Source of the DNA: Pseudomonadales bacterium
GTDB lineage: Bacteria; Pseudomonadota; Gammaproteobacteria; Pseudomonadales; Azotimanducaceae
DNA length: 64,000 nt
Reading direction: 5' to 3'
NCBI GenBank assembly: GCA_028285415.1
Contig: JANQPF010000001.1
Coordinates: 62,001-126,000, forward strand
Shown here: positions 1 to 64,000 of the stretch, piece after piece
Layout of the letters: every line of letters starts with the position of its first letter
Numbering within the stretch: the stretch's first letter is position 1
Notes under the pieces: generated by a model
Told to the model about the DNA's origin: nothing
Databases searched by the model: none
The model's input: only the letters and a program-made list of their open reading frames with translations
Translations under genes and position numbers: made by a program

Positions 1-337
1 CGGTGTCGCAGTTGTCCTCACGAATCTTCGCAACCTGAGCCTGGCGATCGGTTTCGGCGGTCTGCAGCTCGGTCAGCATCTCCTGTTGACGCTCGCTCAG
101 TTCGGGCTGGCTCTGGGTGGCACCAGGAATACCCGGTGCTGCCGTTTCAACCGGACGCGTTTCGGTACGCGGCACGTTGCTGCGGCTGACGAGTTCAGCG
201 TCTACGCCTCTGGGCTTGCGCTCGGAGTAGTTCACCACGCCTTCGGCATCCACCCAGCGGTACGTGTCTGCAAGCGCAGGGGTGGCCAGAGTAGAGGCGA
301 GGGCAATGAGGATCGTTCTGATGGCTGGTTTGGTCAT
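1..337 (-). CDS. DUF4124 domain protein, 3' end outside window
   Basis: Reading down from an ATG at 337-335 gives 112 codons that run off the window edge, so the C-terminus is missing. Residues 1-23 look like a Sec signal peptide (MTKPAIRTI then a hydrophobic run ending PALA). The mature start, DTYRWVDAEGVVNYSERKP, is the typical DUF4124 signature seen in many small gammaproteobacterial envelope proteins. A Gln/Glu-rich, probably coiled-coil stretch follows around residues 78-105. The molecular function of the family is not established. It is divergent from ilvB, so the 350-base gap between them holds both promoters. Confidence 0.8.
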   Translation of the reverse strand, partial: MTKPAIRTILIALASTLATPALADTYRWVDAEGVVNYSERKPRGVDAELVSRSNVPRTETRPVETAAPGIPGATQSQPELSERQQEMLTELQTAETDRQAQVAKIREDNCDT

Positions 338-687
338 CCCGGACTCGAACTGTTGTTTCGCATCGCTTTTCAGGATACCACACGTGCGACCGCGACGATT
401 CGCAGGCCAAGCAAAATGGTACTTGTCTCTCAGTTTCATTGACATACCGGCCCGATATCTCAAGAATACCCCGCTCGATTTCCGCTGTGACGCGACAAAC
501 GTCAGGAAATCAATAAGTTATCTGTCTTTCACATGCTCGCAGGGATGGTGCTACGGCGCGCCGGGAGGTCAATCGACCGGCACCGCGGCTGGCGGGGCAT
601 CGCGTTGCGTTGACGACGCCGAAGCGATGGCATCGCTGCGACAGCACAGGGACATTCAAATCGGTTTTGCAGTAAAGGGGACCCACA
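338..687. other. Intergenic region between the DUF4124 gene and ilvB
   Basis: No convincing gene in these 350 bases. It holds a good sigma70 -35 box at 439-444 (listed separately) and leaves a leader of roughly 215 nt before ilvB. A short frame at 545-613 with a few Val, Leu and Ile codons was considered as an attenuator peptide and rejected. A perfect inverted repeat lies at about 622-636 (AGCGATG, G, CATCGCT), but no T-run follows, so it is not a terminator. Confidence 0.6.
439..467 (+). promoter_or_regulatory. Putative sigma70 promoter of ilvBHC
   Basis: A perfect TTGACA -35 at 439-444 is followed after 17 bases by AAGAAT at 462-467, which matches four of six -10 positions. It points at ilvB with a leader of about 215 nt. 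Seen in sequence; activity is inferred. Confidence 0.45.
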
Positions 688-2457
688 ATGGCAGAAATGC
701 TGTCTGGTGGTGACATGTTGATCCGCGCGCTCCAGGACGAAGGCGTCGAGTACGTCTTCGGTTACCCCGGAGGTGCTGCCCTGCATATCTATGACGCGGT
801 GTTCCGTCAGCAGAAGGTGGAGCACATTCTGGTGCGTCACGAGCAGGCTGCGACCCACATGGCGGACGGCTATGCGCGCGCCACCGGCAGACCGGGCGTG
901 GTCCTCGTGACCTCCGGCCCGGGTGCAACCAATGCCATTACGGGCATTGCCACCGCCTATATGGACAGCATTCCCATGGTCGTGATTTCCGGCCAGGTGG
1001 AGCAACAGCTGATCGGCACGGACGCGTTCCAGGAAACGGACATGGTGGGTGTTTCGCGACCGGTTGTGAAACACAGCTTCATGGTCAAGGAAGCGGCTGA
1101 GATCCCCGCAGTGGTGAAAAAGGCGTTTCACATTGCCACCACCGGCCGGCCGGGGCCGGTGGTCATCGACGTGCCGAAGGATACGACGGCGCCAACCGTC
1201 TTTGCGGAGTACAACTATCCGAAGAGCGTGAAAATGCGTTCTTACAATCCGGCAACCCGCGGTAACGGGCGCCAGATCCGCAAAGCGCTGGCGGCGCTGA
1301 AGAGTGCACAACGGCCAATTTTCTACGTCGGCGGGGGTGTCGTCACCGGTGACGGCAGCGAGCCGCTCAGGCGTCTGGTCGACGCGCTCGGCTACCCGGT
1401 CACCAATACGCTCATGGGTCTTGGCGCCTATCCGGGAGCGGATCAAAAATGTCTCGGCATGCTCGGCATGCACGGCACCTACCAGGCCAACATGGCCATG
1501 CACGAAGCGGATCTGATCTTTGCGGTCGGCGCGCGCTTTGACGACCGCGTCACCAACAACCCGGCCAAGTTCGCGCCTCAGGCGACCGTGATCCATATCG
1601 ACGTGGACCCGGCATCCATCTCGAAAATTGTCGCGGCGGATATCCCGATCGTCGGGAATGCGCGCCTGGTGCTCGAGGAGATGGCTGAGCAGCTGAAGAA
1701 AGATCTCGACGCGGAGAGTGAAGACGACAAAACCCAGCGCGCGGGCCGTCTCGAAAAATGGTGGGCGCAGATCGAGGAATGGCGCACGGAGCACGGGTTG
1801 AATCACAATCTCGCGCCGGACCCCGACAAACCCATCCTGCCGCAGCTGGCCGTGCAGATGCTTTACAAGGCGACGGACGGAGACGCGTACGTGACGTCCG
1901 ACGTCGGCCAGCATCAGATGTTCGCTGCGCAGTACTATCACTTTCCGGAACCGCGCCGCTGGATCAATTCCGGCGGGCTCGGCACCATGGGCTTCGGTCT
2001 CCCTTCCGCGATGGGCGTGCAGATGGCGTTTCCAGATGCCACCGTCGCCTGCGTGACGGGCGAGGGCAGCTTCATGATGAATATGCAGGAGCTTTCGACC
2101 TGCCTGCAGTACGGCCTGCCGATCAAGATCATCAACCTCAACAATCAGGCGCTCGGCATGGTCAAGCAGTGGCAGGACATGCAGTACGGCGGCCGGCACT
2201 CGCAGAGCACCTATAGCGATTCGCTGCCGGATTTCAAAACGCTCGTCGAAGCGTTCGGTCACGTCGGTATCAAAGTGTCGTCGGCTGGAGAACTCGAAGC
2301 GGCGTTTGCGACCGCCTTTTCGGCCGAACTCAAGAATCGCCTCGTGTTTGTCGACGTCTGGGTTGATCCCCACGAGCACGTCTATCCGATGGCCATCAAG
2401 GGTGGTTCCATGCGCGATATGGTGCTCAGCAAAACCACTACCGCGGGAGATGCCTGA
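688..2457 (+). CDS. ilvB: Acetolactate synthase, large (catalytic) subunit
   Basis: Thiamine-diphosphate enzyme that condenses two pyruvates, or pyruvate with 2-oxobutyrate, in the first common step of valine, leucine and isoleucine synthesis. The 589-residue length is normal. The N-terminal PYR domain carries FGYPGGA and the catalytic Glu (E52 in [15 protein letters not shown]). The C-terminal PP domain has the ThDP/Mg motif as GEGS followed about 25 residues later by NLNN. The start has a good ribosome site (AAAGGGG) and its stop overlaps the ilvH start (TGATG). It heads the ilvBHC cluster and is closest in character to the E. coli IlvI type rather than IlvG or IlvB. The symbol ilvB is used in the generic sense. 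Confidence 0.96.
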
Positions 2458-2948
2458 TGCGACGGATTCTGGCGATTCTGCTCGAAAACGAAGCCGGCGC
2501 GCTCTCGCGGGTGGTCGGCCTTTTTGCACAGCGCAATTACAACATCGAATCGCTGACGGTAGCGCCCACCGAAGATCTGACGCTGTCCCGCCTGACAATC
2601 ACCACGGTCGGCGACGAGCGCACCATTGAGCAGATTACCAAGCAGTTGCACAAGCTGGTGGAAGTGGTGAAGGTCATGGATCTGTGCGAGGCGGATCATA
2701 TCGAGCGGGAGCTCATGCTCATCAAAGTCAGGGCTGCGGGCGATGCGCGTCAGGAAGTGAAGCGCACGGCTGATATCTTCCGCGGACAGATTGTCGACGT
2801 GACTGCGGAAACCTACACGGTGCAGCTCGTTGGTCCGAGCGACAAGCTCGATGCTTTTCTGCGGGCAATCGGCGACGCGTCGATTCTCGAAGTGGTCCGA
2901 TCCGGGGTTTCCGGCGTGGGTCGGGGCGAACGCGTGCTGTCGGTCTGA
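2457..2948 (+). CDS. ilvH: Acetolactate synthase, small (regulatory) subunit
   Basis: Small subunit of 163 residues that stimulates the catalytic subunit and confers valine feedback inhibition in this family. Residues 4-78 form an ACT domain (ILAILLENEAGALSRVVGLF, then RNYNIESLTV); the rest is the typical C-terminal ACT-like domain. The ATG overlaps the ilvB stop by one base, which implies translational coupling and matched subunit amounts. The following ilvC start is 52 bases downstream, so the three genes probably form one operon. Also called ilvN. Confidence 0.96.
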   Translation: MRRILAILLENEAGALSRVVGLFAQRNYNIESLTVAPTEDLTLSRLTITTVGDERTIEQITKQLHKLVEVVKVMDLCEADHIERELMLIKVRAAGDARQEVKRTADIFRGQIVDVTAETYTVQLVGPSDKLDAFLRAIGDASILEVVRSGVSGVGRGERVLSV

Positions 2949-2979
2949 CAGCTTCTTTTTTCAACGACGGGCTCGATAG

Positions 2980-4020
<1,041 letters not shown>

Positions 4021-4076
4021 TGCCATCCGCTTGCGGTACAATGGTGGCTCGCGTTTAGCTCAGATTGGGGTGGCTC

Positions 4077-5036
4077 ATGAGTGACCCGGAAGACAAAAAG
4101 TTGCGCGCGGTGCCGCCGCTGGATGCCGAAGCCGAGAGGCTAGCTAAAGGCGAAGGGTTGGAAAAAGCCGAAAGGCTGGCCAACGACGAAGGGCTGGATA
4201 AAGCCGAAGCGCTGGCAGAAGCCGAAGCGCTGGCAGAAGCCGAAGCGCTGGCAGAAGGCGACGCTCTCGAGGACGAACCCGAAGCACTCGTGGATGACGC
4301 AGCGCCGCTCACGCGGCGTGCGCGGTTCCGCCGTCGAGGCATTTATCTCCTGCCGAATCTGATTACCAGCGGCGCGCTCTTTGCGGGCTTCTACGCCATC
4401 GTCGCGGGCATGAACGGTGACTTTGTCGCGGCCGCGCTGGCCGTGTTCGTCGCGTTTGCGCTCGACACGGCTGATGGGCGCGTGGCGCGTCTGACCAACA
4501 CGGAAAGCGCGTTCGGTGCTGAATACGACAGCCTCTCGGATATGGTGGCGTTTGGCGTTGCGCCGGCTCTGGTGGCGTTTTCCTGGGGGCTCTCGAGCCT
4601 CGGTCAGGCGGGCTGGGTGGTGACCTTCATCTACATGGCCTGCGCGGCTCTGCGCCTTGCCCGTTTCAACACCAAGGGTGACAACGCCTCGTTCACGGGA
4701 TTGGCCAGCCCGTCGGCTGCCGCCATTCTCGCCTGCTGTGTGTGGGTCTGGGAATCTTACGAAGGCGGCACGCCAAGCAGTTTCGCCGCTGCCGGAATGG
4801 GTGTCATCACGCTTGTGACCGGTCTCCTGATGGTCTCGAATTTCCGCTACTACTCGCCCAAGTCGATCAATTTCAAGGACCGGGTGCCATTCATGACCCT
4901 GGTGCTGATTGTGCTCGGGTCCAGCCTGCTGTTGATGGATCCTCCGACGGTGCTGCTGATTCTCTTTACCGGCTACGCGCTTTCGGGACCGGTGCAGTTC
5001 GTCTGGCGCAGACTGCGCCAGAAGCGCAGCGCCTAG
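4077..5036 (+). CDS. pssA: CDP-diacylglycerol--serine O-phosphatidyltransferase with N-terminal repeat extension
   Basis: Makes phosphatidylserine, the precursor of phosphatidylethanolamine, from CDP-diacylglycerol and serine in the inner membrane. The CDP-alcohol phosphatidyltransferase motif is complete: DGRVAR, then G eight residues on, then two spaced Asp (FGAEYDSLSD). About seven hydrophobic segments follow the motif region. I chose ATG 4077 over 4065 because GGGGTGG then sits correctly as ribosome site. Unusual: about 75 charged, Ala/Glu/Leu-rich residues precede the enzyme. They are built of short repeats (AEALAE type), encoded partly by near-identical 18-base tandem copies. This tail is presumably cytoplasmic and coiled-coil or helical. 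Confidence 0.93.
   Translation: MSDPEDKKLRAVPPLDAEAERLAKGEGLEKAERLANDEGLDKAEALAEAEALAEAEALAEGDALEDEPEALVDDAAPLTRRARFRRRGIYLLPNLITSGALFAGFYAIVAGMNGDFVAAALAVFVAFALDTADGRVARLTNTESAFGAEYDSLSDMVAFGVAPALVAFSWGLSSLGQAGWVVTFIYMACAALRLARFNTKGDNASFTGLASPSAAAILACCVWVWESYEGGTPSSFAAAGMGVITLVTGLLMVSNFRYYSPKSINFKDRVPFMTLVLIVLGSSLLLMDPPTVLLILFTGYALSGPVQFVWRRLRQKRSA
4205..4260 (+). repeat. 18-base tandem repeat inside pssA
   Basis: Three almost perfect copies of GAAGCGCTGGCAGAAGCC lie head to tail and encode EALAEA repeats. Degenerate versions continue upstream to about 4130 (AERLAK, EGLEKAE, LDKAE). Such in-frame repeats can change copy number by slippage without breaking the gene. Confidence 0.85.
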
Positions 5037-5119
5037 ACGACCGGCGGAATTTGCGGGTGCTCCGGGGAACCTATGAGCGCTCAGGCCCTCCAACAGACAG
5101 TTGAACGAGGAAAGCGTGT

Positions 5120-6040
5120 ATGTTGATCAAACAACCCCCGGATATTCCCGGTTCTGAAATAACGTCCGAGCAGGCGTTTCTGAACCGGCGCCAGTTCATG
5201 AAACAGGGAGCAATCCTGGGCGCAGGTGTGGGGATTGGCGGCACGGCTCAGGCCGGGCTGCAGGCAGATGACGAGGTGACGCCGGAAGCCATTGTCACGA
5301 GCTACAACAACTTCTACGAGTTCGGCACAGACAAGAGCGACCCCGCCAAGTATGCCCACGAAATGACCATCGATCCCTGGACCGTGGAAGTGTCGGGCAA
5401 AGCGAAGAAAACCGGCAAGTTTGCCTTCGAGGACATCATCAAGGGTCTGGACGTCGAGGAGCGGATTTATCGTTTTCGCTGCGTGGAAGCCTGGTCCATG
5501 GTGGTGCCCTGGAACGGCATCCCGCTGAAGAAGATTCTCGAGCAGTTTGAGCCGTCCGGGGACGCCAAGTTCGTCGAATTCAGAACGCTGGTCAGACCCG
5601 CCGAGATGCGCGGTCAGCGCGGACTTTTCTCCAGCATCGACTGGCCGTACCTCGAAGGCCTGCGCATGGACGAGGCCTATCACCCGCTGACCCTCATGGT
5701 GACCGGCGTTTTCGGCAAGGATCTACCCAACCAGAACGGCGCCCCGTGGCGACTGATGGTGCCATGGAAGTATGGTTTCAAATCCGTGAAGTCGATTGTC
5801 AGCATTCGTTTCACCGACCGCCAGCCGCGCAATACCTGGCAGGCGCTCCAGCCGAGCGAGTACGGGTTCTATGCAAACGTGAACCCTGAGGTAAGCCATC
5901 CGCGCTGGAGCCAGGCAAGAGAACGCCGACTGCCGAGCAGCCTCTTTGCGCCGAACTGGCGGCCGACCCTGCCGTTCAACGGCTACGCCGACGAGGTCGC
6001 CGACCTCTATGCCGGCATGGATCTTTCGAAGTTCTATTGA
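5120..6040 (+). CDS. msrP: Periplasmic methionine sulfoxide reductase, molybdopterin catalytic subunit
   Basis: Reduces methionine sulfoxide in periplasmic proteins, with electrons delivered by the membrane haem protein MsrQ. The 306-residue product starts with a Tat signal: the twin-arginine motif RRQFMK at about residues 23-28, followed by a hydrophobic stretch ending in AQA. The mature part is a sulfite-oxidase-fold protein. The Cys of RCVEAWSMVVPWNG is the expected molybdenum ligand. Its stop overlaps the msrQ start, as usual for this pair. Formerly yedY. The nearby moaB (14958) makes part of the cofactor it needs, though it is not in the same operon. Confidence 0.95.
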   Translation: MLIKQPPDIPGSEITSEQAFLNRRQFMKQGAILGAGVGIGGTAQAGLQADDEVTPEAIVTSYNNFYEFGTDKSDPAKYAHEMTIDPWTVEVSGKAKKTGKFAFEDIIKGLDVEERIYRFRCVEAWSMVVPWNGIPLKKILEQFEPSGDAKFVEFRTLVRPAEMRGQRGLFSSIDWPYLEGLRMDEAYHPLTLMVTGVFGKDLPNQNGAPWRLMVPWKYGFKSVKSIVSIRFTDRQPRNTWQALQPSEYGFYANVNPEVSHPRWSQARERRLPSSLFAPNWRPTLPFNGYADEVADLYAGMDLSKFY

Positions 6041-6669
6041 GCGGGATTACCCGATTCAAAGCTTGTCTGGTCGTTGCCCTCGGCGCGCCGCTGGCTTGGT
6101 TGGCCTGGCGCATCAGCCTCGAAGCGCAGGCGCCGGGCTCGGGGCTCGGGGCAGACCCCGCGGAAGCGGTGGTGCACTTCCTGGGCGAGTGGTCGCTCAT
6201 CGTGCTGCTGGCGGCTTTTGCCGTCACGCCCCTGCGGCGGCTCACAGGCAGCCAACTCCTGGGACGCAGTCGCAGGCTCGTGGGTCTCTTTGCATTTGCC
6301 TACGTCTGCCTGCACATCCTGAGCTACACCGCCTTTTATCTCGAGTTCTCGCTTGCGGCGCTGTTCGAGGATTTCATCGAGCGCCCCTACATCACCGCAG
6401 GCATGGCAGCGTTCGCATTTCTGTTTGTGATGGCCTTGACGTCAACCCGGGGCTGGCAGCGGCGGCTGCGCCAGCGCTGGCGCACGCTGCATCGTGGGAT
6501 TTACCTGGCTCTGCCCCTGGCGCTCGTCCACCTGTGGTGGCTGACCCGGGACGGGTTCGGCGAGCTGCTCGTGTTCACGGCCGTGTTCCTGGTGCTGGCG
6601 GCTGAACGTCTGTATCGCTGGCGCGCCGGGCTCAGCCGCGCGCGCGCCGCGCAGCCACCGCTGAGCTGA
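6037..6669 (+). CDS. msrQ: MsrQ, haem-binding membrane subunit of the MsrPQ system
   Basis: Inner-membrane b-type haem protein that passes electrons from the respiratory chain to MsrP. The 210 residues contain about six hydrophobic segments of the ferric-reductase-like fold, with likely haem histidines in YVCLHILSY, in LHRGIYLAL and in LVHLWW. The start is TTG at 6037, overlapping the msrP TGA, which implies translational coupling; no better start is available without losing the first membrane segment. The 3' end overlaps the convergent DAHP synthase gene by 38 bases. Formerly yedZ. Confidence 0.92.
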   Translation: MSGITRFKACLVVALGAPLAWLAWRISLEAQAPGSGLGADPAEAVVHFLGEWSLIVLLAAFAVTPLRRLTGSQLLGRSRRLVGLFAFAYVCLHILSYTAFYLEFSLAALFEDFIERPYITAGMAAFAFLFVMALTSTRGWQRRLRQRWRTLHRGIYLALPLALVHLWWLTRDGFGELLVFTAVFLVLAAERLYRWRAGLSRARAAQPPLS

Positions 6670-7696
6670 GGGATTCCAGGACCGTCTCGGTATCGGCCCA
6701 GTTGATGCAGGCATCCGTAATGGACTGCCCGTAGGCGAGGTTGTCAGCGCCGACGGATATGTCCTGGCGGCCTTCTTCGAGGTTACTTTCCACCATGACG
6801 CCCATGATCTGACGGTCGCCGTCGCTCAGTTGATGACAAATGGATTCACACACGAGCAGCTGCTTCTTGTGATCCTTTGAGCTGTTCGCATGGCTCATGT
6901 CGACCATGATGCCCGCCTCGACGCCGCCGGCGTCGAGCTTCTCCTGAGTGTCCGCAATGCTGACTTTGTCGAAGTTCGTGCCGTTGGTCCCGCCGCGCAG
7001 GATGACGTGGCAGTCGGGGTTTCCGGAGGTCTGGAAAATGGCGGAGTGACCCTGCTTCGTGACCGAGAGGAAAATGTGTGAATGGGACGAGGAGCGGATC
7101 GCGTCAACCGCAATCTGTACGGCGCCGTCCGTACTGTTCTTGAACCCGATCGGACACGAGAGCCCGGATGCAAGCTGCCTGTGGATCTGGCTTTCCGTCG
7201 TGCGTGCGCCGATTGCACCCCAGCTGACGAGATCACCGACGTACTGCGGAGAAATGGGATCGAGGTATTCCGTGCCGGCCGTAATGCCGAGGGCGGTGAT
7301 GTCGAGCAGCAGCTTGCGTGCGACCTTGAGGCCTTCGTTGATGTCGTAGGAATTGTTCAGATGCGGGTCATTGATCAACCCTTTCCACCCGACAATCGTG
7401 CGCGGCTTTTCGAAATACACCCGCATGACGACCATCAGGTTGTCCTGGTACTGCCGTGCGCGTTCGGTCAGACGCCCGGCGTACTCGAGCGCAGCCTCGG
7501 GATCGTGAATGGAACACGGGCCGATGACCACAAGCAGGCGGTCGTCCCGTTTGTGCACGATGTCCGCCACGGCCTGGCGTGCGCTGAATACCAGCGCGGA
7601 AGCCTCTGCCGAGATGGGCAGCGTGCTCATCAAGTCTTCCGGCGCAATCACTTCTTCCATGCCGGTAATACGTATGTCGTCGGTTGCATACTTCAT
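6632..7696 (-). CDS. aroG: 3-deoxy-7-phosphoheptulonate (DAHP) synthase, class I
   Basis: First step of the shikimate pathway: condenses phosphoenolpyruvate with erythrose 4-phosphate. The 354-residue length and motifs fit the E. coli AroF/G/H family: VVIGPCSIHDP near residue 60, KPRTIVGWKGLINDP for substrate binding, GFKNSTDG, and the metal ligands in MVDMSHANS. I cannot tell from sequence which aromatic amino acid inhibits it, so the symbol stands for the family. It is divergent from the holD-like gene with only 43 bases between start codons, and its 3' end overlaps msrQ. Confidence 0.93.
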   Translation of the reverse strand: MKYATDDIRITGMEEVIAPEDLMSTLPISAEASALVFSARQAVADIVHKRDDRLLVVIGPCSIHDPEAALEYAGRLTERARQYQDNLMVVMRVYFEKPRTIVGWKGLINDPHLNNSYDINEGLKVARKLLLDITALGITAGTEYLDPISPQYVGDLVSWGAIGARTTESQIHRQLASGLSCPIGFKNSTDGAVQIAVDAIRSSSHSHIFLSVTKQGHSAIFQTSGNPDCHVILRGGTNGTNFDKVSIADTQEKLDAGGVEAGIMVDMSHANSSKDHKKQLLVCESICHQLSDGDRQIMGVMVESNLEEGRQDISVGADNLAYGQSITDACINWADTETVLESLSSAVAARRARG

Positions 7697-7720
7697 TGAG
7701 CAAGCGTCTCGAAAATAAAA

Positions 7721-7740
7721 TGAGGTAGAATTTTACCTCA
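7721..7740. promoter_or_regulatory. 20-base palindrome between aroG and the holD-like gene
   Basis: TGAGGTA and TACCTCA form perfect 7-base arms around a 6-base A/T centre. The left arm contains the likely ribosome site (GAGGT) of the downstream gene and the right arm ends on the A of its ATG, so as RNA it could hide the ribosome site. As DNA it could be an operator for the divergent pair. The role is inferred. Confidence 0.45.
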
Positions 7741-8372
7741 TGGCGGACTTCGAAAAAGTGCCTCTGACGAAGGCTGAAACCCTGGCAATGATGGGCATTC
7801 CCGTCTGGTATGAACGCCGCGCGTCCGGTGCTGTCAGCCGAGGCTTGGACCAGGCCGGCCCTGGCGTTCGTGCTGACCCGCCGGGAGGAGCAGATACTCC
7901 CGCGGACGTTGCGCCAGCCGCCGCCGCAACACCCCCGCCATCGACCGCAGAGGCGGCGCCACCCGCGGCCAGCGCGGAAATCATTGAATTCACGTGGGTC
8001 AAAGGCGCCAGCGGCCTCGTGGTGCACACGCTCTCGGGCGACGCCGCCACGTTGACGCTATTGAAAGACGTTGTGCGTTTTGGTGACTGGACCCTGAAGG
8101 CGGAGCTCGGCAGCGGCGGTGACCGGGGAGATTTTCGCTGGCCGCAGCTGGTCGATACTTCCGGCTCACCGCTCCGTGCGCTGCGCGCGTTCTTCGCCAA
8201 ACACCACGACTCGGAGGCGTGGGTGGGTATCACCGCGGAAGCGTTGCCGCAGCTTGCTCCCTGGCTGGGCGAGCTCGAGATCCGCGTGATTGAGTTACCC
8301 GCTCTCGATCGCAACATTGGCGACGCGGCCACCAAAAAAGAGATATGGCAGCGGCTGATCAGCCTCGCGTGA
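7740..8372 (+). CDS. holD: Probable DNA polymerase III psi subunit (HolD-like)
   Basis: The 210-residue product is not obvious by itself. Two things support HolD: it sits directly upstream of rimI and prfC, as holD does in E. coli, and its N-terminus (LAMMGIPVWYERR) resembles the chi-contacting start of HolD (LQQLGITQWSLRR in E. coli). The end, EIWQRLISLA, also resembles the family's C-terminal helix. It is longer than E. coli HolD (137 residues) owing to a Pro/Ala-rich stretch at about residues 40-80. Psi would bridge the clamp loader to chi (HolC, 39606) and SSB. It overlaps rimI by 28 bases. If not HolD, it is a hypothetical rimI-associated protein. Confidence 0.55.
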   Translation: MADFEKVPLTKAETLAMMGIPVWYERRASGAVSRGLDQAGPGVRADPPGGADTPADVAPAAAATPPPSTAEAAPPAASAEIIEFTWVKGASGLVVHTLSGDAATLTLLKDVVRFGDWTLKAELGSGGDRGDFRWPQLVDTSGSPLRALRAFFAKHHDSEAWVGITAEALPQLAPWLGELEIRVIELPALDRNIGDAATKKEIWQRLISLA

Positions 8373-8821
8373 CGTTTCGCGAGATGACCCTTGCGGATCT
8401 CGATGCCGTGCTGGAAATCGAGTCCCGTGCGTATGCGTACCCGTGGTCCCGCGGGATATTCTCGGACTGCCTGCGCGGCGGGCACGACTGCCGGGTGATG
8501 AGCGCGGACGGTGAGGTGCTCGGCCATGCGGTGCTGAGTGCCGCCGCCGGTGAGGCGCATCTTCTGAACGTCTGCGTGCGACGCGACCGGCAGGGCCATG
8601 GATTCGGCCGGCTGTTCGTGCATCATCTGACAGAACGCGCGCGCCTGCTTGGCGCCCAGGTGCTGTTCCTGGAGGTGCGGCCGTCCAACCACGTTGCCCT
8701 GGCGTTGTACGAATCCCTTGGCTTCTCTCAGATTGGCACCCGCCGAGACTACTATCCCGCCGAAGCCGGCCGCGAGGACGCGTACGTGCTTGCGTTGACG
8801 CTGGCGACGCCGGTCGGCTGA
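8345..8821 (+). CDS. rimI: Ribosomal protein S18 alanine N-acetyltransferase
   Basis: GNAT-family acetyltransferase of 158 residues that acetylates the N-terminal alanine of ribosomal protein S18. The acetyl-CoA loop is visible as VRRDRQGHGFGRLF (consensus R/Q-x-x-G-x-G/A) at about residues 78-91, and the family-typical FLEVRPSNHVALALYESLGF follows. ATG 8345 lies within the 3' end of the holD-like gene. A later start near RVTFREMT would shorten it by seven residues. The order holD-rimI matches E. coli; yjjG, next in E. coli, is absent. Confidence 0.93.
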   Translation: MAAADQPRVTFREMTLADLDAVLEIESRAYAYPWSRGIFSDCLRGGHDCRVMSADGEVLGHAVLSAAAGEAHLLNVCVRRDRQGHGFGRLFVHHLTERARLLGAQVLFLEVRPSNHVALALYESLGFSQIGTRRDYYPAEAGREDAYVLALTLATPVG

Positions 8822-8829
8822 GTCTGCAC

Positions 8830-8857
8830 TTGCCGACGGCCGGCGCATCACTATACT
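8830..8857 (+). promoter_or_regulatory. Putative sigma70 promoter of prfC
   Basis: TTGCCG at 8830-8835, a 16-base spacer and TATACT at 8852-8857, about 30 bases ahead of the prfC start. This separates prfC from the holD-rimI unit. Seen in sequence; activity inferred. Confidence 0.6.
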
Positions 8858-8887
8858 GCGCCCTGCTTTTGCCTCGATCACGGACCC

Positions 8888-10459
8888 GTGCCCCAAGAAA
8901 TCGACAGACGTCGCACTTTTGCCATCATCTCTCACCCCGACGCGGGTAAGACCACCATGACCGAGAAGCTGCTGCTCTTCGGTAACGCGATCAAGCTTGC
9001 GGGTGCGGTCAAATCACGCAAAGCCGATCGCCACGCTACCTCCGACTGGATGACCATGGAGCAGGAGCGGGGCATATCCGTGACCACATCCGTGATGCAG
9101 TTTCCTTACGCGGAGCGCATGGTGAACCTGCTCGACACGCCCGGTCACGAAGACTTCTCGGAAGATACCTACCGCACGCTGACGGCGGTCGACTCGGCGC
9201 TCATGGTCATCGACGGCGCCAAAGGCGTGGAGCCGCGGACGATCAAGCTGATGGAGGTCTGTCGACTGCGCGACACGCCGATCATCACGTTCATCAACAA
9301 GCTCGATCGTGAAACCCGTGACCCCATTGAGGTCATGGATGAAATCGAGGAAATTCTGCAAATCCAGTGCGCGCCCATGAACTGGCCGATCGGCATGGGG
9401 CGTGAGTTCAAAGGCGTGTACGACTTGAGCCACGACCGCATCATCCAGTACCGCCAGGGTCAAGGACACCATATCTATGACTTCCCGGTCATCGAAGGAC
9501 TCGAGAGCGACGCTGCGGCCGAGTATCTCGGCGCCGACTACGAAGGTTATCTGGAAGAGATTGAGCTGGTGCGAGGTGCAAGTCACGCGTTCGACCAGGA
9601 CGATTTCGTCAAAGGCATCCTCACGCCGGTCTACTTCGGCACCGCGCTCGGGAATTTTGGCGTGCAACAGATGCTGGACGGGCTGGTTGCGCACGCGCCC
9701 GCGCCACAGTCCCGCGAGACCGAAAGCCGGGAGGTGTTGCCGGAGGAAGACAAATTTTCGGGCTTTGTGTTCAAGATTCAGGCAAACATGGATCCCAAGC
9801 ATCGCGACCGGATTGCGTTCCTGCGCGTCTGCTCGGGGCGCTACAGTCAGGGTATGCGCATGCAGCATCTCAGGCTCGGCAAAACCATCAAGGTGACCGA
9901 TGCAGTGACTTTCATGGCTGGCGATCGAACGCAGGCGAGCGAAGCGTTCGCCGGAGACATCATCGGTCTGCACAATCACGGCACCATTCAGATTGGCGAC
10001 ACGTTTTCGGAGGGCGAGAAGCTCAAGTTCAAAGGGATACCGAACTTTGCCCCCGAGCTCTTCCGGCGCGTTCGCGTCAAAGATCCGCTGCGCTCCAAGC
10101 AGTTGGAAAAAGGCATCCAGCAGCTGGCGGAAGAGGGGGCTACCCAGGCGTTCTTTCCGCTCGATAAAAACCAGATTGTGGTCGGCGCGGTGGGGGTACT
10201 GCAGTTTGATCTCGTTGCCTATCGTCTGCAGGACGAATACCGGGCGGAATGTGTCTGGGAAGATGCCAACATCTTCACGGCACGCTGGGTGTACTGCGAC
10301 GACGAAAAGAAACTGGCGGAGTTTCGCAACAGGAACGAAGCGAGTCTCGCAATCGATGGTGGCGGACATCTTGCGTACCTTGCGAGCAGCCGCGTCAACC
10401 TGCAGCTGGCGGAGGAACGATGGCCGGAAATCACGTTTGCGAAGACGCGCGAACACTGA
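8888..10459 (+). CDS. prfC: Peptide chain release factor 3
   Basis: GTPase of 523 residues that recycles RF1 and RF2 from the ribosome after termination. The G1 motif is HPDAGKTT near residue 16, the switch II DTPGH follows at about residue 79, and NKLD is the G4 motif. RF3-typical sequences such as [18 protein letters not shown] and [16 protein letters not shown] are present. The start codon is GTG at 8888, giving [20 protein letters not shown], in line with homologues. It has its own promoter. Confidence 0.97.
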
Positions 10460-10591
10460 CCCGCGCTCCAATCTGACCCTCAATATCCCCCCCGGCGATG
10501 CGTCGGCTGGCTGATGCACCGGCAACAGCGGGGCTGGTGTGTCGCTGACTTTGTACTATGCTAGTAAGCGGATGGAGAGGTATGACCGTGG

Positions 10592-10611
10592 GTCGAGTCG
10601 TCAGACTCGAC
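10592..10611. promoter_or_regulatory. Perfect 8-base stem-loop upstream of the receiver gene
   Basis: GTCGAGTC and GACTCGAC flank a 4-base loop. No T-run follows (GGGATTGGG), so it is not a standard terminator. It lies 45 bases before the GTG start of the receiver gene and may be an operator or leader hairpin. Confidence 0.4.
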
Positions 10612-10656
10612 GGGATTGGGTTGGAGTTGAACGGGAGTGGATAGAAGGAGTGCCGC

Positions 10657-11022
10657 GTGAGCGCAATTCTACTGATTGACGATGACTTGTCCGTGCTGGA
10701 CGTGATGAGTGAGATGTTGCGACTCGAAGGGCACGAAGTGACGGTAGCGTCGAATGGCCGCGAAGCGGTCGACTGCTGTCATGAGGACAGTTTTGATCTG
10801 GTCATTACCGACTTGATCATGCCGGAAAAGGAAGGTCTGGAGACCATCGCGGACATACGCCGTCATTCGGCGGAAATTCCCATCATTGCCATTTCCGGGG
10901 GCGGTCGTCTCGGACCGAACGATTATCTGGAGACGGCGCGCTTCATTGGTGCGAACGCGACGCTCGCAAAACCGTTTGCCCGCACGGAGCTCATCCGCGC
11001 GGTGGATTCTCTGTTAGCATAA
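10657..11022 (+). CDS. Stand-alone response regulator receiver protein
   Basis: The whole 121-residue product is one CheY-like receiver domain: acidic pocket D8-D10, phosphoacceptor D52 in DLVITDLIMP, the switch Ser in AISGGG and the conserved Lys in LAKPF. There is no output domain and no sensor kinase nearby, so the partner cannot be told from this window. The start is GTG at 10657, preceded by a good AGAAGGAG ribosome site. It is an ordinary single-domain regulator that could act by protein-protein contact in a phosphorelay or on a motor or pilus; that last point is inference only. Confidence 0.9.
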   Translation: MSAILLIDDDLSVLDVMSEMLRLEGHEVTVASNGREAVDCCHEDSFDLVITDLIMPEKEGLETIADIRRHSAEIPIIAISGGGRLGPNDYLETARFIGANATLAKPFARTELIRAVDSLLA

Positions 11023-11113
11023 AGCGGGCTCAGGCTGAGGATCAGCACTCATCTCGCAACATCTGCAACAGCGCTTCGCGCAACATATCGACGACCAGCT
11101 CGACGAGCTCGAG

Positions 11114-11812
11114 ATGGCGCTCCTCGTTGCAGAAGTGCTCAACCCCGACATTGACGTCAACGCCACACGGCGCGCCTGTGCCGCGTTCATTGAACCCGCA
11201 CGAGAAGCACACCTGGCGAGCCCGGCTCAGCTCGTGCATTGGTTTCGCAATGAAGGCTTCGGGATCAATGGCGACGTTCCGGCGGGTCTCGAGCACAGCA
11301 ACATCAGCTGGGTGCTGGAACATCGCCAGGGTATCCCCATTTCGCTCGCGGTATTGCTGATCACAACCGCGCGCAGCTGTGGGCTGGATGGTCACGGGAT
11401 CAACTACCCGGGTCATTTCCTCGTCGAAATCAGTAACACGCTCATCGATCCGATGAAGATGCAGCTCATCGATCGCGAGGTCACCGCTGAACGGGCAAGC
11501 CTGGAGCGTGCGTCACCGCGCGCGCTTGGTCTGCGGATGCTGAACAACATCAAAGCCCAGCATATGCACGCTCGTGACTGGAGCCGCGCGCTCGACATCA
11601 TCGATTTTCAGATGAGCCTGGCAGGTGGCGAGGACGCTGAGCTCAGCGCCAGCCTCCACTACGAACGGGGTGAGCTCTGGGAGCAGCTCGGATCGCCGGG
11701 CATGGCGCGCGCGGCGTTTTTACACTGTGCGGAAACGAGCGCCTATCGCGATCTTGCCGCCAAGGCGCGATCGCGCGCCGAAGATCTGGACGGAGAAACG
11801 CGCTGGCACTGA
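11114..11812 (+). CDS. SirB1 family transglutaminase-like/TPR protein
   Basis: 232 residues. The N-terminal two thirds match the SirB1 (YchA) transglutaminase-like fold: EHRQGIPISLAVLLITTARSCGL, then INYPGHFLVEI. The C-terminal part (ARDWSRALDIIDFQMSLAGGE and on) looks like two TPR helices, as usual in the family. The catalytic Cys of true transglutaminases is not evident, and the biochemical role of the family is unknown. The ATG has only a weak ribosome site. A CTG at 11063, in frame after a stop at 11036, is an alternative start. It is convergent with fabY. Confidence 0.8.
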   Translation: MALLVAEVLNPDIDVNATRRACAAFIEPAREAHLASPAQLVHWFRNEGFGINGDVPAGLEHSNISWVLEHRQGIPISLAVLLITTARSCGLDGHGINYPGHFLVEISNTLIDPMKMQLIDREVTAERASLERASPRALGLRMLNNIKAQHMHARDWSRALDIIDFQMSLAGGEDAELSASLHYERGELWEQLGSPGMARAAFLHCAETSAYRDLAAKARSRAEDLDGETRWH

Positions 11813-11819
11813 CCTCGCT

Positions 11820-13670
11820 TCAGGTCATGTCCACGTAGGGATTGTCGAGCTCTAAGTTGATGGTCTGTTTGAAACCGGGAATCTGCAGTGCTTTGGCGGC
11901 GAAGCCGATGTCGTCACCTTCCAGCACCCCCTCGCCAAACTGATAGAGAGGTAAAACCTCACCGCTGTCGGCCCTGGCGTCGTAGGCTTGTGCGCTCGTC
12001 TCAATTCGTTCGTTTGCCCGGGCGTGAGCGCTCATTGCGTCTTTGCCCCACCGTTTTTCCAGCATCTCCATCGTGGTTGCGGGTGAAAGAAAGAAGCCGG
12101 TGGCATTGTTTCCGCCGAATCCCTTGGAGTTGACGAACGCACCCGGCATTGCCGCGGGGTCGATCTCAACGTGCTCCATGGGTAAACGCAGGTTGCTGTG
12201 ATGGACGTCGTCGGCAATGTGATCGATGGTGGTGATGCCGGGAATCCAGCCGTCCTGCCAGGCGCCGAGGACCGCGCTCAGCTGATCGCCACCAGCCGGG
12301 GCCATCGAGTGGCCGACATAGCACTTCACGGCACCAACAAGCCAGTCGTCCACGCCGAAGGTTTTGGCCAGCTCATTGAAAATGTGAGATTCGGTGACGC
12401 GATTCTGCGGCGTGCCCGTGCCGTGCGCCTGCATGTAGGTGCCCGTGCGCAGACGCGCTTCGCCGAGGATGGCCCTGGCCGCCGCCATGGCTTTGGCAAC
12501 TGTCACATAATTGCCGATACCCGGGCCGGAGATCGATTTTTTGTAACCATCGGCGTTGACGAAGACGTCGCCGACGGAGCCGAGAACGCGGGCACCGCTC
12601 TGCATGGCCAGTTCGTCATCCATGAGCACCAGCCACACGGAGGCTTCAGCAACCGTAAAACCCGCGTTTGTAGAAAACGGCCGGCATGCGCGGCGGTTGT
12701 CCACGCTTGCGCTGTCGTCGAGTGCCATCAGCTCTTCGTCCTCGGCCAGTGCCCCCATGACGCGATAGCCTTCAATCACGTAGGGATTCACGGGCGCCTC
12801 GGAATTCCCGATCACCACAATGCGTTTGTCGCCCGAGCGGATTTCGTCGATGCCGCGCTTGACGTTGTAAAGAAAGGTGGCGCACGCGCCGATGATGCCT
12901 GCCGTTTCGCCCACGGAACCGAGGACGTAGGCATTTACGAAGTCGCCCGTCATTTCCGGCAGGCCCAGCGCGCAGTGTTTTGATGTCGGGCGTTTACCGG
13001 TAAGCGGGTTCTGCAGCAGTCCGCCGTAAGCCTCGTTGTCGAGCTGACCCATGGCGCTGCCGGAGTAAACGGCAATTTCGTCGGGCGCCACCAGGTCTTT
13101 GAGCTCCTCCACCTCAAAGCCGGTGGAGCGTATCGCGTCGGACGCACCATAAACGGTGAGCTGCAGGCCGCGCGGATGATTGCGACTCGGGTACAGATCG
13201 CCGGGCTCGAAACCGCTTGGCAGCTGCCCGGCGCTAGTGACTTTCGAAGTGCGGTCCTGCGGAATCATGACCGACAGCGTATCGATCGTGACTTCGACCT
13301 TGCGATCGTCGACGGGCTTGATCTGCCAGTTGTCGGGCAACGGCTCCGGGAGCTGGCGCTTTGCCAGGGTAAAATGCAGCTGCTGTCCGCTGCCCCCCGC
13401 CAGTTTTGCGGCGCTCTGCCACGTCACGCTCTCCGGGTCGAAAAGCTCGATACGGCGAATGAGCGTGTGGTCGCGGATGTGCGCGCGCTCGTCATCGTCC
13501 TGGTTGTCTACCTCGGGGCGTCCCATGAGCTGAGCAAGGCTGCGGTAGGTGGATGCCTGCTTGTCCTGATCCAGCGCGTCGATGACGAGACGCCGGTAGG
13601 CATGGTTGAACGACAGGCGCCCGGCGGGATTGATCCCGCCGAAGCCGACCATGACGGGTAAACGTTTCAA
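11820..13670 (-). CDS. fabY: FabY-type beta-ketoacyl synthase
   Basis: 616-residue condensing enzyme matching Pseudomonas aeruginosa FabY (PA5174) along its length. FabY starts fatty-acid synthesis by condensing acetyl-CoA with malonyl-ACP and can replace FabH. The catalytic triad is visible: Cys in GACATFLYNVKRGID, His in QAHGTGTPQNRVTES and His in VKCYVGHSMAPAGGDQ. The FabY-specific N-terminus (KRLPVMVGFGGINPAGR) and the C-terminal NSKGFGGNNATGFFLSP are present. The start is a TTG at 13670 that overlaps the upstream thiolase stop (TTGA), so the two are translationally coupled. Its substrate would come from the large carboxylase encoded nearby. Confidence 0.92.
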   Translation of the reverse strand: MKRLPVMVGFGGINPAGRLSFNHAYRRLVIDALDQDKQASTYRSLAQLMGRPEVDNQDDDERAHIRDHTLIRRIELFDPESVTWQSAAKLAGGSGQQLHFTLAKRQLPEPLPDNWQIKPVDDRKVEVTIDTLSVMIPQDRTSKVTSAGQLPSGFEPGDLYPSRNHPRGLQLTVYGASDAIRSTGFEVEELKDLVAPDEIAVYSGSAMGQLDNEAYGGLLQNPLTGKRPTSKHCALGLPEMTGDFVNAYVLGSVGETAGIIGACATFLYNVKRGIDEIRSGDKRIVVIGNSEAPVNPYVIEGYRVMGALAEDEELMALDDSASVDNRRACRPFSTNAGFTVAEASVWLVLMDDELAMQSGARVLGSVGDVFVNADGYKKSISGPGIGNYVTVAKAMAAARAILGEARLRTGTYMQAHGTGTPQNRVTESHIFNELAKTFGVDDWLVGAVKCYVGHSMAPAGGDQLSAVLGAWQDGWIPGITTIDHIADDVHHSNLRLPMEHVEIDPAAMPGAFVNSKGFGGNNATGFFLSPATTMEMLEKRWGKDAMSAHARANERIETSAQAYDARADSGEVLPLYQFGEGVLEGDDIGFAAKALQIPGFKQTINLELDNPYVDMT

Positions 13671-14827
13671 GAGCGCTCCAGGGCGATGGCGGTGGCTTCG
13701 CCGCCGCCGATGCAGAGTGCAGCGATACCGCGCTTCAGATTTCTGTTTTTCAGCGCGTGGGCAAGCGTCACGATCAAGCGGCTGCCGGTTGAGCCGATGG
13801 GATGGCCCTGGGCGCAGGCGCCGCCGAAGACGTTGACTTTCTCGTGATCGAGATTCAGCTCCTGCATCGCAAGCATGGTGACCATGGCAAAAGCCTCGTT
13901 GATCTCGAAAAGGTCAACGTCGTCCAGACTCCAGCCGATTCGCTCCACCAGCTTGTTGATGGCACCTACCGGCGCAATCGTGAATTCGCTGGGATGGATG
14001 GAATGGGTGGCGTGACCCACGATTCGCGCAAGCGGCTCTGCATCGCCGAGGGCGGTTTCGCTACGGAGTAGCAATGCCGATGCGCCGTCGGAAATCGATG
14101 AAGAGTTGGCGGCGGTTATCGTGCCGTCCGCTTTGAACGCGGGCCGCAGCGTCGGAATCTTCTCCAGCCTGGCGCGGCCCGGTTGCTCATCGTCCGCAAC
14201 CGTCGCGCCGGCAATCTCGATGGGTGAGATTTCGCTGGTGAGGCTGCTGTTTTCGATCGCGCTGCGTGCCCGGTTCACGGACTCGGTTGCATAGGCATCC
14301 ATGGCCTCGCGGGTGAGCTGGTACTCGTCTGCCGTTGCCTGTGCGAACGAACCCATGGAGCCGCCCGTTTCCGCGTCTTCGAGGCCGTCCAGGAAGAGGG
14401 CATCCTGCATGTTGGTATGACCCATACGCAATCCGCCGCGGGCTTTGGCCAGGAGATACGGTGCGTTGCTCATGCTCTCCATGCCGCCCGCCATGATCGT
14501 ATCTGCGGAACCCGCGCGAATGAGGTCGGTCGCCAGCATGGCCGTTTTCATCCCGGAGCCGCAGACCTTGTTGACGGTCGTCGCGCCACAGGCGTCGGGC
14601 AACCCGGCAATGCGCATTGCCTGGCGTGCGGGTGCCTGTTTCAAGCCGGCGCTGACGACGTTGCCGATGATCACCTCGTCCACGCTGTTGGCGTCAGCCG
14701 CTGCCTGGGTCAGCGCGGCACGGATCGCGTGAGCCCCCAGCTCGGGCGCGCTCATGCCTGCCAGGCCGCCCTGAAAGCTGCCCACCGGGGTGCGCGCAGC
14801 GCCAACGAGATAAACTGCTTCGCTCAA
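13667..14827 (-). CDS. Acetyl-CoA acetyltransferase (thiolase)
   Basis: 386-residue biosynthetic-type thiolase. The nucleophile Cys lies in VNKVCGSGMK at about residue 90, the catalytic His-containing loop follows NEAFAMVT (GGACAQGHPIGSTGSR), and the second catalytic Cys lies in ALCIGGGEATA. I chose TTG 14827 as start: it gives MSEAVYLVGAARTPVG, which aligns with thiolases, and has ACGGAG seven bases upstream. It forms an operon with fabY by a 4-base overlap. It could make acetoacetyl-CoA or act in beta-oxidation; sequence alone does not decide. Confidence 0.92.
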   Translation of the reverse strand: MSEAVYLVGAARTPVGSFQGGLAGMSAPELGAHAIRAALTQAAADANSVDEVIIGNVVSAGLKQAPARQAMRIAGLPDACGATTVNKVCGSGMKTAMLATDLIRAGSADTIMAGGMESMSNAPYLLAKARGGLRMGHTNMQDALFLDGLEDAETGGSMGSFAQATADEYQLTREAMDAYATESVNRARSAIENSSLTSEISPIEIAGATVADDEQPGRARLEKIPTLRPAFKADGTITAANSSSISDGASALLLRSETALGDAEPLARIVGHATHSIHPSEFTIAPVGAINKLVERIGWSLDDVDLFEINEAFAMVTMLAMQELNLDHEKVNVFGGACAQGHPIGSTGSRLIVTLAHALKNRNLKRGIAALCIGGGEATAIALERS

Positions 14828-14957
14828 AGTCTTACTCCGTAAAATCAAGCGGTTGAGTGTACTGACCCGGACGCGCCTAGGCCACCGTTCTACCCGTTTC
14901 GATGCGATTTCTGGTCACCGTTTCTACCTCCAACGAGGGCTGGACGGCGCGCCGGTC

Positions 14958-15458
14958 TCACTCGAGGAAACGCGGTATCAGCTCGGCAAAGTTGCAGGGT
15001 TTGAAATTGATATCTAGCTGATTGCGGATGATCTTCTCCCAGCCGGTTTTGACCGCGTTTGAGGAGCCGGGCAGGGAGAAGATGAGCGTGGCGTTGGCCA
15101 GTCCGCCCACAGCGCGTGACTGAATGGTGGAAGCCCCGATTTCCTCGTAGGAGATCTGCCGGAAGAGTTCCCCGAAACCGCCGATTTCCTTGTCGAAAAG
15201 TACGCTGACAGCTTCCGGCGTGCTGTCACGGCCGGTGAAGCCCGTGCCACCCGTGGTGAGAATGACCTGGACGCCGGGATCGGCAATCCACTCAGAGACC
15301 CGGGCGCGGATGGCGTAGATGTCGTCTTTCACGATGGCCCGATCGGTCAGCACATGGCCCGCCTTGCCGACCGCGTCACACAGATAGTCGCCGGACTTGT
15401 CGTCGTCGAGGCTGCGGGTGTCGGAAATGGTGAGAACTGTACAGTTGAGCGCCGTCAT
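14958..15458 (-). CDS. moaB: Molybdenum cofactor biosynthesis protein MoaB
   Basis: 166-residue MoaB/MogA-fold protein that binds molybdopterin, probably as an adenylyltransferase-type enzyme or in a related step. The MPT-binding motifs are clear: [18 protein letters not shown] at about residues 66-83, then [18 protein letters not shown]. The start is ATG 15458 ([15 protein letters not shown]); longer frames upstream have no family similarity. The gene diverges from the large carboxylase with 63 bases between starts. It supports molybdoenzymes such as MsrP in this window, but the linkage here to fatty-acid genes is probably positional only. Confidence 0.92.
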
Positions 15459-15521
15459 GCTTGTTGGAATTCCTGCTGGAACTGGATAGAGTACCGCCAT
15501 TCTACACCCAGCCAAAAAATC

Positions 15522-18500
15522 GTGGAAAAACAGCTCATTGAAGGCGACCGCCTTTACCTCATCGCCGAAAGCCTGGCCAAAGATTTCTCCCTGTTTCCAG
15601 ATATCTCTCAAGAACAAGAACCCGTCCAGGGGCTCCTGACCCAGGCGCAGATCGAGCGCCGTACGGAAGAGCTGGCCAATCTCGACATTGATGCTTATGT
15701 CGAAGCTGCGGTCAGTCCGGCGGAGGACCAGACGCGTACGCCGGCGCCGGAAATCATCCGCCAGCTCGGGCAAATCGTGGAAGAGGAGAGCGCAGGCCCG
15801 TACTACCAGGCAATGTTGAACATGGACTTTGGTGGGGGGAGTACCCGCCTCGTGGGATTTCTGGCCCAGGACCGCAGCAGCGATCTCGGCTCTTGGATGC
15901 CCGAGCACCATCTGCGAGCTGCGGGTTTTGCAGACTATTGTTCGACGCGTTCGATTCCGATGGTGACGTTTATGGACACGCCGGGTGCGGATGCACGCGA
16001 AGCTGCAAACGCCGACAATCAGGCGCATAGCATTTCCCGCTTGATTGCGGAGATGAGTAACGTCGACGTGCCAACCGTAGGCCTCATCTATGGGCTGGGT
16101 TACTCCGGTGGAGCCATCCCGCTGGCGGCCAGCAACATGATTCTCTCATTGCGGGACGGTGTTTTCAGTACCATCCAGCCACCCTCTCTTGCGAACATCG
16201 CGCGGCGTTTGAATCTGTCGTGGCAGGAGTGTGCAAAGTACGTTGGCGTCTCTCCGTATGAATTGCACGCGCAGGGGAATATTGACGGCATTGTCGACTA
16301 CACGCCCAATGACAGTATCGACAAGCTCGAGAACTTGCGGACTGCAATTATCGGCAGTATTGCCAACGTAGAAGCACGCGTGAAGGAGTTTGTCGCTGAG
16401 AATCCTTACATTCTCGATCACTATCGTCAAAGCCTCCAGCGGTATTTGAATCCCTCGCCGCAGCTTCAGGCGATGCAGACCTCAGCGTCGCTGAAACTCA
16501 CAAAAAACCCAACCGAGTACCTGAACGTCTTCGGTGTCGCCTACCGCTACCTTCGATACCTGCAGGTGCGTAAGCGCATCAAGGCGACGACTACCCAGCA
16601 GTACGGACGCCTGGCAACCCAGGAGCTGCCGAAGGGCGAGCTGCATATCCGCGCCGACCGTGAGCGGCGGCAAGCTTTTCTGACCTGGCTGCAGGATCCG
16701 GACAAAATCGTTTACGACGATGTGCTCTCCAAAGTTTGGCGCAACTATCACGAAAAGCGCCAAGCCCTGCACGATGAGCGGGGCCGTATCGCGCAGCTCA
16801 TTTTTGGTGAACCGAAACAGAACTATGAGGACGCGCGGGCTTCACTCCTGTCGTCTATCGGCATCTTCCTCTATAACCGCTGGAAAGGTGAGTCGGTAGG
16901 TAATCTGCGGGCGCTGCGTGAGTATCTGCATAATCATGAGGATACGCGGCAGATCCTCAAAGTATCCGACATCGGCAACGCCCGAGCGCTTCTCAGCGCC
17001 ATCTCCGCGGACGCGGAGATGCTCACTATCTTACGGGAGCGGTTCACCTATGAAGGCAAGAAGTTACTGGCGCTCAAAGGTCTTGACGACAAATCAGAAG
17101 TTTTCCTGACAAAGCTGTTGACGGCAGAGTTGAACCTGGCGATCACCGGCCCGGCAATGCTGGGCGCAATCGGTCATTCGGACATCCATGCCAACCGTGG
17201 GCTCTTGCACCTGCGATTTCCGAGTTTCGTCAAGCCGACGGAGAGCTTAGGCAAACCCGTGGCGCTCTCCGACATGACGGTCCTCGACGTACTCCTCGAC
17301 GAAGAGCTGCGTGACGACTTCATCCGCGAGTGTGAAAACCTGTTGCTCTTCGACTCGGTCTACGATCAGATCATTGCCAACCTGGATTCGATTGCCGCGG
17401 AAGCACAGTCTGATCAGAGCCTGAGTCAGGCTTCGCTCGATCAGCTGATAGAAACAACGTTGAGATTTGCAGCCAGCGGTCTGACGCTGGGGGATGTCGA
17501 GCGGCAGGCGCAACCTACTGTGGGCATGCTACGTGACCAGTTTTTTGACTGGTCCCAACGTCTCGAGAAGATGCCGAAAGGCACGGACTTCTATCGGCAG
17601 GTGGAGGAGTGGAAGAAGCTGAGCTTCCCGCACCTGGCTGATGCGCTTTTTGTGGTAGTCACACACCTCTTTGAGAGCTTGTTAAGTTCGTACATGGCGG
17701 CAATGCGGGACGGCAAGCAATATCAGGGGCGCATCGCGCCCAAAAACATCGGGCGCCGCAAAGACTTCTGGAACCGCCTCAACATGGCGTACAACGACTT
17801 GTTGATGCAAAACGTGTTGCGTAAAAGCCGGAATAGTCACCGGTTCACATACGAAGACCTCATCGACCGTTACTTTGACGACTGGGAAAGCCGCTTTGAT
17901 GACCTGCTGAGCTCCGATCCGTGCTCGTTTCCTGGGTTCCGCCTGTCCATCGAGCAGGCGCTCAACAAGGACCTACCGCCCTGCGGCATCGTGACCGGCT
18001 TCGGTAAGCTCAGAGGTGACGGGCCACGCGTGGGCGTTGTGGTGTCGAACGTCGCCTTCCAGGCGGGTGCCTTTGATATGGCAAGCGCCGAGAAATTCTG
18101 TCGTCTGCTCGTCGAATGCGCTGAGCAGCATCTGCCCGTCGTATGCTTCATCTCATCAGGTGGCATGCAGACAAAAGAAGGGGCCGGGGCGCTCTTTTCC
18201 ATGGCCGCGGTCAACGATCGCATTACGCGTTTTGTCCGCGATCACGATCTGCCGGTGATTGTGTTCGGCTTCGGCGATTGTACCGGCGGCGCCCAGGCAA
18301 GCTTCGTGACCCACCCGCTCGTCCAGACATACTACTTCTCCGGGACGAGCATGCCGTTTGCCGGCCAGATTGTGGTGCAGTCCAATCTGCCGCTGAATTC
18401 GATTCTCTCGAACTATCTCTCGGCGCATGAAGGGGCCATGCAGGGCCTTGTGGAACATCCGTTTTATCCGACCATCGACGAGGATCTCAAGGCGATCGAT

Positions 18501-20372
18501 CCGGCGATTCCGGTGCCAACGGAAACCGTCGAGCAGGTGGTGCAGCGGGTGCTGGCTGGCGGCTTTACCGAGCAACGCCCCGTGGTCGTTGCGCATCGGC
18601 CGAGATACACCGACAAAGATCTGATTCGTCCCGTCAAGAAGGTGCTGATCCACGCGCGCGGCTGCACCGCGGCGAAGCTCGTGCGCATCGCGCAGACAGA
18701 GGATATCGACGTGGTCCTGGTGCAGAGCGATCCAGACATGGAATCTGCCGTGGTGGATCAGCTGCGCGACCGGGATACGCTCGTCTGTATTGGCGGCAAC
18801 ACGCCGGACGAGAGTTATCTCAACGCCATGAGCGTGCTGAACGTGGCGGAGAACGAAGGCGTCGACAGCCTGCACCCTGGCATCGGTTTTCTGTCCGAGA
18901 ATTCATCGTTCGCCGAGCTGGTGCGCAGCCACGGTATCAACTTTGTCGGGCCATCGGTCGCCAGCATGGAGACGATGGGGAACAAATCGAATGCCATCAA
19001 CACGTCGCTGCGTCTGAACGTGCCGGTGGTACCCGGCAGCCACGGCATCCTGACGAATCCGGAGCGGGCTGCGGAGGTTGCCGAGGAGATTGGCTATCCG
19101 GTCCTCATCAAGGCGGTACACGGTGGCGGTGGCAAAGGCATACAAGTGGTCGAAGACCGCAACGACTTCGTTGAGCTCTTTCACCGCGTGACGATGGAAG
19201 CGCGGAGCGCCTTTGGCAACGGGGACGTTTATCTCGAGAAGTTTGTCACCTCGCTTCGGCACATCGAGGCGCAGCTGCTGCGCGACACGCACGGCAACAC
19301 GCACGTTCTCGGTATCCGCGATTGCAGCGTACAGCGCGACAAGCAGAAGGTGATCGAGGAGTCGGGATCCACCACGCTGCCCGAGCGGCTGCTGGCAACG
19401 GTCAAGCGCTCTACCGCCGATATTGCCAACGAAGTCAACTACGTTGGCGCCGGCACGGTGGAGTTCATCTATGACCTCGACTCGGATGCGGTCTATTTCA
19501 TGGAAATGAACACGCGTCTGCAGGTTGAGCATCCGGTGACGGAGTGGACCAGCGGCGTCGACATCGTGGCACAGCAGTTCAACATAGCGGGCGGCGGCTC
19601 CATCGCCGACCTCGAGGTTAAAGACGAAGGCTACGCCATCGAGGCGCGCGTTACGGCTGAGCGAATCCAGCAGATTGGCGATGGCAGTCTCGCCTTCAAG
19701 CCGCATCCCGGTCAGATCACGTCCTGCCAGTTTCCGATGGAAGACAACGTCGAGATCATCACCATGGCCGGCACGGACAAGTTCGTCTCACCCTACTACG
19801 ACAGCATGATCGCCCAGGTCATCGTCTACGCAGAAGACCGCGATGCGGCGATCGACAAGCTGGCTTCCTACCTCAGGCGTGTCACCATCTCCGGGATCTG
19901 TACGAACATCCCGCTCCTCATCCGCATCCTGGGCGACGATGTGTTCCGCAAGGGGGTCTATGATACGAACTACCTGCCGCAGCTGCTTGGCCGCATCGAC
20001 GTAGCCCAGCTGATCGACGAGATTGAGCAGGCAGGCAGCGGTGGAGAGGGCATCGATACGGAGGCCATCCGCATCGAGGAAAGTGAGGAGCTGAAGGTGC
20101 TGGCGCCGGCAACCGCCATCTTCTATTCGACGCCGTCGCCGTCGGAGCCGGAGTACGTCAACGTCGGCGATCGCGTGACGCTGGATCAGACGCTCTGTCA
20201 GCTGGAGGCGATGAAAATATTCACGCCGTTGTCGCTGGCTGACTTCAACACCGAAACGGAGCTCTACCCGACGGGGCACGAGTTTGAGGTTACGCGTGTC
20301 AACATGAGCAGCGGCCAGCAGGTCAACGTGGGTGATCTGTTGTTTGTCGTCAAACCGATCGCAGCGGCTTAA
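15522..20372 (+). CDS. Single-chain acyl-CoA carboxylase (CTalpha-linker-CTbeta-BC-biotinyl)
   Basis: One 1616-residue frame holds every part of a biotin-dependent acetyl/acyl-CoA carboxylase. Residues about 100-260 are AccA-like (FMDTPGADAREAANADNQ, then GLGYSGGAIPL). About 820-985 are AccD-like (CGIVTGFGKL, FISSGGMQTKEG, FGDCTGGAQASF), without the AccD zinc finger. About 1037-1490 are biotin carboxylase with the ATP loop HGGGGKG and the active-site stretch EMNTRLQVEHPVTE. About 1525-1616 are a biotinyl domain with EAMKIF; the biotin Lys is K1565. Residues 260-820 match nothing I know and look helical. The start is GTG 15522 (MEKQLIEGDRLYL); upstream frame lies in moaB. Expected reaction: ATP- and bicarbonate-dependent carboxylation, probably acetyl-CoA to malonyl-CoA. 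It is divergent from moaB-thiolase-fabY. Confidence 0.9.
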   Translation: MEKQLIEGDRLYLIAESLAKDFSLFPDISQEQEPVQGLLTQAQIERRTEELANLDIDAYVEAAVSPAEDQTRTPAPEIIRQLGQIVEEESAGPYYQAMLNMDFGGGSTRLVGFLAQDRSSDLGSWMPEHHLRAAGFADYCSTRSIPMVTFMDTPGADAREAANADNQAHSISRLIAEMSNVDVPTVGLIYGLGYSGGAIPLAASNMILSLRDGVFSTIQPPSLANIARRLNLSWQECAKYVGVSPYELHAQGNIDGIVDYTPNDSIDKLENLRTAIIGSIANVEARVKEFVAENPYILDHYRQSLQRYLNPSPQLQAMQTSASLKLTKNPTEYLNVFGVAYRYLRYLQVRKRIKATTTQQYGRLATQELPKGELHIRADRERRQAFLTWLQDPDKIVYDDVLSKVWRNYHEKRQALHDERGRIAQLIFGEPKQNYEDARASLLSSIGIFLYNRWKGESVGNLRALREYLHNHEDTRQILKVSDIGNARALLSAISADAEMLTILRERFTYEGKKLLALKGLDDKSEVFLTKLLTAELNLAITGPAMLGAIGHSDIHANRGLLHLRFPSFVKPTESLGKPVALSDMTVLDVLLDEELRDDFIRECENLLLFDSVYDQIIANLDSIAAEAQSDQSLSQASLDQLIETTLRFAASGLTLGDVERQAQPTVGMLRDQFFDWSQRLEKMPKGTDFYRQVEEWKKLSFPHLADALFVVVTHLFESLLSSYMAAMRDGKQYQGRIAPKNIGRRKDFWNRLNMAYNDLLMQNVLRKSRNSHRFTYEDLIDRYFDDWESRFDDLLSSDPCSFPGFRLSIEQALNKDLPPCGIVTGFGKLRGDGPRVGVVVSNVAFQAGAFDMASAEKFCRLLVECAEQHLPVVCFISSGGMQTKEGAGALFSMAAVNDRITRFVRDHDLPVIVFGFGDCTGGAQASFVTHPLVQTYYFSGTSMPFAGQIVVQSNLPLNSILSNYLSAHEGAMQGLVEHPFYPTIDEDLKAIDPAIPVPTETVEQVVQRVLAGGFTEQRPVVVAHRPRYTDKDLIRPVKKVLIHARGCTAAKLVRIAQTEDIDVVLVQSDPDMESAVVDQLRDRDTLVCIGGNTPDESYLNAMSVLNVAENEGVDSLHPGIGFLSENSSFAELVRSHGINFVGPSVASMETMGNKSNAINTSLRLNVPVVPGSHGILTNPERAAEVAEEIGYPVLIKAVHGGGGKGIQVVEDRNDFVELFHRVTMEARSAFGNGDVYLEKFVTSLRHIEAQLLRDTHGNTHVLGIRDCSVQRDKQKVIEESGSTTLPERLLATVKRSTADIANEVNYVGAGTVEFIYDLDSDAVYFMEMNTRLQVEHPVTEWTSGVDIVAQQFNIAGGGSIADLEVKDEGYAIEARVTAERIQQIGDGSLAFKPHPGQITSCQFPMEDNVEIITMAGTDKFVSPYYDSMIAQVIVYAEDRDAAIDKLASYLRRVTISGICTNIPLLIRILGDDVFRKGVYDTNYLPQLLGRIDVAQLIDEIEQAGSGGEGIDTEAIRIEESEELKVLAPATAIFYSTPSPSEPEYVNVGDRVTLDQTLCQLEAMKIFTPLSLADFNTETELYPTGHEFEVTRVNMSSGQQVNVGDLLFVVKPIAAA

Positions 20373-21103
20373 CCAGGGATGAGCATGCGCACGCCCTGCA
20401 CGACGCAGAGGGTGGCGATGAGCAGGATGATGGCCTGGCTCACTTTCTGAAACGCCGCATCGTTCCAGCGCATCAGAAGCATCGTGCCGAGGCGTGTACC
20501 GCCCACCGCCAGCGCGAGCGCCACGGCAAAAAGCCACCAGGGCAGCGTGGTCCCCAGCGATACGATAACGCCGTAGTACACGATCTTCAGAATGTGGCCA
20601 ATGGTCTGGGTCAGCGCTTTGTTGGCCACAATCTCCTGCCGCGTGAGCGGCGAGTTCAGATAGAACACGTCGAGCAGCGGACCCGACGCACCGGCCAGCA
20701 GCTGTGCGGCCGTGACCACAACGCCGCAGACGAAGGTGGTCAGCGGACGGGTCACGTCCAGACCGCGTAGCCGTTTGTTGGCGCGCGCAAGCCAGGGAAA
20801 GAGCCCCACCAGGATCAGCACCACCCCGGCGTCCGGCACGAGCGCAAGCCAGGTAAAGAAACCCACCGCAACGGCGGCACCGGCGAGGTAGGTCGGCAGA
20901 ATCTGCCAGCGGATGTGGGTACGCAGGAACCAGGCGCGCGAGCCGTTGGAGGTGGCCTGCACGGCACCGTGCAGGAGCATGGCGTTGGCAACAGACATGG
21001 TGCTGACCAGGATGGCCATCAGGATCATGCCACCCGCCATGCCGAGAATTCCCGACAGAACGCTGGTGGCAAGAACACTGACAAGCACGATCACATACAG
21101 CAT
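20369..21103 (-). CDS. Sulfite exporter TauE/SafE family membrane protein
   Basis: 244 residues with about eight hydrophobic segments and the internally duplicated TauE/SafE layout (GILGMAGGMILMAIL near the start, GASGPLLDVFYL in the second half). Family members move sulfite, sulfonates or other organic anions across the inner membrane; the substrate here is unknown. Its stop overlaps the convergent carboxylase stop (TTAA). The divergent LysR gene 85 bases upstream is the likely regulator. Confidence 0.87.
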   Translation of the reverse strand: MLYVIVLVSVLATSVLSGILGMAGGMILMAILVSTMSVANAMLLHGAVQATSNGSRAWFLRTHIRWQILPTYLAGAAVAVGFFTWLALVPDAGVVLILVGLFPWLARANKRLRGLDVTRPLTTFVCGVVVTAAQLLAGASGPLLDVFYLNSPLTRQEIVANKALTQTIGHILKIVYYGVIVSLGTTLPWWLFAVALALAVGGTRLGTMLLMRWNDAAFQKVSQAIILLIATLCVVQGVRMLIPG

Positions 21104-21188
21104 GGGTGCATGATGGCGACGGACAAACCATGAAAAAAGAGAATAGATGGAATATGATTGTTGCGTCTGTCGAAACTAAGCGGATCCC

Positions 21189-22043
21189 ATGATCGAAAAC
21201 CTGGAAACGCTTGTGGCGCTGTCGAAGGCCGGCACCATGATGGAAGCGAGTACGCAGCTGAAAATATCCCAGTCGGCGGTCAGCAAACGCATTGCCAACC
21301 TCGAGCGCTACTACGACCGCAAGCTCATCGAGCGCCACGGCCGCCGGGTGGTGTTCACGCACCACGGCACTCGGCTGGTGGAACGGGTTGGTCCACTCCT
21401 CTCCGAGCTGCGCAGCGTCTTTCTGGAGGACAACGCCCTGCGCAAAGGCAAAATCATCATGGGCGTGTCCGAAGCCATCCTTGCCAGCTGGGGGCCGCGA
21501 CTGTTCTCTCAGGCGGGCGAACAGCTCCCGGGCGTCGAGTTTGAATTCCACGCGCAGCGCTCTCCGGTGGTGCTCGATCGGCTGCGGTCCGGGGAATACA
21601 TGGTGGGGATCTGTACGGGATCACCCGACGCAGACACGGATCTCGTGAGCGAGGTCATCCGTCAGGAGCCCATGGTCATCGTGCCCTCGGGGCTTGCCAC
21701 CCTCGAGTACGGCGTGGGCGAACCGCTGAGCGTCATCACCATCGAATCGCGCTCCGGAGCCTGGGCATCGATCGAAGAAGACATGGCCCGGCTGAATCTC
21801 ACACGTGCGGTCTCGCTGGAGTCGTTTTTTGCGGTGGCGCAGATGGCCATTGCCGGCTTCGGCCATGGCCTGGTGCCCGCAGGCGTTGCGCTGACGCTCG
21901 GCGTGCAGCAGGATCAGTTCATTCCGCTCGCGGCGGAGGGTCTGACCCGCCCGGTGCGATTTGTTGCCCGCAAATCGATGTTCGCGCAGGACCTCGTGCG
22001 TTCTTTCTACACCGAGGTTTCGAGGCTCGCCGTCTCGGTTTGA
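21189..22043 (+). CDS. LysR family transcriptional regulator
   Basis: 284 residues. The N-terminal winged helix (about 1-60) has the LysR recognition helix as KISQSAVSKRIANLERYYDRKLIER. The C-terminal part is the LysR effector-binding fold. It is divergently transcribed from the TauE/SafE transporter, the classic arrangement in which a LysR protein controls its neighbour in response to a substrate. The inducer cannot be told. The 3' end overlaps hemH (convergent) by 37 bases. Confidence 0.9.
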   Translation: MIENLETLVALSKAGTMMEASTQLKISQSAVSKRIANLERYYDRKLIERHGRRVVFTHHGTRLVERVGPLLSELRSVFLEDNALRKGKIIMGVSEAILASWGPRLFSQAGEQLPGVEFEFHAQRSPVVLDRLRSGEYMVGICTGSPDADTDLVSEVIRQEPMVIVPSGLATLEYGVGEPLSVITIESRSGAWASIEEDMARLNLTRAVSLESFFAVAQMAIAGFGHGLVPAGVALTLGVQQDQFIPLAAEGLTRPVRFVARKSMFAQDLVRSFYTEVSRLAVSV

Positions 22044-23062
22044 GGGGCGAGCACGCCTTCGAGCATATCGCTCAGCGCGTCGACCCAGACCACATCGTCG
22101 TTCAGACAGGGGATAAGGTGGAAGTGCTCGCCGCCCGCTTCAAGGAACGTTTCGCGCCCCTGAATGCCCATTTCTTCGAGCGTCTCCAGGTTGTCGGCAA
22201 CGAAGGCGGGGCACACCAGCGCGAGGTTTTTCACCCCGCGGCCGGGTAACTCCGCCAGTACCTGATCCGTGTACGGCGTCAGCCACGGCAGTCGTCCGAG
22301 GCGCGATTGAAAGCTTACCGAGTAGTGCTCAGCGTCGATGCCGAGGTCCGCAGCCAGATTGCGCGACGTCACGAACACCTGATGGCGGTAACACGTTGCG
22401 TGTGCCGGGGAGGCGGTTTCGCAACAGGACTCGCTCTGCAGGCAGTGCGCTCCGGTCGGATCTGCCTTCGTCAGATGCCGCTCGGGTAAGCCGTGATAAC
22501 TCATGAGCAGGTGATCCACTTCTGGCGGCAGATGCGCCTTGACCGAAGCGGCGAGCGCCTGGCGGTATGCCGGGTGTGCGTAGAACGGCGGCAGGAACTC
22601 TACCCGTATCGCCGCGGGCAGGATCTTGTTGACCGCTTCGACGATGGTGGTCACGGTGGAATCGGCGTACTGAGGATAGAGCGGCACAACGACGAGGTGG
22701 TCGACGCCAGCTTCAGCCAGCTCCGCGACTGCTGCCTGGATCGAGGGTTCGCCGTAGCGCATGGCAAGGCTGACCGGGCGCGGGCTGCGTTGCTGCATTG
22801 CCGCCTGCAGCGCCTGGCTGTGTATGAGCAGCGGCGAACCGGTGTCGGTCCAGATGGATGCGTAGGCATGGGCGCTTGCCTTGGGGCGAAATGGCAGAAT
22901 GAATGCGCTGACGATGAGACGCCGGATAGGCCAGGGCACGTCGAGCACGTGTCGGTCCATGAGGAACTCGTCGAGGTAGCTGCGAACGTCGGCTGTGGAT
23001 GGCGATGCGGGCGTGCCCAGGTTGATGAGCAGAACGCCAGTGCTGTGCCCGGTCTTCTTCAA
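22007..23062 (-). CDS. hemH: Ferrochelatase
   Basis: Inserts Fe2+ into protoporphyrin IX, the last step of haem synthesis. 351 residues with the family motifs GVLLINLGTPASPS at the start, VVVPLYPQYADST, and the catalytic His in LLMSYHGLPERHL. A Cys-rich stretch (HCLQSESCCETASPAHATC) is in the region typical of proteobacterial enzymes. I chose TTG 23062 (LKKTGHSTGVLL), which has AGG seven bases upstream; longer readings add residues with no family match. It is divergent from hisH. Confidence 0.94.
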   Translation of the reverse strand: MKKTGHSTGVLLINLGTPASPSTADVRSYLDEFLMDRHVLDVPWPIRRLIVSAFILPFRPKASAHAYASIWTDTGSPLLIHSQALQAAMQQRSPRPVSLAMRYGEPSIQAAVAELAEAGVDHLVVVPLYPQYADSTVTTIVEAVNKILPAAIRVEFLPPFYAHPAYRQALAASVKAHLPPEVDHLLMSYHGLPERHLTKADPTGAHCLQSESCCETASPAHATCYRHQVFVTSRNLAADLGIDAEHYSVSFQSRLGRLPWLTPYTDQVLAELPGRGVKNLALVCPAFVADNLETLEEMGIQGRETFLEAGGEHFHLIPCLNDDVVWVDALSDMLEGVLAPQTETASLETSV

Positions 23063-23130
23063 TGTGTTACCTGTTTGTTGATGCCAGAACGCTGTCCATT
23101 CTGGACAGCAGCTAGTTAAGAAAACGTCAA

Positions 23131-23139
23131 TGCTATAGT
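23131..23139 (+). promoter_or_regulatory. Extended -10 promoter of hisHF
   Basis: TGCTATAGT is a TGn-extended -10 box (TATAGT at 23134-23139), about 67 bases before the hisH GTG. No good -35 is visible at 17 bases, as is common for extended -10 promoters. Confidence 0.5.
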
Positions 23140-23205
23140 ATCCGCGCTCCCGGGATGCAGCGCCACGTCGGCATCCCGCCCCGATTTTGGACATTGGAAT
23201 CTCGA

Positions 23206-23823
23206 GTGACCCTGATAGTCGACTATGACGCCGGCAACCTGCGCAGCGTGCAGCGGGCGTGTCGCGAAGTAGGCCGCGATGCTGAGATCTGCGCGGACCC
23301 CGATCGCCTGCGTCACGCCGAACGCGTGATTTTCCCCGGCGTGGGGGCAGCCGGCAGCGCCATGAAAAGTCTCACTTCGCGGGGCCTGGATGAGGCTCTC
23401 AAGGAGGTCATTGCCGACGGCCGTCCGGTGCTGGGTATCTGTCTCGGTCTGCAGATCAGCCTCGACTACTCGGAGGAGAACGACACGACCACGCTGGGCC
23501 TCATTCCCGGCAGGGTAGAGCGCTTCGACTTCAACAATCCCGAGCTCAAGATCCCGCATATGGGCTGGAACGAGGTGCGTCCGGTCAAATCCCATCCGGT
23601 GCTCGCCGGGATCGAGCCCGGTGACGAGTTTTATTTTGTGCACGGCTATTACCCGGTACCGACAGATTCAGTGTCTGTATATGCCGAGTCCGACTATGAG
23701 CATGATTTCGCGTCGGCGATCGGCCGGGACAACTATTTTGCGACGCAGTTTCACCCGGAAAAGAGCGGCCGGGTGGGGTTGCGTCTCCTTGCTAATTTTG
23801 CCGCATGGGACGGTCAATGCTGA
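23206..23823 (+). CDS. hisH: Imidazole glycerol phosphate synthase, glutaminase subunit
   Basis: Class I glutamine amidotransferase of 205 residues that feeds ammonia to HisF in histidine synthesis. The nucleophile is C79 in [10 protein letters not shown]; the His-Glu pair is in TQFHPEKSG near residue 190. The oxyanion-loop region [10 protein letters not shown] is present. The start is GTG 23206 ([14 protein letters not shown]); the upstream extension has no similarity. It overlaps hisF by 7 bases. The other his genes are not in this window. Confidence 0.95.
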
Positions 23824-24596
23824 GCAAACGTTTGATAGCTTGTCTCGACGTGCGTGACGGCAAGCTTGCCAAGAGCGTGAAGTTTGTGGATACGAAGGAC
23901 ATCGGCGATCCGGTCGAGAAAGCACGGGAGTATTACCTCGACGGTCTCGATGAGCTCGTGTTCTACGACATCACGGCGTCCAGCGACAGGCGCAACATCA
24001 TGCTCGATGTGGTGGAGGCGGTAGCAAGTCAGGTGTTCATACCGCTTTCCGTCGGCGGAGGCGTGCGCAGCGTTGCCGACGCCACCGACCTGCGTCTGGC
24101 CGGGGCTGAGAAGATCAACGTCAATTCGGCAGCCGTGCAGCGACCCGCGCTCATCGCTGAGTGCGCCGAAGCGGTGGGTAATCAAAACATTGTCCTCTCC
24201 ATGGACATTCTGCGGGTGGACGAGAGTGAGCAGACGCCGTCGGGATACGAGATTGTCATCAACGGAGGGCGCACGAGGACGGGAATGGACGCACTGGCCT
24301 GGGCGCTGGAAGGAGAGAATCTCGGCGCCGGTGAGCTGGTTGTGAACTCGATCGATGCGGACGGCACAAAAGCGGGCTATGAGCTGAAGCTGACCGCCAT
24401 GCTGGCCGAGGCGGTGCGGATTCCCGTCATTGCTTCGGGTGGCGCAGGGGAACCCGCGCATCTCTACGATGCGCTGACGGCCGGCAAAGCGGATGCCGCG
24501 CTGGTGGCGTCGATGGTGCATTACGGCGACTACACCGTGAGCGGTTTGAAAGCCTACCTGCACGATCGGGGTCTGAAAATGCGCATGTCCTGGTAA
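23817..24596 (+). CDS. hisF: Imidazole glycerol phosphate synthase, cyclase subunit
   Basis: TIM-barrel cyclase of 259 residues that, with HisH, makes imidazole glycerol phosphate and AICAR. The first catalytic Asp lies in ACLDVRDGK; the second corresponds to the Asp in LSMDILRV. The phosphate-binding GGGVRS and SGGAGEP loops are present. I chose ATG 23817 ([12 protein letters not shown]), the standard HisF start, which overlaps hisH and indicates coupling. An ATG 12 bases earlier is possible but less typical. Confidence 0.94.
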
Positions 24597-24612
24597 CGGT
24601 GGGGAGGAAGTC

Positions 24613-25581
24613 GTGAAAGCAATTCAGGTGGAAAATGGCGTCCTCGTCTGGGCAGATGCCGCGGATGAGGCCTGTGGCCCCGGCCAGGTGCGGATCAGGG
24701 TGAGCGCCAGCGCCGTGAACCGCGCCGATCTCGTGCAGGTGAGTGGCGGTTACCCGCCGCCGCCCGGCGCGAGCCCCGTGCTTGGTCTCGAGTGTGCAGG
24801 CTCGGTGGTCGAAATTGGCGAGGGCGTGCAGAGCGTTGCCGTAGGGGACGCCGTCTGCGCGTTGCTTGCCGGCGGGGGATACGCCGAAGAAGTGGTGGTT
24901 CCGGCGGGTCAGGTACTGCCTGTGCCGGCGGGCTTGAACATGACCCAGGCGGCTGCGCTGCCGGAAGTGTTTGCCACGGCCTATTTGAACATCTACATGG
25001 AAGCGGGCCTCAGGCGTCAGGAGAAAGTGGTGGTGCACGCTGGCGCCAGCGGCGTAGGTACGGCGGCCATACAGCTCCTGAAAGCGAGCGGCAATCCCTG
25101 TTTTGTCACCGCCGGAACCGCTGAAAAAATTGCGCAGTGCGTCGCGCTCGGTGCCGATGCCGGTTTCAATCGACACGAGGGTGCCTTTCTCGATGCCGTC
25201 ACCGCCTGGGCGGGCGAAGGCGGGGTGGACGTCATTCTGGATCCCGTGGGAGCAAGCTATCTTGCCGACAATCTTGCTGCCCTCGGCCTCGAAGGCCGTC
25301 TTGTCCTCATTGGTCTCATGGGTGGCGTGCAGGCGGAGCTCAATCTTGGTCTCATGATGATGAAACGGCTGAGAATCATTGGCTCCACGCTGCGGGCACG
25401 GTCCATCGGCGAGAAGGCGCTGGTGATGGATGCGCTGCGGGAGCGCGTCTGGCCGCTGATCGAAGACGGCGAAATCAAGCCGATCATCGAGGCGGAAGTA
25501 CCGCTGCCGGAGGCCCAGCGCGCGCACGAGCTCGTTGCGGCAAACGACACGGTGGGTAAGGTCGTTCTGACCCTCGGCTGA
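24613..25581 (+). CDS. NAD(P)H-quinone oxidoreductase (zinc-free MDR, PIG3-like)
   Basis: 322-residue medium-chain dehydrogenase/reductase. The N-terminal GroES-like part has NRADLVQVSGGYPPPPGAS, diagnostic of the PIG3/quinone oxidoreductase branch. The Rossmann part has HAGASGVGTAAIQLL. No zinc-binding Cys set is present. It likely uses NADPH to reduce quinones or enones. The start is GTG 24613 with GGGGAGGAAG just upstream. It follows hisF by 16 bases and may be co-transcribed, but no shared pathway is apparent. Confidence 0.9.
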   Translation: MKAIQVENGVLVWADAADEACGPGQVRIRVSASAVNRADLVQVSGGYPPPPGASPVLGLECAGSVVEIGEGVQSVAVGDAVCALLAGGGYAEEVVVPAGQVLPVPAGLNMTQAAALPEVFATAYLNIYMEAGLRRQEKVVVHAGASGVGTAAIQLLKASGNPCFVTAGTAEKIAQCVALGADAGFNRHEGAFLDAVTAWAGEGGVDVILDPVGASYLADNLAALGLEGRLVLIGLMGGVQAELNLGLMMMKRLRIIGSTLRARSIGEKALVMDALRERVWPLIEDGEIKPIIEAEVPLPEAQRAHELVAANDTVGKVVLTLG

Positions 25582-25698
25582 ACGGTTGCCGCAAAACGGT
25601 ACCGTTCATCTGCGACTCGCTACCGCCCGTAGGGCCGCGCTTCAGGCTTGCGCACGCCTTATTTAGTCTGTCATCAATCAAAATTGGCGGACGAATGC
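25582..25698. other. Intergenic region before the minor-pilin operon
   Basis: 117 bases. A perfect 12-base palindrome (AACGGTACCGTT) sits at 25595-25606, just after the quinone oxidoreductase stop; no T-run follows it. No convincing sigma70 or sigma54 promoter for the pilin operon was found here, although one is expected. Confidence 0.4.
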
Positions 25699-26163
25699 AT
25701 GAAAACGCGCGGTTTCACATTAATTGAGCTCATGGCAGCCCTCGTTATCTTTGCCCTGATCTCAGCCATAGCGATTCCCCTGTACACCAACTATTCCCAG
25801 CGCACCTTTCGCACGGAGGTCATGACCGAGCTGATGAGCTGTGCCCAGGCGTTGGAACGTTTCAATGCAATTAACTTTACGTACGTCGGGGCGGTCGACA
25901 ATGACGGCGACGGCTCGGCCGACGCCGGCGCGGCTGCCGGTGCGCCGGCGGAAGACGTGTGTGAAGTCTTCGCAAGCATTCGCGGCGGCCGCTATGCCGT
26001 GAACATTGTCACAACGGTTGACACTTACGACTTCACGGCAACGCCGGCGGGCTCCATGGCGAACACCGGCATCCTGACCCTCGACGAGGCCGGCGCCCGC
26101 TGGTGGGACGAAGGGAATGACGGCATGGATATCGGTATCGACGACAACTGGCAGGAAGGCTGA
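25699..26163 (+). CDS. pilE: Type IV minor pilin PilE-like
   Basis: 154 residues. The class III leader MKTRG is cut before FTLIELMAALVIFALISAIA, with the conserved Glu at mature position 5, so PilD should process and methylate it. The mature part has two Cys suited to a C-terminal disulfide loop and an acidic DNDGDGSADAG stretch that resembles a Ca-binding loop. I chose ATG 25699; the longer frame adds a non-leader N-terminus. It heads the fimT-pilVWX-pilY1-pilY2 cluster. In P. aeruginosa pilE lies at the other end, so the order differs. Confidence 0.88.
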   Translation: MKTRGFTLIELMAALVIFALISAIAIPLYTNYSQRTFRTEVMTELMSCAQALERFNAINFTYVGAVDNDGDGSADAGAAAGAPAEDVCEVFASIRGGRYAVNIVTTVDTYDFTATPAGSMANTGILTLDEAGARWWDEGNDGMDIGIDDNWQEG

Positions 26164-26239
26164 TACGGGGTATCGGCGTCCTGCTACCGCTCGTCGCGCT
26201 CAGGTAGGCCCCTCCGGCAACTTCTTTTAGGTTAGGCTC

Positions 26240-26752
26240 ATGAAAGCACCCCGAAAACAGGCAAAAGGTTTTACGATCATCGAGCTGATGGTCGCGCTGA
26301 CCATTGCCGCGACGATGATGGCGTTTGCCATACCGGCGTTTAACGACTTCACCACGCAGCGCCAGATGGCCGCCAACGTCAACTCGATGATTGGTGCCAT
26401 CAACTTTGCGCGCAGTGAAGCCGCCCGCCTTGGCGGCACCGTGACGGTGCAGTCGGCGGACGCCTCGAGTGCCGGTAACGAGTGGGGCGAAGGGTTCTGC
26501 ATCCAGGTAGGTGACCCCGGTAACTGTGCCAATCCCCTCAGGGATTTCACGATCGAAGGTGAGGTCACCTTCAACGCGCTGGGTGGTCTGAACGGCATCG
26601 ACAGCCTGTCATTCAACTCCAGAGGCCTCATGATCGGTGGCATGGTGGGCTCCATTCAGCTTTGCGGCCAGGACACGGACGACGATCCGGGCCGAACGAT
26701 CAACATCAATGCCATTGGACGGGCAAACATCGTCGATCTCACGTGTTTCTAG
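26240..26752 (+). CDS. fimT: FimT/FimU (GspH-type) minor pilin
   Basis: 170 residues with a type IV leader MKAPRKQAKG and the processed start FTIIELMVALTIAATMMAFAIPAF. The GspH/FimT domain follows (INFARSEAARLGGTVTV, then FNSRGLMIGGMVGSIQLCG). FimT/FimU proteins sit in the minor-pilin complex that primes and caps the pilus; some FimT proteins bind DNA during uptake. Which of the two roles applies cannot be decided from sequence alone. Confidence 0.88.
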   Translation: MKAPRKQAKGFTIIELMVALTIAATMMAFAIPAFNDFTTQRQMAANVNSMIGAINFARSEAARLGGTVTVQSADASSAGNEWGEGFCIQVGDPGNCANPLRDFTIEGEVTFNALGGLNGIDSLSFNSRGLMIGGMVGSIQLCGQDTDDDPGRTININAIGRANIVDLTCF

Positions 26753-26766
26753 GGAGAGGCAGTAAC

Positions 26767-27303
26767 GTGAACAGAATCAGCAATATGAAACAGCGCGCCC
26801 GCGGGTTCAGTATGGTAGAGCTCCTCGTGGCGGTTCTTGTCATGGGCGTTGGAGTACTCGGCGTGACCGGTCTGCAGATGGTGAGTCTGCAGAACAATCG
26901 TGACGCGTTGGTGCGCAGTGAAGCGCTGCAGCTGGCCTACGACATGATGGACCGCATCCGCATCAATCCCGGCGCGGGTGTGCCAGGTGCTGCTTACGAT
27001 GGTATCGATTTCACCGACGTCCCGAGCGCGCCTGCGGACTGCTATCAGAACAACTGCTCCGCGGCACAGATGACGGACTTTGACGTTGCCGTCTGGCAGT
27101 GTTCGCTCGGCAATCACAATGAGACGGCGGTCTGTCAGGACCTGCGGCAGGACACGATCTTACCGGCGGAAGACGACCAGCCGGGCCTCCCGGACGGTGT
27201 GGGTTCGATTGAGGTCGACGGCGCCGGTGTCGTCACGATCAACGTCCGCTGGACCGGCTTCGGCGGTGAAGACGAAACCCTCACCATTCAGAGTCAGGGG
27301 TAA
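26767..27303 (+). CDS. pilV: Type IV minor pilin PilV
   Basis: 178 residues. The leader MNRISNMKQRARG precedes FSMVELLVAVLVMGVGVLGVTGLQ, the PilV signature with GVLGVxGLQ. The start GTG 26767 has GGAGAGG seven bases upstream; ATG 26785 would also leave a workable leader. Two Cys pairs (CYQNNC and later single Cys) could form disulfides in the head. It belongs to the minor-pilin tip complex. Confidence 0.9.
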   Translation: MNRISNMKQRARGFSMVELLVAVLVMGVGVLGVTGLQMVSLQNNRDALVRSEALQLAYDMMDRIRINPGAGVPGAAYDGIDFTDVPSAPADCYQNNCSAAQMTDFDVAVWQCSLGNHNETAVCQDLRQDTILPAEDDQPGLPDGVGSIEVDGAGVVTINVRWTGFGGEDETLTIQSQG

Positions 27304-27306
27304 GAC

Positions 27307-28407
27307 ATGCAACGCCAGGCAGGATTTTCCATTCTCGAACTGATGATTGCCCTGATGCTGGGGCTGGTGGTGGTTGCCGGTATCGTCCAGCTTTTTGTGG
27401 GCAATTCCCGCACCTACGACATCGTCAACGCGCAGTCCCGGCTGCAGGAGAACGCGCGCTATTCCTTCGACTTCATCACCGAAGCGGCACGCACGGCGGG
27501 ATACTTCGGTTGCGCGCCGGAGCCGGACTTCATCATCAAAGGGCTGACGGGTAACTGGAACGTCATTCCGGAGTACGACATGAGCCGCCCTGTAGACGGC
27601 TTCGAGTCCAACGGCGATGGCACTTATGGTCCGAACAACCTCCTGACCCTGCCGCGCTCGACGGGTTCAACCAATGTCAACGTGCACATCAACGGCAACG
27701 GCATAGACAACACCGAGCTCGATACCGATTCCGACATTCTCATTTTCCGCAGCGTGCGCCAGCCCGTGAATCGGCTTCTGGATACGGTGCAGCCCACGGG
27801 TGAGCCTGTGGCGTACACGCCGGCAGGTGCGCCGACGTTTGCGGTCAACGACGTGGTGGTGCTCTCCGACTGCGAGCAGGCGGCCATGTTCCGCGTCACG
27901 GGCATAACCGCGGGCGCAGACCGTCAGACGCTGGCGCGAGATACAGCCGCAGCGGGCAATAATTACGAAAACAGCGCCACCGTCAATACGCTCGGCGAGC
28001 CGCTCGAAATCATACCGGCGACCCTGTCGGTGCTCGGTCGCCCCTATGGCGCTATGGCAACGATCAGTCAGTTGGAATCAACCTACTTCTTCATTGCGCC
28101 CAGCACGCAGGCCAACAATGCCGGGGTAAATATCCCGGCGCTGTGGCGCAAGGTGGGCCGCCAAGCCCCGGTTGAGCTTGTCCAGGGTGTCGAGAACATG
28201 CAGGTGTTCTACGGCGTGGACACGACTGGTGACAACGTTGCGAACGTCAATCGCTACATCACCGCGGATCAGATCACCGATCCGGGTGCCATTGTCGCCG
28301 TGCGGGTACGTCTGGACGTATCGAGTCCGGATCTGGTTGCCGAAGCCGGGGATCGCATGCGCAGGACGTTCTCCAAAACGATCAGCGTTCGCAATCTCGG
28401 ATTTTAG
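27307..28407 (+). CDS. pilW: Type IV minor pilin PilW
   Basis: 366 residues, the largest minor pilin as usual. Leader MQRQAG, then FSILELMIALMLGLVVVAGIVQLF. The PilW region RLQENARYSFDFITEAARTAGYFGC is clear at about residues 45-72. The start codon is three bases after the pilV stop, so translation is probably coupled. Confidence 0.92.
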   Translation: MQRQAGFSILELMIALMLGLVVVAGIVQLFVGNSRTYDIVNAQSRLQENARYSFDFITEAARTAGYFGCAPEPDFIIKGLTGNWNVIPEYDMSRPVDGFESNGDGTYGPNNLLTLPRSTGSTNVNVHINGNGIDNTELDTDSDILIFRSVRQPVNRLLDTVQPTGEPVAYTPAGAPTFAVNDVVVLSDCEQAAMFRVTGITAGADRQTLARDTAAAGNNYENSATVNTLGEPLEIIPATLSVLGRPYGAMATISQLESTYFFIAPSTQANNAGVNIPALWRKVGRQAPVELVQGVENMQVFYGVDTTGDNVANVNRYITADQITDPGAIVAVRVRLDVSSPDLVAEAGDRMRRTFSKTISVRNLGF

Positions 28408-28416
28408 GAGGTGGAT

Positions 28417-28968
28417 GTGAACACACTACGCAAGACACCAGAATCCCTGCCGCGTCGGCAAAGCGGCGTTGCGCTTTTCATCTCGCTCGTGCTGCTGCTG
28501 GTGCTGACCATCATTGGCGTTTCCTCCGTGCAGAGCACGAGCCTCGAGGTGCGCATGTCGCGTAACGAGCACGACACGCTCCTGGCTTTTCAGGCGGCTG
28601 AGTCCGCGCTCAGAGACGCTGAGACCCAGCTCCTGGCGATTACCTCCACCGCACCGTTCAACGGCACGGCCGGCCTCTATCGGGTTGCCGATATGGGCAC
28701 AACGGAGAACTGGGACACCGCTGGCGTGTGGGCCGGCGGCAGCAGCGTGATTGCCAATGCCGTGGAAGGCGTGGCTGAGCCTTCGCGCTACATCATCGAA
28801 TATCTCGGCCCTGTCGTGCGCGAAGAGAACGCGTACGAGCAGAACAGCCCCTATGGTTCAGGTCAGGTTGACCGCATAGAAATGTTTCGTATCACCGCCA
28901 GAGGGATCGGCGGCACCAACAACGCTTCCGTCCTGCTGCAATCTACGTTCGGCAGGATTATGGACTAG
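28417..28968 (+). CDS. pilX: Type IV minor pilin PilX
   Basis: 183 residues. After a basic leader (PRRQSG) comes VALFISLVLLLVLTIIGVSS. PilX proteins often lack the standard FTxxE start, as here, and have the family's RNEHDTLLAFQAAESALRDAE helix. I chose GTG 28417, five bases after a strong AGGAGG; GTG 28411 lies inside that ribosome site. PilX works with PilY1, the next gene, in surface sensing and pilus priming in known systems. Confidence 0.9.
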   Translation: MNTLRKTPESLPRRQSGVALFISLVLLLVLTIIGVSSVQSTSLEVRMSRNEHDTLLAFQAAESALRDAETQLLAITSTAPFNGTAGLYRVADMGTTENWDTAGVWAGGSSVIANAVEGVAEPSRYIIEYLGPVVREENAYEQNSPYGSGQVDRIEMFRITARGIGGTNNASVLLQSTFGRIMD

Positions 28969-29000
28969 CGCGTTTGCGCTTCACTATGGAGATCGGTCCG

Positions 29001-32000
29001 ATGGCTAACAAAGTAGTAAATGCCTCGATAGTCACCCTCGTTCTGCTGATGCTGGCACCACTGAAAGCATGGGCGCTGCCGCCCAATGCGGTGGATGATG
29101 CCTTTGTCGGTGTCCAGGATACGCAGGTTTCCGAGAACGTTCTGGCGAACGGGGACAGCGGCACCTTTGCGGTAACGGTCTCTGATGCAACCGCGCCGGC
29201 CACGGGTACCTTTGCCTGGGCAGCCAACGGCGACATCACCTACGACCCGGTGCCGTACTTCAGCGGCACGGTGGGTTTCAGCTACGAGATCTTCGAAGCC
29301 GACCCGACCTGTGTCGTGCCGATTCCTGCAGCCTGCTACGACACTGCCCTTGGCACCATCTTCATCGCACCCGTTGCGGATCTGCCGACGCTGTCTCTGG
29401 GCAGCCCGTCCGGTCCTGAAGAGACGGCCATTCCGCTGGCCATGACGATCACCTTGCTGGATACGGACGGATCGGAAACCGTCGATATTGTCCTGAGCGG
29501 CCTCCCAGCAGGTGCCAGCATCAGTCCCGGCATCGACCTTGGTGGCGGGGCTTACCAGCTGACGCCGGCGCAGGTGCCGGCGGCGATGTTGACGCCGCCC
29601 ACCGACTTCGTGGGCACGATTAATGTCAGCGTAGACGTCACGGTGACGGACAACGCGCTTGATCCCACGGCAACCAACGTGCAGGACATCGATACGGATA
29701 GCGACTCTTTCGACGTTACCGTCACCGACGTCAACGACGATCCGTTCCAGATTGCTCCGGAGCCGGTGCTGGTCACCGACGAGGACGTCAATATCTCTCA
29801 ATCGCTGGCGGGTATCGTCGATGACGTTGATCTCCCGAACGGAGACGTGCTGACCTATGTGGTCACCGGCTCAACCAACCCGGCGGTTGACCTTGGCAGC
29901 ACGTCGATGTCGGGCGATACGCTGGACATTGTGCTGCTGGCCGATCAGAACGGAGCCGGTGACGTGATTGTCGAGGTGACGGATAATGCGGCCACAACGC
30001 CCGTCACGCTCAACGTGCCGCTGACCGTGAACTCGGTGAACGATGACCCGTTTCCGGATGTGCCGGTAACGCCGGTGGTCACGCCGGAGGATGTGTTTAC
30101 CTCAACCGATCTGGCAGGCACGGTCGATGACGTCGACATCGTGACCGATGGCGATTTCCTGACATTTACGCTGCAGAGCATCTCGCATCCTGCGGTCGAC
30201 CCCGCATTTACCAACGTGCTCGGCACAACCCTGAACATCGGACTTTTTGCCGACACTTCGGGCACGGGCTCAATCACCGTACGCGTCTCTGACAACTTTG
30301 GCGGTGTGCCGGTGGACGTTGTCGTACCGCTTACAGTCACGGCGGTAAATGACGATCCGCAGCTGATTGCACCCATTCCGTCCATCAACATGTTTGAGGA
30401 CACCACTGAAGCCCTGGATATTGCAACGCTCGTTGACGACGCGGACATTCCCACGGGCGACTTCCTGACGTACAGCATTCTCGGTACGACCAACCCATCG
30501 GTTGATCTGGGTGCATCGAACATGGCCGGTTCGGTGCTGAACGTTCTGCTGCTGCCGGATCAGTTTGGTATCGGCGACATTGTGGTTCAGGTTGAAGACA
30601 ATTTCGGCGGCGTTCCACTAGTCCTCAACATTCCGGTCATCGTCAGTCTGGTGAACGACGATCCCGTGCAGACGGGTCCAGTACCGGTCATTGTCACGGA
30701 CGAGGACGTGTTCCCGCCGCCGGAAGATCTGAATCTGATCGTTGACGACGTAGACATTGTCACCAACGGCGACAACCTCAACTTCACGATCACCAACATC
30801 ACCAACCCGGCCATTGACGCCGCGCAGACGAATGCCATGGGCGGACTGCTCTCCATTGAGCTCTTGCCCGACATGTTCGGCACGGGTGACATTACGGTAG
30901 AGGTATCGGACATTTTCGGCGGTGCACCCTTCGATCTCGTCATCCCGGTGACGGTAAACGAGGAGAACGACGGACCGATCACTGTTGGTACCCCCGTACC
31001 GCCGAGCGTGACTGTCGACGAAGACTCACCGCCGGTAACCGTTGATTTCACCGGGGTATTCGATGACGTTGACATCCCCACGGGTGACAGCCTGACGCTC
31101 ACGGTTTCCCTCGACAGCGGTGCTAACGTTTTCGACAGCATGGGCTTTACCGGTGAAACGCTGAACCTCGCGTTCACCGCCGATGCCAACGGCTCCGCCA
31201 TGCTGCTCATTGAGGCGACGGACACCGACGGTGCTGTCGAGCAGTATCTGTATCCGGTGACCGTGAATCCCATCAATGACGCGCCGTTTGTCTCCGGCGG
31301 GCTGATCAACCGGAACATGAACGAGGACGACCCGCCGGAGCTCGTGCCGCTCGATGGTGTGTTCGACGACGTCGATATCCTGACGAACGGCGACACGCTG
31401 AGCTATGAGGTGAGCACGGACAATCCGGCCCTCTTCACGTCCGTTGCGGTTGTCCCCGCGATGGTGGGCCCCGGCTTCGACATCGTGCTGACGCTGGCGC
31501 CGGACGCCAACGGTACGGCTGACGTGACCGTCAACGCACGGGACGCTGCGGGAGAGCCGAGCCCGCCGGTTGTCTTCACACTCGACGTGACGGGTGTGGA
31601 TGATATGCCAATCGCCGTCGACGACTCTGTGGCCGCAATCTACGAAGATGATGCCGAGCTGCGCGTCGACGTGCTTGCTAACGACTACCTGGCCGACGTG
31701 CCGAGCATCGTGCTGTCCGTAGGCGACCCCGGTCTCTTCTATCTGGTGGATGCCAACGGCGATACCATCGCAAGCCCAACGGGTGTTGTCACGATTGATG
31801 GCAGCGAAATTGTCTTTCAACCGACGCCCGACTTCTGGGGCCCGGTGAGCATCGAGTATTGGCTGCAGGACAGCGATGGGGATATCGACACCGCGTTCGT
31901 CACGTTTGACGTCACGGCCGTGAACGATGTGCCCGAGGCGCAGCCGAACCGCTACTTCAGCGTATTTGAGGGCTCGCAGCTGGATGTGGATCTGGCGAGC

Positions 32001-35000
32001 GGCCTGCTGCAGGGTGCGTACGACCTCGACGGTTCCGTCGTCGATGCCTTGGGTAATCCCATCTACGTGGAACCGTTGAGCGTTGTCTTCCAGACTGCGC
32101 CGCCGGCAACGGAAGGCACTCTGGTGACCACTTCCAGCGACGGTACCTTCTCGTTTGTACCCGCGGTTGGCTTCTTCGGAACGACCAGCTTCGAGTACAC
32201 GGTGTTTGACGGCACCGCGCAGAGCGCCGTGTCCACGGTATACATCGAGGTACTGGCCCTGCCGAGTCCGGGTGCAGCGCCCAATGCCGGCGAGGTGTCG
32301 GTGCTCTTCAATCTGAGTAACACGCCGCTCGAGCAGTCTGCGTCCGTGCCGCCCAACGTGCTGGTCACGATGGACGACTCGGGGTCGATGGACTGGCATA
32401 TCACCGTCGATTCGACCGACGACAACGGCCGCTTTGTGATCGATAACTCCACGATTGCGACAAGCAACGTACGATCAAGGCTGTACACGTATCTCTTTGC
32501 GCTCAACGTCAACACCTACGGCTGGAACAGCGGCAACGGCCGGGTTCTGCCGTCGCAGGAGTCGCTGCCAGCGGGTAACGACTACAACGTCTGGCAGGCG
32601 CGTAGTGCTGCGTTCAACGGCATCTACTACAACCCCGAGGTGACGTACGAGCCCTGGACGGGACTCGACAATGCGAACGTCGACTTTGCGGACGCCGTAC
32701 CGACGGCCATCCGGCTCGACCCGCGCTCGACGAGCAACACGTTGAACATCACCAACGATCAGAACTACACCTCCCACAGCGTGCCGAACTGGGCGACGGG
32801 CGGCGGTTCTGCGGACATCAACGTGACGAATTTCTACATCCCGCGTTACTACACGGCTACCGGCACGCGGGTTGAAATCCGCCCGGCCAACGAGCCGTTT
32901 GCAGGTGGTTCGGAGCGTATCGACTGCGCCGTGCCCACCAGCTGTACGTATGCGGAAGAAATTCAGAACTTCGCCAACTGGTTCCAGTACTACCGCTCCC
33001 GCGAGCACGTAGCCAAAGCCGCCGTAGGCGCGGTCGTAGCTGAGCTGCAGGACATCCGGGTTGGTTTCGAGACGATCAACCGCCGCAACTACGAACAGAT
33101 TGCGGAGATGAACGAGTACTACTGGGAAGGTGAGAAGGCGGAACTGCTGGAGACCATCTACGAGACGAACTCCAGCAGCGGTACGCCGCTGCGCCGCGCG
33201 CTCGACGATGCCGGTGAGATCCTGGGCTGTAACCACAGCAGCCGTGACTGCCCCTCGCTGCCAGCACCGGAAGGCATCTGTCAGCAGAACTTCAGCCTGC
33301 TCTTCTCCGATGGTTACTGGAACGGCAGCGCGCCGTTTACCGGCAACTTCGACCAGGATGGCCCGGGTCCGTTCGACGGCGGTAAGTATGCCGACAGCGA
33401 ATCCGACACGCTGGCTGACATTGCCATGTTCTACTACGAGAACGACCTCTTCCCCGGCACGGACGACGGTGTACCGCTGTCGACCGCCGATATCGACGGC
33501 GTGCCGACGGGTACGTTCACGAGCACGAACGAGCTCATCCATCAGCACATGAAGACCTTCACCATCGCGTTTGGCGTTGAGCCTGACATTGATGCGGAGA
33601 CGGCGGAGTCGGCTGACGCGACGGTCTCTTTCCCGTGGCCCGCGCCCGGCAGCACGCCGAACTCGAAGATCGACGACATGCTGCACGCCGCCATCAACGG
33701 CCGCGGCCGGTTCCTGAACGCGGGCGATCCGCAGGATCTGCAGACCGCGGTTGGTACGGCCTTCCTGGAATTCACCCAGGCGGCTTCGTCGACTTCAGCG
33801 GCTGCGTTCAACTCGACGTCGCTCCGCGACGGCACGCTGCTGTATCGCGCGTTCTACGATCTGCGCAACCGTACCGGTGAGCTGACCGCAACGAGCGTCG
33901 ACACGGCGGGTGTGGTTGCAACGACGCCGACGTGGCAGGCAGCAGAGCTCCTGGATGCGGCGCATCCTTCAGGCCTGTCCGCGGCCGACCGCAAGATTGT
34001 GACCTGGAATCCGAATACCAATGCGGGTATCCAGTTCGTTGCAGGGTCGCTGACGCCGGATCAGGCGCTGACGCTTTCGAACAACCAGGTGAACTACATG
34101 CGCGGTGATCGCAGTCTGGAAGAGCCGTCCGGTTCTCTACGTCCGCGTCTGACCGTTGAAGGGATGCTGGGTGACATCGTGAACTCGAGCCCCGTATTCG
34201 TCGGCGAGCCGCGCGCGTTCAACCGCGACCAGGCACCGTATCCGACGAGTGATCTCTATTCGGACTTCGCCAACGCGCAGTACAGCCGTCAGCCGATGGT
34301 TTATGTCGGCGCCAACGACGGCATGCTGCACGGTTTCAACGCGGAGACCGGACTCGAGGTCATGGCCTACGTGCCGAACATGATCATCGATTCGTCGAAG
34401 TCGTACAGCAACAAGCTGAACAATTTCACCTCGTCGTTCTACCTGCACGACTACTACGTGGACCTGACGCCGCGTCTGAACGACGTGTACATGCGTCCGA
34501 ACGAGTCGTCTTCCAAGCAGTGGATGACAACGCTGGTTGGCGGTCTCGGTGCGGGCGGTAAAGGCTACTTCGCACTTAACGTCAATGATCCGGCTTCGCT
34601 CTTCGCCGATCAGGCGGCTACGGCCAACGCCGTGCTGTGGGAGTTCACGGACGCAGACGACACCTATCCGCTGGATGTGAACGGCGACCCGCTCGGCGGC
34701 GCGGTTGGCGCCCGGGTAGACTTCGAGGGTAACCCGGTTAAGGATCTCGGCTACGCGCTGTCGCTGCCGACCATCTCCATGAGTAACAAAGTGGACACTG
34801 ATGGCAATCAGGAATGGGTAGCCATCTTCGGTAACGGCACGAACTCCACCTCCGGTGTCGCCACGCTCTTCATGCTCTACATGGACAAAGGCATGGACGG
34901 CTGGGCGCCGGGTGACTTCAAGAAGATTCCCACGGAGTGGGGTGTGCCGCTGCCGGGTGAACCGCTCGAGGGTTATCCGAACGCGCTGGGCTCACCCACG

Positions 35001-35987
35001 GCGGTGGACATCGACCTGAATGGTACAACCGACTACGTTTACGCGGGTGACCGGTTGGGTAACCTGTTCCGCTTCGACGTCACGGACCCGAATCCGGACA
35101 ACTGGTTTGCAGTACGCCTCTTCACGGCGACCTATGAGGTCAGCCCGGGCGTTGAGGAGCTGCAGCCGGCGCTGTCCAAGCCGACGGTCACCAAGCACCC
35201 GGATCAGCCCGGCTTCCTGATTACCTTCGGTACGGGCAGCTTCGTGGCTGAAGAAGACGGCAGCGATACCTCAGTGCAGTCGATCTACACCATCTGGGAT
35301 CCGCTGACGACCAACAATCCGCCGACGGCACAGACCGGCAGCAAGTCGCTTCGTCTCGTCGAGCAGGTCATCACCAACGTGGTGGACGATTCGGTCACGC
35401 CGGCGCAGACGCGTCGAATCCTGACCTCCAATCCGGTGAACTACACCCCGGAAACGGGCTCACCCGGCGTCTACGGCTGGTACATTGACCTGGATATGGA
35501 GCGGGCACAGAACACGCTGTCGGGTGCAACGAACACCGACATCAGTGGTAACGCACCGCCGGATCCGCAGTTCCCGGGTGAGAAAGCCATTCGCCGTTTC
35601 GTCTTCCGCGACGGCGTGCTCCTCACCACGACGGTGCTGCCGGCAACGGACGCCACGTCATGTCTCGGTGTACGCCCGGGTGCCATCCTCGTGCTGGATC
35701 AGCTCACGGGCGGTGATCCGGACGAGGCGGTCATCGACTTCAACCTCGACGGATACGTCGATGAGAACGACCTGCTGACGGTTGGCGGCGACGACTTCTC
35801 GGCGGGTCTGCTCTTTGACCACACCGACCTCGACGGCGCGCTGGTAGACCTTTCCACCCTGGGTGGAGAGGGCGACACCGACTTCCTCTTCGTCTCCGGT
35901 GGTAACGATACGATTTCTTATCGCATCCGCGACCTCACGGAAGAGAAGACCGGACGTCTGTCATGGTCCGAGATACAGGAGGATTGA
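29001..35987 (+). CDS. pilY1: PilY1-like tip adhesin with large cadherin-like repeat region
   Basis: 2328 residues, about twice the size of P. aeruginosa PilY1. A signal peptide (about 1-28, ending KAWA) is followed by about 1,050 residues of tandem beta-rich modules. Their linkers recur every 101-110 residues: VNDDPF, VNDDPFP, VNDDPQ, VNDDPV, ENDGPI, INDAPF, VDDMPI, VNDVPE (about 240 to 970). A von Willebrand A domain starts near 1115 with MIDAS D1125, S1127, S1129. The PilY1 beta-propeller covers about 1720-2330 (VYVGANDGMLHGFNAETG), with Ca loops DIDLNGTTD and DFNLDGYVDEND. I chose ATG 29001 because GGAGAT sits seven bases upstream. PilY1 proteins cap pili, control extension and retraction, and bind surfaces. 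Confidence 0.92.
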   Translation: MANKVVNASIVTLVLLMLAPLKAWALPPNAVDDAFVGVQDTQVSENVLANGDSGTFAVTVSDATAPATGTFAWAANGDITYDPVPYFSGTVGFSYEIFEADPTCVVPIPAACYDTALGTIFIAPVADLPTLSLGSPSGPEETAIPLAMTITLLDTDGSETVDIVLSGLPAGASISPGIDLGGGAYQLTPAQVPAAMLTPPTDFVGTINVSVDVTVTDNALDPTATNVQDIDTDSDSFDVTVTDVNDDPFQIAPEPVLVTDEDVNISQSLAGIVDDVDLPNGDVLTYVVTGSTNPAVDLGSTSMSGDTLDIVLLADQNGAGDVIVEVTDNAATTPVTLNVPLTVNSVNDDPFPDVPVTPVVTPEDVFTSTDLAGTVDDVDIVTDGDFLTFTLQSISHPAVDPAFTNVLGTTLNIGLFADTSGTGSITVRVSDNFGGVPVDVVVPLTVTAVNDDPQLIAPIPSINMFEDTTEALDIATLVDDADIPTGDFLTYSILGTTNPSVDLGASNMAGSVLNVLLLPDQFGIGDIVVQVEDNFGGVPLVLNIPVIVSLVNDDPVQTGPVPVIVTDEDVFPPPEDLNLIVDDVDIVTNGDNLNFTITNITNPAIDAAQTNAMGGLLSIELLPDMFGTGDITVEVSDIFGGAPFDLVIPVTVNEENDGPITVGTPVPPSVTVDEDSPPVTVDFTGVFDDVDIPTGDSLTLTVSLDSGANVFDSMGFTGETLNLAFTADANGSAMLLIEATDTDGAVEQYLYPVTVNPINDAPFVSGGLINRNMNEDDPPELVPLDGVFDDVDILTNGDTLSYEVSTDNPALFTSVAVVPAMVGPGFDIVLTLAPDANGTADVTVNARDAAGEPSPPVVFTLDVTGVDDMPIAVDDSVAAIYEDDAELRVDVLANDYLADVPSIVLSVGDPGLFYLVDANGDTIASPTGVVTIDGSEIVFQPTPDFWGPVSIEYWLQDSDGDIDTAFVTFDVTAVNDVPEAQPNRYFSVFEGSQLDVDLASGLLQGAYDLDGSVVDALGNPIYVEPLSVVFQTAPPATEGTLVTTSSDGTFSFVPAVGFFGTTSFEYTVFDGTAQSAVSTVYIEVLALPSPGAAPNAGEVSVLFNLSNTPLEQSASVPPNVLVTMDDSGSMDWHITVDSTDDNGRFVIDNSTIATSNVRSRLYTYLFALNVNTYGWNSGNGRVLPSQESLPAGNDYNVWQARSAAFNGIYYNPEVTYEPWTGLDNANVDFADAVPTAIRLDPRSTSNTLNITNDQNYTSHSVPNWATGGGSADINVTNFYIPRYYTATGTRVEIRPANEPFAGGSERIDCAVPTSCTYAEEIQNFANWFQYYRSREHVAKAAVGAVVAELQDIRVGFETINRRNYEQIAEMNEYYWEGEKAELLETIYETNSSSGTPLRRALDDAGEILGCNHSSRDCPSLPAPEGICQQNFSLLFSDGYWNGSAPFTGNFDQDGPGPFDGGKYADSESDTLADIAMFYYENDLFPGTDDGVPLSTADIDGVPTGTFTSTNELIHQHMKTFTIAFGVEPDIDAETAESADATVSFPWPAPGSTPNSKIDDMLHAAINGRGRFLNAGDPQDLQTAVGTAFLEFTQAASSTSAAAFNSTSLRDGTLLYRAFYDLRNRTGELTATSVDTAGVVATTPTWQAAELLDAAHPSGLSAADRKIVTWNPNTNAGIQFVAGSLTPDQALTLSNNQVNYMRGDRSLEEPSGSLRPRLTVEGMLGDIVNSSPVFVGEPRAFNRDQAPYPTSDLYSDFANAQYSRQPMVYVGANDGMLHGFNAETGLEVMAYVPNMIIDSSKSYSNKLNNFTSSFYLHDYYVDLTPRLNDVYMRPNESSSKQWMTTLVGGLGAGGKGYFALNVNDPASLFADQAATANAVLWEFTDADDTYPLDVNGDPLGGAVGARVDFEGNPVKDLGYALSLPTISMSNKVDTDGNQEWVAIFGNGTNSTSGVATLFMLYMDKGMDGWAPGDFKKIPTEWGVPLPGEPLEGYPNALGSPTAVDIDLNGTTDYVYAGDRLGNLFRFDVTDPNPDNWFAVRLFTATYEVSPGVEELQPALSKPTVTKHPDQPGFLITFGTGSFVAEEDGSDTSVQSIYTIWDPLTTNNPPTAQTGSKSLRLVEQVITNVVDDSVTPAQTRRILTSNPVNYTPETGSPGVYGWYIDLDMERAQNTLSGATNTDISGNAPPDPQFPGEKAIRRFVFRDGVLLTTTVLPATDATSCLGVRPGAILVLDQLTGGDPDEAVIDFNLDGYVDENDLLTVGGDDFSAGLLFDHTDLDGALVDLSTLGGEGDTDFLFVSGGNDTISYRIRDLTEEKTGRLSWSEIQED

Positions 35988-35989
35988 TC

Positions 35990-36313
35990 ATGAAACGCTG
36001 GAATATGATTGCACGCGCTGCACTGCTGGTCTGTCTGCTCATGAGCGGACAGGCCTGGGCGCAGGAATACAACGCCCCTGAAGCCGAAGGTGAGGGGGAG
36101 ATCCAGGCGCTCGATTTTGGCACTTATGACACGATCATCAATGGCACGCAGTACGCCGTGAATCCGAACGTACGGGTCGAGATTGGCGGCTCTTACGGCG
36201 CGTTCACCATGCTCGAGGAGGGCATGCTGGTCGAATTCACGTTCCTGCAGTTCAGCGACGGTCGCAGGGAAATCAACTTCGTGCGTGAGGTGAACCAGGT
36301 CGAGGAGTACTAG
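35990..36313 (+). CDS. PilY2-like small exported protein
   Basis: 107 residues with a signal peptide (MKRWNMIARAALLVCLLMSG, cleavage after AWA). The mature part is acidic, then has a small beta-rich domain (VNPNVRVEIGGSYGAFTMLEEGMLVEF). Its position immediately after pilY1, with AGGAGG upstream, matches pilY2 of Pseudomonas, which has similar size. The function of PilY2 is poorly known. Called by position and shape. Confidence 0.65.
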   Translation: MKRWNMIARAALLVCLLMSGQAWAQEYNAPEAEGEGEIQALDFGTYDTIINGTQYAVNPNVRVEIGGSYGAFTMLEEGMLVEFTFLQFSDGRREINFVREVNQVEEY

Positions 36314-36325
36314 GCCGGGCGCTGA

Positions 36326-36348
36326 GGCGCTCGGGTTACTCGAGCGCC
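36326..36348. terminator. Inverted repeat between convergent pilY2 and valS ends
   Basis: GGCGCTCG and CGAGCGCC form a perfect 8-base stem with a 7-base loop at the convergent 3' ends, spanning the valS stop. The T-tract is only two bases on the plus side, so if it terminates transcription it is a weak, possibly bidirectional, structure. Confidence 0.4.
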
Positions 36349-39113
36349 TTCAGCTCTGCGAGCTGATTTTCGAGGGTCGCCACGCGCTCTTCGAGATCCG
36401 CCCGCTTCGCACGCTCCTTGTCGACCACTTCCACCGGTGCTTTGCTCACGAAGCTCTCGTTGCCGAGCTTCTTATCGATCCGCTCCAGATCTTTGCGCAG
36501 CTGCTCGAGCTGCTTGTCGAGCCGTGCGGTTTCCGCCGCGACGTCAATCAAACCAGCCAGCGGCACCATCACTTTCAGATCCCCGACCAGGCTCAACGCA
36601 TGCGCCGGGACCTCGCTGCCTGCCTCGAGCCAGTTGATTGCGGTTACGTTTGCCAGACGTTTCAACATAGGCGCCATCGCCGTGGCGCGCTCGCGGTCGG
36701 CATCGTCGCCGCCGTCCAGCAGCACGTCCAGCTCCTGATTGGGTTTCAAGTTCGCTTCGCCGCGGATATTGCGGATGCCCGTGATGACCGCCTTCAGCCA
36801 CTCGACCTGCACCTCGGCTTGTTCATCAGCCTGAAATTCACGCTGCTCCGGGTACGCCTGCAGCATGATGGTGTCCTTGTTGCGGCCAAGCTTCTCGGCA
36901 ACCGGATGCCAGATCGTCTCCGTGATGAACGGCATGACCGGATGAGTGATGCGCAGCAGCGCTTCGAGGACTTCGAGCAGCGTCAGGCGGATGCCTTGCT
37001 TCTCGGCAGCGCTCAGGTTCGCGTCCCAGAGCAGGGGCTTTGCGAGCTCCACGTACCAGTCGCAGTATTCGCGCCATGCGAAGTCGTATATGCGGGCGGC
37101 GAAGATGTCGAAACGGTACGTATCGAGGGCGTATTCCACGTCCTTGATGAGCGTATGCAGCTTGCTGCGCAGCCAGCGGTCTATGAGCGTCAGCTCGCGC
37201 GCGGCGCTTGGATCGAAGTCTTCGGTGTTCATGAACGCAAACTTGGATGCGTTCCAAAGCTTGTTGCAAAAGTTGCGGTAACCTTCGATACGATTGAGGT
37301 CGAACCGCACGTCGCGACCGGTGGTTGCAAGCGCGCAGAAGGTGAAGCGCAGCGCATCGGTGCCGTAGGCGGGGATGCCATCGGGGAAATCTTTCCGCGT
37401 CGCCTTTTCGATGCGCGGTGCAAGCTGCGGTTGCGTGAGATTGGTGGTGCGCTTCGTCACGAGGCTGTCGAGATCGATGCCGTCGATGAAATCGAGCGGA
37501 TCGAGGCCGTTGCCGCGCGTCTTCGACATCTTGTGGCCCTCCGCGTCTTTCACCAGCCCGTGCACGTAGACCGTGTTGAACGGGATCTTGCCGGTGAAGT
37601 GCAGCGTCATCATGATCATCCGCGCCACCCAGAAGAAGATGATGTCATGACCAGTAATCAGGGTATTGGAAGGCAGGAACTGTTCGAGCTCCGGCGTCTC
37701 CTCCGGCCAGCCGAGGGTGGCGAACGGCCATAGCGCCGAGGAGAACCAGGTTTCCAGGACGTCGGGATCCTGGGTCAGGGTGACACCCGCATCCAGATTG
37801 TATTTCACCCGTGCGGCGGCTTCGTCAGCCGCAACGTAGACGTTGCCGGCGTCGTCGTAAAACGCGGGGATCTGGTGCCCCCACCACTGCTGGCGGCTGA
37901 TACACCAATCCTGGATGTCGCGCATCCAGGCGAAGTACGTGTTTTCGTACTGCTTCGGTACAAACTGGATGTCACCGTTTTCGACCGCCGCAATCGCCGG
38001 TTCCGCCAGCGGACCAATTTTGACGAACCACTGATCGGTCAGGAGCGGCTCGATGATGGCATCGGAACGGTCGCCGCGCGGCACCATCAGTTTATGGTCT
38101 TTGACTTCACCGAGGAGGCCAAGGCCGTCGAGATCGGCAACCACCGCTTTGCGTGCATCTTCCCGCGTCAGGCCCCGGTACTTTTCCGGCGCGTTGTCGT
38201 TGATGCTGGCTTCGGCAGTGAAGATGTTGATCAACGGCAGGTCGTGGCGCGCACCAACTTCGTTGTCGTTGAAGTCGTGGGCGGGCGTAATTTTCACGCA
38301 GCCCGTGCCGAACTCGCGGTCGACGTACTCGTCCGCGATGATGGGGATGCGGCGATCGACCAGGGGCAGATTGACAAAACCGCCGACCAGGTGCGCATAG
38401 CGCTCGTCATCGGGATGCACGGCAACGGCGGTATCACCCAGCATGGTTTCCGGGCGCGTCGTCGCGACGGTGAGATGTGTTGTCCCGTCACCGGTTTGCA
38501 GACCGTCGAGCAGCGGGTAGTGAAAATGCCAGAGGTGTCCCTGTTCCTCGTTGTTCTCGACTTCGAGATCGGATATCGCGGTACCGAGCGCCGGATCCCA
38601 GTTGACGAGCCGGCTGCCTTTGTAGATGAGCCCTTCATCGTAGAGGCGCTCGAATACCGTCAGCACCGCTTCGGCGTAGCCGTCGTCCATGGTGAACCGG
38701 TCGCGGCTCCAGTCGAGGCTGCCGCCCATCCGGCGGATCTGGCGGGCAATGGTCCCGCCGGACTGCTCCCGCCACTCCCAGACTTTCTCGATGAAGTCGT
38801 CACGTCCGAGTTCGTGACGCGTCTTGCCTGCTTCGGCGAGCTGGCGTTCCACCAGCATCTGGGTGGCGATGCCTGCGTGGTCGGTGCCCATCTGCCAGAG
38901 CGTGCGGCAGCCTTTCATGCGCTTGTAGCGCACGAGCGTGTCCATGAGCGTCTGGTTGAACGCATGGCCCATGTGCAGCGTGCCGGTTACGTTCGGCGGC
39001 GGAATCAGAATGCAGTAGCCGGGCCCATTGCCGCTCGGTGCAAAGTAGTCTGCCGTCTCCCACTCTTCGTAGAGAGGTGTTTCTATGGCGTGTGGATCGA
39101 AACTGCTATCCAT
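36336..39113 (-). CDS. valS: Valine--tRNA ligase
   Basis: Class I aminoacyl-tRNA synthetase of 925 residues that charges tRNA-Val. The HIGH motif appears as [10 protein letters not shown] near residue 45, KMSKS as [11 protein letters not shown] near residue 525. The editing domain ([22 protein letters not shown]) and the C-terminal coiled coil that ends the protein are present. The start ATG 39113 overlaps the preceding acidic-protein gene by 8 bases. It is the last gene of a pepA-holC-(acidic protein)-valS unit, which matches the order in Pseudomonas. Confidence 0.97.
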
Positions 39114-39609
39114 GAGTCTCTCGGTCTGAATCGGGAAGATTGAATTTCTGCCGCATGTGGCTCAGGAGCTCCTCCGAAAGCTCAGCGACGATCCGTTCGC
39201 GCAGCAGCCCGATGTTGGCCTGCAGGGTGTCCGCAAGCCACGCTTTGACGCTGCGATCGATCCGCACTTTCAACGCCGCAGCGAGATTGTCGGTATCTTC
39301 CGGCAGCCAGTCCTGGCTGTTCTGTTCGATGTTGGCCCGCGCCTCGGCGAAAAGCTGGTCCACCGAGTCCTGCCAGGCATCGCCCAGGAGCGCCTTGAAC
39401 GTATCGTCCGCCATCCCTCGGGCTGCGGCCGGTTCTTCGACCGCTTCGTCGACCGTATCATCCAGGAGCGGCACGTCGGCCGCATCCTCAGCGTCGAGTG
39501 TAGGCACCGCTTCTTCCTCGTCGAGGAGATCTTTGATGGATTCCAGATCGTCCAGCAGCTCGTCGGATTCACCTTCCGCACGCGGTGTCGTGTCGTTGTC
39601 ACCGTTCAT
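39106..39609 (-). CDS. Conserved acidic hypothetical protein between holC and valS
   Basis: 167 residues, strongly acidic in the first 60 ([19 protein letters not shown]), then a helical region ([20 protein letters not shown] and on) ending [14 protein letters not shown]. Proteins of this type occupy the same spot in other gammaproteobacteria and are sometimes labelled as chi-subunit related. The role is unknown. The start overlaps the holC stop by 4 bases and the end overlaps valS by 8, so it is clearly expressed within the operon. Confidence 0.8.
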
Positions 39610-40043
39610 GCTTTCGCTTCCCAGTCTTTGAGTTCGTGATGGTGCAACGGATACCCTCTGTCCCGATAGTACTTGTATCGACTGCGCCCCAGGTCGCGTG
39701 TCTCGCCGACGATGATCTCTGCCACCCGATCGAAACGGCCAAAGAAGCTGGGGATGTCGTCAGCGAGGTTGATCAAAAGGCCTTCCTCGTGATGCGGCGG
39801 TGCATGGCCGATGTGAATGGGACTTTTCGGCTCTGCGTCGGGGCTGGCAATCTCATGCGGCAGGAATCGATGACGGGGGTAGTCCCACATCAGCTCGTCG
39901 AGATGCTCTGCGGCCGCTCCGTCCGTGACATGCATGTGCACGGGTTGCCCGTTGCCGAAGGCCTTCAGCCCGAGGCGGCAGGCGAAGCGCATGCACGCAT
40001 CGCGCGCTTCGTCTTCCAGGATGTAGAAATCGATCCGCGTCAT
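39606..40043 (-). CDS. holC: DNA polymerase III chi subunit
   Basis: 145 residues, normal for HolC. The start RIDFYILEDEARDACMRFACRLGLKA and the later LLINLADDIPSFFGRFDRVAEII match the family closely. Chi links the clamp loader, through psi, to single-stranded DNA-binding protein. The ATG overlaps the pepA stop (TGATG), the usual arrangement. The likely psi gene is at 7740. Confidence 0.95.
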   Translation of the reverse strand: MTRIDFYILEDEARDACMRFACRLGLKAFGNGQPVHMHVTDGAAAEHLDELMWDYPRHRFLPHEIASPDAEPKSPIHIGHAPPHHEEGLLINLADDIPSFFGRFDRVAEIIVGETRDLGRSRYKYYRDRGYPLHHHELKDWEAKA

Positions 40044-41494
40044 CAGCCCGCGCTGCCGCTCTCCCGGCAGAGGTAGGAGAAGAGGAGCGGCACCGGACGG
40101 CCTGTTGCACCTTTGCGCGGACCGCCCTGGAACGCACTGCCGGCAACGTCCATGTGCGCCCAGTCGGTGCCTTCCACAAATCGCGATAGAAAGCAGGCTG
40201 CCGTCACGCTGCCGGCGTCGCGTCCACCGATGTTTGCGACGTCCGCAAAGTTACTGCGCAGCTGGGACTGATACTCATCCCAGAGCGGCATGCGCCAGGC
40301 TTTGTCGCCGCTGTCATCGCCGGCGCGAAGCAGCGCATCGGCCAGGCCGTCGTCATTGGCGTACACGGCGCTGGCGTGGGAACCGAGCGCGACGATGCAG
40401 GCGCCGGTAAGCGTCGCAACGTCGATGATGGTTCTGGGCTTGAACGTCTGCGCGTGGGTAAGCGCATCACACAGCACCAAGCGCCCTTCGGCGTCCGTGT
40501 TGAGAATCTCAATCGTTTTGCCGGAGGAAGAGGTCACAATGTCACCGGGGCGGGTCGCGTCGCCGCTTGGCATGTTTTCAGCGGCCGCCACGATCGTGAC
40601 CATGTTGAGGGCAAGGCCTGCCTCTATGGCCGCCTTGGTGGCGCCGAGGACGGCAGCTGCCCCGCACATGTCGAACTTCATCTCGTCCATCGCTGCGGGC
40701 GGTTTCAACGAGATGCCGCCGGTGTCGAACGTGATGCCTTTGCCGACCAGCGCCACCGGTGCCTCGCCGCGCTTGCCGCCGTTGTAGCGCACGATGATCA
40801 TGTGGCCCGGGGTATCGCTACCCTGAGAAACGGCCAGAAACGCCCCCATGCCGAGCTCGCGCATTTTTTTCTCGTCGAGCTGGCTCACGCTGACTTTGGG
40901 GTGGCGTCCGAGCTTGCGTGCCTCTCGCAGCAGATAGCCCGGGTTACATACGTTCGGCGGCTCGTTACCGAGATCGCGAGTAAGCGCAAGGCCCGCGTCC
41001 AGAGCATTTCCCAGCTTGACCGCGGTACTCGCGGCTTTCCGCTCGTCAACATGTAAACGCACGCCTGCCAGGCTGGGCGGGGCTGCAGGCTTGGATTTGT
41101 GTCGCTCGTAGCGGTAAGCGTGTTGGCTGAGCGCATGCATGATCGTGCGCAGTTTCCAATCAGTCCGCTTGCCGTTGACCCGTGTTTCCAGGGCCACAAC
41201 GGCGGCTTTGATGGGCAGTTTCAGGAGCGCCTGTGCAGCGGCAGCAGCCATCTTGCGAAATTCGTCCGCGTTTTTACGCTCGTCGGCCCCGCCGACAATC
41301 AACAGGCGCGCAAGAGCGCCGCTCAGATGGACGCAAAGCGTCTCTTCCGCTTTGTCCTTGAAATCCTGTGTGGCACGAGAAAAGATGTCGCGCTGGCCGA
41401 GGGCGCGCGCAACGCGTTCGCCGGTTTTGCGTGAGACGACCAGGCACGGAGTGCGCAGAGACGGGAGTGCTCCGTCAGTGAGGCTGTATTTCAT
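40043..41494 (-). CDS. pepA: Leucyl aminopeptidase (M17)
   Basis: 483 residues. The dinuclear metal site is built from GKGITFDTGGISLKP, the following MKFDMCGAA, and NTDAEGRLVL, all present. It removes N-terminal residues from peptides; in E. coli PepA also binds DNA (Xer recombination, carAB). I chose ATG 41494 (MKYSLTDGALPS), which matches family starts; the longer frame would run into the lptF promoter region. It is divergent from lptF. Confidence 0.95.
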   Translation of the reverse strand: MKYSLTDGALPSLRTPCLVVSRKTGERVARALGQRDIFSRATQDFKDKAEETLCVHLSGALARLLIVGGADERKNADEFRKMAAAAAQALLKLPIKAAVVALETRVNGKRTDWKLRTIMHALSQHAYRYERHKSKPAAPPSLAGVRLHVDERKAASTAVKLGNALDAGLALTRDLGNEPPNVCNPGYLLREARKLGRHPKVSVSQLDEKKMRELGMGAFLAVSQGSDTPGHMIIVRYNGGKRGEAPVALVGKGITFDTGGISLKPPAAMDEMKFDMCGAAAVLGATKAAIEAGLALNMVTIVAAAENMPSGDATRPGDIVTSSSGKTIEILNTDAEGRLVLCDALTHAQTFKPRTIIDVATLTGACIVALGSHASAVYANDDGLADALLRAGDDSGDKAWRMPLWDEYQSQLRSNFADVANIGGRDAGSVTAACFLSRFVEGTDWAHMDVAGSAFQGGPRKGATGRPVPLLFSYLCRESGSAG

Positions 41495-41571
41495 GTTTAT
41501 TGCTGCCGAAAGTGGAAATCGAGACGGTGTTATAAAGTGCGCCATTCTAAGTTAAATCGCGATCCCGGCAT
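41495..41571. promoter_or_regulatory. Divergent promoter region pepA/lptF
   Basis: 77 bases. A TATAA core at 41531-41535 reads as TTATAAA on the plus strand and TTATAAC on the minus strand. On the minus strand TTTAAC lies 16 bases ahead of TATAAC and would serve pepA. No clear -35 is visible for lptF. Confidence 0.35.
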
Positions 41572-42639
41572 ATGTCTGTAGCGCTGAGATACGTCAACAG
41601 AGAGCTCCTGGCGATTTTTTTCGTGACGCTGGTGCTGCTGCTGCTGGTTGCGGTTGGCGGTCGGTTCATCGGCTATCTGCAGGAAGCCGCCATGGGCAAG
41701 TTCACGGGCAGCACGGTGCTCATGATCATGGGCCTCAGGTTGTCCGAATTCGTGCAGATTGTGGCCCCCTTTGCCGCCTACATTGCCGTTCTGCTCACTT
41801 TCAGCCGCCTGCATGCCGATCAGGAAATGGTGGTTCTGCAGGGTGCCGGGTCCAGCACGCTGCAGCTGCTGCGCTGGGCCAGCGTTACGCTGGTCAGCGT
41901 GACCGTTTTTGTTGTGCTGCTGGCGTGGTTCATCACCCCCCTGAGTCAACGGGCGCTGGTTGAGTTCATGACAGAGCAGCGTGCCGAAACGGAGTTCGAA
42001 ACCGTCAATCCCGGCACCTTTCACATCTACGATCGCGGTAGACGGGTCACGTACAGCGGTGAAATGTCGGACGACCGGCGCGTGCTCATGAACGTTTTCA
42101 TGGAACAACGTCTGGAAGACGGCCGGCGGATCACGGTATGGGCGGAGAGCGGCCGTCAGGAACTCGATCCGGACAGCGGCTCGAGCTTTCTGGTGCTGTC
42201 CAACGGACGGCGCTATGAAGGCATGCCCGGAGCGGCGGACTTTCGCGTCATGTCGTTTGACGAGCTCAGCCAGCGGCTCGAGACCATTCACGATGGTCAA
42301 CGCGCGTTCGAGGCAGAGGCGTTACCTTTTGCAGAGCTTGGCGGGGATGCGGAAGGTCGCGCGGAGTGGCACTGGCGGGTGGCGGCACCGCTGTTCACGC
42401 TCATTGGCGGAATGCTCGGGGTTGGTGTCAGCCGGGTGAAACCTCGACAAGGACGGTTCGCCAAGGTGGTGCCCGGGATGCTCCTCATGTTGCTCTACTA
42501 CCTGGCGTTGATGCTCAACCGCAGCGCGCTGGCGGAGGGACAGCTGCCCTCGCAGCTTGGGCTGTGGCTCGTGCACGCCGTGTTTCTCGGTATAGCGGTG
42601 TTCCTCTTGAAGCGCGTTGCGTTGCCGGTCAAAGCCTGA
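41572..42639 (+). CDS. lptF: LPS export ABC transporter permease LptF
   Basis: 355-residue inner-membrane permease that, with LptG and LptB2, extracts lipopolysaccharide and feeds it to LptC. Three hydrophobic segments flank residues 10-120, a periplasmic beta-jellyroll-like domain spans about 125-255 (NPGTFHIYDRGRRVTYSGE), and three further segments end the protein. The start MSVALRYVNRELLAIFFVTLVLLL is typical. Oddity: lptG, normally the next gene, is absent; a tandem repeat and an opposing RDD gene follow. Confidence 0.94.
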   Translation: MSVALRYVNRELLAIFFVTLVLLLLVAVGGRFIGYLQEAAMGKFTGSTVLMIMGLRLSEFVQIVAPFAAYIAVLLTFSRLHADQEMVVLQGAGSSTLQLLRWASVTLVSVTVFVVLLAWFITPLSQRALVEFMTEQRAETEFETVNPGTFHIYDRGRRVTYSGEMSDDRRVLMNVFMEQRLEDGRRITVWAESGRQELDPDSGSSFLVLSNGRRYEGMPGAADFRVMSFDELSQRLETIHDGQRAFEAEALPFAELGGDAEGRAEWHWRVAAPLFTLIGGMLGVGVSRVKPRQGRFAKVVPGMLLMLLYYLALMLNRSALAEGQLPSQLGLWLVHAVFLGIAVFLLKRVALPVKA

Positions 42640-42740
42640 CGCTCAAGGCTGTTTCTTAAGACGCTCAAGGCTGTTTTTTTGAGAGGCTCAAGGCTGTTTT
42701 TGAGACGCTCAAGGCTGTTTTTGAGACGCTCAGGGCTGTT
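42637..42740. repeat. Five tandem copies of a ~21-base unit between lptF and the RDD gene
   Basis: The unit GACGCTCAAGGCTGTTTTTGA occurs five times head to tail with small changes, starting on the lptF stop codon and running into the last codons of the opposing RDD gene. On the minus strand each unit reads as the RDD tail (Lys, Gln, Pro, stop), so it looks like slippage duplication of that gene's 3' end. No spacers, so not CRISPR. Confidence 0.85.
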
Positions 42741-43161
42741 TCGGGAGGTGCACAACCATGGTGCCGCTCAGACGGTCGTGCCAGGTCTGACGGTTGTCGT
42801 CAACATAAAACCAGAGATACCCCATGCCAAGGCTGGCGAATGACAAAGGTGCCGTCAGCAGGCGCACCGCAATCTGGCGCCAGGAGGGTGGCTGCCCGTC
42901 CGTGTCCAGGAGATGAATGCGCCAGGCAGTCATGCCCAGCGTCTGGCCGCCACGCGACCAGGAAATGGCGTAGAAACCCGCCCAGGTGGTGACAATCAGC
43001 GCGCGCGAGGTCCAGGGGCCCACGCCGTCCAGAGCGACGACAAATGGCGCCAGCACCGCAAACACGAGGGCCGTCAGCAGCAGGCTGTCGTAAAGCATGG
43101 CGCCGAGGCGCCGTCCCAGACCCGCCGGGTAGCCGGTTTGCGGCGTATCAGAAGCTGGCAA
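42730..43161 (-). CDS. RDD family membrane protein
   Basis: 143 residues with the RDD hallmark GLGRRLGAMLYDSLLL (R, then D), three to four hydrophobic segments, and TLGMTAWRIHLLDTDG. RDD proteins are small membrane proteins of largely unknown role; some act as sodium/proton antiporters. The start is TTG 43161, overlapping the upstream thiolase-family stop by 14 bases. The last codons lie within the tandem repeat. In related bacteria RDD genes occur near lptFG. Confidence 0.85.
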   Translation of the reverse strand: MPASDTPQTGYPAGLGRRLGAMLYDSLLLTALVFAVLAPFVVALDGVGPWTSRALIVTTWAGFYAISWSRGGQTLGMTAWRIHLLDTDGQPPSWRQIAVRLLTAPLSFASLGMGYLWFYVDDNRQTWHDRLSGTMVVHLPKQP

Positions 43162-44605
43162 CGTGATCGGCCACTTTGACGCTGCGGCCGCAGAACTCCT
43201 GCTTGATCATGGCGCTCATGACGTCGGGATCGGTCGTCACTGCCCACGCCCGCTGGTCATCCGGCGTGCGACAGGCGACGAATGCCTTCTCCATGGCGTC
43301 GCCCGCGTAGCGCACGGTATAACCTTCCACCGTGGCGTCCCCCGCGTAGCCGATGACAACGTCGCGTTTCAGCATGGCATCTACCTGGGGTTGCAGGTCG
43401 TCGTGCTGAAAGGGCTGTGCGGGCGGCTCGGTGGAATACACGCCGAAAGCGTGTTTGGTGAGATAACCGCCGTTGGCCGTGATGAGCCCCTTGTCACCGG
43501 GTGCGGCACGCAGAAGCTCGGCCATCCGCGCTACGGAGTGCATGACATAGTTGTTGAGTGGGCCACCCGCCCAGGTGAGACCGCCGGTGACCGTCAGGGG
43601 TTGCGTGAGGTCAAGGCCCAGTTCCCGCGCGGCAACCTGTACCGCCACCGGGAAGCAGCTGTAGACGTCTACGCGATCCAGATCGCTCACTGACACCCCG
43701 GCAAGCTCCAGGCAGCGGCCGCCGGCCAGTCGGATGGCCGGCGAGGAATACAGATTGTCGCGGTTGGAGACGTACTGATGGTCGTGGGCATCGGTGCCCG
43801 CCCAGGGATACACCCATTTCTCCCGCGGTATGCCGAGGGCGGCAGCCTTGGATTCGGAGCAGAGAATGAGCGCAGCGCCCTGGTCGACGTTGTTGTTGGA
43901 GTTCATGAACTTCGGATACGGGTATGTCACCGGCCGGTTGACGGCGGAGGGCGTGCGGATTTCCTCTGCGCTCTTCGCCTCTTTGATCCACGCATGGGGA
44001 TTGTCTGCGGCGACGGCGCTGAATCCCGCCCAGAGCGCGGAGACCTGCTCGATATGTTCCTGTACGCCGAGCCCCATGTGGTGGCGCAGTGCAAGCTCAA
44101 AAATGGGATAGACGTGGATCGGCCGGCCGAGTTTGATGACCACCTCCGCCTCGTGACGCATCTCCATTTCTTCGCCCATCATGAGATCGGGCGTGCCCGG
44201 GATCTCCTGCCAGGCAAGATCAGTCTGCGCGCGTGCGGCTTTCGCCTGCGTGTTGCCACACTCCGCCCCCGTAATGATGACAATGTCCCGGCGGCCCGCC
44301 TGGATGTCCAGCACGGACTTGTTGATTGTCGTCTGGACGTAGTTGCCGCCGAACGGGGAGAGGCCGGTCTCCGCGCCGCTGCAGCCGATCGCCTCGGCGA
44401 CCGCGCGCGCGGGATTGGCGTACGGCCACATGCCGCGCACGACGCGCACCGAGTCGGCGTTCAGGAGTGCCGGACATTCAGCGTCCTCGGCTGCGAGGCG
44501 TACGGCCTCGATCATGAGGTCCAGGGGCTCGCGCGCTTCGGCCAGATCGCCGATGCGTTGTTCAACCTGGGCGACGCCAACCAGTACGGGGGTTTCAGAA
44601 GCCAT
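43148..44605 (-). CDS. Thiolase-like acetyl-CoA acetyltransferase family protein
   Basis: 485 residues of the SCP2-thiolase-like type: VLVGVAQVEQRIGD at the N-terminus, the internal thiolase fold (NKSVLDIQAGRRDIVIITGAE), then VDVYSCFPVAVQVAARELGL and GGPLNNYVMHSVARM. The usual CxS nucleophile motif of classical thiolases is not obvious; Cys residues occur in VYSCFP and EFCGRS. A C-terminal OB-like tail (residues about 405-485) is typical. No ribosome site is evident before the ATG. It lies 34 bases downstream of a classical thiolase gene on the same strand; both may act in fatty-acid or sterol-like side-chain degradation (inference). Confidence 0.82.
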   Translation of the reverse strand: MASETPVLVGVAQVEQRIGDLAEAREPLDLMIEAVRLAAEDAECPALLNADSVRVVRGMWPYANPARAVAEAIGCSGAETGLSPFGGNYVQTTINKSVLDIQAGRRDIVIITGAECGNTQAKAARAQTDLAWQEIPGTPDLMMGEEMEMRHEAEVVIKLGRPIHVYPIFELALRHHMGLGVQEHIEQVSALWAGFSAVAADNPHAWIKEAKSAEEIRTPSAVNRPVTYPYPKFMNSNNNVDQGAALILCSESKAAALGIPREKWVYPWAGTDAHDHQYVSNRDNLYSSPAIRLAGGRCLELAGVSVSDLDRVDVYSCFPVAVQVAARELGLDLTQPLTVTGGLTWAGGPLNNYVMHSVARMAELLRAAPGDKGLITANGGYLTKHAFGVYSTEPPAQPFQHDDLQPQVDAMLKRDVVIGYAGDATVEGYTVRYAGDAMEKAFVACRTPDDQRAWAVTTDPDVMSAMIKQEFCGRSVKVADHVASF

Positions 44606-44639
44606 AAAAAATCCGAAATATCAGTAAGTTAAAGGAAGA

Positions 44640-45803
44640 TTAAAGACGTTCTATGATGGTGCCGGTACCTAAGCCGCCGCCGCAGCACATGGCAATCAGC
44701 CCGTACCGGCCGTCGTTGCGCTCGAGCTCATGGAGCGCTGACGTGATGAGTCTTGCACCGGTGCTGCCGGTCGGGTGGCCGAGCGCAATGGCGCCGCCGT
44801 TGGGATTCACGCGCTCCGGGTCCGGTTGCAGCTCTTTTTCCCAGGCAATGACGACTGAGGCAAACGCTTCGTTGACTTCGAAAACGTCCACATCCTCGAC
44901 GGTCAGGCCCGCCTGGTTGAGCACTTTGCGGCTCGCCGGGATGGGCCCTTTCAGCATGGTGACGGGATCCACGCCCACCAGCGTCGAAGCCACAATTCTG
45001 GCGCGCGGCGTTAGACCGTATTGATCGACGGCGCTCTGATTGGCCAGGATGACCACGGCAGCGCCGTCGCTCACCTGTGAGCTCGAACCGGCCGTGTGGA
45101 TTTCCTGGCCCGGTACCGGATTCAGGCCGCCGAGCGCATCGAGGGAGGTTTCGCGGATGCCTTCGTCGGCAGAGACGACGTGGGTGGCGCCGGTAGGATT
45201 GCCTTCCTCGTCGAGCGTGGGTGCTTCGACCGGCGTGATTTCCCGCTCGAAGCGGTTTTCCGTGGCTGCCCGCAGCGCTCGTTCCTGGCTGCGCAGGCCA
45301 AACGCGTCGGCGTCGCCGCGCGTGATCTGATATTCCTCGGCGATCATCGCGGCACCCTGAAACTGGCTCGTCGGCTGGTAGTGCTGCGCATATGACTCAC
45401 CCATCGGCACACCGTCTTTCATGTTCGAACCGAGCGGCACACGGGTCATCATCTCGACCCCGCAACACATGACGATGTCTTCCATGCCGGAAGCCACCAT
45501 GGCCGCGCCGAGCGAAGTGGCCTGCTGGCTGGAGCCGCACTGCGAGTCTACGGTCGTGGCGGCAACTTCTTCCGGCAGACCCTGGGACAGCCACGCAATC
45601 CGCGCGATGTTGAAAGACTGCTCGCCGACCTGGGACACGCAGCCGCCGATGACCTGACCGACGTGCTCCGCGCTGATTCCGCTGCGTTCGAGCGCGGCGC
45701 GCTGCACCTGCCCGAGCAGATCCGCCGGCATGAGCCCGGCCAGCCCTTTGCCACGCTTGCCGATGGGGCTGCGCACTGCTTCGACGATGTAGACGTTTTC
45801 CAT
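44640..45803 (-). CDS. Acetyl-CoA C-acyltransferase (thiolase)
   Basis: 387-residue classical thiolase. The nucleophile Cys is in TTVDSQCGSSQQA near residue 90; the His loop is GGAIALGHPTGSTGAR; the second Cys lies in AMCCGGGLGTG; NEAFASVV is present. I chose ATG 45803 (MENVYIVEAVRSPIGKRG), with GGAGGAAG upstream; the longer frame adds 12 residues without match. Likely a steroid- or fatty-acid-degradation type enzyme (FadA5/FadI-like by overall pattern), substrate unknown. Confidence 0.9.
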   Translation of the reverse strand: MENVYIVEAVRSPIGKRGKGLAGLMPADLLGQVQRAALERSGISAEHVGQVIGGCVSQVGEQSFNIARIAWLSQGLPEEVAATTVDSQCGSSQQATSLGAAMVASGMEDIVMCCGVEMMTRVPLGSNMKDGVPMGESYAQHYQPTSQFQGAAMIAEEYQITRGDADAFGLRSQERALRAATENRFEREITPVEAPTLDEEGNPTGATHVVSADEGIRETSLDALGGLNPVPGQEIHTAGSSSQVSDGAAVVILANQSAVDQYGLTPRARIVASTLVGVDPVTMLKGPIPASRKVLNQAGLTVEDVDVFEVNEAFASVVIAWEKELQPDPERVNPNGGAIALGHPTGSTGARLITSALHELERNDGRYGLIAMCCGGGLGTGTIIERL

Positions 45804-45894
45804 GGATCTTCCTCCACCCAAAAGAGCGGAATTGTACATGATCTATGCAGTGGGGTTTTGGACGAGAGCGAGCGTGCGGATCGGTGTGGCGATC

Positions 45895-46272
45895 TCAGTC
45901 TGTGTCGGTCAGCCAGGCTTTGGCGGCGTCCAGGTCCTCGAAGCTTTTCCAGGCCATGGCCCATGTGTGAGTTGTGCCGATGAAATCCATCATCGCCACC
46001 TCAATCCTGTCGCGTAGCACAAAAGCGACCCGACCGCCGGTCTGAGATTGATTGATCCGCTCGGCAACGGGTTGATTGAGTCGCAAAAACTCCTGGTACA
46101 TGGGCATCCAGTCGCATAGCCGGAAGTCGCACAGCACGGACGAGGTTGACCGGAAGCCCGGGCTCTCGTACCAGCTCAGCAGCGGGCCCATCATGTCCGC
46201 CAGGTAGATGGTGCCACTGCACTCGAACACCTGGCACTCGAGTCTTGAATTGTAGTGCGCTGCAACGGGCAT
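45895..46272 (-). CDS. Hypothetical protein, possibly SpoIIAA/STAS-like
   Basis: 125 residues from ATG 46272; an upstream TTG at 46305 is possible. No signal peptide or membrane segment. The pattern beta strand, RSTSSVLCDFRLCDWMP, helix, then RVAFVLRDRIEVAMMDFI and a closing KSFEDLDAAKAWL resembles small SpoIIAA-like (STAS/SEC14-type) proteins. That closing sentence-like motif is common there. I do not recognise a specific function. It stands alone between the thiolase and a transglycosylase-like gene. Confidence 0.6.
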   Translation of the reverse strand: MPVAAHYNSRLECQVFECSGTIYLADMMGPLLSWYESPGFRSTSSVLCDFRLCDWMPMYQEFLRLNQPVAERINQSQTGGRVAFVLRDRIEVAMMDFIGTTHTWAMAWKSFEDLDAAKAWLTDTD

Positions 46273-46370
46273 TGGTTTGCTTCGTTCAACTGCCGGTTTC
46301 GGCAAAAACTAACAGTTAGCCGGGCGCGCGACAACGTTCACCAGATAGCAGCGCTTACCCGCACCGTCCG

Positions 46371-47489
46371 TCAGCCATTACAGCCGGGCAGGTCGGTAAC
46401 GCGCCTGCACGCCGCAGCGGCGGCGACGGAAACGTCTGCCACGTAATACAACGCGGCAAAACCGATTTCTTCTCGCCCCAGGTTGTGGAAGATCATACCG
46501 AGGGCAATGTCACCCGCGGTGAAGCGCGAGGCATGCTTGGCGAAGTAAAGGGCAGGTGCGTTCAATGACTCGTCAATGAGCAAAGATCTCACGCGGCCGA
46601 TGCCCGTGTGGTAGGCTTGGATGAGCAGCATCTGGTAGAGGCGTTCAGCCTGCGGTGTCGGCAGTGCGCCGAACGTTTCTTCGAAGGCAGGCTGCAGGTT
46701 GCGGTGATTCTGCTCCAGCAGTTTCAGGGCGCAGTCGATCTGTGCCAGGCGATGCAGCCAGAAGCGTTCCTCCAGACGGCAGTCCGCGAGCACCTGCGGC
46801 GAGAGCTGCAGAATACCAACGGCGCCGGCTGCAGAGCGCGCTTCGCGTACGCCACCGCTTTCGATGATTGCTTTGCCGGCCAGCACGGCAAGCACGTGCT
46901 CCGGCAGATCGATGCGGCCTTCTGCGCGGCGTTGCTCGTAGACTTCGCGGATCGCCGTGTGCAGTGATACCTGCCGATCTTCGGTGCCGATGCGCAAGCC
47001 GTCCCAGGTTCCCCACAGCTGCGCCGATGGCTCGTCACCGGCATAGCGCCCGACCATTTTCGGGAGATAGGCTTCCGGGTGATGGCAGCTCAGCACGAAG
47101 GGGTAGCCGAGGCGATCTTCCCGGCCAGGTGCCCAGCCGGCTACTTTTCCTTCACGGGCAAGGCGTTTGCGCTGTGCGTTGATTTCCCGCTGGGTTGCGT
47201 CCCGCGTACCGAGATCGCTCAGGTACCCGAGAAAACGCATGCGGTGATCGTAGAGAATGTGGCGATCGGGCACCTCGCAGAAGCTTTGTCCGCTCAGGAC
47301 CCAGCCGCGGATTGTCGTGAGGTTCGTATAAACGCCCTGGCTTTCCCAGTAGGGTGTCTGCTCGACGACCTGGCGCCAGCTTTCGATCGGTTCTGGTTCG
47401 CTTGCAAGCGCGGGCAGCGCTGCGGCGAGCACGGCAAGGATTATCTTGATGAGGCAGATGTGCGTGCGTGAAAAGACTGACGGGTACAT
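46371..47489 (-). CDS. Lytic transglycosylase-like (SLT-fold) exported protein
   Basis: 372 residues. Hydrophobic residues about 11-30 (ICLIKIILAVLAAALPALAS) form a signal peptide. The C-terminal domain has the SLT signature AIIESGGVREARSAAGAVG followed by QLSP, with the presumed catalytic Glu at E210. It should act on peptidoglycan in the periplasm. The N-terminal 170 residues match nothing I know. The ATG at 47489 lies inside the last, partial unit of the tRNA-linked repeat, so its start and leader are repeat-derived; a start further in would cut the signal peptide. Confidence 0.72.
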   Translation of the reverse strand: MYPSVFSRTHICLIKIILAVLAAALPALASEPEPIESWRQVVEQTPYWESQGVYTNLTTIRGWVLSGQSFCEVPDRHILYDHRMRFLGYLSDLGTRDATQREINAQRKRLAREGKVAGWAPGREDRLGYPFVLSCHHPEAYLPKMVGRYAGDEPSAQLWGTWDGLRIGTEDRQVSLHTAIREVYEQRRAEGRIDLPEHVLAVLAGKAIIESGGVREARSAAGAVGILQLSPQVLADCRLEERFWLHRLAQIDCALKLLEQNHRNLQPAFEETFGALPTPQAERLYQMLLIQAYHTGIGRVRSLLIDESLNAPALYFAKHASRFTAGDIALGMIFHNLGREEIGFAALYYVADVSVAAAAACRRVTDLPGCNG

Positions 47490-47725
47490 TTGCTCAGCAT
47501 GGTACCTGCGGTCGGATCTCGAATGCGGACCTGCGGTCCGCGACACGTCGTATCGGTTCGAGGACATCTAAGCGGGCTTCATCGATGAGTCTGACGGTTA
47601 CATTTGATCAGCGTGGTACCTGGGGTCGGACTCGAATGCGGACCTGCGGTCCGCAACACGTCGTGTCGGTTCGAGGACATCTAAGGGACTTCATCGACAA
47701 AACTGACGGTTACATCTTACCAGCA
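47472..47725 (-). repeat. rtT-like tandem repeats behind tRNA-Leu, each with a copy of the tRNA 3' end
   Basis: Reading with the tRNA, unit 1 (47725-47614, 112 bases) and unit 2 (47613-47500, 114 bases) each end in the last ~22 bases of the tRNA (TTCGAGTCCGACCCCAGG then TACCA). Unit 1 is exact; unit 2 has two changes. A partial unit follows at 47499-47472. Each unit holds a perfect hairpin GCGGACC-GCA-GGTCCGC and a second, inverted piece of the T-arm (TGTCGGTTCGAGGAC on the plus strand). The layout recalls rtT repeats behind E. coli tyrT. Confidence 0.85.
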
Positions 47726-47812
47726 TGGTACCTGGGGTCGGACTCGAACCGACACTCCCGTGAAGGAACCGGATTTTGAATCCGGCGCGTCTACCAATTT
47801 CGCCACCCAGGC
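47726..47812 (-). tRNA. tRNA-Leu (anticodon CAA)
   Basis: 87 nt on the minus strand. The acceptor arm GCCTGGG pairs with CCCAGGT, and CCA is encoded at 47728-47726. The D arm is GCGAAATTGGTAGACGC. The anticodon stem CCGGA/TCCGG encloses TTCAAAA, giving CAA at 47778-47776. The long variable arm is that of a class II tRNA. The T arm is GTCGG TTCGAGT CCGAC. It reads UUG leucine codons. It has its own promoter (47825-47853) and is followed by tandem repeats carrying its 3' end. Confidence 0.96.
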
Positions 47813-47824
47813 CCGGGGGAGCGA

Positions 47825-47853
47825 ATTAAAGCCAAAGCGGCTGCGAGATACAA
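47825..47853 (-). promoter_or_regulatory. sigma70 promoter of tRNA-Leu
   Basis: On the minus strand TTGTAT (47853-47848), a 17-base spacer and TTTAAT (47830-47825) place the start a few bases before the mature tRNA 5' end. Confidence 0.6.
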
Positions 47854-47867
47854 CCGGCGACCTCGAG

Positions 47868-47895
47868 TTGCGGCGCGGCAGAATCCGCCTACAAT
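47868..47895 (+). promoter_or_regulatory. sigma70 promoter of the queA-tgt-yajC-secDF run
   Basis: TTGCGG (47868-47873), 16-base spacer, TACAAT (47890-47895), about 30 bases before the queA ATG. It is back to back with the tRNA-Leu promoter. Confidence 0.6.
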
Positions 47896-47925
47896 GCGCG
47901 CCCATTGAGTTGGTCGGTCAAGCCA

Positions 47926-50396
<2,471 letters not shown>

Positions 50397-50410
50397 CGGA
50401 GCTGACCTGA

Positions 50411-52330
50411 ATGGCTGAGCCTCCTCTCGGACCGTCGTTGTTTGGCGGCGCGCGCCGCCAGAACCTTGCCCCGAACACCTTCCGCCCATGGCAGTACACG
50501 CTCATTGCGCTCGTGCTCATCATCGGCGGTATCTATGCGGCACCCAATCTCTACCAGCCCGATCCGGCGCTGCAGATCCGTTCGCTCGACGTGGATGCAG
50601 AGTTTCAGAGCCTGCAGAGAGAAGTGGTGCAGGTGAGCGATGCCTTGCGCGATGCCGGCATTCCCGTCATCGGCACGGAGTTACTCGAGAATGGCTCCGC
50701 GCTGGTGCGGGTGGACAACGATGAAAACCAGCTCAGAGCGCAGGACATTGCCGATGACGTCCTCAATGGCCCAGGCGACGCCTATGTGATCGCGTTGAAC
50801 CGGGCAAGCACCACGCCCGAGTGGCTGCAGAATCTGGGGGGCACCCCCATGTCCCTCGGCCTCGACCTTTCGGGTGGCGTGCACTTCCTGCTGCAGGTGA
50901 ACATGGACGAGTACCTCGCCGGTGTGGTGGAAAGTACCGCCGAAGGTGTCGGTGACAAGCTGCGCGGTGAAAAGATCGATACCGTCTCGAGTCGCGACTG
51001 GGTTGACGGGCTGATCATCAGGTTTGCGCTGCCCACCGAGGAGGCGCGCGACAGGGCGGTGGACGCCCTCAGCGAGTACGAAGTCGACTGGGATTTCCGC
51101 GAGGTGACGGTGGAGGGCAATCCGGGTCTACGGCTGCGGATCAAAGACGAAAAGATCCAGGCACTGGAAGACCGCGCGATCGACCAGAATCTCACCAGCC
51201 TGCGTAACCGCGTCAACGAGCTCGGCGTGTCAGAGCCGCAGGTGCAGCGCTTGGGTCGTTCCCGCATTGTCGTCGACCTGCCGGGGATGCAGGATGCCAC
51301 CCGCGCCAAGGAGATTCTAAACAAGTTTGCGAATCTCGAGTTCCGCCTGGCGGCGCTGCCCAACACGCCGCGCTACCAGCGCGAGACGTACGACTACGAA
51401 GGCCGCAAGCAGGACGTGCTGCGCCGGAACATCGTGACGGGTAACAACGTGCAGGACGCACAACAGGGCTATGACCCGGAAACCTCCCAGCCGCAGGTCA
51501 ACATCGAGCTCGACAGCGAAGGCGGCAACCGCATGTTCGACGCCACCAAGGACAACGTCGGGCGCGATATGGCGATTCTCTATATCGAGCAGAAGCCAAA
51601 GGTTCGCGAGATCGAGGTCGATGGAAGAACTGTCCAAGAGTTTTCGAGCGTAGAAACAAAACGCCTGATCAGCGTGGCCAACATCAAAGCGGCGCTCGGC
51701 TTTCAGTTCCGCATCACGGGCCTGGGCCTGCGCGAAGCCCAGGACCTCGCGCTGCTCCTGCGCGCTGGTGCGTTGGCAGCGCCCATGTATATCGTCGAGG
51801 AACGTACGGTCGGGGCTTCACTTGGCGATGAGAACATCACCCGCGGTTGGCAGTCGGTAGGTATCGGCTTTGTGCTCGTGCTCATATTCATGCTGTTCTA
51901 CTACCGTCTCTTCGGGTTTGCGGCGAACATCGCGCTAGCCAGCAACCTGATGCTCCTGGTTGCCATCATGAGCGTGCTCGGCGCGACGCTGACGCTGCCG
52001 GGCATTGCCGGGATTGTGCTCACGGTGGGTATGGCGGTAGATGCCAACGTGCTCATTTTTTCCCGAATACGCGAAGAAAGCAGAGACCGGCCTCCCCAAC
52101 AGGCCATACAGGTTGGCTTCGATCAGGCGCTGCGCACGATTACGGATGCCAACGTCACGACCTTTTTTGTTGCCATCATTCTATTGTCCATCGGCAGCGG
52201 CCCGGTGCGCGGATTTGCGGTTACGCTTGCCGTGGGGATTGTGACCTCCATGTTCACTGCCATCATGGTGACGCGTGCGCTCGTCAATCTCATGTACGGT
52301 GGGCGCAAGCTGGAGTCGTTGAAGATATGA
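50411..52330 (+). CDS. secD: Protein translocase subunit SecD
   Basis: 639-residue RND-type membrane protein that uses the proton gradient to aid late steps of Sec export. N-terminal membrane segment at about residues 30-48 (YTLIALVLIIGGIYAAPNLY), then the large periplasmic P1 domain. LGLDLSGGVHFLLQVN and RVNELGVSEPQVQRLGRSRIVVDLPG are hallmark motifs. Five membrane segments fill the last ~190 residues (AGIVLTVGMAVDANVLIFSR). A 4-base ATGA overlap with secF. Confidence 0.97.
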   Translation: MAEPPLGPSLFGGARRQNLAPNTFRPWQYTLIALVLIIGGIYAAPNLYQPDPALQIRSLDVDAEFQSLQREVVQVSDALRDAGIPVIGTELLENGSALVRVDNDENQLRAQDIADDVLNGPGDAYVIALNRASTTPEWLQNLGGTPMSLGLDLSGGVHFLLQVNMDEYLAGVVESTAEGVGDKLRGEKIDTVSSRDWVDGLIIRFALPTEEARDRAVDALSEYEVDWDFREVTVEGNPGLRLRIKDEKIQALEDRAIDQNLTSLRNRVNELGVSEPQVQRLGRSRIVVDLPGMQDATRAKEILNKFANLEFRLAALPNTPRYQRETYDYEGRKQDVLRRNIVTGNNVQDAQQGYDPETSQPQVNIELDSEGGNRMFDATKDNVGRDMAILYIEQKPKVREIEVDGRTVQEFSSVETKRLISVANIKAALGFQFRITGLGLREAQDLALLLRAGALAAPMYIVEERTVGASLGDENITRGWQSVGIGFVLVLIFMLFYYRLFGFAANIALASNLMLLVAIMSVLGATLTLPGIAGIVLTVGMAVDANVLIFSRIREESRDRPPQQAIQVGFDQALRTITDANVTTFFVAIILLSIGSGPVRGFAVTLAVGIVTSMFTAIMVTRALVNLMYGGRKLESLKI

Positions 52331-53253
52331 AGACGCCCAACTTCGACTTCATGGGCAAACGCACCATTGCGATGGTGCTGTCGGGTGTTCTGCTGGCAGT
52401 TGCACTCGGCTCGTTTGCGATGAACGGGCTCAACATGGGCCTCGACTTCACCGGAGGTTCCCTCATCGAAGTGGGGTTTGAGCAGGAAGTTGATCTGGAG
52501 GAAGTACGCGCCCATCTCAACGATGCCGGCTACATCAACGGGACGGTGCAATACTTCGGCTCCAACCGCGACGTGCTCGTGCGCATGCCGCCGCAGGCTG
52601 ACATCGACCAGTCGAGTCTCGGCGACGAGATCTTCGATTCGCTGGAGGCGCACTTTGCGGGGGTTGAGCTGCGCCAGTCGAACTTTGTCGGCCCGGCGGT
52701 GGGCGAAGAGCTGACGGAGGACGGAGGCCTCGCGCTTCTCGCCGCGCTGATTGTCGTGATGCTCTACATTCTGGTTCGCTTCACAAAACAGTTTTCCGTC
52801 GGGGCGGTTGCCGCTCTGGCCCACGACGTGATCATCACCCTCGGATTCTTTTCGCTCTTCCAGTGGACCTTCGATCTCACCGTGCTGGCGGCGCTGCTGG
52901 CGGTGATCGGCTATTCGCTCAACGACACGATTGTCGTGAGCGATCGGATCCGTGAGAACTTCCGGCGCATCCGCAAAGGTACGCCCGTGGAAGTCATCAA
53001 CCAATCGCTCAACCAGACCCTAGGGCGCACGTTGGTCACCTCGATGACCACCTTGTTTGTGCTGCTGGCGCTGCTTTTTGCGGGCGGTGAGGTCATCCGC
53101 GGATTTGCGATGGCGCTGTCGATTGGCGTGGTGGTAGGTACCTATTCGTCGATGTACGTTGCGGCGAATCTGCTCCTGGTGATGAAGATCACCCGCGAAG
53201 ACCTGCTGGTGCCGGAACCCGAGGAAGAAAACCCGGAAGGCAGTTACCCTTAG
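52327..53253 (+). CDS. secF: Protein translocase subunit SecF
   Basis: 308 residues, partner of SecD. Motifs: GLNMGLDFTGGSLIEV after the first membrane segment, and AVIGYSLNDTIVVSDRIREN in the fourth. Six membrane segments are visible. I start at ATG 52327 (MKTPNFDFMGKR), coupled to the secD stop; the open frame extends much further upstream but only as the shifted shadow of secD. Convergent with suhB, overlapping by 4 bases. Confidence 0.97.
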   Translation: MKTPNFDFMGKRTIAMVLSGVLLAVALGSFAMNGLNMGLDFTGGSLIEVGFEQEVDLEEVRAHLNDAGYINGTVQYFGSNRDVLVRMPPQADIDQSSLGDEIFDSLEAHFAGVELRQSNFVGPAVGEELTEDGGLALLAALIVVMLYILVRFTKQFSVGAVAALAHDVIITLGFFSLFQWTFDLTVLAALLAVIGYSLNDTIVVSDRIRENFRRIRKGTPVEVINQSLNQTLGRTLVTSMTTLFVLLALLFAGGEVIRGFAMALSIGVVVGTYSSMYVAANLLLVMKITREDLLVPEPEEENPEGSYP

Positions 53254-54056
53254 AGAGCCGTCTTCAGCGTTTGCAGCATGCCGCGAATGCACTTGGGGTT
53301 TGCGGCGACAATGTCACCGCTGTCCCAGTAAGTTTCTCCACCCGTGAGATCGGCAACGAAGCCACCGGCTTCGCGCACCAGCACAATGCCTGCGGCGATG
53401 TCCCAGCGCGACAATCCCATCTCCCAGAAGCCGTCGGTGCGTCCGGCGGCCACGTAGGCCAGATCGAGCGCGGCGCTGCCGGCGCGGCGGATGCCGCGAC
53501 AGGTGCGGGTAAATTCGATGAGGGTTGCCATGTAGGGGTCGAGCCGTGCCGCAATGCTGCCGGGAGGTATGCCCGTTCCGAGGACGCAGTCTTCGAGCTT
53601 GGCACGGGTGCTGACGCGAATGCGCTTGCCGTTCAGTTGGGCGCCGTGGCCGCGGCTGGCAACAAATTCCTCGCGCCGGATCGGGTCGACAATGACGCCG
53701 TGCTCGAGGTGGTTACCCTTTTTCACGGCAATGGAAACGCAGAAGTGTGGTATGCCCTGAATGAAATTGAGCGTGCCATCCAGCGGATCGATGATCCAGG
53801 TGTATTCGCTCTGCGCGGGATCCCCGCCTGCAAGCGCTTCTACCGTGCCGGACTCTTCGGCGAGGATCGCGTGATCGGGGTAGGTCGCTTTGATCGCGCT
53901 GATGATGATTTCCTCAGCGCGAACGTCGACGTCCGAGACGAAGTCGTTACGCGCCTTGGCCTGCACTTTGCGCTCGTCGGGTCGATCGAACGCCTGGGCC
54001 ATGAAGTCTGCCGCCTGACGGGCCGCGCGCAGCGCGATGTTGGCCATGGGTTGCAT
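53250..54056 (-). CDS. suhB: Inositol-1-monophosphatase SuhB
   Basis: 268 residues. Mg-binding motifs of the inositol monophosphatase family are present: AEESG near residue 67, WIIDPLDGTLNFIQGIPHF near 88-106, and SRWDIAAG near 216. In E. coli SuhB also acts with Nus factors in rRNA antitermination. The start MQPMANIALRAARQA aligns with E. coli MHPMLNIAVRAARKA. Divergent from trmJ, its usual neighbour. Confidence 0.96.
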   Translation of the reverse strand: MQPMANIALRAARQAADFMAQAFDRPDERKVQAKARNDFVSDVDVRAEEIIISAIKATYPDHAILAEESGTVEALAGGDPAQSEYTWIIDPLDGTLNFIQGIPHFCVSIAVKKGNHLEHGVIVDPIRREEFVASRGHGAQLNGKRIRVSTRAKLEDCVLGTGIPPGSIAARLDPYMATLIEFTRTCRGIRRAGSAALDLAYVAAGRTDGFWEMGLSRWDIAAGIVLVREAGGFVADLTGGETYWDSGDIVAANPKCIRGMLQTLKTAL

Positions 54057-54200
54057 GGGCGTTTCCGTTGTTGGTTGAGAGAGAGTTCGAGGATCGCGGC
54101 GGCCTTGCGCTCACGACACGTCTCTGGTCTCTGAAAGGTGCGCTATCCTAGCATGCTGCCTGGCGCTGCCAAGGGCCGATAGTGAACGAGGAAAACGAGA

Positions 54201-54923
54201 TTGAGTGACGTCAGAATTGTATTGGTCGAGCCGAGCCACCCGGGCAACATCGGCGGCGCCGCGCGCGCCATGAAAACGATGGGGCTCAGTGATCTGGTGG
54301 TCGTGAATCCGAAACGCTACCCCGATCCGCAGGCGGACTGGCGTGCCGCGGGCGCGCTGGACGTGCTCGATGCCGCGCGGGTCGTCGCGGACGTGGATGC
54401 TGCAATTGACGACTGCCATTGGGTGGTCGGTACCAGCACGCGTTCGCGGAAGATTCCCTGGCCCATAGCGTATCCGAAGGAGATTGCCGCGCAGATTGCC
54501 GAACAGCCCGGCGACGCGCGGATTGCGATCCTCTTCGGACGCGAGGACAACGGGCTGTCCAACGATGAGCTGCGGCGTTGCCACTATCATCTGCAGATCC
54601 CTGCCTCACCGGAGTATCCATCGCTGAACCTCGCCATGGCGGTGCAGGTGGTGGCGTATGAGCTCTACCAGGCGTTTGCCGAGGTGATACCGATGCCGGG
54701 TTGGGACCGCAGTCTCGCAACCGCCGGCGAGGTGGAAGCGCTCTTTGCGCACGTGCAGAGCACGCTCGAGCAGGCGGGGTTCCTCGATGTCGACAATCCG
54801 GGGCAGACCATGACCAGACTGCGCCGTCTGCTGCTGCGGGTACAGATGGATGAAACCGAGGTGCAGATCCTGCGTGGGGTTTTTAAAGCCTTGACGCCGG
54901 CATCGCCCCCTGCCGCGGAATAG
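54201..54923 (+). CDS. trmJ: tRNA (cytidine/uridine-2'-O-)-methyltransferase TrmJ
   Basis: SPOUT methyltransferase of 240 residues that 2'-O-methylates position 32 of several tRNAs. Motifs: VLVEPSHPGNIGGAARAMKTMGL, FGREDNGLSNDEL and SPEYPSLNLAMAVQVVAYE, which form the knotted SAM site. A short helical C-terminal extension follows. The start is TTG 54201, with GAGGAAAACGAGA just upstream. The stop lies inside the IscR-like operator of iscR. Confidence 0.94.
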   Translation: MSDVRIVLVEPSHPGNIGGAARAMKTMGLSDLVVVNPKRYPDPQADWRAAGALDVLDAARVVADVDAAIDDCHWVVGTSTRSRKIPWPIAYPKEIAAQIAEQPGDARIAILFGREDNGLSNDELRRCHYHLQIPASPEYPSLNLAMAVQVVAYELYQAFAEVIPMPGWDRSLATAGEVEALFAHVQSTLEQAGFLDVDNPGQTMTRLRRLLLRVQMDETEVQILRGVFKALTPASPPAAE

Positions 54924-54944
54924 TGGACCAAATTACTGGGTTAT
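54920..54944 (+). promoter_or_regulatory. IscR type 1-like operator upstream of iscR
   Basis: Twenty-five bases starting ATAGTGGACC and ending TGGGTTAT fit 20 of 25 positions of the E. coli type 1 consensus (ATASYYGACTRWWWYAGT then CRRSTAT), as I recall it. It overlaps the trmJ stop and lies about 35 bases before iscR, where IscR autorepression is expected. Confidence 0.6.
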
Positions 54945-54978
54945 TGCATACTCCCGGGGTTGATCAACAGGTAATTTC

Positions 54979-55440
54979 ATGCGACTGACAACCAAAGGAC
55001 GCTATGCGGTAACCGCCATGCTGGACATTGCGCTGCATGGTCGCGAAGCACCCGTCAGCGTGCAGGACATCGCCCACCGTCAGGACATTTCCTCGTCCTA
55101 TCTCGAGCAGATTGTCGGGCGTCTCAAAAGGGTCGGGCTGCTGCAGAGCCATCGTGGCCCCGGCGGCGGTTATCAACTCGGCGAGTCCGCCGAGTCGATC
55201 AGCATCTCCGCCATCATCACGGCGGTCGGCGAAGGTGTAGATGCCACCCGCTGTGGCGGCACGGCAGACTGTCAGGAAGGGCACATGTGCCTGACACACG
55301 AGCTCTGGGCGGACCTTTCCGAGCAGATCGATGGATTCCTGCAGCGCATCAGCCTGGCCAGCCTCATGGAGAAGCAGGACGGTCGGCTCGACTCCGGCAT
55401 ACCGGCGGCAGACCGGATCGCCGCCACTCTGCTGAATTGA
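54979..55440 (+). CDS. iscR: Fe-S cluster assembly regulator IscR
   Basis: Rrf2-family repressor of 153 residues. The winged helix (about 1-60) starts [19 protein letters not shown], and GPGGGYQL is the wing. The [2Fe-2S] ligands are C92, C98, C104 and H107, in the same positions as E. coli IscR. With a cluster it represses the isc genes; without, it activates others. An IscR-like site lies just upstream. It is followed by iscS after 4 bases, but not by the rest of the isc operon. Confidence 0.96.
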
Positions 55441-55444
55441 ACGC

Positions 55445-56590
55445 ATGAAAAAACCGATTTATCTCGACTACGCCGCGACCACGCCGGTGGATCCGCGGGT
55501 CGCGCAGAAGATGGGGCGTTGTCTCATGGTGGAGGGCACCTTCGGCAACCCGGCGTCGCGCTCGCACGCGTACGGCTGGCAGGCGGAAGAGGCGGTCGAG
55601 CACGCGCGCACTCAGGTTGCCGGCGTGCTTGGCGCGGACCCTCGTGAAATTGTGTGGACATCGGGCGCAACCGAATCGGACAACCTGGCCATCAAAGGGG
55701 CCGCCTATGGCGCCAGTCGACGTCACATCGTGACGAGCGCCATTGAGCACAAGGCGGTGCTGGATACCTGTGCGTTTCTGGAAACGGAGGGATTTGAGGT
55801 CACCTACCTTATGCCGGACGCCCACGGGCGAATCGAAGCGGAGGCGGTGGCACAGGCGCTGAGGCCCGACACGCTCCTCGCCTCGATCATGCACGTCAAC
55901 AACGAACTCGGCACCATCAACGACGTCGCCGCAATTGGCGCGCTCTGCCGCGAGCAGGGAGTACTCTTTCACGTTGACGCTGCGCAGAGCTTCGGCAAGC
56001 TCGAGATCGACGTGAAGTCGATGTGTATCGACATGTTGTCCATCTCAGCGCACAAGCTGTATGGACCAAAAGGTATTGGCGTGCTGTATGTGCGCCGTGA
56101 TCCGCCGCTGCATCTGACGCCGCTGATCCATGGTGGGGGGCATGAGATGGGCATGCGCTCAGGCACGCTTGCCACGCATCAGATTGTCGGGCTGGGAGAG
56201 GCGGCAGAGCTCATGCGCAACCACATGCACGAGGAGCAGGCACGCTTGTCGGGTCTGCGCGAAACGCTGCTTTCCTACCTCAATCAGATACCAGATTGCG
56301 CCGTGCACAGCCATCCGGAGCACAGCCTGGCGTCCATCATGAACGTCGGTTTCGCGGGTGTGGACGGCGAGACGCTGATGCTGGCACTGGACGATCTGGC
56401 GTTGTCCAGCGGCTCTGCCTGCACCAGCGCCTCGGTGGAACCGTCCTACGTGCTGCGTGGCATTGGCGTGGATGACGATCTGGCACACGCGTCTTTTCGA
56501 GTCAGCTTCGGACGCTTTTCCACGGTGGCGGAGGTGGAACATGCTGGACGCCGTATCGGCGAGGTTGTCGGTCGATTGCGCGGACCTTGA
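55445..56590 (+). CDS. iscS: Cysteine desulfurase IscS, lacking the usual C-terminal tail
   Basis: PLP enzyme that mobilises sulfur from cysteine for clusters and tRNA thiolation. Start [22 protein letters not shown]-Lys in [12 protein letters not shown], persulfide Cys in [18 protein letters not shown]. The protein is 381 residues; E. coli IscS has 404. The last ~20 residues after GRLR, which help bind IscU in E. coli, are missing here, and no iscU follows. Fe-S assembly in this organism probably relies on genes elsewhere (inference). Confidence 0.95.
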
Positions 56591-56603
56591 GCACGCGTAT
56601 AAT
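56576..56603 (+). promoter_or_regulatory. sigma70 promoter of ndk with palindromic -10
   Basis: TTGCGC (56576-56581), 16-base spacer, perfect TATAAT (56598-56603). The -10 lies in a 15-base palindrome, CGCGTAT-A-ATACGCG (56594-56608), which could bind a regulator. Confidence 0.6.
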
Positions 56604-56617
56604 ACGCGCCCGCTACA

Positions 56618-56637
56618 CCCCGCATCGACGGGGTTTT
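56618..56637 (+). terminator. Short hairpin with T-run ahead of ndk
   Basis: CCCCG-CATCGA-CGGGG followed by TTTT. It could end iscRS transcripts. It also lies just after the presumed ndk start point, so attenuation is possible. Confidence 0.5.
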
Positions 56638-56694
56638 CCTTATAAATTAGTTACATAGCAGCTTTTCCGAGCTGTTGAGCAGTTGGAGAACAAC

Positions 56695-57123
56695 ATGGCA
56701 GTAGAGCGCACGCTTTCCATTGTGAAGCCAGATGCGGTTGCGCGTAATCTGATCGGCGAGATCTATTCGCGTTTCGAGAAAGGCGGTCTGCGCATTGTCG
56801 CCGCACGCATGATGCGGCTCAGTGAAGAACAGGCGCAGGGTTTCTATGCCGAGCACGACGGCAAACCCTTTTTCGAAGATCTCTGCACGTACATGCGCTC
56901 CGGTCCGGTCGTTGTGCAGGTGCTCGAAGGGGAAGACGCCATCGCCACGAACCGGCGCCTCATGGGTGCAACCAACCCGGCAGAGGCGGCACCCGGCACA
57001 ATACGCGCCGATTTTGCCGAGTCCATTGATGCCAACGCTGTGCACGGATCGGACTCACCCACTTCCGCAGAGCGTGAAATCGGCTTTTTCTTCAGCGCTG
57101 AAGAAATCTGCGATCGCGGCTGA
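56695..57123 (+). CDS. ndk: Nucleoside diphosphate kinase
   Basis: 142 residues. Equalises NTP pools by phosphate transfer through His; the active His is H117 in NAVHGSDS. Start [18 protein letters not shown] is typical, with GGAGAACAAC upstream; the ATG 12 bases earlier overlaps that ribosome site. It begins the ndk-rlmN-pilF-rodZ-hisS-yfgM-bamB-der run. Confidence 0.97.
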
Positions 57124-57126
57124 GTC

Positions 57127-58239
57127 ATGCCCGAGCCCCTGAATCTATACGGTTTGGATCGACGACAGCTCGAACAGCTGTTCGTGGATCAGGGGCTGCA
57201 GGCGTTTCGTGGTCGGCAGATCATGCGGTGGGCTTACCACCAGGGCCTGACCGACTTTGCGAGTATGACCGATCTGCCAAAAACGGCTCGCGCATGGCTC
57301 GAAGAGCATGCCGTGTTCGAGCTGCCGCGCGTAGAGTCGTTCCAAACCTCCCGCGATGGCACGGCCAAGTGGGTGCTCGACGTCGGTGCCGGCAACTTCG
57401 TAGAGACGGTCCTCATACCCGAGAAGGGACGCAACACGCTCTGCGTCTCGTCGCAGATCGGTTGTATGCTCGACTGCAGTTTCTGCTCGACGGGCAAGCA
57501 GGGTTTCAGCGGCAACCTGGCGGCGCACACCATCGTCGGTCAGGCGGTGCTCGCCAATCAGCACCTCGCCGCCAGCGGTGAGCATGTCACCAACGTCGTG
57601 CTCATGGGTATGGGTGAGCCGCTTTTGAATTTCGACGCGGTGCTGGCCGCTACCAACGTCTTCATGGATGACCTGGCGTTAGGATTGTCCAAGCGGCGCG
57701 TCACCGTGAGCACCGCCGGCGTTGTACCCGGGATCTACCGGCTTGCGGAAGAGACCGACGTTGCGCTTGCCATCTCTCTGCACGCGCCTGAGGATGAGCT
57801 TCGCAACGAGCTGGTACCCATCAATCGCAAATACCCCATTGCCGAGCTGATGGCGGCTTGTCAGCACTACGTGAGCCGCCTTGGTCCGCACCGCAAGCTT
57901 GTCATCGAATACACCCTGATGCGTGGGGTCAATGATCAGCTGGAGCATGCCAAAGCGCTGGCAGCACTCCTGAAAAACCTGCGCTGCAAAATCAACCTCA
58001 TTCCCTTCAACCCGTTCCCCGGCTCGGGGTACGAAAGGCCTGCCACGGAAGACATCCGGCGCTTTCAAACGCACTTGATGAATCAGGGTTATGCGACCAT
58101 GCTGCGCACCACGCGCGGCGAAGACATCGATGCAGCGTGCGGTCAGCTGGTAGGCCAGGTCAAAGATCGGACGAAGCGTCAGCAGCGTTATCGCGAACGC
58201 CTGGCGCAAGACAGTGTGATAGCCCGCAGCACCGCATGA
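57127..58239 (+). CDS. rlmN: Dual-specificity rRNA/tRNA m2A methyltransferase RlmN
   Basis: Radical SAM enzyme of 370 residues that methylates A2503 of 23S rRNA and A37 of some tRNAs. The cluster motif is CMLDCSFCSTGKQGF (CxxxCxxC) near residue 115. The methyl-carrying Cys is expected in TTRGEDIDAACGQL near the C-terminus. VVLMGMGEPLLN is present. Starts 3 bases after ndk. Confidence 0.96.
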   Translation: MPEPLNLYGLDRRQLEQLFVDQGLQAFRGRQIMRWAYHQGLTDFASMTDLPKTARAWLEEHAVFELPRVESFQTSRDGTAKWVLDVGAGNFVETVLIPEKGRNTLCVSSQIGCMLDCSFCSTGKQGFSGNLAAHTIVGQAVLANQHLAASGEHVTNVVLMGMGEPLLNFDAVLAATNVFMDDLALGLSKRRVTVSTAGVVPGIYRLAEETDVALAISLHAPEDELRNELVPINRKYPIAELMAACQHYVSRLGPHRKLVIEYTLMRGVNDQLEHAKALAALLKNLRCKINLIPFNPFPGSGYERPATEDIRRFQTHLMNQGYATMLRTTRGEDIDAACGQLVGQVKDRTKRQQRYRERLAQDSVIARSTA

Positions 58240-58259
58240 GGCGATACGAGCAACCAGCT

Positions 58260-59033
58260 ATGAAAATCAAAGCAATCCATCCAGTACTTTCCGGCGCCGC
58301 ATTGACCTTCCTCGTCACCCTCGCACTGGGTGGCTGTGTCACGGAGACCAGCGGCGGCCTGCCGGCGCCGGCGCCCAAGGAAGATCGGGTGACGGCGCAG
58401 CTCGATCTCGCCCGCGGCTATATTGAGCAGCGTGATCTGACACGCGCGAAAGAGCCGCTCGAGCGGGCGTTGGAAATTGATCCCACCAGCGTGGAAGCAC
58501 ACGTGTTGACGGCAATCGTCAACCACGCTGAGAACGAGTATGAGCTGGCGGAGACGCACTATCGGAGGGCGCTGCGGCTGGAACCCCGGAACTCACAAGC
58601 GCTCAATAACTACGGCTCCTTCCTCTACGACCAGGGACGTTACGATGAAGCTGTGTTGCAGCTGTCCAAACTGGTCCGGGACACCAACTACCGCGCCCGC
58701 GGCCAGGCGTTCGAAAACCTGGGGCTTGCCAACCTTCGCGCCGGCAATGCAGAAGCGGCAGAGGCCAACTTCAAGCGGGCGCTCGAACTGAACTTCCGTC
58801 AACCCCGCGCGACGCTGGAGCTGGCGGACATGGCGTACGGCCGAGGTGAGTACCAACAAGCGGCGGCACGGTTGCTCGAATACAAAACCATGGCGCGGCA
58901 GAACGCGCGCAGCCTGTGCCTGGGTGTGAAGGTGCACACGGCGCTGGGTGATGCGGACCAGGTGGCCAGCAACGCGCTCGCGTTGAAGAACCTCTTCCCC
59001 AAACAGGCAGATCAATGTCAGGCGAAGAGTTAG
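58260..59033 (+). CDS. pilF: Type IV pilus pilotin lipoprotein PilF/PilW-like
   Basis: 257 residues. A lipoprotein signal ends in LALGGC; the mature protein is made of about six TPR units (AKEPLERALEIDPTSVEAHV, HYRRALRLEPRNSQALNNYG, FKRALELNFRQPRATLELAD). It guides PilQ secretin assembly in the outer membrane and so serves the minor-pilin block at 25699-36313. ATG 58260 is used; ATG 58236, which overlaps the rlmN stop, is an alternative adding 8 residues. Overlaps rodZ by 19 bases. Confidence 0.9.
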   Translation: MKIKAIHPVLSGAALTFLVTLALGGCVTETSGGLPAPAPKEDRVTAQLDLARGYIEQRDLTRAKEPLERALEIDPTSVEAHVLTAIVNHAENEYELAETHYRRALRLEPRNSQALNNYGSFLYDQGRYDEAVLQLSKLVRDTNYRARGQAFENLGLANLRAGNAEAAEANFKRALELNFRQPRATLELADMAYGRGEYQQAAARLLEYKTMARQNARSLCLGVKVHTALGDADQVASNALALKNLFPKQADQCQAKS

Positions 59034-59995
59034 CCGGAGAGTCGCCGTGGGTTGCCCTGCAGCGTGCGCGAGAAGCGGTCGGGATTACGCAGCGGGAAGT
59101 TGCTGACGCTCTGCACCTGCCGATCACCACGATCGATGCGATTGAGCATGGCGACAAAACGCGTCTGCCTGCGCACGTGTTCACCAGAGGCTACGTTCGT
59201 GCTTATGCAAAACTGTTAGAGCTTGACCCTGATCCCTTGATTACGGCTCTGGCCTTCGACCAGGGTGACGTCGAATCGACTGAGACGGCTTCGACAGGCA
59301 CGGTCCCGATATCGACGGCAGATGTCCTGATGAAGCTGCGCCAGCCGCCCGTCATGATCGGCGCGGCAGTGGCGCTCGTGGCGCTGGTTCTGCTCTTCGT
59401 CACGCTGGGATCGGGCGAGGACGCGCCCGGCGACGATCTGCCCGCTGCTGCCTCAGTGTCAACGACCGCACAGGAAGCTGCGGCATCCGAGGGTGCTGCT
59501 GCGCTCGAAGCGTCAGACATGCAGGTAGACGCGGCCGCAGTTGCTGATGAATTCCTGGAAGACCCGTCGTTGCAGGCGGTCGAAACGGTTGGTTTCGAGC
59601 CTGACACGGGCCCAGCCGCCGCAGAGGTGTTGCCTGCTGCGCTGGAAACCTCAGCCGCTGCGCCGTCGTCCATCGATCGCGGAAGTGTAGAGAATGTAGA
59701 GAGTGCGGAGACTGCAGCCAGTACCGATCCGGCTCGGCGTTTGACGCCGGATGGTGACGATCGTCTGACGCTCGTTTTCAGCGAAGATTGCTGGGTCGAA
59801 ATCAAAGATACCGCCGGTGTACAGCTGTACGGCGATCTTGGCCGCGGGGGGCAGACGCTCGAGTTTGTTGGGGCCGGACCGTACCGTGTGCTGCTTGGTT
59901 ATGCACCTGGCGTTGTGCTGCTTTTCAATGCAGAACCCATTGCCTTGACACCCCACACGCGTAACAACGTAGCCAACCTGGTCCTGGGGCAGTAG
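59015..59995 (+). CDS. rodZ: Cytoskeleton protein RodZ
   Basis: 326 residues: an N-terminal helix-turn-helix domain (about 10-75; LQRAREAVGITQREVADAL), one membrane segment at about 112-131 (PVMIGAAVALVALVLLFVT), an Ala/Ser/Glu-rich periplasmic linker, and the C-terminal DUF4115 domain (SEDCWVEIKDTAGVQLYGDL). RodZ ties MreB to the cell-wall elongation machinery. ispG, usually next, is missing; hisS follows after 10 bases. Confidence 0.92.
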   Translation: MSGEELAGESPWVALQRAREAVGITQREVADALHLPITTIDAIEHGDKTRLPAHVFTRGYVRAYAKLLELDPDPLITALAFDQGDVESTETASTGTVPISTADVLMKLRQPPVMIGAAVALVALVLLFVTLGSGEDAPGDDLPAAASVSTTAQEAAASEGAAALEASDMQVDAAAVADEFLEDPSLQAVETVGFEPDTGPAAAEVLPAALETSAAAPSSIDRGSVENVESAETAASTDPARRLTPDGDDRLTLVFSEDCWVEIKDTAGVQLYGDLGRGGQTLEFVGAGPYRVLLGYAPGVVLLFNAEPIALTPHTRNNVANLVLGQ

Positions 59996-60005
59996 GGCGA
60001 GGCAG

Positions 60006-61280
60006 ATGGTTCAAGCAATCCGAGGCATGCGTGACGTTCTCCCGCCGGAGGCACGGCGCTGGCGGGTCATCGAAGAAGCCGTGAGAGAGGTCTTGCACAG
60101 CGCGGCCTATGAAGAAGTTCACCTGCCGCTGTTGGAGTTCACGGAGCTTTTTGCCCGCGGCGTCGGTGAGGCCACGGACATCGTCGAAAAGGAAATGTAC
60201 ACGCTGCTCGATCGGGATGACGCAAGCCTCAGCCTGCGGCCGGAAGGCACTGCCAGCTGCGTGCGCGCGCTGCAGGAGAACGGCCTTTTATACAACCAGA
60301 CCCAGCGGGTGTTCTACAGCGGCCCCATGTTCCGCTACGAAAAACCACAGCGGGGTCGCTACCGGCAGTTCCATCAAATTGGCGTCGAAGCGTTCGGGTT
60401 GGCCGGCCCGGACATCGATGCGGAGCTCCTGGCGCTCAGCGCGACGTGCTGGCGCAGGCTCGGTATAGCGGCGAACGTCCGCCTGGAAATCAACACGCTG
60501 GGCGCAGCACCCGCACGCCGGGCCTACCGCGAGGCGCTGGTGGCCTACCTGACCCCGCACCAGGGGAAGCTCGACGAAGACAGCCAGCGACGCCTCACTA
60601 CCAACCCGCTGCGTATTCTCGACAGCAAGGCTGAGGCGACGCAGGCGCTGCTGGCGGAAGCCCCCCGGCTGCCGGAGTTCGTCGATGCCGAGAGCCACGC
60701 ACATTTCGCAGAGCTCCTCGGTATGCTCGATGCGCTCGGTATCCACTACGTGCACAACCCCAATCTGGTACGCGGCCTGGATTACTACACGCACACGGTG
60801 TTCGAGTGGATTACGGATGACCTGGGCGCACAGGGAACGCTCTGCGGAGGTGGCCGCTACGACGGCCTGGTAGAACGTCTGGGCGGTAAGCCGACGCCGG
60901 CAGCGGGGTTTGCGATTGGACTCGACCGTACCGCGCTCCTGCATGAAGTTGTGCATCAGGATCCAATGGCGGCGGGGGCGGATGTCTATGTCTGCAGCCT
61001 CGACAGCACGCAGACGGCCGCGGTTCTCGGCATCGCCGAGAGGCTGCGCGAGGCAACCGAGGCGCGGGTACGTATGCACATGGGCGGTGGCAACCTCAAG
61101 AAGCAGATGAAGCGGGCGGATGCGTGCGGTGCGACGTGGGCAGTGCTGGTCGGTCGTGACGAGCTGGATGCGGGCATGCTGACGCTGAAGCATCTGGTGA
61201 ACGGCGAACAGCAAACACTGTCCGAGAATGAAGCAATTGCGTGTATAGTCGCGAACCAATTTCCCGGTTCAAGCGGCTGA
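60006..61280 (+). CDS. hisS: Histidine--tRNA ligase
   Basis: Class II aminoacyl-tRNA synthetase of 424 residues. Motif 1 is in the N-terminal helix, motif 2 is FRYEKPQRGRYRQFHQIGVE, motif 3 is AAGFAIGLDR; the His-specific LVRGLDYYTHTVFEW is at about residue 255. The C-terminal anticodon-binding domain follows. Start ATG 60006 with GGCGAGGC upstream. Confidence 0.97.
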   Translation: MVQAIRGMRDVLPPEARRWRVIEEAVREVLHSAAYEEVHLPLLEFTELFARGVGEATDIVEKEMYTLLDRDDASLSLRPEGTASCVRALQENGLLYNQTQRVFYSGPMFRYEKPQRGRYRQFHQIGVEAFGLAGPDIDAELLALSATCWRRLGIAANVRLEINTLGAAPARRAYREALVAYLTPHQGKLDEDSQRRLTTNPLRILDSKAEATQALLAEAPRLPEFVDAESHAHFAELLGMLDALGIHYVHNPNLVRGLDYYTHTVFEWITDDLGAQGTLCGGGRYDGLVERLGGKPTPAAGFAIGLDRTALLHEVVHQDPMAAGADVYVCSLDSTQTAAVLGIAERLREATEARVRMHMGGGNLKKQMKRADACGATWAVLVGRDELDAGMLTLKHLVNGEQQTLSENEAIACIVANQFPGSSG

Positions 61281-61341
61281 CGCGCGTGGCAGCGCCGTCG
61301 AGGGCGGCGGACAACAGGAACAACAGCGATAGAGGTTTTGG

Positions 61342-62163
61342 GTGTCGGAGTATCTGAGCGAAGAAGAGCAAATTGCCAGAATGAAATCCTGGTGGGACGA
61401 GAACGGCACCTCGCTGATCGTCACGCTGGTCGTCTGCGTTGCGGCGGTTGGCGGCTGGCAATGGTACGGCAGTCACTCCGAGACGCAGAATTTCGAAGCG
61501 GCGCAGACTTATGCGGAGTATCAGGAGGCGGAAGGTGCCGCCCGAGATGCTGCTGCGGCAACGATTGCATCTGCGCACGCAGGTACGGCTTACCACACAT
61601 TCGTGCTCTTCGAGCAGGCTAGCGATGCCGCAGAAGCAGGTGATCTGGAGGCCTCCGCCGATGCGCTGTCCGAAGCTGTGGCTACGGCCGGCGACGACCT
61701 GCTTGCGGATCTCGCCAAAATACGGCTCGCGAAAGTGCAGCAGGGGCTCGACCGCTCACAGGCGGCTCTGGCCACGCTTGCGAGTATCAAGAGCGCAGGC
61801 TACCGAGGTCTTGCGCTCGAGGTGCAGGGTGACATCCATGCCGCGCGGGGTGACATGGCCGCGGCGCACCAGGCCTACGAAGCGGCCGTTGCCAGCCTCT
61901 CCGAGGGTGACGTGCGCCCGGTACTCGACATGAAGCTGAAAAACGCGGCCCCGTTCGAAGGCAGCTACGTGCCGCAGACGGACTCCCTGGCGACCGCGCT
62001 GCAGGAGGCCGAAGAAGCGCTCGGCGGCGAAGCCGTGGCGGCTGAAGACGCGGTAGCCGATGCGGCGGAGGAAGCGGTTGCGGAAGCTGAGGCGGCTGCA
62101 GAGGCGGCCGCTGAGACGCCGGCGGATGGAGCGGATACGTCGACAGAGGCAGACGACGAATGA
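61342..62163 (+). CDS. YfgM-like tetratricopeptide protein (Sec-associated)
   Basis: 273 residues from GTG 61342. A cytoplasmic start (MSEYLSEEEQIARMKSWWDE), one membrane segment (about 24-40) and a periplasmic TPR domain match YfgM, which associates with SecYEG and PpiD. The C-terminal 60 residues are Ala/Glu/Asp-rich and low complexity, absent from E. coli YfgM (206 residues). Position between hisS and bamB is conserved. Overlaps bamB by 4 bases. Confidence 0.88.
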   Translation: MSEYLSEEEQIARMKSWWDENGTSLIVTLVVCVAAVGGWQWYGSHSETQNFEAAQTYAEYQEAEGAARDAAAATIASAHAGTAYHTFVLFEQASDAAEAGDLEASADALSEAVATAGDDLLADLAKIRLAKVQQGLDRSQAALATLASIKSAGYRGLALEVQGDIHAARGDMAAAHQAYEAAVASLSEGDVRPVLDMKLKNAAPFEGSYVPQTDSLATALQEAEEALGGEAVAAEDAVADAAEEAVAEAEAAAEAAAETPADGADTSTEADDE

Positions 62164-63419
62164 CGGCGTCAGCGTCACATCGGGTGGCCGTGATGTCCCG
62201 GGCAAGCTTCTTCGCCGCAGCGCTCGTGCTCCTGAGCGGCTGCAGCTGGTTCACCTGGCTGCCCTGGGTGGACGGCGACGAAGGTGAAGATCCGGCAAAA
62301 CCGGCGGAGCTCGTCAAATTCAAGGCGGAGGTGAAACTCGATCGGCAATGGCGCGCCGGCGTCGGCGACGGGCTCGGGAAGAAATACCTGCGTTTGGCCC
62401 CCGCGGTCGTTGCGGACCGGATAATTGCTGCTGACGGTTATGGCGTGGTCGAGGCGCGTGACCGGTTTTCGGGCAAACGCGTCTGGCGCGGCGAGGTAGG
62501 GCGTCTCGATCGCGGCATGTTCTCCTCGTTCAACTTCATCGATCGACGCGACCCCAGCTTCGTTTCAGGCGGAGTCGGTGCGGGCGAGGGTCTGGTTCTC
62601 CTTGGCACGACGAAAGGCGAAGTGGTGGCCCTGCAGGCGAGCGACGGCGCGGAGGCATGGCGGGCAGCGCTTGGCAGCGAAGTCGTGTCGGCGCCAAGCG
62701 CCGGTGCTGGTCTCGTTTATGCGCAGACGATTGACGGGCGGCTGGTTGCGCTTTCCACGGAAGACGGCAGCTCCGTCTGGTCGTTCGACAACCAGGTGCC
62801 GATCCTTACGCTCCGGGGTACGAGCAGCCCCGCCTTCGATAACGATACCGTCTTTTCGGGTTTTGCGAACGGCAAAGTTTCCGCCCTGCGCGCCAGTAAC
62901 GGCGAACCCATCTGGGAACATCGCGTGATGCTGCCGGAAGGCCGCTCGGAGCTCGAGCGTCTGGTTGACGTCGACGCAACGCCGCTCATCAGCGGTGCCG
63001 TCGCTTATGTGGGTTCCTATCAGGGCCGGGTCAAAGCGCTGTCTCTGCGCGACGGACGGCCGCGCTGGGAACACGAGATCTCCACTTACCTGGACCTCGC
63101 TGAGGGCTACGGCCAGGTTTACGTAGTCGACGACGAAGACGTGATCACCGCAATCGATCAGCTGTCCGGTGAGATTGCGTGGACGCAGGAGGACTTCAAG
63201 CGGCGCCGCCTGAGCCCACCCGTTGCGTTTTCGAACTACCTGGCAGTGGGCGACGAAGAGGGTTACCTGCACGTCATTGCGCAGCGCGACGGACGGCATC
63301 TGGGCCGCCGTAAGATCGACGGTGACGGCATCCGCAGCGCCATGCTGGTTGCTGACGGGACGCTCTTCGTCCTCGGCAACTCAGGTGGACTGCACGCGCT
63401 TACCGTCGAGCTGAGGTGA
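62160..63419 (+). CDS. bamB: Outer-membrane assembly lipoprotein BamB
   Basis: 419 residues. The signal ends in LVLLSGC (lipobox). The mature part is an eight-bladed beta-propeller of PQQ-like repeats (VALSTEDGSSVWSF, VSALRASNGEPIWEH, VKALSLRDGRPRWEH, ITAIDQLSGEIAWTQ). BamB helps the BAM complex insert outer-membrane proteins. ATG 62160 overlaps the previous stop; ATG 62193 would give a more standard-length signal (MSRASFFAAALV). Confidence 0.94.
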   Translation: MTASASHRVAVMSRASFFAAALVLLSGCSWFTWLPWVDGDEGEDPAKPAELVKFKAEVKLDRQWRAGVGDGLGKKYLRLAPAVVADRIIAADGYGVVEARDRFSGKRVWRGEVGRLDRGMFSSFNFIDRRDPSFVSGGVGAGEGLVLLGTTKGEVVALQASDGAEAWRAALGSEVVSAPSAGAGLVYAQTIDGRLVALSTEDGSSVWSFDNQVPILTLRGTSSPAFDNDTVFSGFANGKVSALRASNGEPIWEHRVMLPEGRSELERLVDVDATPLISGAVAYVGSYQGRVKALSLRDGRPRWEHEISTYLDLAEGYGQVYVVDDEDVITAIDQLSGEIAWTQEDFKRRRLSPPVAFSNYLAVGDEEGYLHVIAQRDGRHLGRRKIDGDGIRSAMLVADGTLFVLGNSGGLHALTVELR

Positions 63420-63422
63420 GCC

Positions 63423-64000
63423 GTGGTTCCCACCATCGCCCTGGTGGGCCGCCCCAACGTCGGTAAATCGACCCTATTCAACCGTCTGACAAAACGCCGC
63501 GATGCGCTCGTGGCCGATGTGCCCGGTCTCACGAGGGACCGAAGGTACGGTCGCTGCACCTTGCACGGCCAATCCGTCACGCTCATCGATACGGGAGGGC
63601 TTTTCGGTGACGACGTGCTGTCTGAAGTGCTCACGGAGCAGACCAAGCTGGCCGTTGCCGAGGCTGATGCGGTGGTGCTGCTGCTCGACGGCAGAGACGG
63701 GGTAACCGCCGCCGACGACGACGTCGTCGACTATCTCAGGCGCCAGAACGTCCACTTCATTCCCGTCATCAACAAAATTGATGGCATCAACGCCGACCAG
63801 GCGACGGCTGAGTTTGCCGAGTTCGGATTTGTCGATCCGCTCCTGATTTCGGCGAGTCACAGTCGCGGCATCCGCACGCTGACTGAACGCCTGCTCGAGG
63901 TGCTCGCGGCGCTGCCGTCGGAAACAACAGGCAGTACCGTTGATGAGCTTGTTGGGATCAGGGTTGCGGTTGTGGGCCGCCCCAACGTCGGCAAGTCCAC
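63423..64000 (+). CDS. der: Ribosome assembly GTPase Der, 3' end outside window
   Basis: 192 residues seen of a protein normally near 450-490. Tandem GTPase: first G domain GRPNVGKSTLFN at about residue 9, switch II DTGG, G4 NKID near residue 118; the second G domain begins at VVGRPNVGKST where the window ends. Der is needed for 50S subunit maturation. Start GTG 63423, three bases after bamB. Confidence 0.95.
   Translation, partial: MVPTIALVGRPNVGKSTLFNRLTKRRDALVADVPGLTRDRRYGRCTLHGQSVTLIDTGGLFGDDVLSEVLTEQTKLAVAEADAVVLLLDGRDGVTAADDDVVDYLRRQNVHFIPVINKIDGINADQATAEFAEFGFVDPLLISASHSRGIRTLTERLLEVLAALPSETTGSTVDELVGIRVAVVGRPNVGKS

Follow-up and report, generated by a model that had tools for sequence, protein, structure and literature searches.

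AccS (AccADCB), a single-chain acetyl-CoA carboxylase of a Pseudomonadales bacterium and its gammaproteobacterial relatives

Acetyl-CoA carboxylase (ACC) catalyses the opening step of fatty-acid synthesis. AccS (SO_0840, 1517 aa) was described in 2016 as the single-protein ACC of Shewanella oneidensis (PMC4793157). According to the available text of that paper, S. oneidensis has no homologues of AccABCD, yet it carries an additional AccB homologue, SO_0511 (PMC4793157). Biotinylation of S. oneidensis AccS was reported in 2023 (PMC10470608) and 2024 (PMC11602165). In the accessible part of the latter, AccS was activated by AccR, and the growth defect that low accS expression caused in an accR mutant was relieved by accA, accD, and accBC from E. 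coli (PMC11602165). The same source stated that the domain order of AccS was unlike that of eukaryotic ACC, and that many organisms with AccS had a LysR gene downstream in the same direction (PMC11602165).

The closest solved protein was PDB 9kkm/9w4a, named "Acetyl-CoA carboxylase multifunctional enzyme AccADCB" (1517 aa; the sequence of 9w4a is identical). According to its title, 9kkm, released on 2025-11-19, is the holoenzyme dimer of S. oneidensis, solved by cryo-EM with the mutation E1238A. A literature search found no publication on the 9kkm structure; we infer that the entry is SO_0840, since organism and name agree and both chains have 1517 aa.

The window analysed here is the whole stretch of 64,000 nucleotides from contig JANQPF010000001.1 of a Pseudomonadales bacterium. 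Its accS (accADCB) gene was located at 15522..20372 on the + strand and encoded a protein of 1616 aa from GTG 15522. In a phmmer search, the protein matched 9kkm/9w4a with 1722 bits in two stretches along the chain, with some 107 central-region residues left unaligned. Pfam analysis revealed ACCA (E 9.5e-23), Carboxyl_trans in two pieces (5.9e-20), Biotin_carb_N (9e-28), CPSase_L_D2 (3.3e-62), Biotin_carb_C (2.7e-25), and Biotin_lipoyl (3.3e-5). Of 47 NCBIfam families, 25 were listed, and all of them scored under their own cut-offs, those of the split subunits included.

According to Pfam and the structural model, the domain order was CT-alpha, helical linker, CT-beta, biotin carboxylase (BC), and biotinyl domain. 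The CT-alpha (AccA-like) half lay at 15753..16316 (+; about residues 78–265), as determined by Pfam ACCA and Carboxyl_trans, alignment, and the model; it was followed by the CT-beta (AccD-like) half at 17874..18560 (+; about residues 785–1013). The BC domain was placed at 18633..19985 (+; about residues 1038–1488) by Pfam, NCBIfam, and mapping to E. coli AccC, and the biotinyl (BCCP) domain with its EAMK motif at 20073..20369 (+). The original prediction, made from the DNA sequence alone, had given the order CTalpha-CTbeta-BC-biotinyl; the Pfam search upheld it, and NCBIfam agreed.

The window protein and S. oneidensis AccS agreed in domain order and catalytic residues and were homologous along the chain; they differed in length (1616 against 1517 aa). 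The original prediction had also held that this order differed from known forms. That part did not stand, because S. oneidensis AccS/SO_0840 had been described earlier with the same architecture, which is also that of PDB 9kkm, while its functional reading, a complete one-chain ACC with the catalytic residues kept, was well supported. A new architecture was thus rejected by the homology and fold match to 9kkm and by PMC11602165. The window AccS adds one more protein to a known family, an uncommon form that has already been described and solved in Shewanella.

Comparison with other carboxylases showed that identity to the E. coli split ACC was 40% for BC, 24% for CT-alpha, 21% for CT-beta, and 27% for the biotinyl domain; the E. 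coli enzyme, however, consists of four chains, and its AccD carries a zinc ribbon that is absent in the window AccS. Like the eukaryotic single-chain ACC, which in the available text of PMC4833862 has all functions in one chain and a large non-catalytic region, the window AccS is one multifunctional chain; the eukaryotic order BC-BCCP-CT, as given in the part of PMC3199775 at hand, does not match the Pfam order of the window protein. PDB 5fif (CT domain of a single-chain bacterial carboxylase) is, by its entry title, also from a one-chain bacterial biotin-dependent carboxylase, but it gave only a local fold match to the CT part of the window protein, with a TM of 0.17–0.18 by query length.

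Relatives were collected by a scan of genome contigs, in which 378 were found and the best 80 of the 378 were kept; across these 80, identity to the window protein was 52–83%. The CT motifs were aligned in 40 sequences (the window and 39 of 44 diverse loci), the same set that was used for the model. GYSGGA (residues 193–198, CT-alpha) and CTGGAQ (residues 920–925, CT-beta) were invariant in all 40 sequences, so the Gly-Gly motifs expected in both CT halves are kept in the window and its 39 relatives.

Residues were mapped to E. coli K-12 AccC, AccB, AccA, and AccD in 71 sequences (the window and 70 full-length loci), with the 10 of 80 loci that were not full length excluded. The conserved BC residues were K1155, K1197, K1276, E1314, E1328, N1330, R1332, E1336, and R1376. 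Among the 15 AccC positions examined, 12 matched the E. coli residue in 71/71 sequences and E1328 in 70/71 (one unknown residue); the other two differed from E. coli, L204 being V or I and H236 being K, N, or R. We take the mapped positions to have their AccC catalytic roles, with E1336 as the catalytic base. E1238, the residue mutated in 9kkm, aligned with E1336 of the window and E296 of E. coli AccC. The expected biotin lysine, K1565 in the 1616-residue numbering (codon 20214-20216), was lysine in 71/71 sequences; the methionine preceding it was F in 10. The intact BC catalytic stretch and the biotin lysine of the original prediction were both found in the window and its 70 full-length relatives.

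The Cys4 zinc ribbon was sought in CT-beta, and none of the four E. coli AccD cysteines was matched by a cysteine in the 71 sequences; a CxxC occurred in one sequence out of 71. The split AccD profile TIGR00515 gave 45 bits with the window AccS, under its cut-off of 317.45.

The two CT halves were separated by an all-helical central region at 16317..17873 (+; about residues 266–784). In the AlphaFold2 model of residues 1–1045 (mean pLDDT 80.2, pTM 0.73), the helical stretch 266–784 lay between both CT halves. A Pfam search with this region (about 266–784) gave zero matches, and its sole match among the PDB sequences was 9kkm. Foldseek with the model of residues 1–1045 also placed 9kkm at the top (E 7.9e-72, TM 0.75, 44% identity), and the next match had an E value of 1.1e-9.

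The window AccS is probably active and dimeric, with acetyl-CoA as its main substrate. In the proposed mechanism, biotin ligase would attach biotin to K1565, and the BC domain would employ E1336 as its catalytic base to carboxylate the biotin with ATP and bicarbonate. The mobile biotinyl domain would then deliver the carboxyl group to a CT site built from the AccA-like and AccD-like halves, which the helical central region would connect. The product, malonyl-CoA, would feed fatty-acid synthesis.

The host genome (5.97 Mb, 34 contigs, 99.03% complete, 3.19% contaminated) was searched for separate accABCD genes, as the original prediction had proposed. With Pfam ACCA, accS scored 79 bits, and the other CT frames scored about 31 bits at most, most of them above the low cut-off of 23. 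The frames with weak ACCA matches were Carboxyl_trans frames of 517–1117 aa; complete split AccA proteins of the order sample scored 454–501. By these ACCA scores, nothing resembling split AccA was found in the host genome beyond accS, and neither AccD nor AccC was found there over the cut-offs. One discrete AccB over the cut-off was present (a 138-aa open frame, 130.6 bits). Since there was no match of AccA strength and no AccC or AccD over the cut-off, AccS is probably the only acetyl-CoA carboxylase of the host. As in S. oneidensis, where the available text of PMC4793157 reports SO_0511, the fused enzyme replaces split AccA, AccC, and AccD, and an extra AccB is kept. We are highly confident that AccS (AccADCB) is a gammaproteobacterial single-chain ACC and that it takes the place of the four-subunit AccABCD in this host.

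Genes of fatty-acid synthesis were found beside accS in part of the relatives. In genomes G005 and G045, both of which keep split ACC, fabA-fabB-fabV-accS lay on one strand (L216:2694-10609 (+) and L217:7016-14708 (-)). FabV scored above its cut-offs and FabA above one of two; the best match of FabB was beta-ketoacyl-ACP synthase I, just under the cut-off. The cluster has the look of a second, portable set of genes for fatty-acid synthesis. Among the 80 loci, 12 (L067, L069, L072, L073, L076, L077, L078, L079, L081, L083, L087, and L088), belonging to Thalassolituus, Bacterioplanes and relatives, carried a FabB-like gene on the accS strand, immediately upstream, with 51–59% identity to FabB of G005. 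Six further loci matched FabB of G005 at 24–27% only, on the opposite strand. No match to FabA or FabV was found beside accS in the 80 loci. By its gene neighbourhood, the fused enzyme is linked to fatty-acid synthesis.

A different or broader acyl-CoA carboxylase, acting on propionyl- or long-chain substrates while another host enzyme makes malonyl-CoA, would be compatible with the six further Carboxyl_trans frames and the six further BC frames (E < 1e-100 to accC) in the host genome. We consider it improbable: the CT halves fitted the AccA and AccD models better than the other CT models listed, no other CT frame of the host passed the accD cut-off, and FabB-like genes stood directly upstream of accS in 12 of the 80 loci, with fabA-fabB-fabV in two genomes. 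Low expression of the Shewanella homologue, moreover, was rescued by E. coli ACC in the accessible text of PMC11602165.

The distribution of the acetyl-CoA carboxylase was investigated in two genome samples, with "fused" defined as an ACCA match in a frame of at least 1213 aa. The order sample of 76 genomes contained nine with the fused form only, two with both forms (G005 and G045), and 65 with split AccA only, in four of which the AccA matches were partial or broken. The fused gene occurred in three of the 140 genomes of the class sample, the host among them, and none of the three had split AccA; ACCA matches were absent from two genomes and limited to a 95-aa fragment in one more. The contig scan for relatives documented a single-chain bacterial ACC in many uncultured Pseudomonadales and related gammaproteobacteria.

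AccB, AccC, and AccD were followed up in the 11 fused-gene genomes and four split controls. Of the nine fused-only genomes, none had AccD over the cut-off, two had AccB (G000 and G036), and two had a BC over the AccC cut-off (G035 and G066). In each of these two, a biotinyl frame of 622 aa was close to the BC, which therefore probably belongs to another carboxylase. In seven of the nine, aroQ lay beside prmA, and accB and accC were both gone from between them; in G000 and G036, accC alone was lost at prmA. accC stood beside prmA in both two-form genomes and in three of the four split controls, G001 being the one where it did not. G005 and G045 carried the fused gene plus a full split set, and the fused protein of G005 was just 32–41% identical to that of the window. 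Scars at the ancestral accB-accC locus point to a replacement of the split enzyme by the fused one in several lineages.

With both forms coexisting in two genomes of the order sample, the window AccS could also be taken for an accessory enzyme, its split counterpart being absent from the draft genome by chance. This is very improbable, as the host genome is 99.03% complete, split AccA and AccD were also missing in G036 of the same genus and G067 of the same family, and in G000 and G036 accC was gone precisely between accB and prmA.

The AccB gene of the host lay in the locus dsbD-aroQ-hydrolase-accB-prmA, with accC missing (C32:8376-8789 of its own genome, L115). The family of the window was represented by 41 genomes, in three of which (G000, G036, and G067) split AccA, AccC, and AccD were sought. 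AccB over the cut-off was present in 27 of the 41, and ESMKM in 27/27 of these proteins. In eight of the 27, accC adjoined accB; in 18, accB was followed by prmA without accC; and one (G246) showed neither arrangement. accC elsewhere in the genome was sought in G000 and G036, and neither had a BC over the AccC cut-off. The 18 lone accB-prmA loci, with ESMKM intact, were L115, L125, and 16 among L192-L214. AccS-sized frames, defined as at least 1466 aa with a BCCP match, occurred in at least 34 of the 41 family genomes and at least 22 of the 27 with AccB, including at least 16 of the 18 with lone accB and at least five of the eight that keep accC. The last count shows that the replacement was not clean everywhere.

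The lone AccB gene looks constrained by its sequence, because amino-acid changes were well below synonymous ones (median pN 0.34 against pS 0.74 in the 18 lone AccB, with near-saturated synonymous sites that limit the estimate of dN/dS). Lone AccB might tentatively be regarded as a second diffusible biotin carrier for the fused enzyme, or as a biotin acceptor and sensor for biotin ligase; if so, it would have a job outside its own complex. Against a special role, the biotinylated proteins that the available literature text names for S. oneidensis do not include its AccB. A literature search for a lone AccB gave only papers on S. oneidensis, of which PMC4793157 mentions, in its accessible part, the additional AccB homologue. 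Testable questions on ACC evolution and regulation arise from the persistence of lone accB and from the fabA-fabB-fabV-accS cluster.

On the + strand, the longest open frame of the window gene began with ATG 15354, ended with its stop at 20372, and had 1672 codons. The gene more likely starts at GTG 15522 or close to it, because ATG 15354 falls within a divergent MoaB-type gene (MoCF_biosynth) at 14958..15461 on the - strand, whose own start is approximate and was chosen. The single frame of 1616 residues from GTG 15522 to 20372 agreed with the original prediction. The whole protein was also in a single frame in 70 of the 80 kept loci; of the other 10, seven ended at contig edges and three (L019, L033, and L063) had a frame that was interrupted within the contig. 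An artefact of frameshift or assembly fusing separate accA, accD, and accCB genes, for which the window gave no evidence and the three broken relatives were the one hint, can be dismissed with near certainty, since 70 of 80 loci share the full-length frame and the 1517-residue chain of the Shewanella homologue has been solved (9kkm). The broken accS frames were located in MAG contigs at L019:467-4651, L033:7-4377, and L063:3805-8109, and could reflect sequencing error or decay.

The MoaB-type gene occupies the position that the LysR activator accR has in Shewanella, which distinguishes the two loci; a divergent MoaB within 1.7 kb was found in 51 of the 71 loci with at least 1.5 kb of upstream DNA. 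With the LysR of the window as query, which could miss a distant accR, no divergent LysR was found at accS in these 71 loci. Downstream, a TauE/SafE-type membrane protein was encoded at 20369..21103 (-), convergent with accS, and was followed by a LysR-type regulator at 21189..22043 (+), in the same direction as accS. A same-strand LysR within 4.5 kb downstream was found in 31 of the 54 loci with at least 4.5 kb of downstream DNA. The window LysR matched distant regulators only among solved structures and is a possible candidate regulator of accS. Further along the window, 28974-35987 encoded a PilY1-like protein of 2337 aa whose N-terminal half carries Big_9 and cadherin-like domains.
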